This document shows positions 1 through 64,000 of a DNA stretch of 64,000 bases, piece by piece (position 1 is the stretch's first letter; each line of letters starts with the position of its first letter). The stretch comes from Qipengyuania flavescens (GTDB lineage: Bacteria > Pseudomonadota > Alphaproteobacteria > Sphingomonadales > Sphingomonadaceae), in assembly GCF_029688735.1 (NCBI RefSeq), contig NZ_JARULD010000004.1:1-64000 (forward strand). The letters are read 5' to 3'. Below the pieces are notes generated by a model. It had not been told where the DNA came from, did no database searches, and saw nothing but the letters and a program-made list of their open reading frames with translations. The position numbers and the translations under genes are program-made.

Positions 1-285
1 GATCCGTCGGGCTATAAAGTCGTCTTCGTACCTTTCCGCGGCGGCCGCCCGAGCGGCGAACCCATCGATCTGCTCACGGGTTTCCTGAAAGACGGACACG
101 CGAGAGGGCGCCCCGTGGGCGTGACGTACGATGAGGTGCGTGGTGTACTATATGTCGCGGATGATGTATCGAACACCGTCTGGCGTATTGCCCCACGGGG
201 TGTAGCACGCCGCCCTTCCCCGCAGGCCACAACCCTGGGATCTGGCGAAACACGACCGCCGTCCACAGCGTCCACCACCAGGTAA
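1..285 (+). CDS. PQQ-dependent sugar (sorbosone-type) dehydrogenase, C-terminal part
   Basis: The reading frame is open from the first base and ends with TAA at 283-285, so the gene starts upstream of the window. The visible part matches the end of the glucose/sorbosone dehydrogenase beta-propeller family: a strand [13 protein letters not shown], then FLKDG, a GRPVGVTYD turn and the closing blade [15 protein letters not shown]. Family members are periplasmic PQQ enzymes that oxidise aldoses or sorbosone; the substrate here cannot be told. After the last blade there are about 25 Arg/Pro/Thr-rich residues that family members usually lack, which may mean a late frameshift. The following 147 bases to the next gene show no feature I recognise. 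Confidence 0.75.
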
Positions 286-432
286 TTCCGTTTGGTAGCG
301 CCGCCTGCAACCGGGATGGTGCTTGCGTCCATCGGATGCGCGCCTTGGATCGAATATCAAATCGTACGCTCAACAGCCTTTTCGGGATTGAGTAGATCGG
401 AACATCCGCGCAGGCGCCCTAGTTAGTCAACC

Positions 433-1473
433 ATGCCTGGATTTCTTCGTATTGACCGTATTTTAGTGGTGTTGATCGCCACCGCGCTTCTCTGTGTTCC
501 CTCGGTATCGCACGCCCAGTCATCCGATCCCAAAGCGGGTATGGAGACGACGCAAGGCGACGATCTTGATTTGAAAATCCCACCCTCGGTGCCTGAAACG
601 GCATTTTCTGGCGCTCGTTCGCGCGTAGTGCTTGCCGCGCAGGTTATGCTTGATCGGAGCCGCCATTCGCCCGGCGTGATCGATGGTCTCATGGGCGGCA
701 ACACGATGCGGGCGATCCGGCATTACCGACGAGCCCGCGGGCTTCCTGCCGAGGAAAGCCTCGATCCGCAGCTGATGCGATCCCTGATCAACTCGCAGAC
801 CGGTGAGATCTTCGAGACCTACACGATCACGCGTGACGACGTGGACGGACCGTTCTTTCGTGTGCCAAGCGCCATGTCGGCGATGGCAGCGCTGGAGCGT
901 GTTGGCTGGACCTCGCCGCAGGAGCTGATCGCTGACCGGTTCCATATGGATGAGGACCTGCTTCGGGCGCTCAATCCGAAGGCCGATTTCAGCCGGGCGG
1001 GGACGCGGATAACCGTTGTCGCGCATGGCGCGGAGACGCTTCCTTCGCAAGTCGCCCGGATCGAGGTCCGCAAGTCGGACAATTCCGTCGTCGCTTTCGA
1101 CGAACGGGGCAATGCCCTTGCCAGCTATCCCGCGACAGTGGGCAGCACCCAATTTCCCAGCCCGTCCGGTTCGATGGAGGTGGTCGCGGTAGCGCCTGAT
1201 GCGAACTATACCTTCGATCCGAGCGGGCGTGAATGGGGTCCCGATGAAAAACTGATCATCCCGCCCGGGCCGAACAATCCGGTGGGCGGGATCTGGGTTG
1301 ATCTGAGCAAACCCGGATACGGCATCCATGGATCGCCCGACCCGCAACTGATCGGCAAGACCGCCAGCCATGGCTGCGTAAGGCTTACCAATTGGGATGC
1401 CAAAGAACTGGCGGATGCGGTCGGGCAGGGGACGCGAGTAGTGTTCGCCAACCGGGCTGGAGGTGCATCGTGA
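433..1473 (+). CDS. L,D-transpeptidase (YkuD domain) with peptidoglycan-binding domain
   Basis: 346 residues. A Sec signal peptide (hydrophobic core VVLIATALLCVPSVSHA) is followed by a peptidoglycan-binding-like helical segment around residues 70-110 and a C-terminal YkuD catalytic domain. The catalytic signature HGSPDPQLIGK...SHGCVRLTN, with the nucleophilic Cys, lies near residues 300-325. Enzymes of this family make 3-3 cross-links in peptidoglycan or attach proteins to it in the periplasm. The stop codon overlaps the GTG start of the next gene (GTGA at 1470-1473), so the two are probably co-translated. No clear ribosome binding site precedes the ATG. The family is certain from the SHGCVRL motif; the exact cross-link is not. 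Confidence 0.9.
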   Translation: MPGFLRIDRILVVLIATALLCVPSVSHAQSSDPKAGMETTQGDDLDLKIPPSVPETAFSGARSRVVLAAQVMLDRSRHSPGVIDGLMGGNTMRAIRHYRRARGLPAEESLDPQLMRSLINSQTGEIFETYTITRDDVDGPFFRVPSAMSAMAALERVGWTSPQELIADRFHMDEDLLRALNPKADFSRAGTRITVVAHGAETLPSQVARIEVRKSDNSVVAFDERGNALASYPATVGSTQFPSPSGSMEVVAVAPDANYTFDPSGREWGPDEKLIIPPGPNNPVGGIWVDLSKPGYGIHGSPDPQLIGKTASHGCVRLTNWDAKELADAVGQGTRVVFANRAGGAS

Positions 1474-3437
1474 GCGGTACTGACTATGCCGACCGGCGAC
1501 GGCTGATGGTCCGCAATCAGATTGCCGCGCGCGGCATTCGCGACGAGGCGATCCTGTCCGCCTTTGCCGAAGTCCCACGCGAAGTCTTCGTCGACCCCGG
1601 CATGGAAGAATTCGCCTATGAGGACACCGCGTTGCCCATCCCTTCGGGTCAGACAATCAGCCAACCTTTTATCGTCGCTTGCATGATGGACGCGGCGGAA
1701 GTCGGGGCAGGCGACCGCGTGCTCGAAGTCGGGGCCGGATCGGGCTATGCGGCAGCCGTCCTCTCCCGCATTGCCGGGCAGGTCCATGCGATCGAGCGGC
1801 ACGAGACGCTGGCGAGGCAGGCGGCGGCTCGGATCGAGGAGCTGGGCTACGACAATTGCGAGATCATTGCGGGCGATGGCCTGGAGGGATTGCCGGACGA
1901 TGCGCCCTTCGATGCGATTTTGGTCGCAGCGCGGTTCGATAGCGTGCCCGACGCGCTCAAGCGGCAACTCAAAGTCGGCGGGCGGCTGGTCATTCCGGTG
2001 GGCGAGGAGGACGTCCAGCAACTAACCGCGATCATGCGGACGGGCGAGGACGAATGGACCAGCCAGGTCATCACTCCGGTGCGCTTCGTCCCGCTGCTCG
2101 AAGGCGTGGTGGCCGAAGACGGTTCGCGCGCGGCCAGCGATCATCGCAGCATGCGGACTGTGCCGTTGCCCGAAGCGATCGCAAAGGCGTGCGAGCCGCT
2201 TCCCGAAATCGACGACGAGGAATTCGCCGCCGCCTTCGATCGCTTCTCGGACAGGCGCGTCGTCATGCTGGGTGAATGCAGCCACGGCACGCACGAATTT
2301 TACGCGGCGCGCGCGGCGATCACGCGGCGGCTGGTCGAACGCCACGGCTTCACCATCGTGGCCGTCGAGGGCGACTGGCCCGATGCCGCCGCCTATCACC
2401 GCTTCGTTCGGGGGCAGAAACCGCCTGAAGGTGCGCAGCCGCCTTTCCGGCGCTTTCCGACCTGGATGTGGCGTAACACAGTCATGCCGCCTTTCCTGCG
2501 GGACTTGCGCACCATCAACACCGGCTTACCCGAGGGCCGCAAGGCCGGGTTCTACGGGCTCGACATCTACAACATGTCCGGTTCGATCGAGGCTATCCTG
2601 GTTTATCTCGACGAGACCGATCCGCAGGCCGCTGCTGTTGCGCGCGAGCGTTATGGCTGCCTCCATCCCTGGCAGTCCGATCCGGCGGTTTATGGCCGGG
2701 TGGCGCTGCGCGAAGGTTTCGCCGAATGCGAGGAGGCGGTCGTCCGGCAATGTCGCGACCTGCTCGACAAGGCTCTCGATAGCGACAGCTTCTCGGCGGC
2801 GATGAATGCGCGACTGGTTGCTTCGGCGGAGCGCTATTACCGCGTCATGTATTACGGCGGGGCGGGAAGCTGGAACCTGCGCGACAGCCATATGACCGAC
2901 ACGCTGGAACATCTGCTCGAGCAGGGCGGACCCGACAGCAAGGCGGTGGTCTGGGCCCACAATAGCCATATCGGCGATGCGCGCGCCACGGACATGGGCG
3001 CAGTGCGTGGCGAGCACAATCTCGGTCAGCTTGCGCGCGAACGCTGGGGCGATGATGTCGCGCTGGTCGGTTTCGGCACCCATAGCGGCACGGTCAGCGC
3101 CGCGAGCGACTGGGACGGCGAGCGGGAGGTGAAGTCCGTCGTCCCTTCGCGCCGGGATAGCTATGAGCGATCGTGCCACGATAGCGGGGTAGAGCGGTTC
3201 CTGCTGGATCTCGCGGCCGATCCCGCGCTGTCGCAGCGGCTCGCCGAACCGCTCCTCGAACGCTTCATTGGCGTCATCTACCGCCCCGAGACCGAGCGAT
3301 GGAGCCACTACAGCGAAGCCGTGCTGCCGCGCCAATTCGATGCCTATTGCTGGTTCGACGAGACTAGCGCGCTCGAACCGCTTGAAGAGCATGATGATCG
3401 CCAAGGCGCGGCAGACACTTATCCCTTCGGTCTGTGA
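1470..3437 (+). CDS. Fusion of protein-L-isoaspartate O-methyltransferase and erythromycin-esterase-like domain
   Basis: 655 residues from the GTG at 1470, which overlaps the stop of the transpeptidase gene. Upstream codons in the same frame lie inside that gene and do not look like protein. Residues 1-215 are a PCMT domain: PSGQTISQPF substrate loop and SAM motif I LEVGAGSG at 85-92; it repairs isoaspartyl residues in aged proteins. Residues from about 255 to the end match the EreA/EreB family: GECSHGTHEF at 268-277 with the Glu and His used for hydrolysis, followed by VAVEGDWPDA. Both halves have their key residues, so this looks like a working bifunctional protein and not a joining error. 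The substrate of the esterase half is unknown; many members of that family are not macrolide esterases. Confidence 0.85.
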   Translation: MSGTDYADRRRLMVRNQIAARGIRDEAILSAFAEVPREVFVDPGMEEFAYEDTALPIPSGQTISQPFIVACMMDAAEVGAGDRVLEVGAGSGYAAAVLSRIAGQVHAIERHETLARQAAARIEELGYDNCEIIAGDGLEGLPDDAPFDAILVAARFDSVPDALKRQLKVGGRLVIPVGEEDVQQLTAIMRTGEDEWTSQVITPVRFVPLLEGVVAEDGSRAASDHRSMRTVPLPEAIAKACEPLPEIDDEEFAAAFDRFSDRRVVMLGECSHGTHEFYAARAAITRRLVERHGFTIVAVEGDWPDAAAYHRFVRGQKPPEGAQPPFRRFPTWMWRNTVMPPFLRDLRTINTGLPEGRKAGFYGLDIYNMSGSIEAILVYLDETDPQAAAVARERYGCLHPWQSDPAVYGRVALREGFAECEEAVVRQCRDLLDKALDSDSFSAAMNARLVASAERYYRVMYYGGAGSWNLRDSHMTDTLEHLLEQGGPDSKAVVWAHNSHIGDARATDMGAVRGEHNLGQLARERWGDDVALVGFGTHSGTVSAASDWDGEREVKSVVPSRRDSYERSCHDSGVERFLLDLAADPALSQRLAEPLLERFIGVIYRPETERWSHYSEAVLPRQFDAYCWFDETSALEPLEEHDDRQGAADTYPFGL

Positions 3438-3473
3438 ACCGGAGACCACAGCAAGCAGCCCAGGATGACAGCC

Positions 3474-4868
3474 ATGACCGATACCCGCACGGAAACCGAT
3501 TCCATGGGCGAAATCCGCGTCCCAGCCGACCGCCTGTGGGGAGCTCAGACGCAGCGATCGACAGAGAATTTCCGTATCGGGGAAGAGCGCATCCCGCGCG
3601 AACTGATCCATGCCCTCGGCCAGGTGAAACGCAGCGCGGCAATCGCCAACCGCAAGCTGGGCGTGCTCGACGAGACGCTGGCCGATGCGATCGAACACGC
3701 TGCCAGCAGGATCGCTGCAGGCGAGTTGGACGAGGAGTTCCCCCTTTCTGTCTGGCAGACCGGATCGGGCACGCAGTCGAATATGAACGCCAACGAGGTC
3801 ATCGCCAATCTGGCCAACCGGGCGCTTGGCGGCGAGGTCGGGAGCAAGTCTCCGGTCCACCCCAACGACCATGTCAACAAGAGTCAGTCGTCGAACGACA
3901 CGATCCCCACCGCAGTCCACGTCGCGGCGGTCACGGCGCTTAAAACGTCGCTCGCGCCTTCACTCGCGGCGATGCTCGCGGAACTGGATGCAAAGGCGAG
4001 CGCATGGAACGACATAGTCAAAATCGGGCGCACCCACACGCAGGATGCGGTGCCGCTGACGGTAGGACAGGAATTCTCGGGTTACGCCCAGCAAATGCGC
4101 GCCGGGATCAAGCGGATCGAGCAGGTTCTACCCGGCCTTCTCGAACTCGCGCAGGGCGGCACTGCGGTGGGCACCGGTCTCAACGCGCCAGCGGAATTCG
4201 GGCGGATGGTAGCGGATGAACTGGCGAAGGAGACCGGTTGGGCCTTCACCTGCGCGCCCAATAGGTTCGAGGCGCTCGCGGGGCAGGACGCGCTGGTTTT
4301 CGCGCATGGCGCGCTGAACTCGCTTGCGGCAAGTCTCTACAAGATCGCAAACGATATCCGCCTGCTCGGATCGGGGCCGCGCGCCGGCCTGGGCGAATTG
4401 TCGCTGCCAGCGAACGAGCCCGGCAGCTCGATCATGCCGGGCAAGGTCAACCCCACCCAGGTCGAGGCGCTGACGCAAGTATGCGTGCAGGTCTTTGGAA
4501 ACCATGCGGCGATCTCATTTGCCGGGAGCCAGGGACAGTTCGAGCTGAATGCCTACCGGCCTGTGGTTGCCTTCAACTTCCTGCAGTCTGTGCGCTTGCT
4601 GGCCGATGCGTGCTGCAGTTTCACCAACAACCTTTTGAAAGGTCTGGAGCCGCGCCGCGAGAATATCACCGAGGGGGTGAAGAACTCGCTGATGCTGGTA
4701 ACCGCGCTTGCGCCCGAGATCGGCTACGACAAGGCCGCTGAAATCGCCAAACGTGCGTACGAAGAAGGCACGACGTTACGCGAAGCTGCACTGGCGACCG
4801 GCTGGGTCAATGAAATGGATTACGACCGCATGACAAGACCGCAGACTATGGTCGGCCCCACCGATTAA
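3474..4868 (+). CDS. fumC: Class II fumarate hydratase
   Basis: 464 residues. Converts fumarate to L-malate in the TCA cycle as an iron-independent homotetramer in the cytoplasm. Visible are the N-terminal [19 protein letters not shown], the substrate loop [17 protein letters not shown], the [14 protein letters not shown] segment and the superfamily signature [13 protein letters not shown]. Length is normal for FumC. Of two close ATG codons (3465 and 3474) the second is better placed, since AGGA lies 8 bases before it; the first would sit on that AGGA. It follows the Pcm fusion by 36 bases and could be cotranscribed with it. Confidence 0.95.
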
Positions 4869-4966
4869 TACAGTGACGGGATGCGACAAACTGACTTTCC
4901 GTTCGGCAGGGGAAACCTTGCGCAGCGCTATCTATTGATTGGCTGAGGCAACCAAGGGGAGAAGGC

Positions 4967-5149
4967 TTGCCCGGCACGAAAACCGACACCAAGCCACTCG
5001 TTATAGTTACCGGGGCGACTGGCAATATCGGCGGCTCGCTATGCGAAGCGCTGGAGCGGGACTTCCGCGTCGTCGGACTGGACAGGAACCAGAAAGAAGG
5101 CGAGCGAGACATCTTCACTTTCGACATAACCGACGAGGCGCAATTCTGA
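4967..5149 (+). pseudogene. Truncated NAD-dependent epimerase/dehydratase, N-terminal fragment
   Basis: Sixty codons from a TTG with a good ribosome binding site (GGGGAG five bases upstream) encode only the first part of a Rossmann fold: a beta strand, the dinucleotide motif GATGNIG, a helix and FDITD. The rest of the roughly 300-residue enzyme is missing. From 5142 the +1 frame is open to a TGA at 5304-5306 and reads YLDLRRQPVLDLL..., which looks more like the end of an unrelated (perhaps TetR-type) protein than like an epimerase. I read this as a deletion or recombination scar where two genes were joined. It marks the left side of the accessory stretch that follows. Confidence 0.6.
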
Positions 5150-5310
5150 AGAATATTTGGACCTGCGGCGTCAACCAGTCTTGGACCTGCTGGCTAGCGG
5201 GGTTGATCGGGGCGAGCTTCATGTTCATCTGCCTGATGCTGGGGCCGAGGGAACGCTTGCCGATGTCGACCAGGGCTACTGCACGCTCGAGCTAATGATC
5301 CGCTGACGAT

Positions 5311-6054
5311 ATGGAGTCCTCCGGCCTTATCGCGGTACTCGCTCTCGCGCTGCTGCCTTCGTTGGGCAATTTGCTAGGTGTGGCGCTGGCCGAGTGGCGC
5401 AAGCCGCCCGAATGGCTGGTCGGCGGCGCGCTTCATGCCGCTGCAGGGATCGCCACTGCAGTTGCCGCGATCGAACTCATCCCGCGTTCGCAGGAGCGGA
5501 TCGAGGCCTGGCTACTGGTCGGGGCGCTGATCGTCGGGGCAATCTGCTCGGCGAGTATCGCCAAGGCCACACGGAAGATCCGCAACCGGATGGGTAGCGC
5601 CGCAGGCCGTGCGACCACTTGGGGTGCCTATGCCGCAGTGGGCGTTGACTTACTTACCGATGGGTTGATGACCGGCGGCGGGGGAGCGGTGGCGCGCGAA
5701 CTGGGACTGTTGCTGGCCCTGTCTCAAGTTGCGGGCAATTTGCCGGGCGGCTTCGCCATCGCTGCCAATTTTCGCTCGGCAAAGATTACGCGCGGGCACC
5801 GGCTAAGCGCGCTGGCGATCTACCCGCTGCTTCCGGTGATCGGAGCGCTCGCAGGTTATACCATACTGGCCGGAGCCGGGGGTTTACTGACGGGCTTCGT
5901 ACTGGCCGTGTTTGCGGGCCTACTGCTGACCGCGACGATCGAAGATATCGTACCCGAAGCCGACCAGCCGAAGGCCAAGCGCCGTATATCGAGCCCGTCC
6001 TTCGCGCTGGGATTCGGGGCGCTCCTGCTGACCTCCGCCTATCTTGGAAGGTGA
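5311..6054 (+). CDS. ZIP-like divalent metal transporter
   Basis: 247 residues with about eight hydrophobic segments. The family signs are HAAAGIATAVAAIELIP in an early helix, GVDLLTDGLMTG and QVAGNLPGGFAIA in the middle and EDIVPEAD near the end, places where ZIP (ZupT-type) transporters carry metal-binding His/Glu/Asp residues. ZIP proteins move zinc, iron or manganese into the cytoplasm; the ion here cannot be assigned, and the family also includes vacuolar-type exporters. Its TGA overlaps a GTG in the frame of the next gene, and it heads a run of four tightly packed genes. It may supply the metal used by the metallopeptidase two genes downstream, which is inference from position only. Confidence 0.7.
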   Translation: MESSGLIAVLALALLPSLGNLLGVALAEWRKPPEWLVGGALHAAAGIATAVAAIELIPRSQERIEAWLLVGALIVGAICSASIAKATRKIRNRMGSAAGRATTWGAYAAVGVDLLTDGLMTGGGGAVARELGLLLALSQVAGNLPGGFAIAANFRSAKITRGHRLSALAIYPLLPVIGALAGYTILAGAGGLLTGFVLAVFAGLLLTATIEDIVPEADQPKAKRRISSPSFALGFGALLLTSAYLGR

Positions 6055-6119
6055 CAAGGCGTCGGATGCCGCGTCCGCAGGTCCTCGGAACACCTGCTAC
6101 GCGGCTCCGTTGGCTCAAC

Positions 6120-6974
6120 ATGCAGCAGACCGCGACGCCATCATCGGAAACGACTGCCCCCTGGGATATCGTGACACAGCCCGGACCGGTACTGATCGCC
6201 GCGGTACACGCGGGCCACACGATCCGGGAATCCCTTAAGCCCTGGCTGGAGATCGGCGAGGCGGAGCGTTTGCGCGAAGAAGATCCACTGACCGACTTTT
6301 TTCTCGCCGCCGGCGACACTGTAGTCCGGGCCAACCGGTCGCGCTTCGAATTCGATCTTAATCGACCGCCAGAAAGTGCAGTAACCACTGATCCCGAAGA
6401 TACCTGGGGGCTGCGTATCTGGAACCCCGCCTTGCCCGAACAGGAAAAAGTGCGCTCGCTTGCGCTCCACGGGCGGTTCTACGACTGGATCGCCCAGCGG
6501 GTGGAGGCAATGATTGAAGAGCATGGGCGAATTCTTGTGCTTGATGTGCATAGCTACAATCACCGGCGAGAGGGGCGCGATGCGGAACCGGATGATCCAC
6601 GGGTCAGCCCCGATATCGACCTCGGGGCTACAACCCTGAACAAAGATCTTTATGGCGAACTGCTCGAACGATTCAGTGATGCCCTGCGTTCGCGGCCAGT
6701 TGATGGCCGGATTCCAGAGGTTGGTACCAATATTCGTTGGGAAGATGGCGGCCATTTTCCCGAATGGCTACATGCCGAATATGGTGATGCCGCCTGCGTG
6801 ATAACGCTCGAATATAAGAAAATATTCATGGATGAATGGGGCCATTCGGCCGACATCCTCGCGCTACAAGATTTGCGCGAGGGCTTCCTTGCGGCGGTAG
6901 ACGAGGCGCGCAAGTGGCTCGCTGCACACCCAGCGCCTGACCACGCACGGATCGAGGCGGGGTCGCCAACATGA
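6120..6974 (+). CDS. N-formylglutamate amidohydrolase family protein
   Basis: 284 residues from the ATG at 6120; an in-frame GTG at 6051 that overlaps the previous stop would add 23 basic residues and is the alternative. The FGase fold is shown by VHAGHTIRES near the N-terminus, LDVHSYNHRREG in the middle and GHFPEWLH further on, which carry the His/Glu/Asp residues expected to bind zinc. The named reaction of the family is hydrolysis of N-formyl-L-glutamate in histidine breakdown, but no hut genes are near. Here it sits in one overlapping unit with a DUF1704 metallopeptidase and a glutathione-synthase-like ligase, so a gamma-glutamyl or N-acyl-glutamyl peptide is a more likely substrate (inference). 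Its stop overlaps the next start (ATGA). Confidence 0.8.
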   Translation: MQQTATPSSETTAPWDIVTQPGPVLIAAVHAGHTIRESLKPWLEIGEAERLREEDPLTDFFLAAGDTVVRANRSRFEFDLNRPPESAVTTDPEDTWGLRIWNPALPEQEKVRSLALHGRFYDWIAQRVEAMIEEHGRILVLDVHSYNHRREGRDAEPDDPRVSPDIDLGATTLNKDLYGELLERFSDALRSRPVDGRIPEVGTNIRWEDGGHFPEWLHAEYGDAACVITLEYKKIFMDEWGHSADILALQDLREGFLAAVDEARKWLAAHPAPDHARIEAGSPT

Positions 6975-8185
6975 CAAGCCTCATGCCAGAGGGAAGTAGC
7001 CAAGAAATCGGCGACCAACCACTTTGCGAGGCCGCAATCGGTGTTGATCGAGCGCTTGCGAAAATGGACCGCAAAATCGATTGGCTCGAGCGACTGACTC
7101 CGGTCAATATTGACGCGATCTGGGACGGTTTTCAGGCTTCCGCCTTCCGGTCGATGCCAGACAGCCAGTATGGGGAGGGACTTGACCGGGATGCGCCGGT
7201 ACTCCGCAGCGAGCTTTTCGAATTGCCCGTTCGCGAGATCAAAAACCCGCTCATCGAGGCGCTAATGCTCGAGAAGCAGCGCGAGCTTGATCGGCAGATC
7301 GAACTGGTGCGCATGCGTGACAGGGACGGCTTCATTTTGGCGAGTATCGATCTCTTTGGGCATGTCAGCGAACGGCTTCTCCAGACCGCGCTCGACCTGC
7401 TGGAAACCGTCCCGATCTTTCCTGCGGACGACGAGGATGTCGGCGTCATCGAGGTCTGTGAAGCGGCAGAAGCTGCGATTTCCGGCTATCGCAAGCGGGC
7501 CGTCGACTTCCGCTGTGCAGTGGTGATCGACCCCACACCGGGAACCTCGATGTACGTTTCCGCGGGTAATTTTCATGTTGCGCACGATTACCGCACTTCG
7601 CGACACCGGGTTAATCCCCTGATCGCCCACGAAATAGGCACCCATGTCGTAACGCGCCATAACGGACGTCGGCAGCCGCTGCACACATTGGCGGGAGGGC
7701 TTTGTGACTACGATGTCCTGCAGGAAGGGCTTGCGGTCCTCGGTGAATATCTCACCGGGTACCTTCCCGCCGAACGGTTGCGCATCCTTGCCGCAAGGGT
7801 TGTTGCCGCACACATGGCTGTAGAAGAAGAGAAGGGGGCCGAGATCTACGCCTGCCTGGTGGATGAACACGGGATCCGCTCGAAAGATGCATTCGACACC
7901 GCGGTGCGCGCGAAGCGCGGAGGCGGTCTGACGAAAGACGCGCTCTATCTTAAAGGGCTCGAAGAACTCATTGCCTATCTCAGCCACGATGACGAATTCG
8001 AGATTCTGTTCCTCGGTAAATTTGCGTTGAAGCAATTGCCCAGTCTGCAAAAGCTGATCGATCAGGGCATCTTACAACGTCCCGAGTTACTCCCGGCCTA
8101 TTATGATGATGAGGCGGCTCGCCAGCGGCTCGCCCAAGCGCGCAAATTGCCCCTTCAGGCACTCTATCAGGAGACACCGCAGTGA
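6971..8185 (+). CDS. QEGLA-motif (DUF1704/MATCAP-type) zinc metallopeptidase
   Basis: 404 residues. It has the DUF1704 signature: HEIGTH at 220-225, an HExxxH zinc site, and QEGLAVLGEY from 251, where Glu252 is the likely third ligand. Databases name bacterial members flavohemoglobin expression-modulating QEGLA motif protein, a name without mechanism. The eukaryotic relatives (MATCAP) are metallo-carboxypeptidases that remove the C-terminal tyrosine of tubulin, so a small-peptide or C-terminal trimming activity is plausible here. No signal peptide, so cytoplasmic. It overlaps by four bases both the upstream amidohydrolase and the downstream ATP-grasp gene, which suggests fixed stoichiometry and a shared pathway. 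Confidence 0.85.
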   Translation: MTSLMPEGSSQEIGDQPLCEAAIGVDRALAKMDRKIDWLERLTPVNIDAIWDGFQASAFRSMPDSQYGEGLDRDAPVLRSELFELPVREIKNPLIEALMLEKQRELDRQIELVRMRDRDGFILASIDLFGHVSERLLQTALDLLETVPIFPADDEDVGVIEVCEAAEAAISGYRKRAVDFRCAVVIDPTPGTSMYVSAGNFHVAHDYRTSRHRVNPLIAHEIGTHVVTRHNGRRQPLHTLAGGLCDYDVLQEGLAVLGEYLTGYLPAERLRILAARVVAAHMAVEEEKGAEIYACLVDEHGIRSKDAFDTAVRAKRGGGLTKDALYLKGLEELIAYLSHDDEFEILFLGKFALKQLPSLQKLIDQGILQRPELLPAYYDDEAARQRLAQARKLPLQALYQETPQ

Positions 8186-9243
8186 CTACGGAGAGGATCA
8201 AGCTGGCTTTCGTTGTCAACGATGTCGCTACAGAGCAAGACAATTACTCGACAATTCGCCTCGCCCGTAAAGCGGTGATGCGGGGACATGAGGTCGCGCT
8301 CATCGGGCTCGGCGACTTCATCTACGACTGGGAGGATGGCATTTGTGCCATGGCCATTCTCAGCAAAATCGATGAGTTCGAAGACGACACCGTCTATCTG
8401 GCGCACCTGCAGGACACCGAACTCGAGCGGACCAGGATCGTACTCAGCGAGTGGGACATCCTTATGCTCCGTAGCGATCCTGCTGAAGAACTGGTCTCGC
8501 GTAGCTGGGCACCGACATCCAGCCTGCTGTTCGCGCAGCTGGCCTCGCTCGAGCGGACGATTGTGCTCAACGACCCGCGGCATCTGACCGATGCAGTCAA
8601 CAAGACCTATTTCCAGGGCTTTCCAGAAAGCGTGCGTCCTGCGACGACCATCACCCGCGAACTTGAGGAGGTCAGACGATTCCTCGACGCTCATGGTGGC
8701 AAGGGGGTTATCAAACCCTTGCAGGGTTCGGGTGGCCAGGGCGTTTTCCTTGTCGACAAGAAGAACCGGCAGAATCTTAACCAGATAACCGAAGCCGTTA
8801 TTCGGGACGGTTATGCAATTGTGCAGGAGTATCTTCCCGCGGCCAAAAAGGGGGATCTGCGAATGATTACCTTGAACGGACGCCCGCTGATGGTCGAAAA
8901 TACTTACGCCAGCCTCCATCGCTTTAGCCAAACCGAGGATCATAGGTCGAACATTTCGGCTGGCGGCGGGGTCGAGATGATGGCTCCCGACGAAAAAGCG
9001 CTGGCGATCGCGGAAATCGTCGGACCCAAACTGATCGATGACGGAATGTATTTGGCCGGTCTCGATATTGTGGACGACAAGATGATCGAACTGAACGTGG
9101 ATACACCCGGCGGTGTCAGCTTTATGGAAGACCTCAGCGGAGTGGATTTCAGTGGCGCGATTATCGATGATCTGGAACGCAAGGTCCGACTGCAACGTCA
9201 ATATGGCGGCGCGCTGACCAATCGTCAGCTCGCTGTCATATAG
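8182..9243 (+). CDS. Glutathione-synthase-like ATP-grasp ligase
   Basis: 353 residues from a GTG that overlaps the previous stop (GTGA). The N-terminal third is a GshB-like substrate domain (KLAFVVNDVATEQDNYST, then MLRSDP), followed by an ATP-grasp fold with GVIKPLQGSGGQGVF as the glycine-rich loop, VQEYLP, and the metal and phosphate-binding end ELNVDTPGG. Such enzymes join a carboxylate, activated as acylphosphate, to an amine. True glutathione synthase would normally be encoded with or near other thiol genes; here it is locked to a metallopeptidase and an FGase, so it may build a different peptide or amide. It is the last gene of the operon and faces a convergent XRE regulator. Confidence 0.8.
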   Translation: MTTERIKLAFVVNDVATEQDNYSTIRLARKAVMRGHEVALIGLGDFIYDWEDGICAMAILSKIDEFEDDTVYLAHLQDTELERTRIVLSEWDILMLRSDPAEELVSRSWAPTSSLLFAQLASLERTIVLNDPRHLTDAVNKTYFQGFPESVRPATTITRELEEVRRFLDAHGGKGVIKPLQGSGGQGVFLVDKKNRQNLNQITEAVIRDGYAIVQEYLPAAKKGDLRMITLNGRPLMVENTYASLHRFSQTEDHRSNISAGGGVEMMAPDEKALAIAEIVGPKLIDDGMYLAGLDIVDDKMIELNVDTPGGVSFMEDLSGVDFSGAIIDDLERKVRLQRQYGGALTNRQLAVI

Positions 9244-9264
9244 TGCAATGTGCGCTCCAGCAGC

Positions 9265-9492
9265 CTATCTATCTTCGTAGTATACGGTAACACCCAACTT
9301 TTTGTCCTGGGCGGTGAACATCGCTCCGCCAAGCTCGAGCGCATCAAACAACCTGCCGAGGTCTTCAGGGCTGACCGTCCCGTCAGTTTCGAAGCGCGTA
9401 ACAATCGCATCACCGACCCCCGCCTTTTTGGCTAGGTCGCCTACTGACCAATCTAAGCCGGCTCGGGCCATCTTGCATTGAAGCGGATGCAT
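9265..9492 (-). CDS. Small XRE-type helix-turn-helix regulator
   Basis: 75 residues from the ATG at 9492, or 87 from an in-frame TTG at 9528 whose AGGAG lies only two bases upstream. The sequence LQCKMARAGLDWSVGDLAKKAGVG followed by TVSPEDLGRLFDALELGG is a compact HTH_3 domain with almost nothing else; short proteins of this shape are common in alphaproteobacteria. It converges on the ATP-grasp gene with a 21-base gap. DNA target and ligand are unknown. It may be a leftover of a mobile segment, as it sits just outside the left repeat. Confidence 0.75.
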   Translation of the reverse strand: MHPLQCKMARAGLDWSVGDLAKKAGVGDAIVTRFETDGTVSPEDLGRLFDALELGGAMFTAQDKKLGVTVYYEDR

Positions 9493-10064
9493 AAGTTGTA
9501 AATTATCGTAGCTCGGCTCTTCAGACAAGGCTCCTGCTTTTTCACCTTCTGAAAACTAGTTTTAAAGCCCATTGAACGGAACCCTCGGGCTCGACAGTCT
9601 GCTTCGTCAAGAACGCAGCGGGTTCTAACTTGTTGCCGGAAACGCAGATGCGGTAGGTCAAGCTGAACTTTTCCCGAGGTGTTGCTAAGGCATCCACTCC
9701 CGGGAAGACTAGCTTCGCGTCCGCTTTTGGGGAGAGCAAATCGGGGAAGCTACGAATGAGATGAGGGCGCGAAGCTGACGATAGTAGGACAGTGAGACCA
9801 GAATTTTCCCAATGACTACCGTGCCCATCTCTTTCATGTCGGGTGCGCCACTAGCGAAGATTCGCGAAATTCTAGGATTCTCAAATTCAACCGACAGACA
9901 TATGATGGGTGGTTATTAATCGAAAGCGGACTGGCGCTTTTCGGGAGCAGAAATCCGCCATACCCGTTCCGCCACAAGACGATTATTGCTACCCCTTGCT
10001 CGTGACATCGGGGAACGTTGCAAGACACCAGGGTGGGTTTTTCGCAGCTTGCCGCGCCCCGCGC
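9493..10064. other. 572-base gap without a supported gene
   Basis: Composition is lower in GC than the neighbouring genes. Two short open frames on the minus strand (9542-9739 and 9834-10028) have TTG or poorly supported starts and no recognisable domain; I do not call them. The gap contains the left copy of the 85-bp repeat (9764-9850) and ends at the 3' end of the P450-DyP gene. It looks like an island junction. Confidence 0.5.
9764..9850 (+). repeat. Left copy of 85-bp direct repeat, att-like, ending in a tRNA-Arg 3' end
   Basis: The stretch is an imperfect direct copy of 23206-23290. The best part is the last 45 bases, where AATGA.TAC.GTGCCCATC.CTTTCATGTCGGGTGCGCCA differs at only three places. 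The last 14 bases, TGTCGGGTGCGCCA, equal the 3' end (with CCA) common to tRNA-Arg genes of alphaproteobacteria, the usual target of tyrosine integrases. No full tRNA is present here. Together with the right copy it bounds 13.4 kb of accessory genes. Confidence 0.6.
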
Positions 10065-13000
10065 TCAGTTCTGGTTCTTAGGACCTAGCACCGCCATCGG
10101 GAGGGCAGTCGGCAGACCCTCCGAACCCGCATTGCAATTGGCCAGATAGAGCAGTGCACTACGACTGGGGAGGAAGAAATAGCCTCCCGCCTTAAGGGTG
10201 ACGTAGCGGCCCAACCCTTCAAGCTTGATGCTTCCCCCCGCTGTCGGGACGGTGAAGGTCCGAGCCGATCCCCCGCCGTTGCCCAGGAGCGGATCGTCCT
10301 CGTCATCCAGTGCATGAAAATGGGGTGCGCCAATCCAGCTGCGTTGGACGAACTCGAACTGACGCTCGAGATCGCCGCATATGGCCATGAAAAACAACCC
10401 TTTCTCCTTGCCATCATCTCTTTCATAGACACGTCCTCGGCGCATGAGCCGATGCCGGTTGACGATGGCGATTTCTTTCTCGTCGCCGGGCTGAAGGCTA
10501 TCCCTAGGATTTGCGCGCCTGACATGCGAGCCGAGGGGGCACTGGAGGCCCCTCGGATCGTCCCGTCCGAAGTCCAGGACGAAATCCTCCCCGCTGACTT
10601 CACCCGCCCGCGCGGGATTTCGCAAGAGCGACGAGCCATTCTGCCAACGGCCGACCATCTTCGCCGCGACCCAGTCCGCATCGACGACCGATCCCAGCGC
10701 GCCGCTCAGATGGCGGTAACGGTTCCGGGTTTGAGCGGCGATATCGGCACAGCTCCGCGCGAACTCTTCGGGATGCTGCTCGAGAACGCGAACCGCCATG
10801 AAAGAGCCGTTTCGGGCGAAATCGCGAACCGTCTGCGGCGCGTGGGCTCGGCCGAAACGAGGATAGCGCCTTGCGGCGCTTGCCGTATCGGGGAGTATGT
10901 CGAAAGGATCGTCTTGTACGGGAACGGTCACCGAGGGCGGGAAATATCCCTGCGCATTGCGGTAACCGTAAACCATCTCTCCCGCGGGGATTACATCGTC
11001 GGGGTTGCGATCGCGAGCGCCCTTGAGAGAACCCTCGATGACCGGCTGCACCATACCATCGCGAAATCCGAAGTGGTCCGTTGGAAAACCCGTCTGATCC
11101 AGAGGCAGGGCATCTTGGCAATCGACCACCTGAGCTCCATGCGCAGAAGCGAGGGCGAACTGGAACGCCAGTCTCGCGCGATGGTCTTCCGCATCTGCGG
11201 AATACACGCACAGAATCGCGTCCACGGAAGACCGTCCCATCGCGTCGTCCCACCGGAGGGATGTCGTTGGGTCGTCGCCAAGACGCGCCGCCCGCTCGCG
11301 CATGCCCATCACGAATTGGCCGGGGAATTGGTCCATGAGGGGATGATCGTCGCCCACCAAGCGGCGGATGCCGCTAGCGCTCATCCCGATCGCAACGGCT
11401 CCCCCGACAGGATCGTTTTCCCCGAAGGCGATGCGAGACTGTTGAGCAAGCGTTTGATCGACGTCAATGGCATTGACGGCAAGCGTTTTGAGATGATCGT
11501 CGGCCCACTGGAGCGGAAAACCAGTCAGGGCACGCAGCCAACGGGCAGTCCGCTCAGAATCGTCCGCCAAGCGCAAGAGTATATAGGTCGCATATGGCAG
11601 CCTTCCGAAGCCGTTGAAGACGATGGCCTGAACTTCCTCGCTCTCTACCTCGCTGTCGGTCCGCGGGGAAGATCCGAACAGAGCGAGCCATTCTCTCGCC
11701 TGGCTGTCACTCACGGCTCTGGCTAAGCCGTCTCGGATCAATGAGTTACGGCGAATTTGGTCGGCCGTCAGATGGGGGAACCGCGCATACCAGAAGGCTG
11801 TCGGTATCTGCTTGCGCCGGACGTAGTGCTTGAACTGGTCGCCGTTGCGCGCTCCCTCGCCCATGAGATAACGGGCTGCCGGAAAGCCTTCGCAATTCGA
11901 CCATACGGCGGTCTGCCCGATGTGCGCCCGCGTAATGAAATCTTCCAGATAGCTTTCCCAGCTCCCGTCGTAGTTCGACTGGAAGATCATCGTATCCGTG
12001 CCCGGCAATCGCACCCATCGCGCGAACTGGATCGTGCCCATGCTGAGAACGAAGCCGGGCCTGAAGTAATGGGTCACTACCTGACCGATACCCCACAAGG
12101 CGAAGGCGAGGGTGAAACGACGAAAAATCCCCCGCTTGAGAGGCGTGACCACGGTTATGTGATTCTTGACGTAACCCGGTAGATCTTCGCTCTGCGCCAG
12201 GGTCCTGAGATGGGCCAGCGTGGGACGTTCGGTATCAACCGGATCGCGGATCTCCTTCCACCGCAAGACTGCGACGGCGGCGCCGAAGATCAAAGCGAAC
12301 AAGGCCAGCGTCGCCAACAGGCTCTGAAGAGCCAGCCAGGGAAGCGACAACCACAGCGCGGCACGATCCCCGTTTCCCGGATCGAGAACGAGGTAGAGAA
12401 GCGTTCCCGCGATCACAGCAATGGTCGTGAAACCCAACGCTACGCGCCTGAACAGCGAGGAGCGCAACACGATGTGCCAGAGCGTCGGACGGGTGGCGGC
12501 ATCCCATCGTGACAACGCAGGTTCGCAGCCGGGCGGCTTCAGAAGCAGCGTCTCGAACTCCCGGCCCTTGGCGGCGAGCGCACGCCAGTCTGGATCACTC
12601 GCCAGTTTCGGATCCTGACGGATGAGGCGCCGGACATGGCCCAGAACGAGCGCCGGGCGGCTGCTTCGGCCGAGTTCCTTCGCCTGGTAGGCATCGATGG
12701 CTTGCCGGACATAACGTGACAGTTTGTCCTCGCGGGCGATTTCGCTCACCGAAAGGCCTGGCATGCCGTAGAAGTTCAGCGCGGTGGCCCCCCAGGGCTT
12801 TCCATGTACGCGGACGCGCTTGCCCAAGACATAGTCTACGAATTCCCCGGCTCCGGTGAAGTCTGTCGGCTCGAGGACGCGTCGCAAGGGACCCTCGATG
12901 GCCGCGATGACCGCAGCTGCATGGGAGAAATCACCATCCATGTCGATTTCGAGGAGTGCAATCGTCCGGACATCGTCGTCCTCGGCAAGATCGGCGGCCG

Positions 13001-14477
13001 TGAGAGAGAGGAAATGAACGGTCCCGGCCGAATCGAGGGTGTCGCGGATTGATTTGGAAGAGAATTCCGCTTCGATCTTCCGGTTGAGCGACGCGGCGTC
13101 CGTGCCACTCGGAAGGGGCAGGGCAAAGAGCAGCCCAGTCTGGTCGAACCCGTTCGAAGGGTGTTCGTCAGGCGATCGGGAATAGGTGAGGGGGGCATGG
13201 CGAGGATAGGGACCCAGCCATTCCATGCGGAGCTTCGCCAGCGACTTGTCGATGCCCTTGCATCGCAAGAGCGCTCCAATAGTCGGGGTGATCTGCGCCA
13301 TCGCAAGATATTCGCCCAAGCATCGATGCGTGAGATGGCCGAAAAGAAGATCTGGCTTGCCTTCGCGATCGGCCTGGAAGGTGCCGGGGCGACGAAAGGC
13401 ATGGGGATCGCGTAAGGCGGCCATGGTCGACACGAGAACCACGTTTTGTGCAGGAATGGTGAAGGTCGAGCCGTCGGGTCGCTCGACCGTGGTTTCGCGC
13501 GGGCACCAACGCCATTGACCCGGAGCCAGAGCGGGATCGAGCCGACCCGCTTCGAGCAGGATTCGTTCGAGACCAGCGGTGTCGTGGCCACGTGCGGCCA
13601 CGATCGCGGCTTTGCGCGCCTTGCGGTTCTTCCGCAACAGGTTGAGCATCTTTCCGCCGGCGAGCGCATTGGTGGGGACGAATCCGACGGCCAGACCGAT
13701 CAGTATCGCTCGCGCTTCGGCGTGTGTCGGGCCGTCTGCCTCTTCCCGTCCCATCCGCACGATCCGGCCCGCGAGCGTATCAGGCGGGGATGCCATGCTC
13801 GCGGCCGACGCCAAAGCACGATCGGCCAAGGGACGAAGTCGGGCGCCGGCCGCGCTTGCCAATTCGGCCGCCACGGGCTTTCCCATCGGATCTGCAAATA
13901 GGAAGTTGGACGAAGCGATGGTCCACTGCGCGAACTCGTCCGCGTCGCCTGGCGCGAAGCCGAAATAGCGACAACAGACTTCCGCGGCGACACGAGTGAT
14001 CAGATCGCTTTGAGCGTCTATCTCCCCCTTGGCCGCCTCGAGCAAAGCGTCCGCAAAATCGGAGGAGAGCGCCGAGACCAGCGCAAGATCAGCCTTCGGA
14101 TCGATCAACCTCTGGATGATCTTCTTTTGGCGTTCGTGGGCTGCGCCTTCGAGACCGAGGAGGAACGTCGCTCCTCCGGCGAGCGCCTTCATTTCCGGGC
14201 CGAACGGCGTGGGAAACAGCTCCGGGCGCTCGAGCACCAAGCGGACGTCCCGATCGCGGGTCAGGACCGTCAATCCTCCGATTCTCGCGACGGGAGCAAA
14301 AATCTGAAGGACTCGCAGTATGGGCCAAAGGAGCCTGCGATAGAGAGCGGCCGTCAGCCGTGCCTTCAACTTTCTCGAGCCGAGGCGCGAAATGTCGAAG
14401 GGCGGAACGTCGCGGGGTTCCGGGAGGATGTCGCCCGGCCGGTCGGAGTGGAGACGGGCATACTTCCACATCGTCAT
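10065..14477 (-). CDS. Cytochrome P450 - membrane linker - DyP-type peroxidase fusion
   Basis: 1470 residues. Residues about 60-420 are a P450: ExxR at 309-312 (EAGR) and the haem-thiolate loop FGHLTHRCLG at 379-388 with Cys386. Its I-helix region (GFVPTNA, 265-271) lacks the usual acid-threonine pair. Residues about 440-660 match nothing I know. Two hydrophobic stretches (678-698 and 708-738) suggest a membrane anchor. Residues 815-920 (FARWVRLPG, NYDGSWESYLEDF) are a segment I recall beside DyP and catalase-type enzymes. Residues about 950-1470 are a complete DyP peroxidase: GFRDG at 1137-1141 with the distal Asp1140, and GSHVRRANPR at 1316-1325 with the proximal haem ligand His1318. It would carry two haems. 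It starts three bases after the SARP-like regulator and is likely controlled by it. Substrate unknown. Confidence 0.85.
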   Translation of the reverse strand: MTMWKYARLHSDRPGDILPEPRDVPPFDISRLGSRKLKARLTAALYRRLLWPILRVLQIFAPVARIGGLTVLTRDRDVRLVLERPELFPTPFGPEMKALAGGATFLLGLEGAAHERQKKIIQRLIDPKADLALVSALSSDFADALLEAAKGEIDAQSDLITRVAAEVCCRYFGFAPGDADEFAQWTIASSNFLFADPMGKPVAAELASAAGARLRPLADRALASAASMASPPDTLAGRIVRMGREEADGPTHAEARAILIGLAVGFVPTNALAGGKMLNLLRKNRKARKAAIVAARGHDTAGLERILLEAGRLDPALAPGQWRWCPRETTVERPDGSTFTIPAQNVVLVSTMAALRDPHAFRRPGTFQADREGKPDLLFGHLTHRCLGEYLAMAQITPTIGALLRCKGIDKSLAKLRMEWLGPYPRHAPLTYSRSPDEHPSNGFDQTGLLFALPLPSGTDAASLNRKIEAEFSSKSIRDTLDSAGTVHFLSLTAADLAEDDDVRTIALLEIDMDGDFSHAAAVIAAIEGPLRRVLEPTDFTGAGEFVDYVLGKRVRVHGKPWGATALNFYGMPGLSVSEIAREDKLSRYVRQAIDAYQAKELGRSSRPALVLGHVRRLIRQDPKLASDPDWRALAAKGREFETLLLKPPGCEPALSRWDAATRPTLWHIVLRSSLFRRVALGFTTIAVIAGTLLYLVLDPGNGDRAALWLSLPWLALQSLLATLALFALIFGAAVAVLRWKEIRDPVDTERPTLAHLRTLAQSEDLPGYVKNHITVVTPLKRGIFRRFTLAFALWGIGQVVTHYFRPGFVLSMGTIQFARWVRLPGTDTMIFQSNYDGSWESYLEDFITRAHIGQTAVWSNCEGFPAARYLMGEGARNGDQFKHYVRRKQIPTAFWYARFPHLTADQIRRNSLIRDGLARAVSDSQAREWLALFGSSPRTDSEVESEEVQAIVFNGFGRLPYATYILLRLADDSERTARWLRALTGFPLQWADDHLKTLAVNAIDVDQTLAQQSRIAFGENDPVGGAVAIGMSASGIRRLVGDDHPLMDQFPGQFVMGMRERAARLGDDPTTSLRWDDAMGRSSVDAILCVYSADAEDHRARLAFQFALASAHGAQVVDCQDALPLDQTGFPTDHFGFRDGMVQPVIEGSLKGARDRNPDDVIPAGEMVYGYRNAQGYFPPSVTVPVQDDPFDILPDTASAARRYPRFGRAHAPQTVRDFARNGSFMAVRVLEQHPEEFARSCADIAAQTRNRYRHLSGALGSVVDADWVAAKMVGRWQNGSSLLRNPARAGEVSGEDFVLDFGRDDPRGLQCPLGSHVRRANPRDSLQPGDEKEIAIVNRHRLMRRGRVYERDDGKEKGLFFMAICGDLERQFEFVQRSWIGAPHFHALDDEDDPLLGNGGGSARTFTVPTAGGSIKLEGLGRYVTLKAGGYFFLPSRSALLYLANCNAGSEGLPTALPMAVLGPKNQN

Positions 14478-14480
14478 CGC

Positions 14481-16181
14481 TCAGGATTTTCCAACGGAGT
14501 AAAGGAGAGGCCGGTCGCCATCGTCGAATTCGACCGCTCGTCTCAATCTTCTTACCCAACTGGTATCCTGGAAAGGTATCCAGTCGAGCATTGCTCTATA
14601 TCGGGCGGGATTTCCCTCGAGCATCTCGCTCCGGGCGCTGCGTGCTTCCTTCAACCGCCCAGCACAGCTGTGCGAGGCTGTTTCGATCACATGCGCGAGT
14701 ACGTAGCCCGGATGTGTGGTCTTGATCGTCTGAGCGATTTCGATAGCTTCGTCGTAGCGCTCGAGCATCCAGTATACCGTTGCCAGTTCGCCGAGGGCAA
14801 AGAAGCGCTTGGCATCGAGAGGAGCGAGAAAGAGAGCATGCTGGAGCGGAGCGACCGCACTCTCGGCATCTCCCGCCAGATAATGAGCCGCCCCCAAATG
14901 CACGAAGGCCTGGGCTAGACTCGGATCCAGCTCGCAGGCGCGCCTTAGGTGCTGCATCGCCGTGCCCCCCCGATAGTGCCAGGTGTCGAGAATGCCATGA
15001 AACAGATGCCCCCGCGCATCCGTGGGATCGGCCCGCATGGCCGAGCGAATGAGCGGAGCGAGGTGGGAAGAGGCGGAGGTATCCGACCGGTCGATCCAGT
15101 GCTGCCACAGTTCCAGATTGGCCCGTAGCATCAGAAGCTCACCGTTCTCGGGATAGCGCTCCATGGCAGATTCGATCAGAGACCTAGCGAGGTCGAAGGA
15201 TTCCCGGGTGAATTGATCGATATGAAACCGGATCCGCCAATTCTGCTCGGCGAGATCGAGCGGTTCATGGGGCTCGCCCAGCCGGAAATGGCGTTGCTCA
15301 CAAGTGTCGAATGTCGCTCCGAAACAATTGACCGCTCGCGCTATCTCGGCCGAGAAGCTCGCATTGTCTCCCCTGTCGATCCGTCGGGTCTCTGTCCATC
15401 GAATGATCCGCCCCGGCATTTCCAGCAGCGCGAAATTGATTTCGGTCCCGCCGTCGGTCTCATGGACTTCCGAGCGTGCCAGATAGCGCACGCCGAGACG
15501 TTCCGAGACTGTTTCGCTCGACAGTTTTCCGTCTTGATCCGGCGAGATATCGTAGGCGGCGACGTTTGGCAGCCAGCGCACCTTCGTGAGCAAATCGACG
15601 AGCGAATGATAGGTGCGGTCGGCGGTCGACCGTGCTCCGTCCGAAGACCGAACTAACGAGGTGGGCATCACGGCGATCTGAGCTTTGAGTCGTCCTGTGG
15701 GATGGGCAGGTGGGGCAGAGCGCTCCAGATGCCTGTGGCCGGGTGCGGAGCGCTCTTCGAGTTCCGATCGCATGGCGCGGAGCCAATCCTCGAAGCCTTC
15801 TTCTCCGGCTAGATCCACCCCCTCGCAAAACTGTCTTTGCAGATGGTGCGTGGGATTCTCGAGAAAGTCGATCGTCACCTTGTCGGCCCTAAGCGACACC
15901 GTTCGCTGGCCGACGTCCAGGATGTCGAGGTCATGACGCGCAAGCAGGGTGCGGAGATTGGACAGTTCGCGCCGCAGACTGCTTTGCGCCTGCTTCTGGC
16001 CACGCGATCCCCATAGGACTTGCTGGAGCCAGACCCGCGAACGCTCTAGTCTGTCGGCCGTGGCGAGCAGGGCCAGCAGCGCAACCGCCTTCTTACTGGA
16101 TATCTCGATCCTTTCGCCCGTGGTGGATTCCAACCTCGGAGGCCCAAGGAGATAGAGCCTAGATGTAATTTCACTGCCCAT
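14481..16181 (-). CDS. SARP/BTAD-like transcriptional regulator with TPR domain
   Basis: 566 residues from the ATG at 16181; the frame is open 58 codons further, but the fold begins just after this Met. The N-terminus (RLYLLGPPRLES, then ISSKKAVALLALLA, RELSNLRTLL) is an OmpR-type winged helix in the SARP arrangement, followed by a bacterial-transcription-activation-like region. The middle (IAVMPTSLVRSSD..., ERLGVRYLARSEVHETDGG) resembles the TolB/CadC-like segment of adenylate-cyclase-type regulators, and the last 250 residues are tetratricopeptide-like helices. It probably activates the P450-DyP gene lying three bases downstream and perhaps the divergent autotransporter gene. The signal it senses is not evident. 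Confidence 0.75.
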   Translation of the reverse strand: MGSEITSRLYLLGPPRLESTTGERIEISSKKAVALLALLATADRLERSRVWLQQVLWGSRGQKQAQSSLRRELSNLRTLLARHDLDILDVGQRTVSLRADKVTIDFLENPTHHLQRQFCEGVDLAGEEGFEDWLRAMRSELEERSAPGHRHLERSAPPAHPTGRLKAQIAVMPTSLVRSSDGARSTADRTYHSLVDLLTKVRWLPNVAAYDISPDQDGKLSSETVSERLGVRYLARSEVHETDGGTEINFALLEMPGRIIRWTETRRIDRGDNASFSAEIARAVNCFGATFDTCEQRHFRLGEPHEPLDLAEQNWRIRFHIDQFTRESFDLARSLIESAMERYPENGELLMLRANLELWQHWIDRSDTSASSHLAPLIRSAMRADPTDARGHLFHGILDTWHYRGGTAMQHLRRACELDPSLAQAFVHLGAAHYLAGDAESAVAPLQHALFLAPLDAKRFFALGELATVYWMLERYDEAIEIAQTIKTTHPGYVLAHVIETASHSCAGRLKEARSARSEMLEGNPARYRAMLDWIPFQDTSWVRRLRRAVEFDDGDRPLLYSVGKS

Positions 16182-16340
16182 TGCGCCCCATATCGTCAGT
16201 CGCCGCGCCGACCTCAGAGTGTGTTGGATGCGAACCGCCCCGCCTTCTGTCGATTGCCGAGGCGGTTTCAATTTCGTTTGCGGACTTCCCCCGCTTTGGA
16301 AAGGGTTAATAGCCCAATAAGCGAATTTTTCACGAAACTT

Positions 16341-16372
16341 GAGCGCTTTGTTCACTCTCGGCGAGCGCTTTG
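16341..16372. promoter_or_regulatory. Perfect 10-bp direct repeat, 22-bp period: candidate SARP operator
   Basis: GAGCGCTTTG occurs at 16341-16350 and again at 16363-16372, so the copies start 22 bases apart, two helical turns. SARP regulators are known to bind direct repeats spaced by 11 or 22 bases. The pair lies in the 285-base gap between the SARP-like gene and the divergent autotransporter, about 95 bases before the latter's start. That it is the operator is inference. Confidence 0.45.
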
Positions 16373-16466
16373 CGAACGCCGGTTATCCGATAGCGCCCCT
16401 AATCCGCACGAATATCGAGAGCGGAGAAACGAACAGTTTTACTCAGGGATATTGGGGGTTCATCGA

Positions 16467-19400
16467 ATGACCAGCAAAAAAACTCAGCTCGCGCTCGGGG
16501 TAGCGAGCGCAGCACTCATCACCGGTCTGACAGCTCCGGCGCAGGCGGCGTGCACGACGGACGGCAGCACCGTTACCTGCACGGCGGACAGCACTGCAGC
16601 GGAAGTCAATGCGGCGATGGCGGGAGTGGCGGGCGACGACGTCACTTTGGCGGTGCAGGCCGATGCTACGGTCGATCAGCCAGGTGGGGACGTCTCTCCC
16701 AGTCAGCAGGGCGCCGTCGAGATCGACAATGCCGGTGACCTCGGCGAGGACGCGGCCCGCGTCGGCATCTTCTATGTCGGCAATGACGCGGATGAGTTGA
16801 ATACCTTCAGCCTCGACAACAGCGGCTCGGTCTCCGGTCGCGTGCAGATCTATAGCGTTGGCGGCGACATCAGCCTCGACAATAGTGGGCTGCTGGGCAA
16901 CGGCGTGATCGTCGCGACCGCATCCGACGCTGCCGTCGATTTCACCAGCGCCGGCGACATCGACAGCGATTTCAACCCTGGCGTGGAAATATATACGCGC
17001 GGCGATATCGCCCTGGCTATCGACGGCAACGTCGGGACGACGGCGACCGACGCCGCGGCTTCGGACCTGCGCGACGTCATCGCCGGATCGCAGCAGTTCG
17101 TGTCCGATCCGTCCACCACGACGACCGAAACCACCGGCACGGCGACGACGACCACCACCTCATCCGGCTACGGCCGCGAAGGCGGTTCGGTCGCGGTCGC
17201 GGTTGGAGAGACCGCCAATACCGGGGCTATCACCGCTTATGGTCTGGAAGGAGCGTCAGTCTCGATCGACGGAGCGGTCGGCTCCGAAACGCAGTACAGT
17301 ACGGTCTCGGCAAGTTCGAACACGGTTGAGGGCAGCAGTTCCACGGTGTCGACGGTCGACGGAGCGGATTCCTCTTCGGTGAGCACCAGCTCCACCACCG
17401 CTATCGGTGGGACCGCCAGCGTCGCTGTCGGCGAAACGGGCTCGGTGAGCGGCTTCGTCTCGGCGAACGGGCGCTCTGGCGCCGATGTCGAGATCGACGG
17501 GTCGATCGGGACCACCGCCGCGCCGGCAGGAGCCTTCGCCACGTCGAATGCTACCGACTCCGCAAACACCAATACAACCTCATCGGTCGGAGCGGTTTTC
17601 ACCTCCACTACCGATCAGAGTTCCACGAGCGTCGGCGGCCTCGCTAGCGTGTCGGTAGGCGAATCGGGCGCTGTAACCGGTGGCATCTCGGCCAACGGTG
17701 TCGGCGGCGCCGAGGTCGCGGTGGATGGTACCGTCGGTCTCGCCGACGCCCCGAGCTTCGTCCAGGCTACTTCGAGCGGGTCGGCCGATACCTTTACCAA
17801 CGAATTCGTTTCTGATGGAGCTACCGGGGCCAGTAGCTACGCCGAGGCGAACACTTCAGCCAGCAACGGCGGGAACGCCTCGGTCGAATTGGGCGAAACT
17901 GCCACGGCCTTCGGTTCGGTCAACGCCTTCGCAAACGGCGATGCCTCGGTTGGCAATGCCGGGGTGATCACCGGCTCGGTCTCGGCTTCCGCCTCGGGTA
18001 GCGAGAACGAGAGCGGCTTCTTGAGCGAGAACGACGGCGCCGGCTCGAGCGCCTCTGCAAGCTATTCGCGCTCGGCAGATACCGGCGGAAGTGCGTCGAT
18101 CGTCAATGCGACCGGCGGCCTGATCGGTCTCGATGCAACGGCTCCAGTGAGCGTCAGCGCGAGCGGCGACACCGCGGCTTCGGTCACCAATGCCGGGCGT
18201 ATCAACGGCGACGTTTTCGTCCAGTCGGACGCCTTCGAGAACCAGAACGCCAATGCCTCCGGCTTCGTCACCGAAACCGACGCGGCGACTGGCATTGTCA
18301 CTTCGATCAGCACCAACGAAGACGTATCGTCCTCTGTCAATCTGGGGGGCGACGCCGCCTTTGCCAACGCCGACGGCGGTCTGGTTACCGGTAGTGTCAG
18401 CGTATCGGGTACTGGCAGCGCCGATATCGTCAACGAGGGCGCGGTTATCGGAACGACCTTCGCGCAGAGCCAGGCGACCGATTCAGCCTATTCCCGCGAT
18501 TTGGTCGAAACTACAGTCTTCGTGCCCGGAGCCGATGGCGGCACCACGGTTTCGCGGACCGACGATCAGACCTATGCCGAAACCTCCAGCGGAGGCGACG
18601 TGACTGGCGTCTACGCCGGAACGAACGGAGCCGTCCAGTTCGCGCCGTTCGGCGGCGCCAGTGATGGATCCGTCAGCCAGTTCGCCAATGGTGACAGTAC
18701 AGCCCTCGTAAGCGGAACCATCTTCGGCAACTTCACGGGCAATGCGACCGGTGCCGACTACGGTTATGTCTATGCAGACGTGCGTGAATCCACCTTCGAC
18801 GCCGATGGAGACCAGCGCAGTTTCGATCGCACCTACGCCTATGAGGAAACCAATCGTCAGGCCGACAGCACCAGTTCGCTGGCGGTAGATGGCGGTCGCC
18901 TGACGGGCGGCGCCTCGCTCTACGCCACGGGCTCGACCAGCGCCCAAATCGGAAATGGAGGGATGATCGAGGGATCGCTCAATCTGACGACACAGGGATT
19001 CGGCGGATATGATTACGCCGAATCCTACACCCTGAGCCAGGACTTCGACGAAGATGGCGTCTTTGTGGGCAGCACCGAAACCTTCACGGAAAGCCTGCAG
19101 CAGGTGGTCAATACGGGCGATGTCTCGGTTGCCATCGGCGAGGGTACCGTCGCCGGCACGGTCACGATGAACGGCGCGGGCGGTGCCAACAGCTTCACCT
19201 TGTCCGCGGACGGGACCGTGGGCGGCTCGGTTTCGCAGATTAGCAGCTATGGGGTCTTCGGTTACGACCGGACCCAGACCGAGGAAATCACGGCTGACGG
19301 CATCATCTATTCCGACGACTACAGCCAGAGTGTCGTCGCTTCCGGCGGCGATGTGACGGCCGATGTCGACGGTTCGATCGGCAACGGTGATCTGGGGCCG

Positions 19401-22400
19401 CAGGCTTATGGAGATGTCGCCTTCGCAGGGGGCACCGATCTTCTGCTGTCGACCGACGCGGGGGATGCCGCAGCAACCGTCACGGGCCAAGTTCGCGAGG
19501 GGATTTCCGTCTTCGCCGGAAGCAGCGACACGACCTTTGCTTATCAGCGCACCACCGTCGACGGGGTCAACACCGCCTATGCAGAGCAGGAAAGCAGCAC
19601 AGCGACGGGGGGCACTGCCAGCCTCGTCGTGGATGCGGCGGAACTCGATACGCCGGCCAATTTCGGCGACATCAGCGTCGTCGGGCGCAGCGGTTCGTCG
19701 GTCGCCATCGGTAGCGACAGCTCGGTGCTGGCCGCGACCAGCGGGGCGAGCATGCAGATCGGCGCCTATTTCTCTGACACGGCTTCGACCCGGGAAGACA
19801 CCTACGAGGCCGGGGTTCTGACCTCGCAGGTGGAAACCTTCTCGTCGAGCGTCGTCGGGGGGGACTCCTCGCTCACCAACGACGGGCGGATCGGCTTCGA
19901 TGGCGGAGCGGCCTATGACGGTGACGATGCCTCGGTCACGGTTGTCAGCCCAACGCTCGCCACTGCCACGAACGGCGGCCAAATCTTCGGTTCGATTACG
20001 CTAGACTCTCTGTTCGAGAACGTCTCCTCGACCACCACGCGGACGGATCTCGACGATGTGACCCGGGTCGATCAAACCGACACGACCTATGTCGCCAGCG
20101 GCGGGTCGGCGGTTCTGAATAACAACGGGCTCATCACCGGCGATGTCGCGCTCGCGGCGGTCGACGGCACGGTCGTCAACAACGGCGTCCTCCGCGGCGA
20201 TCTCGACCTCGGTCGCAGTGTGGACAATTACACCACGCGTTCGACCGACACGCTGACCCAGCTCGGCGAGGAAGAGGTATTGGATCTGGCCACCGCCATC
20301 GAACAGGGTTACGCAGTCGAGCAGAATGGTCTGCTCGGCGGTACGATCTCCCTGGCCGGAGTGTTCGGGCAGATTGACGATAGCGTGCGCACCAGCTCTA
20401 TCCTCGGTACGATCAACCTCAATTCCGGTTCGGTGACCGGCGGGGGCGTAATTGCCGAATATGACGAGGAAAGCGGCGAGCGCTTCACCGACACCACGGT
20501 GAACCTAAACGGCTCGGGCTACCTCGGTCTGGCCGATCTCGCACTGGCTTCGCTCGGCGACAGCTTCGGCGATGTCGATCCGGCAATCTTGGCGATGAGC
20601 GACCTTTCGGCCTATGCCGGTGGCGCTCGCGTACTTGGCGTCAACCTACTGAACAAGACAGGTGCCGGCGTCTTTCTCATTACCGGTGCCGACTTCGCAC
20701 CGGTCAGCAATACGAACAGTCTTGCTGACTACACGCTCGATATCGGAACGTTCGCGATCACCGGTGGCGAGATCCAGCTGGCGACTGCCGAGGGCGGGGT
20801 CTTCGGTGTCCGGGGAGACATCTCCAACTCGGCCGGCCTGGTCTTGGGTTCGCGAGTGACCATCCCGGCGCCCCTATTCGGTACCAACGCGACGGTAACC
20901 GCAATCGACGGTGTGGAAGTGTACCAGAACGGAGATTTCACGCAGACCGATAGCGGTACGCTGTCGGTAGGTGTGACGCCTACCCTGGTGCGGGTCGTCG
21001 ATCCTTCCTATTCGAGCGTCAGCCTCTCGAACAATCCGCTGGCGGTCCAGCAGATCGGTCTGGCCTCGGGCCTCTTCACCACGCCGGAAAATGCGTTTGG
21101 GCAGGCTTTCGCCTCGCTCGGAACGGGCTTCCTCACGGTTGACGGAGACCTCGATCTCGGAGGGACGGTGCAACTGGTTTCGCCTACCGGAGGCCTGTTC
21201 ACCGACGGACAGACGGTAGACATCGCCAGTGTCTCGGGAGCCGTGACCGCCACTGCCGATGTAACGCTTGGCGGCAGGTCCAACTTCGTGAGCTTCGATC
21301 TGGATACCCGCACGGAAGGCGGGCGGACGATCGTGTTCGCAAGCGCCGACAGGGCGGGCTACGAAACCGTCGCCAGCAACGCGAACGCGGCTGCTGCGGG
21401 CGCAGCGCTCGGTCAGGCCCTGCCCGACGTTGTCGCGACAATCCAGGCCGGTTCGGCCGGAGGCATCGGGATCGGCGGTGATCAGTTCGTCCTTGCTCAA
21501 GACCTGGCGAACATCTTCGTTGGCTTCGACACCCTGCTGACGATGGAGCAGGTAACCGCAGCGCTGAACGACCTGGCTTCGGGCGAGTTCTACGGCTCGT
21601 TGACCACGCTGGAGACGACCGCACCATTCGTGGATGCGATCAGTTCGAACCGTGTTGCCCTCGGCGCCAGCGGCTTCAACCTGTGGATGGCGCCATCCGG
21701 CGACTTCGTCGAGATCGAGGGCGACAGCGCTATCGGCTCCTCTGACATCGACGCCGACAATTACGGCGGTTCGGTCGGGTTCGGTGTCTCTACCGGCAGC
21801 GGTGAGATCGGCATCGGCGTCGGCTATGGCCGGATCGATGCGAACGCCCGCGAAGGGCTTCTCGCTGCCCAAGCCGACACCTGGATGATCGGAGCCTATG
21901 GTCGCCAGACGTTCGGCAATTTCGCCGTCGCTGCGGATCTGGTCTACGGCTGGAGCGACTGGAATGCATCCCGTACCATGCCGACCCTTTCCCGGACCGC
22001 GCTTGCCGAATTCGACAGCACGGAACTTCGAGGGGACCTGCGGGCGGAGTACATGTTCGATTTTGGCGGCGGCTGGGTCGCACCGTTCGGACAGCTCTCC
22101 TTCCGCAAATTCGACTTCGATGGTTTCACCGAAGAGGAAGCGGCTTCGGTCGGCCTAGTGGTCGAGGGGGCGAGTGAGACGGTGTTCACTCCGTCAGTCG
22201 GGCTCCGTGCCGGTACCCGCTTCGAAACGGGTCTGGCCATGCTGCGTCCCGAAGTGAGCCTGTCCTACCACTTCGACGACAATGACACCTCGTTCCGGGA
22301 TGTCGCCTATGTCGGAGCGCCGCAGAACAGCTTCCGGCTGCAGGGCGTCGATCCTGAGGGTTATTTCAAGATCGGTGCCGGCCTCTTCGCCGAGATCGGG

Positions 22401-22493
22401 GCGAATTCCGGAGCCTTCCTGCGCGGCAGCTATGCCACGGGTGAAAACCTCGATGTTACGAGCGTCAACGCTGGGGTGTTGATCGGCTTCTAA
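16467..22493 (+). CDS. Large autotransporter with repetitive beta-helix passenger (type V secretion)
   Basis: 2008 residues from ATG 16467, chosen because GGGGG lies eight bases upstream and a Sec signal peptide (ALGVASAALITGLTAPAQA) starts there; the longer open frame is not protein-like. The passenger (about 30-1700) is rich in Gly, Ser, Thr, Asp and nearly free of Lys and Cys, with many degenerate repeats of the form VAVGETG.V.G.ISANG..GA.V.IDG.VG, typical of a right-handed beta-helix. The last 285 residues are an autotransporter beta-barrel (NLWMAPSGDF, then alternating strands) ending in Phe (GVLIGF). Likely surface adhesin or biofilm protein. A strong terminator follows. Divergent from the SARP-like regulator. 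Confidence 0.9.
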   Translation: MTSKKTQLALGVASAALITGLTAPAQAACTTDGSTVTCTADSTAAEVNAAMAGVAGDDVTLAVQADATVDQPGGDVSPSQQGAVEIDNAGDLGEDAARVGIFYVGNDADELNTFSLDNSGSVSGRVQIYSVGGDISLDNSGLLGNGVIVATASDAAVDFTSAGDIDSDFNPGVEIYTRGDIALAIDGNVGTTATDAAASDLRDVIAGSQQFVSDPSTTTTETTGTATTTTTSSGYGREGGSVAVAVGETANTGAITAYGLEGASVSIDGAVGSETQYSTVSASSNTVEGSSSTVSTVDGADSSSVSTSSTTAIGGTASVAVGETGSVSGFVSANGRSGADVEIDGSIGTTAAPAGAFATSNATDSANTNTTSSVGAVFTSTTDQSSTSVGGLASVSVGESGAVTGGISANGVGGAEVAVDGTVGLADAPSFVQATSSGSADTFTNEFVSDGATGASSYAEANTSASNGGNASVELGETATAFGSVNAFANGDASVGNAGVITGSVSASASGSENESGFLSENDGAGSSASASYSRSADTGGSASIVNATGGLIGLDATAPVSVSASGDTAASVTNAGRINGDVFVQSDAFENQNANASGFVTETDAATGIVTSISTNEDVSSSVNLGGDAAFANADGGLVTGSVSVSGTGSADIVNEGAVIGTTFAQSQATDSAYSRDLVETTVFVPGADGGTTVSRTDDQTYAETSSGGDVTGVYAGTNGAVQFAPFGGASDGSVSQFANGDSTALVSGTIFGNFTGNATGADYGYVYADVRESTFDADGDQRSFDRTYAYEETNRQADSTSSLAVDGGRLTGGASLYATGSTSAQIGNGGMIEGSLNLTTQGFGGYDYAESYTLSQDFDEDGVFVGSTETFTESLQQVVNTGDVSVAIGEGTVAGTVTMNGAGGANSFTLSADGTVGGSVSQISSYGVFGYDRTQTEEITADGIIYSDDYSQSVVASGGDVTADVDGSIGNGDLGPQAYGDVAFAGGTDLLLSTDAGDAAATVTGQVREGISVFAGSSDTTFAYQRTTVDGVNTAYAEQESSTATGGTASLVVDAAELDTPANFGDISVVGRSGSSVAIGSDSSVLAATSGASMQIGAYFSDTASTREDTYEAGVLTSQVETFSSSVVGGDSSLTNDGRIGFDGGAAYDGDDASVTVVSPTLATATNGGQIFGSITLDSLFENVSSTTTRTDLDDVTRVDQTDTTYVASGGSAVLNNNGLITGDVALAAVDGTVVNNGVLRGDLDLGRSVDNYTTRSTDTLTQLGEEEVLDLATAIEQGYAVEQNGLLGGTISLAGVFGQIDDSVRTSSILGTINLNSGSVTGGGVIAEYDEESGERFTDTTVNLNGSGYLGLADLALASLGDSFGDVDPAILAMSDLSAYAGGARVLGVNLLNKTGAGVFLITGADFAPVSNTNSLADYTLDIGTFAITGGEIQLATAEGGVFGVRGDISNSAGLVLGSRVTIPAPLFGTNATVTAIDGVEVYQNGDFTQTDSGTLSVGVTPTLVRVVDPSYSSVSLSNNPLAVQQIGLASGLFTTPENAFGQAFASLGTGFLTVDGDLDLGGTVQLVSPTGGLFTDGQTVDIASVSGAVTATADVTLGGRSNFVSFDLDTRTEGGRTIVFASADRAGYETVASNANAAAAGAALGQALPDVVATIQAGSAGGIGIGGDQFVLAQDLANIFVGFDTLLTMEQVTAALNDLASGEFYGSLTTLETTAPFVDAISSNRVALGASGFNLWMAPSGDFVEIEGDSAIGSSDIDADNYGGSVGFGVSTGSGEIGIGVGYGRIDANAREGLLAAQADTWMIGAYGRQTFGNFAVAADLVYGWSDWNASRTMPTLSRTALAEFDSTELRGDLRAEYMFDFGGGWVAPFGQLSFRKFDFDGFTEEEAASVGLVVEGASETVFTPSVGLRAGTRFETGLAMLRPEVSLSYHFDDNDTSFRDVAYVGAPQNSFRLQGVDPEGYFKIGAGLFAEIGANSGAFLRGSYATGENLDVTSVNAGVLIGF

Positions 22494-22512
22494 GAGCAAC
22501 CCGGTCGATAAT

Positions 22513-22550
22513 GAGGCGGGATCTTCCTTGAGATCCCGCCTCTCTTTTTT
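22513..22550 (+). terminator. Rho-independent terminator after the autotransporter gene
   Basis: A perfect 12-bp stem, GAGGCGGGATCT (22513-22524) and AGATCCCGCCTC (22531-22542), with a six-base loop, followed by TCTTTTTT. It starts 20 bases after the stop codon and isolates the autotransporter from the LuxR-type gene downstream. Confidence 0.92.
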
Positions 22551-22577
22551 CCTGATTTCCAGGTGGACCAAGAGCAG

Positions 22578-23126
22578 ATGGCCGACTGCGAAGAGTTGTT
22601 CTCTATTCTGGGAACGATATTTCCCAACCGCGTGAGAGTGCTCCTCTCCGCAGGACGGATAGACGGAATGGCAGGCCGGTACGCGTTCGAGACGCTCGAA
22701 CGAATGGGGCATGCCATAGAAGCCAACTGTCCCGCGCATTCGCATTTCCCGGCAGCCGGGGCGGATGGGGTCGGGATAGCAGGTGCACAACGCCTGGTTT
22801 CAATTCCTCCCAATCCTGATATTGTCGTAAGGTATATCCATTTCCACCATGACGAGGCGGAGCCGTGCAGGCTCCTCGCAGTCGCTTCCGGACCATCAGA
22901 CGCTATCGATCAGTTGGCCGACAACTCTTGTCATCCCATGCCCTTGAGCCCCCGCGAAATGAAGCTGGCAATCGAACTCGCTGCGGGACAGAGTTTGCAG
23001 GACATCGCGCAGGCCAGCGACCATTCGATTCACACGGTGCGGAACCAAGTCAAAAGCGCGATGCGGGCGACCGGCACAAGATCGCAGACCCAGTTGGTGT
23101 CTCTAGTCTTGGAATGGCTACAGTAA
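22578..23126 (+). CDS. LuxR-type helix-turn-helix transcriptional regulator
   Basis: 182 residues from the ATG at 22578 (AGGTGG lies 11 bases upstream); a GTG at 22563 would add five residues. The C-terminus LSPREMKLAIELAAGQSLQDIA, then HSIHTVRNQVKSAMRATG, is a GerE/LuxR DNA-binding domain with the usual LS.RE start and TVR.QV recognition helix. The N-terminal 115 residues match no domain I know and have no receiver or autoinducer-binding features. It follows the terminator of the autotransporter closely, inside the repeat-bounded segment, so it may regulate that gene; this is inference. Confidence 0.8.
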   Translation: MADCEELFSILGTIFPNRVRVLLSAGRIDGMAGRYAFETLERMGHAIEANCPAHSHFPAAGADGVGIAGAQRLVSIPPNPDIVVRYIHFHHDEAEPCRLLAVASGPSDAIDQLADNSCHPMPLSPREMKLAIELAAGQSLQDIAQASDHSIHTVRNQVKSAMRATGTRSQTQLVSLVLEWLQ

Positions 23127-23205
23127 GTTATAATCCGATCAGCAACGTCGCAGTTATGTAGTTCGCCTTTGCGCGGCCAAAACATCGTGCGAAACAGCGG
23201 GAATT

Positions 23206-23290
23206 AGGGCACGAAGCTGCCGATATGAGCGCGGCGAAACCAGGATTTCCAATGATTACAGTGCCCATCACTTTCATGTCGGGTGCGCCA
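23206..23290 (+). repeat. Right copy of 85-bp direct repeat, att-like
   Basis: Direct, imperfect copy of 9764-9850, beginning AGGGCACGAAGCTGCCGAT and ending in the same 14 bases TGTCGGGTGCGCCA. It lies in the 279-base gap between the LuxR-type gene and the diacylglycerol kinase gene, a gap with no other feature I can see. The two copies have the same orientation, as expected for attL/attR or for tandem integration remnants. Confidence 0.6.
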
Positions 23291-23405
23291 TTTTTTCGGT
23301 CTGGTTGTCGCTTCGGTTCACACACCTCGGCGCAAGCCTGAGTCCGTTCGCACTCTTTTACCTCTAGGAATGGGCCCGCCTAAACGGTTAAGGCTCCGGG
23401 CGACC

Positions 23406-24446
23406 ATGGATCAAACCGTCTACCGTTTCGACCCGCTGGCGATGACCGCAGCAGCCGAGGGGCGCCCTGCCGCGCCGACCAGGGGCAGCGGCGCGTCGAT
23501 TTCGCGCGAGCCGCGGATCGGCGTGATCTACAATCCGCGCAGCCATCGCAACAAGGGCCAGGATCTCGACTGTACCGAGCGGCCCGGTATTACCGTGGCC
23601 CAGCCCGACCGGCGCGAGGATATTGCCAGCGCGCTTGCCGATTTTGCGCGACAGGGCATCGACTATCTCATCATCAATGGCGGCGACGGGACCGTGCGCG
23701 ATGTGCTGACGATGGGGCAGGCTGTGTTCGGCGAGACGTGGCCGGCGCTCGCGATCCTGCCCAAGGGCAAGACCAATGCCCTCAATGTCGATCTGGGCGC
23801 GCCTGCGGGCTGGAACCTGCCTGATGCGATCGCCGCCTATGCGACCGGCCGCCGGATCGTGCGGCGCCCGCTGTCCGTGGCGCGCGAGGGTGCGGGCGAC
23901 ACTCCGATGCTCGGCTTCATCTTCGGGTGCGGCGCTTTCACGCTCGGTGTCGAGGTGGGGCAGGATGCGCATGACCTCGGGTTCTTCAATTCGCTCGCCG
24001 TCGGGGCAACGGGGGCATGGGGCGTGCTGCAGGCGCTGTTCGGCACCGATACCAACCGGTGGCGGCGCGGCACGCCGACGAAGCTGAACTATCTGCCGTC
24101 CGGCGAACCGATGCCGCGGTCGGAGCATGGTGACCCCGGGCGGCGCACGCTGGTCTTGGCGAGTACGCTCGAAAAAATGCCGCTCGATATCAAGCTGTTC
24201 GCGCCGGGTAGCGAGGGCATCAGGCTGGCCGTGCTCGACACGGCGCGGCGGCGCATCATGGGTTTGGCCCCGGCCATTCTCCTGGGTTGGCGACCCGAAT
24301 GGCTGGCGAAGGGCGGCTTCCATCAGCTGTCCGCGGAAAGCTTTGCGATTGAGGTGGGGGAGCCGGTGATCCTCGACGGCGAAAGTTTTCCGGCAGGCAC
24401 CTATGTTGTCGGGCAGGGGCCCGAGCTTACCTTCATCGCACCGTGA
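23406..24446 (+). CDS. Diacylglycerol kinase family protein
   Basis: 346 residues from the ATG at 23406, the first Met after which the sequence looks like protein. It has the DAGK/sphingosine-kinase catalytic motif GGDGTVRDVLT, preceded by GVIYNPRSHRNKG and followed by LAILPKGKTNALN. These enzymes phosphorylate diacylglycerol or related lipids at the membrane. Its stop overlaps the GTG start of the next gene (GTGA), pointing to a shared job in phospholipid recycling. The lipid substrate cannot be read from sequence. Confidence 0.85.
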   Translation: MDQTVYRFDPLAMTAAAEGRPAAPTRGSGASISREPRIGVIYNPRSHRNKGQDLDCTERPGITVAQPDRREDIASALADFARQGIDYLIINGGDGTVRDVLTMGQAVFGETWPALAILPKGKTNALNVDLGAPAGWNLPDAIAAYATGRRIVRRPLSVAREGAGDTPMLGFIFGCGAFTLGVEVGQDAHDLGFFNSLAVGATGAWGVLQALFGTDTNRWRRGTPTKLNYLPSGEPMPRSEHGDPGRRTLVLASTLEKMPLDIKLFAPGSEGIRLAVLDTARRRIMGLAPAILLGWRPEWLAKGGFHQLSAESFAIEVGEPVILDGESFPAGTYVVGQGPELTFIAP

Positions 24447-25339
24447 CCGATACGCTGGACGAGCGGGTGCGCGAGAGCCTTGCGCGCGATGTCCGCGCGG
24501 AGGTGGCCGCCTATGCGAGGATGCTAGGCGAAGAGGCGGACGCGCTCGGCGTGCTCTTCTACGGCTCGAACCTCAGGACAGGATCGCTGGAGGGCGTGCT
24601 CGATTTTTACGTCCTGTTGCCGGGGCCGCAGCGCGAGCGGATCTGGCCGCGCGTCAGCTATCGCGAGTGGGGCTATCGCAGCGAAATCCTGCGGGCCAAG
24701 ATCGCCACCCTCTCGCTCGAGCAGTTTGCCAAGGCGGCGCGCGGACAATCGCGCGACACGACGATCTGGGCACGCTTCGTCCAGCCGAGCGCTTTGATCT
24801 GGGCGCGTAACGAGGCGCAGCGCAAGGCGATTGCGGAATCGGTTTCGCAAGCGGCGCAGACCGCGGCTCGGCTGGCTGCTGCGCTAGGCCCAAAGAGCGG
24901 AACGGCGGCAGATTTCTGGCGGCCGCTGTTCCAGGCGACTTATCGCGCGGAGTTCCGCGTGGAGAAGCCGGGGCGCGAGGACTCGATCCTGTCGGTAAAC
25001 CGGGCGCATTTCGACGGGCTGCTGCCGCTGGCGTGGGAGGCTCAGGGGATCGAATTCACGCGAGATGGCGAGCGACTGTCGCCCCACCTTACCGCGCGGG
25101 GGAAGGCCGAAATCCTGCGCTGGTGGCATGCTCGCGCGCGTGCGGGGAAGGCACTCAACCTGCTGCGTCTGGCCAAGGCGACGACGACCTTCGATGGCGC
25201 GGCAGACTATGCCGCCTGGAAGCTGCACCGGCACACGGGCATTACGCTCGAGGTTACGCCGTTCCGCGAAAAGCATCCGCTGCTCGCGGCGCCGGGCGCG
25301 CTGGCCGAGCTCTGGCGCAAGCGCCGCGCTCAGCGATAG
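24443..25339 (+). CDS. Nucleotidyltransferase-like protein of unknown function
   Basis: 298 residues from GTG 24443, overlapping the diacylglycerol kinase stop. FYGSNLRTGSLEGVLDFYVLL has the shape of a nucleotidyltransferase core (GS followed by a strand carrying Asp). It recalls Tam41-type CDP-diacylglycerol synthases, which would fit a gene coupled to a diacylglycerol kinase: one makes phosphatidic acid, the other activates it with CTP. The match is by eye only. The C-terminus is helical and ends in basic residues. It overlaps the convergent DUF2141 gene by ten bases. Confidence 0.55.
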   Translation: MTDTLDERVRESLARDVRAEVAAYARMLGEEADALGVLFYGSNLRTGSLEGVLDFYVLLPGPQRERIWPRVSYREWGYRSEILRAKIATLSLEQFAKAARGQSRDTTIWARFVQPSALIWARNEAQRKAIAESVSQAAQTAARLAAALGPKSGTAADFWRPLFQATYRAEFRVEKPGREDSILSVNRAHFDGLLPLAWEAQGIEFTRDGERLSPHLTARGKAEILRWWHARARAGKALNLLRLAKATTTFDGAADYAAWKLHRHTGITLEVTPFREKHPLLAAPGALAELWRKRRAQR

Positions 25340-25830
25340 CGCATCCGGATGCTGATCGATTCGACGCCCGATCCGACATTGAAGGCGGTTTTCTTGTAGC
25401 TCGGTTTGCCGAGGTTGAAGATGTTGATGCTGGGGTTGTTCGACATCGCTCCGCCGTCGGAGAAGATGTCGGTCTCGCCATTGCCGTTGATGTCGTGGCG
25501 CACGGCGATCCCGTAAGTGCCGGGCCGTGGCACAGGCATGCAGAAGGTCATCGTGCCGGCCCGTGCAGGTGCTTCCATGCGGTTGATCCAACGGCCCTTC
25601 TCGAGCCAGTCTTCCTTGGTCCCGCGATAGCTCTGCACGCGGATCGTACCGCTCGATTCTTTGATGCCGGTGATGGTCACGCGCACGGCGGGCCCTGCCC
25701 CGGCGGCGCATTTTGCCGGGTTCTCGGTAATTTTCTGGCGATATTGCGCAGCGGCAGGCGCGGTGAGTGTGCCGGCGGCAATCGCGGCGGTGGCGGCAAG
25801 GCCGGTAAGGGTCTTCAAGCGGCGTGTCAT
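25330..25830 (-). CDS. DUF2141 secreted protein
   Basis: 166 residues from the ATG at 25830, which starts a signal peptide (MTRRLKTLTGLAATAAIAAG...APAAAQ). The mature part has the DUF2141 pattern: RVTITGIKESSGTIRVQSY, PRPGTYGIAVRHDINGNGE, DIFSDGGAMSNN and the closing KKTAFNVG. Family members are small periplasmic or outer-surface proteins of unknown function, often next to lipid or carotenoid genes in sphingomonads. It lies downstream of the RiPP exporter on the same strand with a 131-base gap, so it is probably separate. Confidence 0.85.
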   Translation of the reverse strand: MTRRLKTLTGLAATAAIAAGTLTAPAAAQYRQKITENPAKCAAGAGPAVRVTITGIKESSGTIRVQSYRGTKEDWLEKGRWINRMEAPARAGTMTFCMPVPRPGTYGIAVRHDINGNGETDIFSDGGAMSNNPSINIFNLGKPSYKKTAFNVGSGVESISIRMRYR

Positions 25831-25961
25831 AACAATCCCTGGTGTCGTCTCTCGCGCCCGGTCGCGGGCGGAACGGGTGCGCAATCGGCGCACCTTCGAT
25901 GTGCCCCGTTTTTTAGCCGGACAGCTCTGAATTGCGGCTGAACTTTTCAAGGGCACGGTGT

Positions 25962-27623
25962 TCAGGAAGGCTTTAGACGTCCGTTCTCGAGCGCGAACCT
26001 GAGCGATGCCATTTCTGCCAGCCTTCCACGGTGACCGATGACCAGCACGGTGCATTTGCCTTCGAGCCCAGCCACCGCTTGCGCGATCTTTTCTTCGCTG
26101 CCCGGATCGACTGCGCTGGTCGCCTCGTCGAGGATGAGCAGGTCTGGCTCGCGCAGCAGCGCCCGGGCGAGGGCGATCCGCTGGCGTTCCCCGCCAGAGA
26201 GCGCCCGGCCTGATTCGCCGATCTGGCAGTCGATGCCGCCCGGCAGGTCGTGAACGAAGTCTGCCGAAGCGCGGCGCAAGGCTTCACGGAGTTGGCATTC
26301 CTCCGCATCGGGCTCGACCCAGAGCAAATTATCGCGCACGCTACCGGAAAACAGCACAGGGTCTTGTTGGACATAGGCCACGCGCGTTCGCCATGCCTGC
26401 CGCGCCGCGCCGTCCAACGGGTCGCCGTCGACCAATACGTTCCCGCTATCGGGCGAAATCAGTCCGCCGAGCAGGTCGGCGACCGTGCTCTTGCCGGCAC
26501 CGGACGGGCCGGTAAGCGCAGCGATCTCGCCGTGCGGGATTTCCAGCGAGACGTCGCGCAAGGCTGGTCGTTCACGGTCATGGGCGAAGCTTGCGAGCTC
26601 GAGCGCGATAGAGGTGCGCAAGCGCGGAGCCTCGCCGGCAGGAGGCGTCTCGGCCTGCTCTTCGGTTCGGGCGATAAGCTCGCGGGCCTCGGCGAGGGCG
26701 GGCGCGGCATGGTTCCAGCCTTGCGCCGACATTTGCAACGCCTCCATCAAAGGGATGGCGCGAACGGCCAGAGCCACGAAGGCGAGCAGCATCGCCATTG
26801 GCACGTCCCAGAGCATCATGGCCAGCCAGACCGCCAAAGCCAGCACGCACGCCGCAGCCAGCTGCAGGATGGCCCGGGCGATGGCCGCGCCGCGGATATA
26901 GGCATATTCGGCAGAGCGCATCCGCTCGAAGGTGGTCGACAGCCTGCGGGCTTCCGCCTCCTCGCGTCCGAAACTCTTGATCAGGCGCAGGCCCGAAAGG
27001 CTTGCTTCGAGCCGAGCGTAGATCGCTTCGTAGCGCCGCGAAAGCTCCTCGCCGAGGCGGCGCGCATCGGTTCTCAACCAGCGCAAGGCGACAAGCGCGG
27101 CGATACCTGCAACCGCGCCGCCCAGCGCCACCACTGGTGACAATGCCACTGCGGCCAGTGTCAGCGCGCCGAGTGCAAGGCCGGTTCTCAGCAGCGTCGT
27201 GAAATAGGTCACCGCCTCGCCCACCCGGTCCACCGAGGTAATGATAAGGGCGCGGCTGGCACTCTGCTCCATCCCGGCAAGCGCACGCCACTCCGCACCC
27301 AACAGCGCGCGGACTGCGCAGCCGCGCAATCCGTCGACCACTCCCACTTCGATCCGCTGGGCCAGCAAGCTGCGCGCGACATCGGCTATCGCGCGGATTG
27401 CTACTAGCAGGACGAACATGGCGAGCAGCACGCCGAGCGGCCAGTCTGGCAGGTCGAGCGGCAATGCGGCAAATGTGCGGTCCTGGTCGAGCGAGGCGAC
27501 CAGCGGCACGAGGAGTAATAGCCCGACACCCTCGCTCGCAGCCATGAGTGCAGTAAGCCCGACGAGCAGGCTTAATCGAGGCCCCCCTGCGAGATTGGCG
27601 AGTATCCGCAAGGTCCCGATCAA
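25962..27623 (-). CDS. ABC transporter, fused permease and ATPase, likely RiPP exporter (lasso D-type)
   Basis: 553 residues from a TTG at 27623 that overlaps the stop of the cyclase gene (TTGA) and has GAAGGA eight bases upstream. Six transmembrane segments in residues 1-300 are followed by a nucleotide-binding domain: Walker A GPSGAGKST, signature LSGGERQRIALARALL, Walker B LLILDEATSA. There is no N-terminal C39 peptidase domain, so it cannot remove the leader itself. Position at the end of the lasso-type gene set makes it the export and immunity pump for the peptide product. Confidence 0.85.
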   Translation of the reverse strand: MIGTLRILANLAGGPRLSLLVGLTALMAASEGVGLLLLVPLVASLDQDRTFAALPLDLPDWPLGVLLAMFVLLVAIRAIADVARSLLAQRIEVGVVDGLRGCAVRALLGAEWRALAGMEQSASRALIITSVDRVGEAVTYFTTLLRTGLALGALTLAAVALSPVVALGGAVAGIAALVALRWLRTDARRLGEELSRRYEAIYARLEASLSGLRLIKSFGREEAEARRLSTTFERMRSAEYAYIRGAAIARAILQLAAACVLALAVWLAMMLWDVPMAMLLAFVALAVRAIPLMEALQMSAQGWNHAAPALAEARELIARTEEQAETPPAGEAPRLRTSIALELASFAHDRERPALRDVSLEIPHGEIAALTGPSGAGKSTVADLLGGLISPDSGNVLVDGDPLDGAARQAWRTRVAYVQQDPVLFSGSVRDNLLWVEPDAEECQLREALRRASADFVHDLPGGIDCQIGESGRALSGGERQRIALARALLREPDLLILDEATSAVDPGSEEKIAQAVAGLEGKCTVLVIGHRGRLAEMASLRFALENGRLKPS

Positions 27624-29458
27624 AAATCGTTCCTTCGCTCGGCGTGCGCAATGAAGGTCGCTGCGCTCAACGCGCGAGTCAGGCCGATGGCGCGGGGCAG
27701 ACTGTCTCGCGCATTCGCCGGAGTTCTTTCCGGCCAATGCCGCAGCAGCTGTTCCATCCGCTCAAGGTCGATGATTCGGGTCAGTTGCTCGTGCGAAGCC
27801 ATCTGGCGCACAGTTTGCAGCAATTCCGCACGCCGCGCGCCCAGCCGTGCGTGCCAGTCGGCGTTGTGTCGTCCCATGCGTGTCTCTTGCCGCTGGCTTT
27901 CCGGCATGATGCCTTCCGCCAGCCGCCGCGCGAGGTAGCGCGTTTTGCCATTACGCACGAATTGGTCGGTGGGCAGCCCGTGACAGAACTCGATAAGGGG
28001 ACGATGGGCGGTGACGTCGCGGAAGCCGATACGGTGCAGGCGTGCGAGGCCGAGATCGAGGTCTTCGCCGCTGTCGGCGCTGGCCCACATGCCCCGGATA
28101 GATTCGGCACGTGTGCACTCTATGGCGGCCGGATCACCGATTTTGGCCCGTCGCTGTTGGCGCTTGCGCTGACGCCAGTCCTGCCGCGCCACCTCGGTCA
28201 GCAGCGCAAAGGGCGGGATGTCGCCGGGCTTGTCGCGATGGACCAGATTTCTGATACGGGTTTGCAGCTTCGAGGGGAAATGCGGCAGCACTGCCTCCGC
28301 GAACAACCGTCGCACGGTGCCGCGTTCATCACCCTCGGTTTCGCGCGACAGCAACGCGTACAATGACCGCCACCTGCCGCGGCGCAGATACTCGGGTGCG
28401 GCCCAGCGCCCGTCGAGGCTGATGGTAAAATTGCCAAGCATGCCGGTCAGCATTGTATCGCGGCCGTCCGAGGCGGCAGTTTCCAGCAAGAGATGGAAAA
28501 ACCCGATATTGGCGACATTCGCCGTCGGACTTGCCGTGAAATCGAGCAAATCGCGGAGGCGATAGTCCTGCTCTGCCGGCGCGGGGTCCGGGAAGTGAGG
28601 CCGCAACCGCGAATGCTGGCGGGCGAAAGCACGAACGAAAGGCCGGTCGTCACCGAAGGTCCCGGCAGGTGCAATACCATCCCAACCGTCGACAGGACCA
28701 TGGGTGTAGCTCGGCAAAACCTTCTCATCCGGCATCGCCCGCAAAAGAGCATCGGCGACGATGGGGCTGTCGAGCCCTCCGGATAGCATGATGGCGGGGC
28801 GCTTCGAGCGATCCAGCGCATGATGAGCCGACTGGTCGAGCAGTCCGCGTGCGGCCTCGACGTAGTCATCGTCCCGAACAAAGCGAATATCGGGGATGGC
28901 GACGGGATCGTAGTAGCGGTCGATCGTCATCCTATCGCGCTCTACCACAATGCGTGATCCGAGGGGCACCCGGCCGATCCCGCGAAACCAGCCGCGTGGC
29001 TCCAGATCGTGGTGATCGAAAGCGAGCTGATCGGCCAGATGCGCGTAATCGATTTCGCGCTCGATACCGGTCCAGAAGATGGCGTTCAGGATCGGTGAAG
29101 CAGCCATGCGATCGCGGCGCGCAACGAAATGCAGCGGCGGTGCGGTCCATGGTGACCTAACAAGTCGAAGGCGACTTTCTCCAAGCATGGTAGCGGCGCA
29201 GTAATGGCCGATTACCCGCATCTCCGCAGCGTCGCCCCACCGGCCAAGTGCGGTTTGATAAATTCGTGCGGGGGTTGTGTTGGGCGCCAAGGACAACTGT
29301 TGGCGAAGTTCTTCGCAATTGTCGATCGAGCCGAAAAAAAGAGTTTGGCCTCTTCGATCGGCAGATGCATCCGAGGCGATGCAATCGAAGCCGTCCGACG
29401 ACCAGCGCGCAAGCGAACCATCGCCTTCGCGCCACCACTCTGGCGCGATAGTGCCCAT
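27620..29458 (-). CDS. Asparagine-synthetase-like RiPP enzyme (lasso cyclase, C protein)
   Basis: 612 residues from ATG 29458; an in-frame TTG at 29494 is an alternative and neither has a strong ribosome binding site. The N-terminal 130 residues are a degenerate glutamine amidotransferase-like domain without the catalytic Cys2. The ATP-pyrophosphatase loop SGGLDS is at 226-231. In lasso peptide systems this protein adenylates an Asp or Glu side chain so that the core N-terminus can attack it. It lies between the precursor gene and the ABC exporter. What it activates here is unclear, because the precursor has no acidic residue in the expected core. Confidence 0.85.
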   Translation of the reverse strand: MGTIAPEWWREGDGSLARWSSDGFDCIASDASADRRGQTLFFGSIDNCEELRQQLSLAPNTTPARIYQTALGRWGDAAEMRVIGHYCAATMLGESRLRLVRSPWTAPPLHFVARRDRMAASPILNAIFWTGIEREIDYAHLADQLAFDHHDLEPRGWFRGIGRVPLGSRIVVERDRMTIDRYYDPVAIPDIRFVRDDDYVEAARGLLDQSAHHALDRSKRPAIMLSGGLDSPIVADALLRAMPDEKVLPSYTHGPVDGWDGIAPAGTFGDDRPFVRAFARQHSRLRPHFPDPAPAEQDYRLRDLLDFTASPTANVANIGFFHLLLETAASDGRDTMLTGMLGNFTISLDGRWAAPEYLRRGRWRSLYALLSRETEGDERGTVRRLFAEAVLPHFPSKLQTRIRNLVHRDKPGDIPPFALLTEVARQDWRQRKRQQRRAKIGDPAAIECTRAESIRGMWASADSGEDLDLGLARLHRIGFRDVTAHRPLIEFCHGLPTDQFVRNGKTRYLARRLAEGIMPESQRQETRMGRHNADWHARLGARRAELLQTVRQMASHEQLTRIIDLERMEQLLRHWPERTPANARDSLPRAIGLTRALSAATFIAHAERRNDF

Positions 29459-29531
29459 CTTTGCGTCTTGAACCGGTGATGAGACGAGAAACAAGGGCTG
29501 TTACCGCCTCGGAAGGCCTTGCGACAAGCGG

Positions 29532-29669
29532 TCAGGATCGTGCGTTCGGCCCAGCCTGGGTGCTGACGCCTCGAGGGCCTGCGATGTCGCGGATCGTGCC
29601 CAGGCGCACGAGTGCCGGGGCGATCCATTCGCGCTTTCCGGCGTGATCTTGCATATTCCGGTCGGTCAT
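29532..29669 (-). CDS. Lasso-type RiPP precursor peptide
   Basis: 45 residues, MTDRNMQDHAGKREW up to ...GPRGVSTQAGPNARS, with GAAGGAAA seven bases before the ATG. The leader has the lasso recognition motif in conserved spacing: Trp15-x-x-Pro18-x-Leu20-x-x-x-Gly24, with Trp in place of the usual Tyr. By that spacing the leader ends near Ala30 and the core is residues 31-45. The position normally held by Thr (-2) is Ala. The core contains no Asp or Glu; the only acid after Gly24 is Asp28. It is encoded between the RRE gene and the cyclase gene, all on the minus strand. I am confident it is a RiPP precursor, not that it makes a threaded lasso. Confidence 0.8.
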   Translation of the reverse strand: MTDRNMQDHAGKREWIAPALVRLGTIRDIAGPRGVSTQAGPNARS

Positions 29670-29720
29670 CTCGGTTTCCTTCGCGATTGCCTGGGAAGAT
29701 AGCGCAAATGCAGCGAAAAT

Positions 29721-29987
29721 CTAGTAAAGCTTAACGAGTCCGGACTGCTCCAGATCGCGGATGAGAGCGCTCACGTCCCGCTCGATGGTTTCGATGGGCG
29801 CAGAAAATTCCCGTCTCAGGGCCTCGGCGATCGCCTCCGCACTGCGCTCTCCGTCGATCATCTTCCAGACTTCCCGTCCCGTGCCCGAGAGCGAAAACAG
29901 TTCTCCGCCGTCGAGATCGACCAGCAGGATTTCGTCGTCGATCTCGGTCTCGACGAAATTCGCGGTCAGCTTGCGGGGAACGCTCAT
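29721..29987 (-). CDS. PqqD-family RiPP recognition element (lasso B1)
   Basis: 88 residues. VETEIDDEILLVDLDGGELFSLSGTGREVWKMIDGERS followed by IAEALRREFSAP and LEQSGLV is a PqqD/RRE winged fold, the stand-alone domain that binds RiPP leaders and hands them to modifying enzymes. It is the first gene of the minus-strand set, 51 bases before the precursor. In most lasso loci it works with a transglutaminase-like peptidase (B2); none is encoded between here and rpe or elsewhere in the set. Confidence 0.88.
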   Translation of the reverse strand: MSVPRKLTANFVETEIDDEILLVDLDGGELFSLSGTGREVWKMIDGERSAEAIAEALRREFSAPIETIERDVSALIRDLEQSGLVKLY

Positions 29988-30103
29988 CGCATCGCCCTAG
30001 CGGCCTCGCGGCATGTGGAAAAGGCTTTGCGCCAGCTTGTTAACCGCCGTTTCGCGCGCGTAGGGCTGGCCGAGGCTCACACGCGACCAAGGCCCGCGCC
30101 CGC

Positions 30104-30766
30104 ATGACCCAACCGTTGATCTCCCCCTCCATCCTCTCGGCCGATTTCGCGCGGCTGGGCGAAGAGGTCCGCGCCATCGACGAGGCGGGGGCGGACTGGA
30201 TCCATGTCGACGTGATGGACGGGCATTACGTGCCCAATATCACCATCGGCCCAGCGGTGGTGAAGGCGCTCCGCCCGCACACCGACAAGCCGTTCGACGT
30301 GCATCTGATGATCGCGCCGATCGACCCCTATCTCGAAGCTTTCGCGGAAGCGGGGGCGGACATCATCACCGTCCATCCCGAGGCCGGGCCGCATATCCAC
30401 CGCACGCTGCAGGCGATCCGCGGGCTGGGCAAGAAGGCCGGCGTGGTGCTCAATCCGGGCACGCCTGCCAAAATGCTCGACTATCTCATCGACGAGGTCG
30501 ACCTCGTGCTAGTGATGAGCGTCAATCCCGGGTTCGGCGGGCAGAGCTTCATCCATTCGCAGCTGCGCAAGGTGGAGGCGATCCGCCAGATGATCGACAG
30601 GACCGGGCAGGATATCCACCTCGAAGTCGATGGCGGCGTCAATGAAGAAACCGCGCGGCTGTGCGTCGATGCGGGCGCGGATGTGCTCGTCGCCGGTTCG
30701 GCCACCTTCAAGGGCGGGCCGGGGCAATATGCCGCCAACATCGCTGCGTTGAAGGGCGGCCAATGA
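30104..30766 (+). CDS. rpe: Ribulose-phosphate 3-epimerase
   Basis: 220 residues of a TIM barrel: [16 protein letters not shown] at the start, the metal site [19 protein letters not shown] and the end EVDGGVN. It interconverts ribulose 5-phosphate and xylulose 5-phosphate in the pentose phosphate pathway. The gene diverges from the RiPP set and its stop overlaps the start of the heparinase-like gene (ATGA at 30763). Confidence 0.95.
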
Positions 30767-32625
30767 CCGAAGGCGTCCACACGCTGCTGCGCGAGGACGA
30801 CCGCACGCTCGACACCGCCGATGCGCTCGCGCTGCCGCTAGGCGATGCGGACGAGCCATTGGTGATCGATGGCGAGGCTGCGGCGGTGGGTGAGGTGCCG
30901 CAGGAGCCCGGACGCGTCCTCGCTCTTTCCGATTTCAAGCCTCCCCAGGCCGGGCCGGTGGATGCCGCGCTGCGCTGGGCGTATCGGCTGGGCGTGCCCG
31001 GCAGCCTGCTGGCGGCCCCGCTGCGCAAGCCCGCTGCGCCGCGGATGCTCGGCACGGTCATGTCGCCGCTGGAGGGCGACCGGGCGGCAGGCATGGCGCT
31101 GCGCGCGGGGCAACTGCAGGTGCACGGGCTCAAGGCGCCGATCGACAAGGTCGATTTCGCCAGTTCCGCGCCGCTGACTCCACCGTTCCTGCGCGTGGTC
31201 CACGGCTTTACCTGGCTGCGCGATCTCTCCGCCTGTGCCCCGCGCGAAGAATGCGCGCCGATTGCCGAGCGGGCCTTGCGTAAATGGCTCAAAGCCAATC
31301 CAGGTCCGGGCAAGGGCGCGGCCTGGACCGTCGAGAATGCGGGCCTGCGCCTTCTCGGCTGGTTCGTCCACGCGCCGCTGATCCTGTCGGGCGATCCCGC
31401 TGCGAGAGCGCGGATGCTGGAGCAGATGGAAACGACCGCGCGCTGGCTGGATCGCAATGTCACGAGCGCCGGCGACCGGCTGGGCCAGGTTGCAGGCTGG
31501 TGCGCGATTACCGCAGCCGGATTGCTGCTGCCCGATGGCCGTCCGCGCCGGCTCTACAGCGAAGCGGGCCTGCTCCGCGCGCTCGGCGAACTGGTGAGCG
31601 ACGATGGCGGCGTATTGTCTCGCAGCCCGCTGGCACAGATGGAAGCGATCGCGCTGCTGGTCGACCTCAAGGCGTGTTACGATGCGGTCGATCGCGACCC
31701 TCCCGCCGCGCTGGAGACCATGATCGCGCTGCTGGTCCCGCCGCTGCTCACGCTGCGCATGGGCGACCGGGCGCTGGGCAGCTGGCAGGGCGCAGGCAAG
31801 ACCTCCGCCGCCCGGCTGGATGCGCTGATAGAAGCGACCGGCGTGCGCGCCCGTCCGGCCAAAGATACGCGCCACTGGGGATACCAGCGCGTCGATGCCG
31901 GCAAGAGCGTGCTGGTGCTGGACGCCGCGCCGCCACCGCGCCCGCGCCACGCCCGCCATGGTTGCGCTTCGACGCTGGCGTTCGAATTCTCCGCGAAGCA
32001 ACAGCGCATCATCGTCAACTGTGGCGGCGCGGAACTCGCAGGCGGGCAGGTGCCGATCCGCATCGAACAGGGTCTGCGCGGCACGGCAGCGCATTCGACG
32101 CTGGTGCTCGACGATGCCAATTCCACCGCTGTGCTGATCAAGGGCCAGATCGGCAAGGGCGTCGAGGAAGTCGATATCGCGCGCACCGTGGTGAAACAGC
32201 GCGGGCGCGACGCCACCCGGCTGGAGGCGGCGCATAATGGCTATGCCGCGCGCCACGGCCTGCTCCACCGTCGCATCCTGCTGCTCTCGGCAGATGGCGA
32301 GGAATTGCGCGGCGAGGACCTGCTCGAACCGTCGGGCAAGGAAGGCAAGCGGGGCAAGATCGCCTTCGCGATCCGCTTCCATCTCGGTTACGGGATCGAG
32401 GCTGGCCTATCGGAAGACAATCGCGGCGCGGGCCTCGCCCTCCCGGACGGCAGCTACTGGCAATTCCGGCTCGGCGGCGATAACGGCGAGGCGAAAATGA
32501 CGCTCGAAGACAGCCTGTGGGTCGATGGCCATGGCCGTCCGCGGGCGACGAAACAGCTGGTCGTCGAAGGACTGACGCCGCGCAGCGGGGGGCGCTTCCC
32601 CTGGCTGCTTAAACGCATGGGGTAA
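30763..32625 (+). CDS. Heparinase II/III family protein
   Basis: 620 residues from the ATG overlapping the rpe stop. The N-terminal half is helical (alpha-toroid type: [44 protein letters not shown]) and the C-terminal half is a beta-sandwich with [10 protein letters not shown] and KQLVVEGLT, as in heparinase II/III-like polysaccharide lyases. No signal peptide is evident. Members next to rpe and purH are usual in sphingomonads; the polysaccharide is not known and a role in cell envelope metabolism has been assumed only from family. The stop lies seven bases before purH, so the three are probably one operon. Confidence 0.8.
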
Positions 32626-32632
32626 ATTTCAC

Positions 32633-34219
32633 GTGACGGATGTAGCAATCAAGCGGGCACTGCTCTCGGTGTCCGACAAGAGCGGTTTGGTGGAGCTCGG
32701 CAAGGCGCTAGCCGCCAAGGGCGTAGAGCTGGTCTCGACCGGCGGCACCGCGAAGGCGCTGCGCGAAGCGGGGCTGGAGGTGAAGGACGTTTCCGACCTC
32801 ACCGGCTTTCCCGAGATGATGGACGGGCGGGTGAAAACGCTGCACCCGATGGTCCATGGTGGCCTCCTCGCCGTGCGCGACAATCCGGATCATGCCGCCG
32901 CGATGGAGGAGCACGAGATCGGCGCCATCGATCTGGTAGTGGTCAATCTCTACCCGTTCGAGGCGACCGTGGCGAAGGATGCGGAACGCGACGAGATCAT
33001 CGAGAATATCGATATCGGCGGTCCGAGCATGGTGCGCAGCGCCGCGAAGAACCACCAGTTCGTGACCATCGTCACCGACCCGGCGGATTACGATACGCTG
33101 CTGGGCGAGCTGGATGCGAACGGCGCGACCAGCCTCGATTTCCGGCGCAAATGTGCGGCCAAGGCGTTTGCCGCAACCGCTGCCTACGACAGCATGATCA
33201 GCCAGTGGTTCGCTTTCGCCGACCAGCAGCAGACTTTCCCCGATTTCCTGGCCATCAACGGCAAGGCGCCGGTCGAGCTGCGTTATGGCGAGAACCCGCA
33301 CCAGAAGGCCGCGCTCTATACGCCGGTCGGTCCGCATGCGCGCGGCATCGCGCAGGCCGAGCAGCTGCAGGGCAAGGAGCTCAGCTACAACAATTACAAC
33401 GATGCCGATGCCGCACTGGAACTGTGCGCCGAATTCAAGGGCGGCGATCCCGCAGTAGTCATCGTCAAGCACGCCAACCCCTGCGGCGTGGCGCAAGGCG
33501 CGACTTTGCTTGACGCGTGGAACGAAGCACTGGCGTGCGACAGCGTCTCGGCCTTCGGCGGCATCGTTTGCGTCAATACCGAGCTCGATGGCGAGACGGC
33601 GGCGGCGATCTGCGAGATCTTCACCGAAGTCGTCATCGCTCCCTCGGTGACCGACGAAGCGCGCGAGGCTTTCGCGAAAAAGAAGAACCTGCGCCTGCTA
33701 GTTACCGGCGACCTGCCCGATCCGCGCCGCGGCGGGTTGAGCGTCAAGCCGATCACCGGCGGCCTTCTGGTGCAGACGCGCGACAATGGCGCGATCAGCG
33801 AGGCCGAGCTGAAAGTCGTGACCGAACGCGCACCGACCGAGCAAGAATTGAAGGATTGCCTCTTCGCCTGGACCGTGGCGCGGCACGTAAAGTCGAACGC
33901 GATCGTCTATGCCAAGGACGGCGCCACCGCCGGAATCGGAGCGGGCCAGATGAACCGCCGCGATTCGTCGCGTATCGCCGCGCTCAAGGCAGACGAAGCG
34001 GCGGAGAAATACGGCTGGGAGCAAAGCCGCGCTGTCGGAAGCGCTGTGGCATCGGATGCCTTTTTCCCCTTCGCCGACGGTTTGCTGGCCGCCGCCGAAG
34101 CGGGCGCGACAGCGATTATCCAGCCGGGCGGCTCGATCCGCGACGACGAGGTTATCGCCGCCGCCAACGAACGCGAGCTCGCCATGGTATTCACCGGGAT
34201 GCGTCACTTCCGCCATTGA
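32633..34219 (+). CDS. purH: Bifunctional AICAR transformylase / IMP cyclohydrolase
   Basis: 528 residues from a GTG start. It carries out the last two steps of purine synthesis. The N-terminal MGS-like cyclohydrolase domain reads [18 protein letters not shown] and [16 protein letters not shown]; the formyltransferase domain shows [25 protein letters not shown] and [12 protein letters not shown]. Length and order are normal. Confidence 0.95.
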
Positions 34220-34331
34220 CGGCCCATTCAGCTTGCGGGCTGATCGGCTGAATAGTTCACAACCATCGCATTAAGCATGTCGCAATTGCGGCCGGTGTAA
34301 CCATGTGGGCAAGACTGACGAAAGACCCACC

Positions 34332-34463
34332 ATGGAACTCTTCACCCCCGACCTCTATCGCAACTTCGGCATCGGTTTCGCTGCCGGAGCCCTTGCCATC
34401 GTTATCGCCGGTGGCGGCGAAATCCTTGCTGCCGTCCCGCAGCTCGTGGCATCCATCTTCTGA
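34332..34463 (+). CDS. 43-residue hydrophobic small protein
   Basis: The frame ATG 34332 to TGA 34461-34463 encodes MELFTPDLYRNFGIGF followed by a hydrophobic stretch AAGALAIVIAGGGEILAAV and ends in SIF. It looks like a single-pass membrane peptide. Its last base overlaps the ATG of msrA, which makes it a likely upstream coupled gene. I do not recognise the family. The 112 bases upstream hold the weak inverted repeat ATTCAGC...GCTGAAT just after purH, which lacks a T-run. Confidence 0.55.
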   Translation: MELFTPDLYRNFGIGFAAGALAIVIAGGGEILAAVPQLVASIF

Positions 34464-35143
34464 TGAAGCTTCGCGCGTCTCTCCTCGCGGCTGCGCTCTC
34501 CTTTAGCGCAAGCGCCTGTATGGAGCCCGCCATTGCCGCCGAAACGGTGGTGGAGGCTCCGCAGGCCAAGCGCATCGCCAAGGAAGGTAACGGCCTGAAG
34601 ACCGCGATTTTCGCCGGTGGGTGCTTCTGGGGCGTCGAGGGCGTGTTCAGCCATGTGAAAGGCGTAAAGAGCGCCGTTTCCGGCTATCACGGCGGCACAG
34701 AGCGGCAGGCCGATTACAAGCTCGTCTCCAGCGGCATGACCGACCATGCCGAAGCGGTGAAGGTGGTCTACGATCCCAAGGTCATTCGCTACGACCAATT
34801 GCTGCGCATCTTCTTCTCCGTCGTGACCGATCCCACGCAGCTCAACCGCCAGGGCCCGGACACCGGCGCGCATTATCGCAACGCCCTTGTCCCGCTTTCG
34901 GCGGAGCAGAACGCGGTCGCCAAGGCCTATCTCGGCCAACTCAAGTCGGCGAAGCTGTGGGACAAGCCGATCGTCACGAAGATCGAGCGGGCGCAGGCTT
35001 TCTACAACGCCGAAACCTATCACCAGGATTTCATGCTGAAAAACCCTCGCCACGGCTATATCGTGCGCTGGGATGCGCCGAAGGTCCGTGCGCTGAAGGC
35101 GATGTATCCGGGCGTCTACAGCGCGAAGTTCCAGCCGAACTGA
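34463..35143 (+). CDS. msrA: Peptide-methionine (S)-S-oxide reductase, exported
   Basis: 226 residues. A signal peptide (ASLLAAALSFSASACMEPAIAA) precedes the MsrA domain with the catalytic motif GGCFWGVEGVF, GYHGG, DPTQLNRQGPDTGAHYR and the resolving region. It reduces methionine-S-sulfoxide in proteins. The signal peptide places it in the periplasm, matching the exported MsrB encoded at 46909-47406. A Cys at residue 19 could in principle be lipidated but the -3 residue is not Leu. Confidence 0.92.
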   Translation: MKLRASLLAAALSFSASACMEPAIAAETVVEAPQAKRIAKEGNGLKTAIFAGGCFWGVEGVFSHVKGVKSAVSGYHGGTERQADYKLVSSGMTDHAEAVKVVYDPKVIRYDQLLRIFFSVVTDPTQLNRQGPDTGAHYRNALVPLSAEQNAVAKAYLGQLKSAKLWDKPIVTKIERAQAFYNAETYHQDFMLKNPRHGYIVRWDAPKVRALKAMYPGVYSAKFQPN

Positions 35144-35180
35144 CTTGATAGCGCCGCAGGGCGGGCTTACCTCTCGCCCC

Positions 35181-35642
35181 ATGAGCGGCCATTCCCACAA
35201 AGAGCATGAAGGCGACGCGCTGATCGACGCGGCACGCCACACCCTGACCGAGCATGGCGAGCAGTGGACCGGCATGCGCCAGTCCGTGTTCGAGGAACTG
35301 GCGAAGCACGACCGGCCCGCCAGCGCCTACGACATCGCCGACAATCTCTCCGCCTCGCGCGGGAAACGGGTCGCGCCCAACAGCGTCTATCGCATCCTCG
35401 ACCTGTTCGTGCGCAATAATCTCGCCAACCGGATCGAGAGCGCGAATGCCTATCTCGTCAACACCCATCCCGGCTGCCGGCACGACTGCATCTTCCTGAT
35501 CTGCGACGATTGCGGGAAAGCGACCCATCTCGACGACGAGCGCGTGACGGGGACGCTGCGCGATGCGGGCAAGGCGGCAGGCTTTACCGACGTGCGCCCC
35601 GTGGTCGAGTTGCGCGGCTTGTGCGACGATTGCGCAGCCTGA
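35181..35642 (+). CDS. zur: Fur-family transcriptional regulator, Zur-like
   Basis: 153 residues from the ATG at 35181; earlier in-frame codons overlap the msrA end region and are not conserved in type. HTH: MRQSVFEELAKHDRPASAYDIADNL, NSVYRILDLFVRNNL. Metal sites: HPGCRHDCIFLICDDCGKATH and the C-terminal CDDC, the two Cys pairs of a structural zinc site as in Zur proteins. Zur represses zinc uptake genes when zinc is plentiful. Assignment to Zur rather than PerR or Fur rests on this Cys pattern. Confidence 0.8.
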   Translation: MSGHSHKEHEGDALIDAARHTLTEHGEQWTGMRQSVFEELAKHDRPASAYDIADNLSASRGKRVAPNSVYRILDLFVRNNLANRIESANAYLVNTHPGCRHDCIFLICDDCGKATHLDDERVTGTLRDAGKAAGFTDVRPVVELRGLCDDCAA

Positions 35643-35718
35643 CACGGGCGGCGAAGCGGGTCATTCGCCTGTCAAACCGTTCATCGACAGGTCGGATATG
35701 CGGGTGTAAGGCATTCGC

Positions 35719-37641
35719 ATGACTACCCGTCCCAAGACGCCGCTGCTCGACACGGTCGCAACACCCGACGATCTCCGCAAGCTCAAGAAAGAGCAATTGC
35801 GCCAACTTTCCGACGAACTTCGGGAAGAAATGATCGATGCCGTGGGCACGACCGGCGGGCATCTCGGGTCGGGTCTCGGCGTGGTCGAATTGACCACCGC
35901 GATCCACTATGTTTTCGACACGCCGACCGACAAGCTGGTGTGGGACGTGGGCCACCAGTGTTATCCGCACAAAATCCTCACTGGCAGGCGCGATCGCATT
36001 CGCACCCTGCGCCAGGGCGGCGGCCTCAGCGGCTTCACCAAGCGCGCGGAGAGCGAGTACGACCCCTTCGGCGCGGCGCACAGCTCCACCTCGATCAGCG
36101 CGGCGCTGGGCTTCGCCATGGCCAACAAGATGCAGAACCGCCCGGGGCGCGGCATCGCGGTGATCGGCGACGGTGCGATGAGCGCGGGCATGGCCTATGA
36201 AGCGATGAACAATGCCGAACAGGCGGGCAACCGCCTGGTGGTGATCCTCAACGACAACGACATGTCGATCGCCCCGCCGGTGGGTGGCCTGTCCGCCTAT
36301 CTCGCGCGCATGGTGTCGAGCAGCGAATATCTCGGCCTGCGCAGCATGGCCTCCAAGATCGCCCGCAAGATGGGCCGCCGCGTGTGGGGCGGCCTTGAGA
36401 AGGCGGAGGAATACGCCCGCGGCATGGTGACCGGCGGGACCATGTTCGAAGAGCTCGGTTTCTACTACGTCGGCCCGATCGACGGGCACAATCTCGACCA
36501 CCTCATTCCGGTGCTGGAGAACGTGCGCGACAGCGAGCAGGGCCCGGTGCTGATCCATGTCGTGACCACGAAGGGCAAGGGCTATGCCCCGGCCGAAAAT
36601 AGCGCCGACAAGTATCACGGCGTCGCCAAGTTCGATGTCGTGACCGGCGAGCAGAAGAAGTCCAGCGGCGGCCCGCCCGCCTACCAGAATGTTTTCGGCG
36701 AGACGCTGGCCAAGCTGGCCGACAGCGATCCGCGCATCTGCGCCATCACCGCCGCTATGCCGAGCGGGACGGGCGTCGACAAATTCGCGAAGGCGCATCC
36801 CGACCGGGCCTTCGATGTCGGCATCGCCGAACAGCACGGCGTGACCTTCGCGGCGGGTCTTGCGGCGGAAGGCATGCGCCCCTTCGCGGCGATCTATTCG
36901 ACCTTCCTCCAGCGCGCCTACGACCAGGTGGTGCACGATGTGGCGATCCAGAACCTGCCCGTGCGCTTCGCGATCGACCGCGCCGGGCTGGTGGGGGCCG
37001 ACGGCTGCACGCATGCGGGCAGCTTCGACATCACCTATCTCGCCACCCTGCCGAACATGGTCGTGATGGCCGCCGCCGACGAGGCGGAGCTGGCGCATAT
37101 GACCTATACCGCGGCCGAGTATGACGACGGCCCGATCGCCTTCCGCTATCCGCGCGGGAGCGGGACGGGCGTGGAAATCCCTGAGAAGCTAGAGAAGTTC
37201 GAGATCGGCAAGGGCCGGATCGTGCGCAAAGGCACCAAGGTCGCGATCCTGTCGCTCGGTGCGCGGCTGGAGGAGGCGAAAAAGGCCGCGGACCAGCTCG
37301 AAGCCAAGGGCCTCTCGACCACGGTCGCCGACCTGCGCTTCGCAAAGCCGCTCGACACCGCGCTGATCGAAAAGCTGATACGCAGCCACGAGGTGGTGGT
37401 CACGGTCGAGGAAGGCGCCATCGGCGGCCTCGGCGCGCATGTGTTGACCTACGCCAGCGACAACGGCCTGACCGACACTGGCCTCAAGGTGCGCACCATG
37501 CGCCTGCCCGATGTGTTCCAGGACCAGGACGACCCGATGAAGCAGTATGACGAGGCCGGCCTGAATGCGCCGCATATCGTCGATACGGTGCTGAACGCGC
37601 TGCGCCACAACAGCGCAGGCGTGGAAGAGGCGCGGGCTTAA
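35719..37641 (+). CDS. dxs: 1-deoxy-D-xylulose-5-phosphate synthase
   Basis: 640 residues. Condenses pyruvate and glyceraldehyde 3-phosphate in the first step of the MEP isoprenoid pathway, feeding carotenoids and quinones. Seen are the thiamine-diphosphate motif [17 protein letters not shown]...NDNDMSI, the [11 protein letters not shown] loop, and the transketolase domain ([18 protein letters not shown]). The C-terminal transketolase-C domain is complete. Confidence 0.96.
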
Positions 37642-37652
37642 CTTAGCGCAGC

Positions 37653-38093
37653 GTGGGTGAGTTGCTGAGCATTCCCGGATGGCTCGCAGTCACGTTGTGG
37701 GTCATTTCTGCGCTTAGCATTGCTATGCTTTATGGGTTCTGGAGCATTCGAAGGGCGCACCGACGCGTCGAAGCCAGCCGCCCCAACCCGACGAAGCAGC
37801 AGTTTATTGCAATGATGGAAGAGGATTGCTCTCCGGAAGTATCGGATTTCCTTTGGGAGAAAGCAGTATTCTACGTCGAACCGAGACTTACTCCGCACCC
37901 TGACGACGATCTCATCCTCGATTTGAAGATCGACGAGGATGACATAGCGATGGACTGGCCACGAGACTGGGCCGAACAGCGCGGATTTCACGAAAGCAAC
38001 TTTCCGGATTGGCCTAACGATTGGCCAGGGACGATCCGAAATTACGGCCGCTGGCTCGACAATAGTCCGACGGAACCGTCACCCCGGACTTGA
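37653..38093 (+). CDS. Membrane-anchored hypothetical protein with DUF1493-like C-terminus
   Basis: 146 residues from a GTG 12 bases after dxs. One N-terminal transmembrane helix (WLAVTLWVISALSIAMLYGFW) is followed by a soluble part. The segment LTPHPDDDLILDLKIDEDDIAMDW...GFHESNF resembles DUF1493, an acyl-carrier-like helical family of unknown function. The last five codons and the stop are supplied by the palindromic repeat 38078-38162, so the original C-terminus may have been cut by insertion of that element. Confidence 0.55.
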   Translation: MGELLSIPGWLAVTLWVISALSIAMLYGFWSIRRAHRRVEASRPNPTKQQFIAMMEEDCSPEVSDFLWEKAVFYVEPRLTPHPDDDLILDLKIDEDDIAMDWPRDWAEQRGFHESNFPDWPNDWPGTIRNYGRWLDNSPTEPSPRT

Positions 38094-38162
38094 TCCGGGG
38101 TTCCGCTTTTCCCAAGGTCGCGCTCGAAAGTAGCTTGACCCCGGCTCGGCGGCCGGGGTGAC
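38078..38162. repeat. Intergenic palindromic element (REP-like)
   Basis: An 85-base element with perfect 10-bp terminal inverted repeats, GTCACCCCGG and CCGGGGTGAC, and two internal hairpins, CCCCGGACTTGATCCGGGG (38082-38100) and CCCCGGCTCGGCGGCCGGGG. The first hairpin sequence is a well-known scattered repeat in alphaproteobacterial genomes. It overlaps the end of the preceding gene and may act as a transcription barrier before the enoyl-CoA hydratase gene. Confidence 0.85.
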
Positions 38163-38210
38163 GAAGTGATTGGGTAGTGGCATGGAGTTGGGCGAAAGGA
38201 CCTTCCGCCC

Positions 38211-39008
38211 ATGACCCTGCTCTCCATCGATACCGCCGACCACATTACGACGCTCACTCTCAATCGCCCCGACACGATGAACCCGCTTGGGGCTTCGGGC
38301 GACGGGGACGCCTTTGCGGCGGCCTGTGATGCGATCAATGCGGACATGGACGTGCGCTGCGTGATCCTGACCGGGGCGGGGCGGGCGTTCAGTGCGGGCG
38401 GCGACATCAAGGCGATGAAGGAGCGGACCGGGACATTCGGCGGGACCGCGCCGGAAATCTCGGACGGCTATCGCAACAACATCCACAAGGTGCTGCGCGC
38501 GCTCTACGGGCTGCGCGTGCCGTTGATCGCGGCGGTCAACGGGCCGGCGATCGGGCTCGGGTGCGACCTCGCTTGTCTGGCCGACATGCGCATTGCCAGT
38601 GACAGGGCGAAGTTCGGTGTCACCTTTCTCAAGCTCGGCATCATCCCGGGAGATGGCGGCACCTGGATCCTGCCGCGCATCATCGGCGAGGCGCGCGCGG
38701 CGGAGCTTTTCTACACCGGCGACGTGATCGACGCCGCGACCGCGCAGGACTGGGGCCTCGTCAGCCGCGTGGTGGAGGGTGATGCGCTGATGGACGAGGC
38801 GCGCGCGCTTGCGAGCAAGGTCGCGGCCATGCCCCCGCATGCGCTGCGGCAGGCGAAGAACCTCATGCGGCAGGGGCGCTCGGTCAGCTACGACACTGCT
38901 CTGGAGATGGCGGCGAACACGCAGGCGCTCATGCACCTGACCGAGGATCACATGGAGGGTGTGAACGCGCTAATCGAGAAGCGGCCACCGAACTTTACGG
39001 GTAGCTAG
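38211..39008 (+). CDS. Enoyl-CoA hydratase/isomerase (crotonase family)
   Basis: 265 residues. The crotonase fold is shown by VRCVILTGAGRAFSAGGDIKAM (oxyanion hole) and LIAAVNGPAIGLGCDLACLADMRIAS, followed by GIIPGDGGTWILPR, where hydratases have their second catalytic Glu; here it is Asp, so isomerase or another crotonase activity is possible. The C-terminal helices are complete. Probably fatty acid breakdown. It overlaps the convergent NnrU gene by four bases. Confidence 0.88.
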   Translation: MTLLSIDTADHITTLTLNRPDTMNPLGASGDGDAFAAACDAINADMDVRCVILTGAGRAFSAGGDIKAMKERTGTFGGTAPEISDGYRNNIHKVLRALYGLRVPLIAAVNGPAIGLGCDLACLADMRIASDRAKFGVTFLKLGIIPGDGGTWILPRIIGEARAAELFYTGDVIDAATAQDWGLVSRVVEGDALMDEARALASKVAAMPPHALRQAKNLMRQGRSVSYDTALEMAANTQALMHLTEDHMEGVNALIEKRPPNFTGS

Positions 39009-39682
39009 ATCCAGCGAAACACACCCGCCGGGATCCCGCCCAGCGGCAGGTGCACCCACATCAGCACGCCCCAGGCGAGCAGGGCTGCAAGCCAGCCCTT
39101 CCAGCCGAGCGCCCCAAGCTTCGACAAGCGCGGGACGAAGCTCGTCTCGGCTTCCCATGCCAGCCATGCATCGCCCATCTGGCCGCGCTTCTTCGCGTCC
39201 TGCAGCTTCGCTCCGACCAGCGCGAGGACGAGGATCGCTCCGGCGACGATCAGCGTCCGCGTGCTCCACCACAGCACGATGTGGGACAATGCCCAGAGCG
39301 CAAAGCCCCACATCATCGGATGGCGCGTCACGAGAAACGCTCCCGCCGGTCCCGCCCGCGCTGCCGCCTCCGCTCCCGGCGTCGGCATCGCCGGATTGCG
39401 CGGCGTCATCGCGCCGAGGAACAGCGCCAAGGCAGGCAGGGTGAGGAGGGTCCCAACGGCCCAGCCGATTTCTCCCGAGCCGCCAAGATCGGCCGGCGGA
39501 GCGTCCTTGAAGGCTAGGTACATCCACACCATGCAGGCGATGGCCACAGCATTGTAGACGAGCATGAAGCCGCCTTCGCGCAATGCCGATACCAGCGGCG
39601 CCCGCAGGGGATGCGATAGTGCGAAATGCGTGCCGACGAAGGCCACCGATGCAGCGAGAAGCGAAACGAGAGCCTGATCCAT
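39005..39682 (-). CDS. NnrU-family membrane protein
   Basis: 225 residues from ATG 39682, preceded by AGGAG at six bases; a GTG one codon upstream is less likely. Six or so transmembrane segments, with the NnrU hallmarks GTHFALSHPLRAPLV, VTRHPMMWGFALWALSH and AWLAWEAETSFVPR. The family is related to isoprenylcysteine methyltransferase-type membrane proteins and was first named from nitrite/NO reductase loci. No nitrogen oxide genes are near, so function here is open. Confidence 0.85.
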   Translation of the reverse strand: MDQALVSLLAASVAFVGTHFALSHPLRAPLVSALREGGFMLVYNAVAIACMVWMYLAFKDAPPADLGGSGEIGWAVGTLLTLPALALFLGAMTPRNPAMPTPGAEAAARAGPAGAFLVTRHPMMWGFALWALSHIVLWWSTRTLIVAGAILVLALVGAKLQDAKKRGQMGDAWLAWEAETSFVPRLSKLGALGWKGWLAALLAWGVLMWVHLPLGGIPAGVFRWI

Positions 39683-39757
39683 CACCCACTCCTATGTTTA
39701 CAGCGTCAACATAGGTAGCAGATCGAAACCTTTTTGCAAGCGGCATGTCTTGCGCGG

Positions 39758-40252
39758 CTATTTCGCGGCTTCGAAATCGATCAGCTGGACCTTGAACAGC
39801 AGCGTCGCACCGCCCGGGATCGGGCCCTTGCCCTCGACTCCGTAAGCCAACGTGGCCGGGATCGCGACTTCGATCGTGTCGCCCACGCCCATCTTCGGAA
39901 TGGCGACCTGCCAGCCTTTGATCAGGCGGCCGAGCGGGAAGGTCGCCGGCTCGCCCCGGTCGAAGCTCGAATCGAAGGTTTCGCCATCGATGAAGGTCCC
40001 CGCATAATGCACCGTCACCGTGTCCTCGACGGTCGGGCTGCGCTCGCTGCCTGCATAATCGACATAGCGCCAGCGCAGCCCGCCCGGCTCGTAGCGCCAG
40101 CCGTCTTCGGCCTTCAGACCCGCGAGATAGCTCTGCTGCGCATTCATCCAGGCGATGTCCTGCGAGCGGTCGGGCGCGCCGTCCTGTGCCGACAGGGTAT
40201 GGAACCCGACCGCCAGCGCCGCCGCGCCCAGAGCGAGGAAAGTCGTCCGCAT
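39758..40252 (-). CDS. FKBP-type peptidyl-prolyl cis-trans isomerase
   Basis: 164 residues from the ATG at 40252, which starts a signal peptide (TTFLALGAAALAVGFHTLSA). The FKBP domain covers residues 65-164: VTVHYAGTFIDGETFDSSFDRGEPATF, IKGWQVAIPKMGVGD and ATLAYG, then GATLLFKVQLIDF. It catalyses proline isomerisation during folding of periplasmic proteins. Confidence 0.92.
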   Translation of the reverse strand: MRTTFLALGAAALAVGFHTLSAQDGAPDRSQDIAWMNAQQSYLAGLKAEDGWRYEPGGLRWRYVDYAGSERSPTVEDTVTVHYAGTFIDGETFDSSFDRGEPATFPLGRLIKGWQVAIPKMGVGDTIEVAIPATLAYGVEGKGPIPGGATLLFKVQLIDFEAAK

Positions 40253-40265
40253 ATCTTTGGTCACC

Positions 40266-41648
40266 TTACCAGTCGTAGGCCTTGGGCAAGTCGCGTTCGT
40301 CGAGATCGCGATAACGATCGCGCAGGCGGCTCTGGTGGTTCTCGAGGGGTTGTTCCACCCCGTCGATGAAGACGCGGGTCGGCATCGCGCCGACTTCCAG
40401 CGGATCGCCATCCCATATCACCACATCGCCCGCAGCACCGGGCGCAAGCACACCCGCACGACCGCTGAGCCCGCTAATCCGTGCTGGGACCGAGGTGATG
40501 GCGGCGAACGCCTGCCCCCAGCTCAGCCCGTCGGCGCCGGGAATGCGCGACAGGGCCACAAGGTTGCCGGCATACTGGTTGAGATTACGCGGGTTCTCCA
40601 TCGCGGCCGCATTGATCGCGACGGTGACGCCTGCCTTCACCATGCGGCCGATATTGCTCTGCGTCGCGGCGAGCTCTTCGAAGCCCTGCGGCAAATCGTC
40701 GAGCCCGTCGGCGATCACCGGCACCCCGGCAGCGGCGATATCGCTCGCGACCAGCCAGCCCTCGCTCGCGCCGACCAGTACGAGGTCGAGATTGGCGAAT
40801 TCGCGCTTCAGGGCCAGCACGCTCCGGATATCCGCTGCGCGTTCGACCATGACGTAAAGCGGTTGCTCGCCGCGGACGACAGGCACGAGTGCAGCGGCGT
40901 CGAAGCGGCTAAGCAAGACATCGTCGCCCCGCTCCGCCCGGTTGTCGACCAGTCGCGGATCGAGGGGCACATCGTCACCCACGCCTTGTTCGGCAGGTCG
41001 CGAGCGGATGCCGGGGATGCGCGCGTCGCTGCCGAACTCGTTCGCCTCGCGCAGGGCGTTGCGCAGCAGGGCGTGGGCCGATGCACGGCTGCCACCGGCG
41101 AGGCGCGCTCCGCTTTCGCCGAGCGATACGGTCTGGAACGCCCGTGCGCGCGTCACCGCCTGCGAATCGCTGCCGAGGTCGATGATTGCGCCCTGTCCGC
41201 CGAAGATCGAACTGCTCGCCGACGTTACCGTGGCTGCGCGCGTGACGCCTGCTGCCCGGTGGATGGCGATATGCTGCGATGCCGGATTGACGATCGGCGC
41301 CGCGTCCAGCGCAGCGCTGAAGGGCGAATCGCTGGCGCGGATATCGTTCGACTCGCTGACTGCGCCCACGTCCCACAGGCCGAGGTTCGTGACCGTGGCG
41401 ACGAGGCCCGGCGTGACCCAGGTTCCGGGTGCCGCCTCCATCAGCGGCATAGCATTCTGCGGCATGCCTGCAGCAGGCCCAGCGTAGACCACGCGGCCGT
41501 TCTCCACGACCACCGCGCCGTTCTCGATCGGGTCGGAGCCGTCCCCGGTGGCGACGGTCACGCCGGTCATGGCGATGTTCTGTGCGGCAGCGGGAAGGGC
41601 GGAGGCCCAGGCGAGCAAGCCGGCGGCAATGGCGAGAGCGCGTTTCAT
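40266..41648 (-). CDS. Amidohydrolase-like periplasmic protein lacking the metal-binding HxH
   Basis: 460 residues with a signal peptide (ALAIAAGLLAWASALPAAAQ). The composite beta-sandwich of amidohydrolases is clear at both ends (VTVATGDGSDPIENGAVVVENGRVVYAG; GVLAPGAAGDVVIWDGDP). Where active members have PG..D.HxH, this one reads VTPGLVATVTNLG, and later His and Asp ligands are also absent. It starts where its paralogue ends (ATG overlapping TGA), so the two are translated together. I infer a catalytically inactive partner, perhaps forming a heteromer with the active paralogue. Confidence 0.82.
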   Translation of the reverse strand: MKRALAIAAGLLAWASALPAAAQNIAMTGVTVATGDGSDPIENGAVVVENGRVVYAGPAAGMPQNAMPLMEAAPGTWVTPGLVATVTNLGLWDVGAVSESNDIRASDSPFSAALDAAPIVNPASQHIAIHRAAGVTRAATVTSASSSIFGGQGAIIDLGSDSQAVTRARAFQTVSLGESGARLAGGSRASAHALLRNALREANEFGSDARIPGIRSRPAEQGVGDDVPLDPRLVDNRAERGDDVLLSRFDAAALVPVVRGEQPLYVMVERAADIRSVLALKREFANLDLVLVGASEGWLVASDIAAAGVPVIADGLDDLPQGFEELAATQSNIGRMVKAGVTVAINAAAMENPRNLNQYAGNLVALSRIPGADGLSWGQAFAAITSVPARISGLSGRAGVLAPGAAGDVVIWDGDPLEVGAMPTRVFIDGVEQPLENHQSRLRDRYRDLDERDLPKAYDW

Positions 41649-43018
41649 TTCACATCTCCTTCGCCCGGCTGGCCGAGTTCGAAATCGCTCACCGGCCGAC
41701 GCTTGCGGTCCAGCGCGTCATACATCAGCGCGCCGTCGATCCAGACTTTCTCGGGGCGCGAATAAACGCTCAGCGGATCGCCGTTCCACAGCACGACATC
41801 GGCCATCTTGCCGGCTTCGAGGCTGCCGGTCATGTCGTCGATCCCCATCGCCTTGGCGGCGTTGAGCGTGATCCAGCCGATCACGGTCGCATCGGAAATA
41901 TCGATGCCCAGGCGGCGACCCGCGGCCTGCGCCTTCGCGGCCTCCTGGTTGAGGCGCTGGATATCTTGCGCGCTGTCCGAATGGATCACTACGCAGGCCC
42001 CTTCGCGCTGGAGGAAGGCGGCGTTCTCGAGGATACCGTCGTAAGCTTCCATCTTGAAGCCGTACCAGTCGGCCCAGATCGCGCTGCACACGTCGTTTTC
42101 GCGCAGCAGGTCGCCGATCTTGTAGGCTTCGACCGCGTGGTGGAAGGCGCTGACCTTGTATCCCATCTCCTTGGCCATATCCATGACCAGCGCCATCTCG
42201 TCGGCGCGGTAGCAATGGTTGTGGACCAGGATTTCGCCATCGAGCACGCCCTTCAGCGTCTCTTTGGCGAGGTCGCGCTTCTTGCCGTCATAGGCGCGTG
42301 CATCGAGCCAGGTCTGCCGGTTAACCGCGAAATTGCCCATGCGGGTGGAGGGCATGCGGCCGCGATTGCCGTAAACGCGCTTCGGATTTTCGCCGCAGGC
42401 CATCTTGAAGCCGTAGGGTGCGCCGGGGAATTTCATCCCCTGCACCGTCCTGGCAGGCACGTTCTTGAGCGTTACCGAGCGACCGCCCATCAGGTTGGCC
42501 GAGCCCGGCAGGATTTGCAGCGCAGTGACCCCGCCATTGGCGAGCGCGCGCGTGAAGCCGGGATCCTGCGGCCAGACCGAATGTTCGGCCCAGACTTCGG
42601 GCGTGGTCGGGCTGGTCGCTTCGTTGCCGTCCGAATGTGCATCGACGCTAGGCGTCGGATAGTCGCCGAGGTGCGAGTGGATGTCGATGATGCCCGGCGT
42701 CACGAACTTTCCGCTGCCGTCGAGGACATCGTAGCCGGAAGTGTCGAGCGAGGCGTCTCCCACGCCGACCACCTCGCCGTCGCGCAGCAGCACCGTTCCG
42801 TTGTCGATGCGGTTGCCCGCGCCATCATAGACGGTTGCGCCGACCAGTGCGGTGGGCCGCCCGGGATAGCGCTCGTAGGTGGAGGAGAAGGGCACATTAC
42901 CGTCTTCTCCGACAGGTGCCGTCCAGTCCTTGTCGGACGCGTCGTCGGCGCTTCCCGTGGTCGAACATCCGGCCATCGCGAGGGCGGCGGCGCAGGCGAA
43001 TAGAGCGTAACGTTTCAT
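41645..43018 (-). CDS. Amidohydrolase lipoprotein (active paralogue)
   Basis: 457 residues from the ATG at 43018. The signal peptide ends in the lipobox MAGC, so it is a lipoprotein of the outer or inner membrane. Metal ligands are present: VTPGIIDIHSHLG, HNHCYR, FHHAVE and VIHSDS. The end GSLEAGKMADVVLWNGDP is typical. Members of this group act on dipeptides or related amides in the periplasm. Downstream lies its inactive paralogue, upstream a POT peptide transporter on the same strand, which suggests degradation and uptake of peptides or aminoacyl compounds. Confidence 0.88.
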   Translation of the reverse strand: MKRYALFACAAALAMAGCSTTGSADDASDKDWTAPVGEDGNVPFSSTYERYPGRPTALVGATVYDGAGNRIDNGTVLLRDGEVVGVGDASLDTSGYDVLDGSGKFVTPGIIDIHSHLGDYPTPSVDAHSDGNEATSPTTPEVWAEHSVWPQDPGFTRALANGGVTALQILPGSANLMGGRSVTLKNVPARTVQGMKFPGAPYGFKMACGENPKRVYGNRGRMPSTRMGNFAVNRQTWLDARAYDGKKRDLAKETLKGVLDGEILVHNHCYRADEMALVMDMAKEMGYKVSAFHHAVEAYKIGDLLRENDVCSAIWADWYGFKMEAYDGILENAAFLQREGACVVIHSDSAQDIQRLNQEAAKAQAAGRRLGIDISDATVIGWITLNAAKAMGIDDMTGSLEAGKMADVVLWNGDPLSVYSRPEKVWIDGALMYDALDRKRRPVSDFELGQPGEGDVK

Positions 43019-43100
43019 GGGTCCCCCAAAGCAGTCGGGCCGGAGCATCGCTGCCCCGGCCCGTGCGGTCAATTGCCTTTCGTCGAGACGTGTCCGCCGA

Positions 43101-44972
43101 TCAGCGGTTCTCTTCGTGCTTGCCGGGCATTTGCGGATTGGTCGCGGGGTGCATGCCGGCTTCCTGCGCCTCCAGACCGGCACCGGCCTGGCCTTCGAGA
43201 TCGTCGCCGACATTGTCGTCGCGCAGCGTGTCGAGATGCAGCAGCTTCTTGACCAGCGGGCTGAGCACCATGACGCCAACACCGATACCGACGGCCCACC
43301 AGCCGACGGTGCCGTAAACGTCGAGGACCAGTTGCTTGCCGGCCTCCTCGCCTACACCCTCGGCGCCGGTGGCCGCGGCGATCAGGCCGGCGGCGAAGTT
43401 GCCGGTGGCCGACGCAAAGAACCACGTGCCCATCACCAGCGAAGCGATATGTGCCGGGCTGAGGCGGTTCATGGCCGAGAGGCCGACCGGGCTGAGGCAC
43501 AGCTCGCCGGTGGTGTGCAGCAGGTAGATCAGGAAGATGAAAATCACCGGCGTCGGCACGTTCACACCCACGCTTTCCGCGCCCCAGACGAGGACGAGAA
43601 AACCGAGGCCGACCTGCACGACGGCGAGACCGAACTTCATCGGCGTGCTCGGCTCCATGCCCTTGCGCGCCAGGCCCTGCCACAGCATCGCGAAGACCGG
43701 CGCGAGCAGGACGATGTAGATCGCATTGACCGACTGGAAGATCGATGCGCTGACGCCTGCCGTATCGACGTGACGGTCGGTAAACAGGTTGAGGCTGGAT
43801 CCGGCCTGTTCGAACAGCGCCCAGAAGACCACCGAGACGATAATCAGGAACATGGCCGCGAAGATGCGGTCGCGCTCGTGGAAGGTCTTCACCATCGATT
43901 GCTGGATCAGGACCCCGATGAGGACCAGCAGCGAAGCGCCCGCCGTGTACTGCGCCGGCTCGCTACCCTGCGAAGCCGCGATCAGCGAGACGATCAGGCC
44001 GACCGCGCTGGAGATGTAGATGAAGAAGGGCACCGTCGGTGCCGCTTTCCACGACCCGTAGGCCATCTGGAAGGTCACGATCGAGAGGACATAGGCGACT
44101 AGCGCCCCGCCGAACCCGCCAAGCAGCACGCCGACGAGTTCCTGGTACTGGATGGCCAGCCAGCAGAGTGCAACCATGCCGAGGCCCGCGCCGTAGATCA
44201 GGTATTCCTTGCCGCCTGCAATGCGTTCCGGATGCTGCGGTTCGCCCTTGCCGCGCAGCAGCGGCTTGCCGATGACGAAGAAGACGAGGCCGATGAGCAT
44301 GCCGAAACCGGCGAGGCCGAAGCCGTATTCCCAGCCCACCGTCTGGCCGAGATAGCCGCAGATGATCGAGGCAGTCGCCGCGCCGACGTTAATGCCCATG
44401 TAGAAGATGGTGTAGGCGGGATCGCGGCGGATGTCGGTGCGCGAATAGAGCTGCCCGACGAGCACCGAGATGTTCGCCTTGAGGAAGCCCGAACCCACGA
44501 TGATCAGCGCCAGCGCAAGCCAGAACACATTGAGCATCGGGTTATCCTGGCCAAGCGACCCGTCGCCCTCGAAAGCCATGAAGAAGTGCCCGAAGGTCAG
44601 CAGGACCGCGCCGAACAACACCGCCTTGCGCTGCCCGACATAGCGGTCCGCAAGATAGCCGCCGACGACCGGGGCGATGTACACCAGCGCGGTATAGGCG
44701 CCGTAGATGACCGAGGCTTCGGCATCGGAGAACAGCCAGTGCTGGACGAGGTAGAAGATCAGCAGGGCGCGCATGCCGTAATAGGAGAAGCGCTCCCACA
44801 TTTCGGCCATGAACAGCAGGAACAGGCCCTTGGGATGGCCGATGACCTCTTCCTGCGGGCGGGTGACAAGCACCATTCCGCCGATGAGGAACGATACCAG
44901 CGCCACGACCGCGATGCGGAAGGCCCACATCTCGTACGCGGAACCGAAAGTGAAGAAGGCGCCTTCGACCAT
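43101..44972 (-). CDS. POT-family proton-coupled oligopeptide transporter
   Basis: 623 residues with 14 or so transmembrane segments. The POT (PTR2) signatures are EMWERFSYYGMRALL (ExxER proton motif in the first helix) and FYMGINVGAATASIICGYLG. It imports di- and tripeptides with protons across the inner membrane. Transcribed ahead of the two amidohydrolase genes with an 82-base gap, it would take up the products or substrates they share. The C-terminal tail is hydrophilic. Confidence 0.92.
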   Translation of the reverse strand: MVEGAFFTFGSAYEMWAFRIAVVALVSFLIGGMVLVTRPQEEVIGHPKGLFLLFMAEMWERFSYYGMRALLIFYLVQHWLFSDAEASVIYGAYTALVYIAPVVGGYLADRYVGQRKAVLFGAVLLTFGHFFMAFEGDGSLGQDNPMLNVFWLALALIIVGSGFLKANISVLVGQLYSRTDIRRDPAYTIFYMGINVGAATASIICGYLGQTVGWEYGFGLAGFGMLIGLVFFVIGKPLLRGKGEPQHPERIAGGKEYLIYGAGLGMVALCWLAIQYQELVGVLLGGFGGALVAYVLSIVTFQMAYGSWKAAPTVPFFIYISSAVGLIVSLIAASQGSEPAQYTAGASLLVLIGVLIQQSMVKTFHERDRIFAAMFLIIVSVVFWALFEQAGSSLNLFTDRHVDTAGVSASIFQSVNAIYIVLLAPVFAMLWQGLARKGMEPSTPMKFGLAVVQVGLGFLVLVWGAESVGVNVPTPVIFIFLIYLLHTTGELCLSPVGLSAMNRLSPAHIASLVMGTWFFASATGNFAAGLIAAATGAEGVGEEAGKQLVLDVYGTVGWWAVGIGVGVMVLSPLVKKLLHLDTLRDDNVGDDLEGQAGAGLEAQEAGMHPATNPQMPGKHEENR

Positions 44973-45189
44973 GGTGTCCGATTATCCCTATTCATGCGGC
45001 AGGCGCTCGAACGCGCGCCGCCTCCCCGAAGAAAGCGGGCACCCTAGCGGCTCAGGCGCGCATGTGAAGCCTTAGTTACAGTCGTGACCGCATTGCGCGC
45101 TGCTGAATGGCACACGTCGGGCAGTGGGCGGGAACCTTGTGCGCCGCGCTGTATTATGGCACTGTAGCAGTCTGTCTCGGGGAATCGCG

Positions 45190-45531
45190 ATGTCAAACCA
45201 GAACAAGCCGGTCTATCTGAAGCTGCGCGACATGATTGCCGCGGCCATCATCGACGGGCGCTATGCCGAAGGCGAGATGCTTCCCTCGGTTCGGGCGCTG
45301 GCATCGGAGCAGGGCGCCAATCCGCTGACTGTCGCCAAGGCCTACCAGCAATTCCAGAATGACGGTCTGGTGGAAGTGCAGCGCGGCGTCGGCATGTATG
45401 TCGTCCGCGGCGCGGCGGATCGTCTAAGGCAGACCGAGCGGCGCGCGTTTCTCGACGAGGAGTGGCCGGAAATCCGCGCCCGGATGAAGCGCCTCGGCGT
45501 GGAACCGGCCAAGCTGCTTCAGGACGCCTGA
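45190..45531 (+). CDS. Short GntR-family regulator (YtrA-like)
   Basis: 113 residues from the ATG at 45190. The winged helix spans most of the protein: YLKLRDMIAAAIIDGRYAEGEMLPSVRALASEQGANPLTVAKAYQQFQNDGLVEVQRGVGMYVV. Only about 35 residues follow, as in the YtrA subgroup, which usually controls ABC exporters. It is divergent from the POT transporter with a 217-base gap that shows nothing else I can name; control of that transporter is possible but not shown. Confidence 0.87.
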   Translation: MSNQNKPVYLKLRDMIAAAIIDGRYAEGEMLPSVRALASEQGANPLTVAKAYQQFQNDGLVEVQRGVGMYVVRGAADRLRQTERRAFLDEEWPEIRARMKRLGVEPAKLLQDA

Positions 45532-45688
45532 CTGGGCCGATAATCCACGGAAAATCCTAACTTGCGGGCAGGCGGGGGTTCTGCCACTATCGCCTCGTCT
45601 AGACACGCAAGGGATCGCGCGTCGGGCGGGTCGCGAAAAACACACATCGTGCTGGCTGCCGAAAGCGGAGCCGGTCGGGAGAACGCAG

Positions 45689-45970
45689 ATGATCCGTTCC
45701 GAACTTCTGGCTGCCCTGGCGCAGGACAACCCCGACTTGCGTAACGAGGAGGTCGAGCAAGTGCTCGACATTTTCTTCGAGGAAATCGCCCAGCGCCTGG
45801 CAGAGGGTGGCCGCGTCGAACTGCGCGGTTTCGGAGCCTTCTCCACGCGCGAACGCGAAGCCCGCAAGGGCCGCAATCCGCGGACCGGCGAATCGGTCGA
45901 TGTTCCGGCAAAACGCGTGCCCTATTTCAAGCCGGGCAAGGATATGCGCCGCCGCCTCAACGAGGACTGA
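45689..45970 (+). CDS. ihfB: Integration host factor subunit beta
   Basis: 93 residues of the HU/IHF family. IRSELLAALAQDNPDL at the start, then RVELRGFGAFSTREREARKGRNPRTGESVDVPAKRVPYFKPGK, the DNA-bending arm and its flanks; the N-terminal wording and length fit IHF-beta rather than HU. It binds and bends DNA as a heterodimer with IhfA. Confidence 0.93.
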   Translation: MIRSELLAALAQDNPDLRNEEVEQVLDIFFEEIAQRLAEGGRVELRGFGAFSTREREARKGRNPRTGESVDVPAKRVPYFKPGKDMRRRLNED

Positions 45971-46039
45971 CCTCGCGCGGCCGGCCCCTGTCATCGGCGA
46001 TTGCGTCGCTCTTCTTAAAACCCTAACCCTTCCGCCGCG

Positions 46040-46124
46040 GCGGGTGTGGCGGAATGGTAGACGCCGGGGACTTAAAATCCCCTGAGCTTTGCTCGTGTGG
46101 GTTCGAGTCCCACCACCCGCACCA
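46040..46124 (+). tRNA. tRNA-Leu (UAA)
   Basis: 85 bases including an encoded CCA. Acceptor stem GCGGGTG pairs with CACCCGC. The anticodon stem GGGGA/TCCCC encloses the loop CTTAAAA with anticodon TAA. A long variable arm (TGAGCTTTGCTCGT) marks a class II tRNA, and the T arm reads GTGGG TTCGAGT CCCAC. Confidence 0.97.
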
Positions 46125-46262
46125 TCGGCGTCCGCTTGGCCCTGGACCGCCTTATCCCCGTGTTAACCCGTAGATGCCTATTTCCCATGATTGAACGCCG
46201 TTCGGGATAGGGGATTTCGAACGGACGGTTGTGAGCCGTGAGCGATTTGGGGTTGGGCGAAC

Positions 46263-46889
46263 ATGGATTTCACGGCGGGGCATCTGGCTGCCGATACGAA
46301 CACCGACAACGGAACGGAGAAACGCGCCGCCGAGCGCTATACCTCGCTGATCCGTGCGGCGAAGCTGGTTTGCGGACAAGGCGAATTCGTCTGCGTCATT
46401 CGCGACGTCTCGGCGACCGGGGTCAGTATTCGCACGTTCCACGCGCAGCCGACCGACGCTGCGATCGCCCTGGAACTACAGAACGGCGAAAGCTACGAGC
46501 TGACCAAGGTTCGCTCGCGCGACTTCGACGCCAGCTATAAATTCGCGGAAAAGATCGATGTCGATCGCCTGATCCAGGAGAACTGGAGCTTTCCCAAGCG
46601 CCAGCTACGGCTCAATATCATGATGCCGGTGACCGCCTCGACGCTGACCCAAAAGTCCAACGCCTTCATCACCAACATCTCGCAGCAAGGCGCGCGGCTC
46701 GAATGCGACAATGTTTTCGCAGTCGACCAGAGCCTGCGGATCACAAACGAATTCCTGAAGGAGACGCGGTGCAAGGTGCGATGGCGGCGCGATGCGAACT
46801 ATGGCCTGGCGTTCGAGAACTTCCTCTCGCTGCGGGAATTTGGGCTTCTCGCCGCGCGGGTACAGTGCCCGATCCTGCTCAAGAACTGA
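46263..46889 (+). CDS. Protein with two PilZ-like domains
   Basis: 208 residues. Two successive PilZ-type units are visible: RAAERYTSLIRAAKLVCG...VIRDVSATGVSIRTF and KRQLRLNIMMPVTAS...FITNISQQGARLECD. PilZ domains often bind cyclic di-GMP through RxxxR and [D/N]xSxxG; the first unit has DVSATG and the second NISQQG with KRQLR, so both are plausible binders. Such proteins adjust motility or exopolysaccharide in response to c-di-GMP. No effector domain is attached. Confidence 0.8.
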   Translation: MDFTAGHLAADTNTDNGTEKRAAERYTSLIRAAKLVCGQGEFVCVIRDVSATGVSIRTFHAQPTDAAIALELQNGESYELTKVRSRDFDASYKFAEKIDVDRLIQENWSFPKRQLRLNIMMPVTASTLTQKSNAFITNISQQGARLECDNVFAVDQSLRITNEFLKETRCKVRWRRDANYGLAFENFLSLREFGLLAARVQCPILLKN

Positions 46890-46908
46890 GTCGGTAGATC
46901 CGGCCCGA

Positions 46909-47406
46909 TCAAGCGGGGCGGAAGTCCATCGCGACGCCGTTGATGCAGTGCCGCTTGCCGGTCGGCTTGGGGCCGTCGTTGAAGATGTGTCCCAAATGCC
47001 CGCCGCAGTCGGCGCAATGCACTTCGGTGCGCGGATAGCCGATCTTGTAATCGGTGCTGGTGCCGACCGCGCCCTTGTCGATCGGGGCCCAGAAGCTCGG
47101 CCAGCCGGTGCCGGATTCGAACTTGGTTTTCGACGAATAGAGCCGGTTGCCACATCCGGCGCAGGTGAAGGTACCGGCGCGCTTTTCGTCGTTGAGCGGC
47201 GAGGAATAGGGCCGCTCGGTCGAGGCATTGCGCAGCACGGCGAATTCGCTCTTGGTCAGCTTCTTGCGCCACTCCGCCTCGCTCAGCCTGACCGGGAAGG
47301 TCTTCGCCTCGGCCCGGCCAGACCCGCATGCGGCGAGCGCAGCGAAGCTGGCGGAGGCGCCGATCCAGCCGAGAAAGCCGCGGCGGGTGGGTACGGTCTT
47401 GGTCAT
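46909..47406 (-). CDS. msrB: Peptide-methionine (R)-S-oxide reductase, Tat-exported
   Basis: 165 residues from ATG 47406; upstream Met codons lengthen the N-terminus without need. A twin-arginine signal (TRRGFLGWIG) with LAAC at the end suggests a Tat-exported lipoprotein. The MsrB domain has two CxxC zinc pairs (CAGC, CADC), GTGWPSFWAPI and the catalytic HCINGVAMDF. It repairs methionine-R-sulfoxide outside the cytoplasm and complements the exported MsrA encoded at 34463-35143. Confidence 0.93.
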   Translation of the reverse strand: MTKTVPTRRGFLGWIGASASFAALAACGSGRAEAKTFPVRLSEAEWRKKLTKSEFAVLRNASTERPYSSPLNDEKRAGTFTCAGCGNRLYSSKTKFESGTGWPSFWAPIDKGAVGTSTDYKIGYPRTEVHCADCGGHLGHIFNDGPKPTGKRHCINGVAMDFRPA

Positions 47407-47496
47407 CGTGTCTGCTTCCATGATGCGGGGAGGATAGCGCACCGCATCTGAACTACGCTTGAAAGCTGCTTCAGGTTACAAGCGCGGGCATCGAGC

Positions 47497-48837
47497 TTAG
47501 AACTCGGTGACCTCGACCTCGAGCTTGCGGAAGCCGTGCACGAAATTCGCCCGCACGCGCTCGATGTCGCCGGCAACATGCACGCGGATGCGGCGCTTGT
47601 GTAGCTCCTCCAGCAGGATCCGCAGCTGCAGCTCTGCCAGCCGCGCACCGACGCAGCGGTGGATGCCGTAACCGAAAGCGATGTGCCGCCGCGCATTCTC
47701 GCGCGTCAGGTCCAGCTTGTCGGGGTTCTCGAACACCTCCTCGTCGCGATTGGCGCTGAGATACCAGAGCACGACCTTGTCGCCCTTCTTGATCGTCTGG
47801 CCGAACACTTCGGTATCCTCGGTGCAGGTGCGGCGCATATGGGCCAGCGGGGTCTGCATGCGAAGCATTTCCTGAACCGCATTGGGGATCACATCGGGGT
47901 TCTGTTCGAACAGCTTGCGCTGGTCGGGATTCTTGTCGAGCTGGTAAACGAAACCGCTCATCGAATTGCGGGTCGTGTCGTTGCCGCCGACGATGAGAAG
48001 GACGAGATTGCCCATGAATTCCTCGGGGCTCATCTGGTTCATCGCAGGCGAGTGGATCATCATTGAGATAAGATCGTCGCCCGGTTCCTTGTCATGCGTG
48101 CGCTCGACCCACAGCGACTGGAAGTACGCGCCCATTTCTCGTAAGAACCCCCAGCGCATTTCGTCGAGTTCGCGCACGCTGGCGAGTTCGGTATCGCCCG
48201 ACCAATCGGACCAGAAGGTCAGCAGGCGGCGGTCCTCCCAAGGGAAACCGAAGAGGATGGCAAGCATGCCGGTGGTGAGCTCGATCGAGACCTTGTCGAC
48301 CCAGTCGAACACCTCGCCGCGGGGCAGGCTATCGAGCAATTCGCCGGTGCGCTGGCGGATCTCGGGTTCCATCTCTGACATGCCGCTCGGAGTGAATTTC
48401 GGGGCGACGGTGCGCCGCTGGCCGGTATGCTGCGGACGGTCCATGGCGATGAACATCGGCAATTCCCGGCGCCCCTCAATACCGGACGCCGCCAGCTCTT
48501 CTTCCGTCAAGCGGTTGAGGATGGTAATCCCGCCATGCTCCCAGCTGGATGAGAACACATCCGGCAGGGCCTCGATATGCTGGATCGCCTTATGGCCGAC
48601 CACCGCCCAGTACGGGCCGAAGGGGCTTTCGGGAATGTAATGCAGTGGCCCCGCTTCGCGCATTTCGCGAAAGATCGGGTGCCAGGTGTTTTCGGCATAG
48701 ATGTCGCTGCGGCTGACATCCCATTTGTGCGGATGCTGGAGGCGCTGCTCCGGATGGTCTTCGAAATGCTTCTTCAGCGCATCGTAGGCAGTCGGCTCGG
48801 AGCGGACTTCGGGGCGGGTGACAGCGGCAGTAGCCAT
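47497..48837 (-). CDS. Cytochrome P450, CYP153-like
   Basis: 446 residues from ATG 48837. Haem loop FGYGIHRCVG, K-helix ExxR (EMLR), and the I-helix VGGNDTTRNSMSG, a wording typical of CYP153 alkane and fatty-acid terminal hydroxylases, as are TWHPIFREMREAGPLHYI and SPFGPYW. Soluble class I enzyme; it needs ferredoxin and ferredoxin reductase. A reductase candidate lies at 52262-53494, but no [2Fe-2S] ferredoxin gene is in the window. Confidence 0.88.
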   Translation of the reverse strand: MATAAVTRPEVRSEPTAYDALKKHFEDHPEQRLQHPHKWDVSRSDIYAENTWHPIFREMREAGPLHYIPESPFGPYWAVVGHKAIQHIEALPDVFSSSWEHGGITILNRLTEEELAASGIEGRRELPMFIAMDRPQHTGQRRTVAPKFTPSGMSEMEPEIRQRTGELLDSLPRGEVFDWVDKVSIELTTGMLAILFGFPWEDRRLLTFWSDWSGDTELASVRELDEMRWGFLREMGAYFQSLWVERTHDKEPGDDLISMMIHSPAMNQMSPEEFMGNLVLLIVGGNDTTRNSMSGFVYQLDKNPDQRKLFEQNPDVIPNAVQEMLRMQTPLAHMRRTCTEDTEVFGQTIKKGDKVVLWYLSANRDEEVFENPDKLDLTRENARRHIAFGYGIHRCVGARLAELQLRILLEELHKRRIRVHVAGDIERVRANFVHGFRKLEVEVTEF

Positions 48838-48984
48838 GGTTCTCTCCTCGTCGGAGCGACTCTGCGATGCGGTCGCTCTCTTCGTTTCGCATCCTGCCCT
48901 AACTGACATTGGTGTCAACAGTGCGTTGCGAATCGGAACCTATCTATTGCAGAAATCGGCGTTGCGCTTGTCGGGATGCGACAG

Positions 48985-50193
48985 TCAGGCGGTTTTTGTC
49001 CCGCCGACGTGCCCTTTCACCGCGCGTCCCGCCTTGCCGGATTTCATCACCCGGCGCTTGAACAGCAGCGCACCGAAGCGGACGAACAGCACGACGCAAA
49101 GGGCCTGCCACACCAGCGCCAGCCCATGCGGCCACAATGCATCCGACAGGGCGGCGCGGGCGAGCATGGCGAAGGGCGAGGACAGCGGAAAGATCGCCGC
49201 GGTCAGTTCCAGCGGAGAGCCGGGCGTGGTGATTGCGGCGGCGGCCAGGAAGAACACCAACAGCTGCATCATGGTGACCGGCATGGACAGCGTCTGCACC
49301 TCGCGCACGGTCGCCGCCATCCCGCCGATCGTCAGGAACAGCGAACCGAGCAGCAGGTAGCCCATCGCGAAATAGGCGATGCCGAGTGCGATGAACGCCG
49401 GCCAGCCCAGCGCGGGCTCGGGCAGTTGCGGCAATTGGTTGCCGAGCAGCAGGGCGGCAACTCCGCCGAAGCTCGCCCAGACTGCGATGCCGACAAAGCT
49501 TACGCCGAGCATGGCGAAGAGCTTGCCGAGGAACACCGCGTCCATCGGGATGGCCGCGGCGAGGACTTCGATGACCTTGTTGGCCTTTTCCTCGACCAGG
49601 TTGGACAGCACCATCCCGGCCAGCAGCATCATCAGCAGGAACAGGATCAGCTGGCCTGCCTGCGCGGTGCGGATGCGTTCGCTGCGCGAAGTAGCGGCGC
49701 TGGAGGCGACCGGCTCGCTTGCGATCTCCGGAAAACTGCTGGGCGAACTGCCGTTGGCTGTCGCCGCCAGCAGGGCGACGGGGCCGCGCCAGCGTTCGAT
49801 CTGGTCTTCGGGTGCCACGACTACAGGCGCGTCCAGCGTTCCCGTCACGACCGCAGCGAAATTCGTACCTTTGCGCTTCAATATGTCTGCGGGAGGCTCG
49901 CCGCTCGCATCGGGAACCAGCCGCGGCAGATAGCCGATCTGGTCGGAAAGCGCGCCCGAGGCGGTCTGGAGCGCCGCCGTGTCGGCCTCGCTCATCGCGA
50001 CTGCCACGAGGTTGGTCGCCACGTCGCGCTGGACCTGGCCGCCGATGCCGCCTGCCAGCGCGCCGATGACCAGCGGGAACAGCGGGCCGAGCAGGAAGAA
50101 GAAGAACGCGCGGCTGAACAGGATCGCGCGGAAATCGCGCCGGGCGACCACGCGCGCAGCTTCGAACAGCGAGAGGCGGGTTGTATCGCTCAT
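48985..50193 (-). CDS. ABC-2 type exporter permease (NatB-like)
   Basis: 402 residues. One transmembrane helix near the N-terminus (FFFFLLGPLFPLVIGALAGG), a large periplasmic loop of about 150 residues, then five or six helices after residue 230, with LVEEKANKVIEVLAAAIPMDA, the ABC-2 signature of the NatB group. Its start overlaps the end of the ATPase gene by four bases. Substrate unknown; NatAB homologues are linked to sodium or drug export. Confidence 0.87.
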   Translation of the reverse strand: MSDTTRLSLFEAARVVARRDFRAILFSRAFFFFLLGPLFPLVIGALAGGIGGQVQRDVATNLVAVAMSEADTAALQTASGALSDQIGYLPRLVPDASGEPPADILKRKGTNFAAVVTGTLDAPVVVAPEDQIERWRGPVALLAATANGSSPSSFPEIASEPVASSAATSRSERIRTAQAGQLILFLLMMLLAGMVLSNLVEEKANKVIEVLAAAIPMDAVFLGKLFAMLGVSFVGIAVWASFGGVAALLLGNQLPQLPEPALGWPAFIALGIAYFAMGYLLLGSLFLTIGGMAATVREVQTLSMPVTMMQLLVFFLAAAAITTPGSPLELTAAIFPLSSPFAMLARAALSDALWPHGLALVWQALCVVLFVRFGALLFKRRVMKSGKAGRAVKGHVGGTKTA

Positions 50194-51191
50194 CGGCCAG
50201 TCTCCAGCGCGTTGTCTTCTGCCAGCGCGCGGGCTGCGGCCTCACCGGCGATTTCGACGAAAGCGTCGTGCAGCCCGGCACGCTCGATCGAGAGCGAGAG
50301 AATGCCCGCGCCGCCGTCGATCAGGCGCTTGAGCAGCGTTTCGATCCCGCTGTCGGGAACCGGGAAGTACCAGAAGTGATTGCCGCCCGCTTTCGCGTCG
50401 TGGCGCGCATCGCCCGGCAGGGCGGAGCGCCAGTCGCCGCTGTCGACCTTCGTTTCGAGCCGCACTTGCGCCGGGATCCGGTCGCGCGCCGCGTCGACCG
50501 ATCCGGCATAGGGCACCTTGCCGCCCGCGATGATCGCGACCTCGTCGCACAGGCGTTCGGCGTGGTGGATGACGTGAGTCGAAAAGATCACCGTGGTCCC
50601 GCTCTGCGCCAGTTCGCGGATCATCACCTCCAGCTTGCCCTGGTTGATCGCATCGAGCCCGCTGAAGGGTTCGTCGAATACCACCAGCTTCGGGCGGTGC
50701 ACCAGCGTGCCGAGCAATTGCACGGTCTGCGCCATGCCCTTGGACAGCTGGCGGATCTGGCGGTCCACCGCATGGCCGAGGCCGTGACGCTCGAGCAGCT
50801 CGCGCCCGCGCGCCTTGCCCTCGTCCAGCGGCAGCCCGCGCAGAGCGCCGAGGAAGGCGATGGCCTCGTCGCATTTCATCGCCGGATAGAGGCCGCGTTC
50901 CTCTGGCAGGTAGCCGATCAGCTTGGCGACCTCGTGCGGGCGGTCGTGGCCGAACACACGGCGCACGCCCTCGTCCGGGTCGATGATGCCCAGCAGCATG
51001 CGCAGCGTGGTCGTCTTGCCCGCGCCATTCGGGCCGAGGATGCCGTAGATCGCGCCTTCGGGTACGGAGATGTCCACCCCGTCCACCGCCAGCGTGTCGT
51101 CGAAGCGCTTGACGAGGCCCCGCGCCTCGATGGCGAGTTTCGCCGCGGGGTCTGCAGGGGGTCGCGTCATGAAGCCGGTCTCGGTAAGCAT
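50190..51191 (-). CDS. ABC transporter ATP-binding protein (NatA-like)
   Basis: 333 residues; a second in-frame ATG at 51170 is equally possible. Walker A GPNGAGKTTT, signature LSKGMAQTVQLLG and Walker B LVVFDEPFSGLD are present, and a C-terminal extension of about 100 residues follows as in NatA. It powers the permease encoded immediately downstream. QueG is divergent on the other side. Confidence 0.88.
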   Translation of the reverse strand: MLTETGFMTRPPADPAAKLAIEARGLVKRFDDTLAVDGVDISVPEGAIYGILGPNGAGKTTTLRMLLGIIDPDEGVRRVFGHDRPHEVAKLIGYLPEERGLYPAMKCDEAIAFLGALRGLPLDEGKARGRELLERHGLGHAVDRQIRQLSKGMAQTVQLLGTLVHRPKLVVFDEPFSGLDAINQGKLEVMIRELAQSGTTVIFSTHVIHHAERLCDEVAIIAGGKVPYAGSVDAARDRIPAQVRLETKVDSGDWRSALPGDARHDAKAGGNHFWYFPVPDSGIETLLKRLIDGGAGILSLSIERAGLHDAFVEIAGEAAARALAEDNALETGR

Positions 51192-51228
51192 CGTGTCAAT
51201 CTAGTCCTCGCCAGTGAACGGAGCATAG

Positions 51229-52284
51229 GTGACCGGGGTTAATTCGCAGTTGCAGGCGGACTTGCGCGAGGAAGCGGCGCGGCTGGGCTTCGTCGCCTGC
51301 GGCTTTACTTCGGCCGCGCCCGATCCTGTCCGCGCCGAGCGGCTGGGGGATTTCCTGGGCGAAGGCCGCCATGGCTCTATGGAATGGATGGAGGCGCGAA
51401 AAACCCAGCGCGCATCGCCACAGGGGCTCTGGCCCGAAGCGCGGAGCGTGATCGCGCTCGGCATGAGCTACGCGCCCGACGGCGACCCGCTGGCGCTGGA
51501 AAGCGAGCCGGAAAAGGCACGGATTTCGGTCTATGCGCAGGGGCGCGACTATCACGATGTGGTCAAGAAGGCGCTGAAAGCACTTGCCCGCTGGCTGATC
51601 GCGCGGGAGCCGGAGAGCGAGCTCAAGGTCTTCGTCGACACCGCGCCGGTGATGGAAAAGCCGCTGGGCGAGGCGGCGGGAATCGGCTGGCAGGGCAAGC
51701 ACACCAACCTGGTCAGCCGCGAGCACGGCAGCTGGCTGTTCCTCGGCGCGATCTATTCGACTCTGCAATTTGAGCCCGACGAGCCGCATGCCGACCGCTG
51801 CGGCAATTGCCGCGCCTGCCAGGATGCATGCCCGACCGATGCTTTTCCGAGTCCGTACCGTCTCGATGCGCGGCGCTGCATTTCCTACCTCACCATCGAG
51901 CACAAGGGGCCGATCCCGGAGGAATTCCGGACCGCGCTCGGCAATCGTATCTACGGCTGCGACGACTGCCTTGCCGTCTGCCCGTGGAACAAGTTCGCCG
52001 ATGCCGCGCACCGACATCTCAAGCTCGCCCCGCGCAAGGAGCTGATCGCGCCGGATCTCGCGCGCTTCCTGCAATTCGATGATGTAAGCTTCCGCCAGTT
52101 CTTTTCCGGATCGCCGATCAAGCGGATCGGGCGGGATCGCTTCGTGCGCAACTGCCTCTATGCTGCGGGTAATAGCGGCCAGGCGGCGCTGATGCCGATG
52201 GTGCAAGCTCTGACCGACGATCCCGACCCGGCGGTGGCCGACGCTGCGCGCTGGGCGCTGGTCAGCTTGACGCCATCTCCTTGA
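51229..52284 (+). CDS. queG: Epoxyqueuosine reductase
   Basis: 351 residues from a GTG. It reduces epoxyqueuosine to queuosine in tRNA using cobalamin and two [4Fe-4S] clusters. The cluster motifs are [12 protein letters not shown] and [11 protein letters not shown] with CISY between; the cobalamin domain shows GAIYSTLQF and VDTAPVMEK. The last 23 bases overlap the convergent flavoprotein gene. Confidence 0.93.
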
Positions 52285-53494
52285 GCTGCGTCTCGCTATC
52301 GGCGAGCAGCTCCGGATCGATCTGCGCGCGGTCGACCACCAGCTTGCGACCCTGCACGTAATCCTTGACGGAGTTCACGCAGTCGAGCGCAGTTACGCGG
52401 CCCTCTTTCAGATAGACCACGCTGAATTTCGATGCTGCCGGATCGCCGCGCAGTACGGTGCTGTCGTAGCCGTTGGAGATGCCGACAGTCTGGAGCTTCA
52501 AATCGTACTGGTTGGACCAGAACCATGGCACCGCGTTGTAGTCCTGCTTGTCGCCCATGATCGCCTTGGCGGCACAGCTTGCCATGTCGTTGGCATTCTG
52601 CACCGATTCCAGCCGCAGCACGGCGTTGTCGGCGAAGGGGTTGGCATGGCTGGCGCAGTCGCCGATCGCATAGATGTCGTCGATCGTCGTGCGGCAGAAG
52701 CTGTCGACATCCACGCCGTTGCTGCCCGCCGCGCCGGCCGCGATCAGCGGACCGACGGAGGGAACGATGCCGATGCCGACCAGCACCACGTCGCAGGCGA
52801 TCCGTTCGCCATCGGCAGTGACGACTTCGCCGGCCTTGCCGTCCTGCACCTCGATCCGCTCGACCGCGGTGTCCAGCCGCAGGTCGACACCTTGCGCGCG
52901 GTGATACTCGGCATAGAAATCCGACAGTTCCGGACCCGCGACGCGCGCCAATACGCGGTCGAGCATCTCGAGCACGGTGACTTCGCAGCCCAGTTTGCGC
53001 AGGACGGCCGCCGCTTCCAGCCCGATATAACCCGCACCGACGATGACTGCGCGCCGCGCCCCGCCGTCGATCTCGGCCTTCAGCGCATCCACGTCGCGCC
53101 GCGTGCGGACATAATGGATGCCCACCGCGTCGCAGCCGGGGCAGGAGAGCCGCCGTGCGTCGCCGCCACCGGCCCAAATCAGCTTGCGGTAGGTTACCGC
53201 GCTGTCGTCCGACAGCGAAAGCTCGTGCCGCACCGGGTCGATTTCGTTGACGTTGCAGCCCAGCCGCAGGTCGATATTCTTTTCGGCCCAGAATTTCTCG
53301 GGCCGGATCATGATCCGCTCGAACGGCTTGTCGCCGGCGAGATATTCCTTCGACAGGGGCGGGCGCTCGTAGGGTGGATTGCGGTCGCGGCTGACCATGA
53401 GGATGCTGTCCTCATGGCCGTTCTGGCGCAAGGCGATCGCGGCCTGGGCACCGCCGTGCCCCGAACCCACTATGACGACGTCGTAATGCTCCAT
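52262..53494 (-). CDS. FAD-dependent ferredoxin/rubredoxin reductase-like protein
   Basis: 410 residues. FAD motif [21 protein letters not shown] at the N-terminus, [15 protein letters not shown], an NAD motif [15 protein letters not shown], and a second FAD contact [14 protein letters not shown]. This is the putidaredoxin-reductase family, which passes electrons from NADH to a ferredoxin for P450s or dioxygenases. It could serve the CYP153-like P450 4 kb away on the same strand, though the two are separated by other genes. Confidence 0.9.
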
Positions 53495-53551
53495 CGGCGC
53501 TGTGGCTGGCGGGAAAACGCCTGCCGGTCAAGCGTAGCGGCGCCAGGGCCG

Positions 53552-56500
53552 CTACCGCCCCAGAAGGTTGCGCGCCATGCTGGCCACCTGGGCGAGCATG
53601 GCCGGGGCGACCGGCGACTGCGCCTGCGCGCGGGCGATCATCGTGCGGAACCCGCGCACCGCCACATCCTGTTCGTCGGCCCATTTTTCCACCGTGCCGG
53701 GCATGTCCTTCTTGGCATCCTTGCGGCGCGAGAGGCGGCGCAGCAATTCCAGCCGCATCTGCTGGAAATCGCGGGCGAGGCCCGACACGAGCAAGCGCTC
53801 CCAGACGTCCGACGGGCTCATCATCGCGGCGGTGGACTGCGCCCAGTCGAGGCCTAGACGGCGCCCGATCTCGGTGAATCCGAGCGTCAGGCCCTTCGGC
53901 TCGATACCCGTATCGCTGGCCAGCTGGGCCAGGCCGACCGAACCGTCGAGGTCGTAGAGATGGCTCACCCGGGCGGCGAATTTCTCCGGCGCTCCCGCTT
54001 CGGTCAACTGCGCCTCGAGACGCGCGGATTGCTGGCGCGATTCGGCCGAGAGGAGCTGGTCGGTCGCTTCTGCCAGCACGCGAACGCCCTTGCCCAGCTC
54101 GGCGACCAGTGCGCTCGGATCGACCTTGCCCGACGCGCTGCGCAGCACGTCGGACATGAGATTGCCGACCGCTGCGGCGAGCCGGTCGAACAGCGTCAGG
54201 CGCGCCTGTTCCGACATGTCTGCCACGTCGATTTGCGCCCACAATTCCTCGAGCCCGAACAGTTCCTCGCAGGCCACGAAGGCAGCGGCGACCTGCGACA
54301 GCTCGACGCCCTCTTCCTCGGCCAGTTCGAAGGGATGGATCGTGCCCAGCCGATTGACGATCTGGTTGGCCAGCTTGGTCGCGATGATCTCGCGGCGCAG
54401 CCGGTGGCCCGCGATCTGCGCCTTGAACTTCTTTCGCATCGGCTCGGGGAAGGCTTCGAACAGCGTGCTTTCGAGCAGCTTGTCGTCGGGCAGGTCGCTA
54501 TCCTCGATGGCCGCCTGCAGCACCAGTTTGGTGGACGAAAGCAGCACGGCAAGCTCCGGACGGGTCAGCCCCTGCCCGTCGGCCGCGCGGCGGAGCAGTG
54601 TCTGGTCGTCGGCCAGCCCTTCGGTTCGCCGGTCGAGATTGCCGCCCGCTTCCAGCGTTTCGATGATGTGCCGCTGCGATGCCATGGCGCGGTCGCCGCC
54701 GATCTCGGCAATGGAAAGCGCGAGCGCCTGGAGGCGATTGTCTTCCAGCACGAGGTCGGCGACCTCTTCGGTCATCGATTCGAGCAGTTCGACGCGCTTG
54801 GGTTCCGAAAGCTTGCCCGCGCGCTTGGCGGCAGCGAGCGCGATCTTGATATTGACCTCGTTGTCCGAGCAATCGACCCCGGCCGAATTGTCGATGAAGT
54901 CGGTATTGCTGCGCCCGCCGATGTGGGCGAATTCGATTCGTCCCGCCTGCGTGATGCCGAGGTTCGCGCCTTCGCCGATCACCTTGGCGCGCAGTTCTCG
55001 CCCGTCGACGCGCAGCGCATCGTTGGCCGGATCGCCGACCTGCACGTTGTTCTCGTGCGTGGCCTTGACGTAGGTGCCGATGCCGCCGAACCAGATCAGG
55101 TCGACCGGCGCTTTCAGAATTGCGCTTATCAAAGCATCGGGTTCGATCTCGTCCTGTTCGATGTCGAGCTTGGCCTGCATCGTCTTCGACAGTTTGATAC
55201 TCTTCGCGTCGCGCGGGAAAACTCCGCCGCCGCGGGAGATCAGGTCGCTGTCGTAATCTTCCCAGCTCGATCGCGGCAGGTCGAACAGGCGCTTCCTCTC
55301 CTTCCAGCTTTTCGCCGGATCGGGATCGGGGTCGAGGAAGATGTGCCGGTGGTCGAAGGCGGCCACGAGCTTGATCGCCTTGGAGAGCAGCATCCCGTTG
55401 CCGAACACGTCGCCCGACATGTCGCCGCAACCGACGACCTCGATGGGCTCGCTCTGCACGTCGACACCCATTTCGAGGAAATGCCGCTGGACCGATACCC
55501 AGGCGCCGCGGGCGGTGATACCCATCGCCTTGTGGTCGTAACCCTTGGACCCGCCGCTGGCGAAGGCATCGTCGAGCCAGAAGTCCCGGCTTTCCGCGAT
55601 GGCGTTTGCCACGTCGGAGAAGGTCGCCGTGCCCTTGTCGGCAGCGACGACGAAATACGGGTCCTCGCCATCGGTGATGACCACGTCCTCGGGATGCACG
55701 ACCGTGTCGTTCACGATATTGTCGGTGACCGACAGCAGCGTGCGGATGAAAATCTCGTAGCTGGCGCGCCCTTCCAGCGCCCAGCCCTCGCGGTCGATAG
55801 CGGGGTTGGGCAGCTGCTTGGGATAGAAACCGCCTTTCGCGCCGGTCGGCACGATCACCGCGTTCTTCACGCGCTGCGCCTTCATCAGGCCGAGGATTTC
55901 GGTGCGGAAGTCGTCGCGCCGGTCGGACCAGCGCAGGCCGCCGCGCGCCACCGGGCCGGCGCGCAGATGGATGCCTTCGATGCGGCGCGAATAGACGAAG
56001 ATCTCGCGATAGGGAATCGGCTTGGGCAGGCCCGGCACGCGGGCACTGTCGATCTTGAAGCCGAGAGCCTCGCCTGCCGCCGGAGCGAAGGCATTGGTCC
56101 GCAGGATCGCGTCGATCAGCGAATTGTAGAGCCGAAGCAGGCGGTCGTCGTTGATCGCCTTTACCTTGGACAGGCCGCGCTTGATCGCGGCGCGCGCATC
56201 CTCGATCGCCTGTTCGCGACCGCTGCCGAAATCGGGATCGTGCCGAGCGGTGAAGAGCGCCACCAGGGCGCGGGTCACATCGGGTGCGGCGGCCAGCGCA
56301 TCGACCACCGTGTAGATGGTGAAGCCCATGCCGACCTGCCGCAAATAGCGGTAGAAGGCCCGCAGCCAGTTGGCCTCGCGCGCCGACAATCCGGCTTCGG
56401 GCACGAGCCGGTTGAAGACATCGTTCTCCGCTTCGCCGTTCAGCACGGCGGCAATGGCTTCCTCGATCGCGTCGGCACGCTCTACCAGCGCGGCAGGATC

Positions 56501-58258
56501 GCCGCCCGGCTTCAGCTCCAGCCGGAAGTCGTGGATCGTGCCGAGCCGTCCGTCGTCCAGCACGGTCGGCATTTCCGACTGCACATGGAAGCCGAAGTTT
56601 TCCAGCGCGGGCACGCCCTCGGAAAGCGGCAGGCTGCCTTCCGACTGATAGAGCTTCAGACGCAGGCAAGTTTCGGCTTCCCGCTCGCACTGATACATGC
56701 GCGCACCGCGGGCGATCTCTTCGCTTTCGGCGCTGGCGCCAAGCCGGTGCAGCCGCACGATATCGAGCGCGGCTTCCTGCGGCCCGAACCGGCCGCGGAA
56801 GGCAGTCGGGAAACTTTCGGCAAACCGCATGGCAAGCGCAGCGGCGCGCGGCGGTTCCTCGGTCTGGCCGAGTTCGGCCTCGACCGCTTCGCTCCAACCG
56901 CGCAGCAAAGTCTGCAGGCGCTCTTCCAGAGCCACCTCGTCGGGGGCGCCCGAGCCGTCGCGAATGTCGAGGACGAAGCGTAGCGTCGCGAGATTGCCGC
57001 CCTCGACCTCGAGGCTCCAGTCGAGCAGGCGCGCAGCGGCGGTTTCTTCGAGCAGCGCCTGGATCTCCAGCCTCACCTGCGTCGCCAGCATGTCGCGCGG
57101 CAGCCAGACGAAGGCGAAGAGGTGGCGCGCCAGCGGCGCTTCCACCAGTGCCAGACGCGGGCGGGGGCGGTCGACCAGGCTCATCATGGTCGTCGCGACG
57201 CGATCGACGTCTTCTTCCTGGAAACCGATCATCAGATCGTGCGGCAGCGTCGTCAGCGCATGCACCAGCGCCTTGCCCGCATGGCCGCCCTCGTCGAAGC
57301 CATAGCGATCGTAGAGCCGCTGCAGCTGCTCGCGCAGGCGCGGGACGGCGCGCGGCGGAGCGGCCAGCGCGGCGCTGGTCCAGACGCCTGCGTGCAGCGA
57401 AAGCGCGACCAGCTTGCCGCCTTCGCGCAGCGGCACGATCAGCACGTCGAGCGGCACCCGCCGGTGGACGCGGCTGAGGTGGTTCGCCTTGATGACCAGG
57501 GGTACGCGGGTGTTCTGTTTGTCGTCGAACCACGCGAAGGCGCGGTCGAAAGACGCTTCGGCGAGCAATTGTTCGGTGCTGGTACGGCAGATGCCCAGCG
57601 GATCGTCCTGCGTGCCGTCGCGGTGCCGTGTCACATGGCCAAGCTGCGTCAGCATCCCCGAATTGAGCCATTCGAGCAGCGCCGCGCCCTCTTCGTCGAC
57701 ATCGGCAATGCGATTGGCATCGGCGGCCATGGCGGCTTGCAGTTTCGGCCAGTCTTTCACAGCGGCGCGAACGTCCTTCAGCGTTTCGACGATGCTGTCA
57801 TCGAGCTGGCGGCGTGTCTTCGCATCGACCCGCGCGGTTTCGAGGTAGATCATCGATTCCCAATAGGCATCCTCCGGATCGCCCTCGGGAATGGCCTTCA
57901 GCACACAATCCTTCTTGCGCTCCACCGGGACGACCGGGTGGACGAGATGGTCGATCGAAAGGCCGAGCGCGGCAATCGCCGCGGCCAGCGAATCTACCAA
58001 GAACGGCATGTCGTCATTGACGATGGCGATGCGCGTGAAGCGGCGGTCTTCGGTCGCGCTTTCGACATGGATGGCAGGCTCGCCGAATTCGCGCTGGTAG
58101 GCCGTTTCGCCGAGGAAACGCGCGGCCTCGTTTATCTTCGCGTCGGTAATCGGCGTATCGCCGCGCAGCAGCGACTGGCGCATGCGCTCCACCAGCTCGG
58201 CGTGCAGTTTCTTGGACAATGTGCCGGACTTCGCTTTGGCGGCGCTCTTCGAACCCAT
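53552..58258 (-). CDS. gdh: NAD-specific glutamate dehydrogenase, large type
   Basis: 1568 residues, the size of the GDH-180 class. It oxidises glutamate to 2-oxoglutarate with NAD. The N-terminal half carries ACT-like regulatory segments ([25 protein letters not shown]-type variants), the catalytic core shows [34 protein letters not shown], and [13 protein letters not shown], and the C-terminal helical domain is complete. GC-rich coding leaves very long open frames on both strands here; only this one has protein character. Confidence 0.95.
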   Translation of the reverse strand: [1568 protein letters not shown]

Positions 58259-58410
58259 GGGGACCTCTCGCAGGATCGCGTAGTATCGTTACTTCGCCAC
58301 GCAATTTTCGACTCATGCGGCGAAGATGTCAGAGGCCGCGCCTAGGCCCCTTGTCGGCGCGTCGCAAGGTGGCACATGCGCAGACGTGCATTCCTATGCG
58401 AAACGGCGGG

Positions 58411-59403
58411 TTACGCTACGGCGCGTAAGGGCTGGAGCGCGTCCATCGCGAGCTCGAGCGAGCGGATGCGCGCCGCAGCGTCATAGGTGCTGCCGCCGAA
58501 AACGATCTCGTCGGCACCGGTGCGCGCGACGAAGCCTTCGACCGTGTCGCGGGCCGTTGCGGGCGTGCCGATCGCGCTTGCCTGGCCGATGTGGGCGAGC
58601 ATGGCCTGCGCCTGGGGGGGCAGGCTTTCGCGGAAGTTCTCGCGCGGCGGGGGCAGCTTTCCGGGCCGCCCGGTCCGCAGCGCGACGAAGGCCTGGAGCT
58701 GCGAGCTGGCGAGATAATCGGCCTCGTCTTCGCTGTTGGCGACGAACAGGTTCATCGCCGCCATGACATGCGGCTTCTCGCAAGCTTCCGATGGCTGGAA
58801 ATCGCGGCGATATAGTTCAAGCGCGGCATCGAGGTGATCGGGCGCGAAATGGCTGGCGAAGGCGAAGGGCAGGCCGAGTTTCGCGGCCAGCTGCGCGCCG
58901 AACAAGCTCGATCCGAGCATCCAGAATTCTGGCTCTGCGCCGCGTCCGGGTGTGGGGTGGATCGCCCCTTCGCCCTTCATCAGCGCCATCAACTCGACGA
59001 CGTCCTGCGGGAACATCTCGGCGGCGCGGTGCAGGTCCTTGCGCAGCGCCCGCTGCAATTCCGGCCCCGCCCCCGGAGCGCGGCCAAGGCCGAGGTCGAC
59101 ACGGCCGGGAAACAGCGCATCGAGCGTGCCGAATTGCTCGGCGATTTGGAACGGCGTGTGGTTCGGCAGCATGATGCCGCCCGATCCGATGCGGATGGAG
59201 CTGGTGGCATTGCCGATATGCGCGAGCACGACCGAGGTCGCACCGCCGGCGATACCTTCCATCGCGTGATGCTCGGCAACCCAGAAGCGTTTGCAGCCCG
59301 CGGCCTCGGCAGCTTTCGCAAGGTCGGTCGCGGCGGTGAGCGCATCGCCGACGCTGCCGCCTTCGCGAACGGGGACGAGGTCGAGGACGGAAAATTCGGT
59401 CAT
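58411..59403 (-). CDS. LLM-class flavin-dependent oxidoreductase
   Basis: 330 residues of the bacterial luciferase-like barrel: FWVAEHHAMEGIAGG at the substrate face, IRIGSGGIMLPNHTPFQIAEQFGTLD, and LGLGRAPG. It probably uses FMNH2 and oxygen; substrate unknown. The start overlaps the end of the TPR gene by four bases. The 152 bases between it and the glutamate dehydrogenase gene show nothing I can name. Confidence 0.88.
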   Translation of the reverse strand: MTEFSVLDLVPVREGGSVGDALTAATDLAKAAEAAGCKRFWVAEHHAMEGIAGGATSVVLAHIGNATSSIRIGSGGIMLPNHTPFQIAEQFGTLDALFPGRVDLGLGRAPGAGPELQRALRKDLHRAAEMFPQDVVELMALMKGEGAIHPTPGRGAEPEFWMLGSSLFGAQLAAKLGLPFAFASHFAPDHLDAALELYRRDFQPSEACEKPHVMAAMNLFVANSEDEADYLASSQLQAFVALRTGRPGKLPPPRENFRESLPPQAQAMLAHIGQASAIGTPATARDTVEGFVARTGADEIVFGGSTYDAAARIRSLELAMDALQPLRAVA

Positions 59404-60233
59404 TGGGCAAGTTGCTCCAGATAGGCGCGGGCGCGGTCGGCTTCTGTGCTTTCGGGTGCGACCAGCAGGACCGATTCGAAGCTGCGCCGCGCGTCGTCAT
59501 CGCGGCCGGACAGGGCGGCGATCACGCCGGCCTCAAGCCCGATCGCCGGGTTGCGCGGATCGATTTCGGCAGCACGCTCGATCTGTTGCTGCGCCTCGCC
59601 CAGCCGATCGAGGCGGCGGGAGAGAGTGGCCGACAGCAACCATGCGCGCGCATTGGCCGGGTCCTCTGCGCGGGCCGAGGCGAGCGCCTCTGCCGCATCC
59701 TCCTGCCGACCCGCCGCCACGAGCGCACGGGCGCGGTCGACATGGAGACTCGCTGCGAGAGCGCCGTCGCCCGCTGCCGTCGCATGGGTGATGGCCTGCG
59801 CGAACAGCGGCTCGGCAGTGGCGGGCTTGTCGTCCGCCAGCGCGGCATTGCCGGCCATCGCCGCCAGCCGGGCGCGGTAAGCGGGCAGGGTATCCGGCGC
59901 TTCGGCACTGGCAGTCTCGAAAATCGTGCGCGCTTCTTCATACCGCTCCAGCCTCACCAGTCCCAGCCCGAGGCAATGTGCCGACTGCGCCAGCTCGAGA
60001 TCGCTTTCCACCTGCACGCGCCAGGCCTGCGCGAAATCGAGCGCCTCTTCCGGCTCGCTGGTGGTCAGCGCGAGGCAACGCGAGAGATACTCGCTGCGCG
60101 GGGACGGCGTCGTTTCGACGACTTCGGCAGTGTCGCGCTGCGGGCGATTCGCCAGTTCGTCGGGAACATCGGGAATCGAGCCGACGGATGGATTGGGGCC
60201 GACCTGCATGATCAGCAGGGCAAGGGCGGACAT
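59400..60233 (-). CDS. Tetratricopeptide repeat protein
   Basis: 277 residues from ATG 60233; a GTG two codons upstream adjoins the hydrolase stop. The first 20 residues are weakly hydrophobic and could target export. Four to five TPR-like helix pairs are visible (LGLGLVRLERYEEARTIF; AWLLSATLSRRLDRLGEAQ; IDPRNPAIGLEAGVIAAL). A scaffold role is usual; partner unknown. It is sandwiched by short overlaps with its neighbours, so a common transcript is likely. Confidence 0.82.
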   Translation of the reverse strand: MSALALLIMQVGPNPSVGSIPDVPDELANRPQRDTAEVVETTPSPRSEYLSRCLALTTSEPEEALDFAQAWRVQVESDLELAQSAHCLGLGLVRLERYEEARTIFETASAEAPDTLPAYRARLAAMAGNAALADDKPATAEPLFAQAITHATAAGDGALAASLHVDRARALVAAGRQEDAAEALASARAEDPANARAWLLSATLSRRLDRLGEAQQQIERAAEIDPRNPAIGLEAGVIAALSGRDDDARRSFESVLLVAPESTEADRARAYLEQLAQ

Positions 60234-60239
60234 GAACAC

Positions 60240-60980
60240 TCAAACGTCTCCGGACAAAGATTCGACCGTGCGCAGCAGCAGGGCAATATCCTGCTCGCGC
60301 GACAGCCGGTGATCGCCGTCCTTAACCAGCAGCAACTGTACCGCATCCGAACGCAGCGCTTCGGCCAGCTTCATGCTGATCTGCCATGGCACGTCGGCAT
60401 CGCATTGGCCGTGCAGCAGGCGCACCGGCGCGTCGATCGCGATTTCGCTGTCGAGCAATCGCTGCTCCTGCGCGTCGGCGAAGAAGCCGGGGTGCATCGG
60501 GGTCGGCTCCGGGCCATAGGGATTGGGATCTTGAACCGTCTCGCCGGCGCGTAATTTCGCCTTGTCCTCGTCGGAGCGGCCCCATTCGGTGAAGTCGGGC
60601 GCGGAAGCGATGCCGACCAATCCCGCAAGCCGCTCGCCCAAGGCAGTGCCGACCAGCAGCATCAGCCAGCCGCCCATGGACGAGCCGATGACGATGACCT
60701 GCCCTTCGACCTGCGCCTCGATCAGAGTCAGCACTTCTTCGGTCCAGCGCGACAGCGTGCCGTCGGCGAAATCGCCCCCGCTCGACCCGCAGCCCGAATA
60801 GTCGAGCAACAGGCAGCCCTGCCCGCGCGCCCTGGCCCGGTCGAACAGCGCAGTCGCCTTGCCGCCATCCATGTCGGACATGTAGCCGGGCAGGAAGACG
60901 AGCGTCGGACCCGCGCCTCGCGTGTGGCGGAAGGCAATGCGCCGACCATCGGGCATGGTGTGGAATTGCGTGTCGCTCAT
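60240..60980 (-). CDS. Alpha/beta hydrolase (ABHD10-like)
   Basis: 246 residues. Nucleophile elbow GSSMGGW, oxyanion strand LVFLPGYMSDMDGGKA, and the late LLHGQCDADVPW Asp and GDHRLS His complete the triad. The wording resembles the ABHD10 group, which removes S-acyl groups; the substrate in this organism is unknown. No signal peptide. Confidence 0.88.
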   Translation of the reverse strand: MSDTQFHTMPDGRRIAFRHTRGAGPTLVFLPGYMSDMDGGKATALFDRARARGQGCLLLDYSGCGSSGGDFADGTLSRWTEEVLTLIEAQVEGQVIVIGSSMGGWLMLLVGTALGERLAGLVGIASAPDFTEWGRSDEDKAKLRAGETVQDPNPYGPEPTPMHPGFFADAQEQRLLDSEIAIDAPVRLLHGQCDADVPWQISMKLAEALRSDAVQLLLVKDGDHRLSREQDIALLLRTVESLSGDV

Positions 60981-61037
60981 GGCGTCACGATGTCGAACCT
61001 CGGTGGCTCGAATGCAAGCCCGGCTCCGGGCGCGGCC

Positions 61038-62114
61038 TCAGAAGAAGTCGAACTCCTCGACGTCGGGATCGTCCTCGCACATCGACTGGAGCGCGGCGAA
61101 TTCTCGCTCCGACAGGACGGGCGGATAGTCCGCGTTTCCCTTCGCCGCGTTCCTGTAGGCCCGCGCGCGTTCGCCCGCCGCAGGGTGGCTCGCCAGCCAG
61201 CCCGTCATCGCATTGCTCTCGCCATCGTCGCCATATTCCTCGGCCATGCGCTCGAAGAAACCCGCCGCGCCCAGCGGCGAGACATCGCTTTCGGAGAGGC
61301 GCGCGCGGGCATAATCGTCCGCCTCGCGCTCGGCATCGCGCGAATAGCCCATGGAGGCGACGCCGAAGACCGTGTCGCCGACGCCCGAGTTTGCACCCGC
61401 CAGCAGCACCGACATGCCGAACTGGCGCAGCAGCGCGGTCATCACATGCCGCTCGCGCACATGGCCGACCTCGTGGGCGAGCACACCGGCGAGCTCTTCC
61501 GGGCTTTCGGCCTGCTGGATTAGGCCGTCGAACAGCAGCACCTGCCCGCCGGGCAGCGCCACCGCATTGACCATGTCGATATTGGCGACACCCGCATTCA
61601 CCTGCGTCGCCGCCGGATCGACCTCGTCGAGCAGCTTGGCGAGGGCTGCGTCGCCTTCGGGCGTGCTGCACAGCCGGCCGCCGAAATCGCCGATCATCGC
61701 CTGGCCCAGATTGCGCTCCCAGCTTTCGGGCACGCGCGGGCCGAGCCATTCGGGCGCGGTCATGAAGAGCGCCACGGCAACCGCGCTGGCCGCAGCGAAG
61801 ATGACGGCGGCCTTGCCCAGGCCCAGCCGGTCGATCCACGCGCCGTATTCGCTTTTTTCAGGCAAATGCCGCGCCAGCCCTGGCGGCATGTCGGCGGGCA
61901 GGGTCAGCCGGAAGTCGGTCTCGCTCTCGCGGCGGTAGAAAACATGCTCCCCCCGCGCCTCGCCGAAGCGCAGGTCGTCCAGCGGCACGGCAAGCTGGCT
62001 GGTCGGCGCATCGAGCAGCAATTGCCCCCCGCCGTCCCAGCGCGCGGGGCCTTCGTGGCGGACGGCCGAATGCCCGTCATACCAGCTGGCCGCGACCTGG
62101 AAGCTGTCGTCCAT
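61038..62114 (-). CDS. M48-family metallopeptidase, membrane-anchored
   Basis: 358 residues from ATG 62114, four bases after the DUF898 gene stop. One transmembrane helix (AAVIFAAASAVAVALFM) lies near residue 110, the zinc motif HEVGHVRERH follows at about 230 and the third ligand in EREADDYA. The soluble N-terminal part is short and not typical of M48; the peptidase part faces the periplasm if the helix is single-pass. Likely a quality-control protease as for HtpX or BepA relatives. Confidence 0.88.
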   Translation of the reverse strand: MDDSFQVAASWYDGHSAVRHEGPARWDGGGQLLLDAPTSQLAVPLDDLRFGEARGEHVFYRRESETDFRLTLPADMPPGLARHLPEKSEYGAWIDRLGLGKAAVIFAAASAVAVALFMTAPEWLGPRVPESWERNLGQAMIGDFGGRLCSTPEGDAALAKLLDEVDPAATQVNAGVANIDMVNAVALPGGQVLLFDGLIQQAESPEELAGVLAHEVGHVRERHVMTALLRQFGMSVLLAGANSGVGDTVFGVASMGYSRDAEREADDYARARLSESDVSPLGAAGFFERMAEEYGDDGESNAMTGWLASHPAAGERARAYRNAAKGNADYPPVLSEREFAALQSMCEDDPDVEEFDFF

Positions 62115-62118
62115 CGGC

Positions 62119-63210
62119 TCAGATCGCGCCCATGTCGAAGGCGTCGAGCAGGCCCTCGCCATGCCTGGCCGTCTTGGTGGTCGACTGGGTCAGCTCGTCG
62201 AGCAGGATCTCGCCGCTCGCCTCCAGGTGGGTGATGAAAAACTTCCAGTGCCGATAGGACAGGAAGATCAGTCCGATCCCGAGCGTGAACACGACCAAAA
62301 GGGCATCGCCGACCAGCAGCTTGACCCACTCCAGCGTCGATGCCTCGAAGCTGAAATCGAGATCCTTCCACCGCGTCGCGCCGACCACTTCGCGATAGAA
62401 CTTGGCGTAGAAAGCCACCGCAATCAGGCCGAGGCCGAGATAGAAGAACAGGATCAGGCCGATGGCTCCGAACACGCCGCCCAGCGCCATCCCGTCCTCG
62501 CCGCCGATACCGTAGCCGGCGAGCATGCCCATGGCGGCCATGAACAATCCGCCGAGAAACAGGATGATCGGGGCGAGATAGAACAGCAGGAAGCGAGCGA
62601 ACACGCCGCCCGATTCGGCATTGGCTTCGAACCGGTATGGCCCGAAGCTCATCTTGCTCCAGCGCTCGTTCCACAGGCTGGTCATCGACCAGGGGATCAG
62701 CAGGCCGAGCGGGAGCCAGCCGACGATCGTCTTCCACATGTAGGACAGGCCGAACACGAAACCGGGATTGTCGCTCCCCCCGCGGATGCCCCGCCAGCGC
62801 GTGCGCGACAGGCGATAGCGCAGCGCCCGGAAGCGCGCGACGCCCATCAGGTAGAAGATCGCGACGAATGCCAGCACGCCCAGCGCCGCGCCGATCTCTT
62901 CATAACCGCGCGCGATCAGCGCCTGCGCGCCGAAGGAGATGATGAAATAGGGCAGTCCGAACAGGACCAGCACGATCAGGAAGCCGAAGAACAGCTCCTT
63001 GCCCGTTCCGGCCCATTCGAGATGCTCGTCGACGAAGCGGCTGCGCGACCACAGATATTGCCGCTCGCGCGTGGTGGCCCAGAAGCGGTAGATTCCCAGC
63101 GTGACGATGGTCAGCAGCAGATTGGTGAAAGCGATCGGTGCGAATTCGCGCCAGTTCCCTTCGAACACGAAAGCGCTTTCGCCGCCCTCGCCATCGTATT
63201 TACCGTGCAT
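62119..63210 (-). CDS. DUF898 (YjgN-like) membrane protein
   Basis: 363 residues with seven or more transmembrane segments. LLTIVTLGIYRFWATTRERQYLWSRS near the start and RYRLSRTRWRGIRGG in the middle are the family signature. Function is not established. Coupling to the M48 peptidase gene, with a four-base gap, is common for this family in sphingomonads, which suggests the two work together at the inner membrane. Confidence 0.87.
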   Translation of the reverse strand: MHGKYDGEGGESAFVFEGNWREFAPIAFTNLLLTIVTLGIYRFWATTRERQYLWSRSRFVDEHLEWAGTGKELFFGFLIVLVLFGLPYFIISFGAQALIARGYEEIGAALGVLAFVAIFYLMGVARFRALRYRLSRTRWRGIRGGSDNPGFVFGLSYMWKTIVGWLPLGLLIPWSMTSLWNERWSKMSFGPYRFEANAESGGVFARFLLFYLAPIILFLGGLFMAAMGMLAGYGIGGEDGMALGGVFGAIGLILFFYLGLGLIAVAFYAKFYREVVGATRWKDLDFSFEASTLEWVKLLVGDALLVVFTLGIGLIFLSYRHWKFFITHLEASGEILLDELTQSTTKTARHGEGLLDAFDMGAI

Positions 63211-63285
63211 GATGCAGTAAAACCCCTTCGATCCCGTCGCCGGATGCTCGGGGATCGAAGGGGCCGTGTCAATCGCGGTGCGTGA

Positions 63286-63480
63286 CTACGCGTCGCGCTG
63301 GAAGATATCCTCGATCGCCAGCTCGAAGACTTCGGCGATCCGGAACGCCAGCGGCAGCGACGGGTCGTAACGCCCCGTCTCGATCGCGTTCACGCTCTGG
63401 CGGCTCACCTCCAGCAGGTCGGCAAGCTGCTGCTGGCTCCAGTCGCGTTCGGCGCGCAGCACCTTGAGGCGGTTCTTCAT
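63286..63480 (-). CDS. XRE-family helix-turn-helix regulator
   Basis: 64 residues. NRLKVLRAERDWSQQQLADLLEVSRQSVNAIETGRYDPSLPLAFRIAEVF is an almost pure HTH_3 domain of the group found beside small membrane proteins. Its ATG overlaps the stop of the membrane protein gene (ATGA). Confidence 0.92.
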   Translation of the reverse strand: MKNRLKVLRAERDWSQQQLADLLEVSRQSVNAIETGRYDPSLPLAFRIAEVFELAIEDIFQRDA

Positions 63481-63971
63481 AGCGCGCCCCAAGTGCCGTA
63501 GCTGATGCGGTTGGCCACTGCGCCTACGAACTGGCCGAAGAACCATGCGACCGCCCACCAATAGGCATCGAGGTGGATGACCACGCCGGTTGATTCGAGG
63601 AACCCCCACAGCGTGGCGGCGGCAAGCGCGAAGCCGGTGGCGATCAGCGCCTGGCGCACAATCAGCATGCGCAGGAACTCGTCCTGCTCCTCCACGATCA
63701 GGCGACCGATCGCCCAAAACACGCCGATGATGGCGAAGGCGGGCAGCAGCGCCAGCGCCACGCGGGCGGCAGTCGACGGATCGCCATCGCTCAGCAACGA
63801 GACCTGCAGCGCTATGGCGACCAGATAGGCGCTGCTGAACACCACAACGCGCTTGATGTAACGTTGCTGTGCCTCGCCCTTGGCGCTGCAGGGCCCGCGA
63901 TTGTTCGCGGCCCGGTTGGCCGCGCGCATCGTCTGGAAGAACAGCGCTGCCGGAACGATCAGGAGGATCAT
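63477..63971 (-). CDS. Four-helix membrane protein paired with XRE regulator
   Basis: 164 residues with about four hydrophobic helices and a charged loop EEQDEFLRMLIVRQALIATG, a wording usual in membrane partners of XRE regulators. I know no function. AGGAG lies before the ATG region on the other strand only; the chosen ATG at 63971 is the first possible in the frame. The remaining 29 bases to the window edge hold nothing I can call. Confidence 0.75.
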   Translation of the reverse strand: MILLIVPAALFFQTMRAANRAANNRGPCSAKGEAQQRYIKRVVVFSSAYLVAIALQVSLLSDGDPSTAARVALALLPAFAIIGVFWAIGRLIVEEQDEFLRMLIVRQALIATGFALAAATLWGFLESTGVVIHLDAYWWAVAWFFGQFVGAVANRISYGTWGAL

Positions 63972-64000
63972 GGCCGTGGTCGAGTTGATGGCATCGCTCA

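Follow-up and report, generated by a model that had tools for sequence, protein, structure and literature searches.

The window, i.e., the whole 64-kb stretch of DNA analyzed here, carries on its minus strand a set of four genes with open reading frames, respectively coding for a PqqD-like RRE, a short precursor peptide, an asparagine-synthetase-like (AS-like) enzyme and an ABC exporter (Table 1). The TTG start of the exporter overlaps the stop codon of the AS-like gene as TTGA, and both this overlap and the four-gene arrangement are as the first-pass annotation had described them.

Table 1. Genes of the lasso-type locus and the unlinked B2 peptidase
Feature	Position	Strand	Details
PqqD-like RRE (lasso B1 equivalent)	29721..29987	-	88 aa; PF05402, 68.7 bits, 5.5e-19
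Precursor peptide	29532..29669	-	45 aa; translated and compared with the 43 other precursors of the clade
Asparagine-synthetase-like macrocyclase (lasso C type)	27620..29494	-	624 aa; PF00733, 2.8e-15
ABC exporter	25962..27623	-	PF00664 and PF00005; TTG start
Lone lasso-type B2	G000 contig C6, match 159515-159820; gene L033:9483-9932	- (match)	profile search

The profile matches of the RRE, the AS-like enzyme and the exporter bear out the proposal that this is lasso-type machinery. Nothing else in the genome matches PF05402 at E<=0.001; by that profile the RRE is of the lasso class (B1), and the NCBIfam lasso_PqqD models match it below their cut-off. The AS-like enzyme, which falls in a supported clade of 44 cyclases in our tree, has the PP-loop expected of a lasso-class cyclase (SGGLDS, residues 238-243, conserved in the clade) and no N-terminal catalytic Cys or MCG-type start; against NF033535 it scores 79.4 bits, far below the cut-off of 525. 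A glutaminase activity of the N-terminal domain on a peptide Gln is accordingly disfavored: in a survey of 81 enzymes with mechanically set start codons, the MCG-type start was present only in L105b, an AsnB-like neighbor, the match in L036 being an internal chance occurrence. A search of PDB sequences returned no match at E<=0.01, and an AlphaFold model built from the cyclase sequence alone had a mean pLDDT of 35.6 and was unusable.

The gene set recurs in other genera, and its closest copy found, in Qipengyuania proteolytica, codes for a very similar precursor and an AS-like enzyme of 66% identity; hence, the association of these genes is more than chance. The RRE does lead the operon, as had been pointed out, but the order is not unusual for the family: of the 43 loci of the clade that no contig end cuts, 42 have the RRE first, and at one clade locus (L034) no RRE was found. 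The reported absence of a B2 peptidase from the locus holds as well, a B2 profile search having recovered none in the 64-kb window.

The precursor has the Y/WxxPxL leader motif as WIAPAL, and its leader ends in ...WIAPALVRLGTIRDIA, followed by the predicted core GPRGVSTQAGPNARS with Gln at position 8. By the spacing rule for the WxxPxL motif given in PMC10368454 (aromatic at -17), this Gln would be counted as residue 7. The usual Thr at leader position -2 is replaced by Ile in the window and by Ile or Val among its relatives; Ile at -2 is an exception already described in the same paper. As the first-pass annotation stated, the core is devoid of Asp and Glu; the Asp/Glu ring residue of the lasso class, sought at core positions 7-9, is missing and we therefore do not file the locus as a true lasso peptide. 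A leader-pattern scan of the 900 bp upstream of the AS gene, on the strand of that gene, and of the sequence lying within 3 kb of the distant B2 turned up no further precursor with a normal core. Ten other precursors of the clade found no NCBIfam match at E<=1.

Comparison across the clade indicates that the acid-less core is a trait of the clade. Among its 44 precursors (43 tabulated and L101), the ring-closing position is occupied by Gln8 in 37, by Gln9 or Asn9 in four and by an acid in three, namely Glu8 in L054 and L103 and Asp8 in L115; these acid variants would fit a cyclase that requires an acid, preceded by a separate deamidation step. Asp and Glu are wholly absent from 26 of the 44 cores. 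Twelve of the 37 precursors with Gln8 have an Asp next to it, at position 7 or 9, where the ring could close instead. The Gln8 site displays the lowest entropy (1.05 bits) among core positions 1-12, and residue 8 lies as far from the [VI]x end of the leader in the clade as it does in outgroups with Asp8, the outgroup precursors having Asp8 or Asp9 at equal spacing. The lack of the acid is not explained by a B2 missing from the operon, since Gln also occupies the ring site in 14 of 17 B2-containing operons of the clade (Gln8 in 13, Gln9 in L045); all three acid exceptions belong to such operons. In the cyclases, W364, E368, R462 and T509 are typical of the clade but fail as residues tracking Gln versus acid, as none is switched in the three exceptions; one exception has His in place of Y195. 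At position 419 all three carry Gly and 31 of the 41 amide rows carry His; however, the Gln8 rows L055 and L056 share the Gly, as does L120, making this position a lead only. The tree places the Gln-type cyclases as a derived branch among the lasso-type cyclases. The earlier suggestion was that the enzyme may make a different bond and so define a separate peptide class. Its first part, widened to include an additional step as an alternative to a new bond, is reasonable given the lasso machinery, the locus without a B2, the lack of a ring acid and the homologous loci with the same pattern; the separate class is not supported, the tree making this a derived lasso-type branch.

The description of the enzyme set as incomplete does not stand. 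The genome codes for one lasso-type B2, unlinked to the operon and standing by itself on another contig, that passes NF033537 (lasso_biosyn_B2; 60.1 bits, cut-off 33) and also matches PF13471, alongside a single PqqD/RRE match and a single lasso-like cyclase; hence, the gene set is a split pathway rather than an incomplete one. The co-occurrence of the two loci suggests that this B2 very probably serves the operon in trans. A B2 is present elsewhere in all 26 checked genomes with a B2-less clade operon (15/15, 10/10 and 1/1). By comparison, a B2 occurs in 50 of the 163 genomes that gave no cyclase match, as against 25 of 25 with B2-less operons (Fisher 6e-12; 10 of these 25 come from a different draw than the 163), and when 56 B2 regions of cyclase-less genomes were examined, an AS and/or an RRE lay within about 3 kb in 50. 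In the genus of the window, B2 and RRE accompany the operon in 8/8 genomes and both are missing from the 2/2 operon-less ones (G374 and G146). G374 lacks the operon between the equivalents of window positions 25971 and 29909, and the B2 between L033 positions 9544 and 9978, with remnants of the gene ends left in each case; these are deletion scars at both unlinked sites. Some observations speak against the pairing: in G002, G096 and G158 the B2 sits in another RRE-B2-AS cluster and, in two more genera, some 6-20 kb separate it from a second RRE and AS, so that in these cases its main substrate may be a different peptide; in 8 of the 25 genomes with B2-less operons it falls outside the main lone group; and G016 has a B2 of that group in the absence of any cyclase match.

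Taken together, we propose a two-locus lasso-type RiPP pathway with a B2 acting in trans and a ring closed at the side chain of residue 8, a statement to which, as a whole, we assign a probability of about 0.5. Briefly, the RRE would bind the WxxPxL leader, as in its family; the single unlinked B2 would be recruited in trans to cut after D-I-A and free Gly1; the AS-like enzyme, using ATP, would then link the freed N-terminus with the carbonyl in the side chain of residue 8 (Gln); and the product would be exported by the ABC protein. That the cyclase closes the ring at residue 8 has, taken by itself, a slightly better than even chance of being right. The ring might take one of two forms: (i) an ordinary isopeptide, following Gln deamidation or loss of ammonia, with a net change of -17.03 Da; or (ii) an amidine, if the cyclase adenylates the carboxamide oxygen, with a net change of -18.01 Da. 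The two products differ by 0.98 Da: against a calculated 1453.739 Da for the linear core, the isopeptide ring would weigh 1436.712 Da and the amidine ring 1435.728 Da, while a linear core that is only deamidated would weigh 1454.723 Da. We lean slightly towards direct use of Gln over prior deamidation, as it is Gln and not Glu that is kept across the clade. The fullest version of this idea, a switch from carboxylate to carboxamide in which adenylation of the Gln8 amide oxygen yields an N-terminus-to-Gln amidine lariat whose leader is removed by a peptidase from an unlinked locus, is tentative and on balance doubtful.

The rival that fares best, though still rather unlikely, holds that Gln8 is first deamidated to Glu8 by the B2 or another enzyme and then forms the normal isopeptide, the product being a standard lasso peptide whose acid is hidden. 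It would account for the acid at the same site in 3 of the 44 precursors and for the Asp8/Asp9 of the outgroup, and the B2 has a transglutaminase-like fold with Cys and His kept in all 114 aligned rows; yet a cyclase acting on Glu should often have let Glu replace Gln, which is retained at position 8 in 37/44. Less probable again is the use of another carboxylate, such as that of the C-terminal Ser, in a head-to-tail or differently linked ring, with Gln8 merely aiding recognition. This Ser is nearly invariant (43/44), and in the 26 cores without Asp/Glu the C-terminus is the sole free carboxylate; but acid precursors of the outgroup often end in it too, which weakens it as a clade-specific ring residue, and Gln8 is at a fixed distance from the N-terminus and a variable one (6-15 residues) from the C-terminus, as a ring residue would be. 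That the locus is a decaying, non-functional one, having lost its B2 and ring acid and making no peptide, is very improbable: it does lack both, and two congeners lost everything, but the cyclase, RRE and precursor are open with conserved motifs across the clade, and the unlinked B2 accompanies the operon where that is present and is missing along with it in G374 and G146, the scars of this joint absence likewise disfavoring decay as the reason for the missing B2. The outcomes that the first-pass annotation had named as contrary to its reading were also looked at: no additional precursor carrying a normal core emerged, the enzyme motifs are kept, and the proposed search for loci of the same pattern returned conserved ones, including from other genera.

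Direct use of Gln would mean that an AS-like enzyme performs amide-oxygen chemistry on a peptide, a ring closure of a new kind; with prior deamidation, a hidden extra step of maturation would operate here. Searches for lasso peptides usually count on a ring residue that is Asp or Glu and on a B2 close by; hence, the Gln branch would easily be overlooked or taken for broken. The Asp/Glu rule is itself stated in the portion of the lasso literature covered.

In known systems, lasso biosynthesis proceeds via A, B1/RRE, B2, C and D components, as in microcin J25, fusilassin and paeninodin. The present locus shares with these the RRE, an AS-like cyclase without the N-terminal Cys, the ABC exporter, the WxxPxL leader, a B2 in the genome and the distance from leader end to ring residue seen in Asp8 relatives; it differs in having Gln/Asn for Asp/Glu at the ring position, Ile/Val for Thr at -2, an unlinked B2 and a cyclase scoring far below the NF033535 cut-off. 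Argininosuccinate synthetase and TilS are ATP pyrophosphatases that activate amide-like oxygens, and by analogy such PP-loop chemistry could adenylate a carboxamide towards an amidine-type bond, although neither is a RiPP enzyme. In the lasso literature covered, consisting mostly of papers outside subscription, neither a Gln ring residue nor a distant B2 figures in titles or the opening parts of abstracts, and an N-terminus-to-Gln amidine linkage was not met; metanodin (PMC12670498) is unusual in its residue 1 (Asn) and not in its acid. Closer at hand are the lasso loci with Ile/Val at -2 from Bradymonadales, Acidobacteriaceae and Sphingomonadales (Duan et al. 2023, PMC10368454), which have in common with ours this residue, a separate RRE and sphingomonadalean members, but differ in that BsfA closes on Asp8; the parts of that paper covered mention no Gln ring residue or distant B2, the ring residues of its Sphingomonadales being in the supplement. 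Finally, leader peptidases acting in trans from outside the cluster have precedents among RiPPs in MicP1/MicP2 and TldD/E (PMC10885120); those are metalloproteases serving other RiPP classes, whereas here it is the class-specific lasso B2 itself that is unlinked.

All four minus-strand genes that the first-pass annotation had described are present at their place by Pfam and sequence: the PqqD-like leader-binding protein (RRE; PF05402, 68.7 bits), a 45-residue precursor (MTDRNMQDHAGKREWIAPALVRLGTIRDIAGPRGVSTQAGPNARS), the asparagine-synthetase-like (AS-like) cyclase (PF00733) and an ABC exporter. The exporter gene starts at a TTG that shares bases with the stop codon of the cyclase gene. The top NCBIfam match of the cyclase is the lasso cyclase model NF033535, at 79.4 bits versus a cut-off of 525, and the sole match to the precursor is rhodolasso, far below cut-off (E 0.11).

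Coordinates of the operon, its neighbors and features of related loci (L, fetched DNA stretches)
Feature	Stretch	Position	Strand	Remark
RRE (first), precursor, AS-like enzyme, ABC exporter	window	29987-25962	minus	
rpe	window	30104-30766		
654-aa frame	window	30661-32625	plus	adjoins operon; between rpe and purH; no NCBIfam match
purH	window	32633-34219		
Tandem precursors in one operon	L042	7721-7930; 7969-8133		each Gln8
Second RRE + AS-like pair near a lone B2	L198	~6731-8000		sulfotransferase-like frame (by eye) directly upstream

With the cyclase as query, and with its own genome included each time, we obtained matches in 36 of 199 (E<=1e-20) and 68 of 397 (E<=1e-30) genomes of the family draws and in 13 of 289 of the class draw (E<=1e-20), Qipengyuania proteolytica (Erythrobacteraceae) being among the relatives; homologous loci with the same gene order and precursor pattern, for which a search had been proposed, are present. 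We compared the stretches around 79 matches, omitting the family places in genomes G330, G338 and G268 and 17 of the 21 class places. In a tree of 81 cyclases, 44 including the window's form a clade (SH-aLRT 100), whose gene order is RRE-[B2]-precursor-AS, B2 being the lasso-type leader peptidase; an ABC gene follows in most loci and is missing in some (e.g., L036, L038, L047, L048). An RRE lies upstream in 42 of the 43 clade loci not truncated by a contig end, none being found in L034, and the RRE-first order is not the oddity for which it had been taken. Further, the genomic site of the operon looks largely fixed, since opposite-strand upstream frames of one connected homologous group occur in 38/43 loci and a PurH-like frame, recognized by eye, in 20/43.

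The lack of a ring acid claimed for the window's core is borne out as a pattern of the whole clade. From 43 of its 44 loci we read 44 precursors (43 tabulated plus that of L101, which has Glu at -3; L042 has two and L058 ends at a contig edge). With the leader end taken as [VI]x, residue 8, the proposed ring-closing position, is Gln in 37/44; the remainder have Gln9 (L045, L099), Asn9 (L064, L122), Glu8 (L054, L103) or Asp8 (L115). Among core positions 1-12, entropy is lowest at residue 8 (1.05 bits; G1 1.35, the rest 2.23-3.37). Asp and Glu are wholly missing from 26/44 cores, and Asp occurs at 7 and/or 9 in 12 of the 37 Gln8 precursors. Operons containing B2 show Gln8 or Gln9 in 14/17, the other three being the acid exceptions; B2-less ones show Gln8 in 23/26, Gln9 in 1/26 and Asn9 in 2/26. 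Candidates from outside the clade, chosen by visual inspection, have Asp8 (L112, L116, L117, L118, L119, L121, L124, L057, L060, L063, L126), Asp9 (L053, L109, L114, L123) and, once, Gln8 (L120, possibly an independent acid-to-amide change); no precursor was found at several outgroup loci (e.g., L059, L125, L127, L132). Because the distance from [VI]x to residue 8 is equal inside and outside the clade, despite a clade leader one residue shorter, the Gln is assigned to 8 rather than 7. The Asp9 loci L053, L109 and L114 are second cyclase loci of G178, G221 and G258 with no RRE or B2 match nearby; these genomes also carry a B2-containing Gln8 locus, and the second loci may borrow RRE and B2.

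The claim that B2 is absent holds for the 64-kb window, in which a B2 profile search found none, and fails for the genome, which encodes one on contig C6 (PF13471, passing NF033537). That gene adjoins an acyl-CoA dehydrogenase gene, and 1.1 kb upstream of it there is one of OmpA type; the surrounding 19.5 kb hold no RRE, AS or ABC match, and no precursor candidate lies within 3 kb. Genome-wide, PF05402 has a single match and PF00733 five; of the five, two are fragments of the window's cyclase and the other three are not near B2. In the family draw of 199, PF13471 occurs in 86 genomes (three below cut-off only): 36/36 with a cyclase match and 50/163 without. A B2 is found elsewhere in every genome examined that has a B2-less clade operon (15/15 in the family draw, 10/10 in a second set, and Q. 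proteolytica). This B2 does not always stand alone: in G135 a distance of ~5.6 kb separates it from the AS gene; G065 carries two copies, with an RRE match near both; in G002, G096 and G158 it lies inside another RRE-B2-AS cluster (L190, L186, L184). The precursor candidates of that cluster (RPYxxPVL/EL...TxTGxxxFTQE) are unlike the Gln8 and Asp8 groups. In genus g38, G037, G222, G259 and G343 have an operon without ABC gene and a B2 within ~3 kb of one. Thirteen lone B2s share a common neighborhood. In the B2 tree, a 100/99 branch splits 20 rows (17 belonging to B2-less-operon genomes, 3 to genomes in which the cyclase search had no match) from 93 others; the long-branch row L266 groups oddly with the 20, and the B2s of 8/25 B2-less-operon genomes fall outside them.

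Natural deletions appear to connect the two loci. In the window's genus, eight operon-bearing genomes have B2 and RRE, and G146 and G374 lack both. G374 is very close to the window (99% amino acid identity in two flanking proteins, 91-93% in DNA); its DNA jumps from window position 25971 to 29909, the junction holding 12 unaligned bases, and from 9978 to 9544 of L033, the stretch around the window genome's B2, the junction here holding 96. What is left is 79 bp from the start of the RRE gene and 62 bp from the end of B2. We read these remnants as a sign that a single lineage lost the two unlinked loci by deletion, which would be good evidence for a single pathway. In G146 both sites are likewise empty, less cleanly (window 25761/30006; L033 9433/9978).

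As a control, we took 56 B2 regions from cyclase-less genomes, leaving out some second hits and three below-cut-off hits. AS and/or RRE lie nearby in 50/56; a looser search of the genomes of the other six (L210, L212, L227, L228, L231, L236) gave an AS-like match <=10 kb from B2 in G104 and G120, one only far from it in G041 and G103, and none in G016 and G126. Thus, a few of the genomes lacking this cyclase do carry a B2 with no partner close by. Of seven genomes examined from genera g16 and g38, six have a second RRE and AS at a distance of ~6-20 kb from the lone B2 (on a different contig in G037), from which we infer that the lone B2 derives from a second cluster. Such pairs are seen in L198 and in G120, G222, G259, G104, G015 and G166.

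We advance the following mechanism. The trans-encoded B2 would cut the leader after D[VI]A, guided by the RRE, the ring would be closed at residue 8, and the product would be exported. The PP-loop (S238, G240-S243 in both sets compared) and R113, N355, S359, R519 and D576 are conserved in the cyclases, as are Cys and His in B2; no clade cyclase has a glutaminase-type Cys start. Position 419 (window numbering) is His in 31/41 amide rows and Gly in 3/3 clade acid exceptions, and also Gly in some Gln8 rows. The acid exceptions inside the clade speak for deamidation of Gln before ring closure; against this, Gln rather than Glu is retained over large divergence, which speaks for direct use of Gln and therefore for an amidine formed by adenylation of the amide oxygen. 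Argininosuccinate synthetase and TilS adenylate similar groups.

Regarding known systems, Ile/Val(-2) leaders are already on record in Sphingomonadales (PMC10368454), and Erythrobacter lasso clusters have been counted in a pan-genome study (PMC9723273), the relevant passages of which carry no core analysis. In the passages concerned, lasso peptides are defined by Asp/Glu at 7-9 (PMC10368454, PMC9266682, PMC13352647), whereas the window's core has neither there and its clade has Gln8 in 37/44 precursors. Hence, we would not file the locus as a lasso peptide, though it appears lasso-like in its working as far as the machinery shows.
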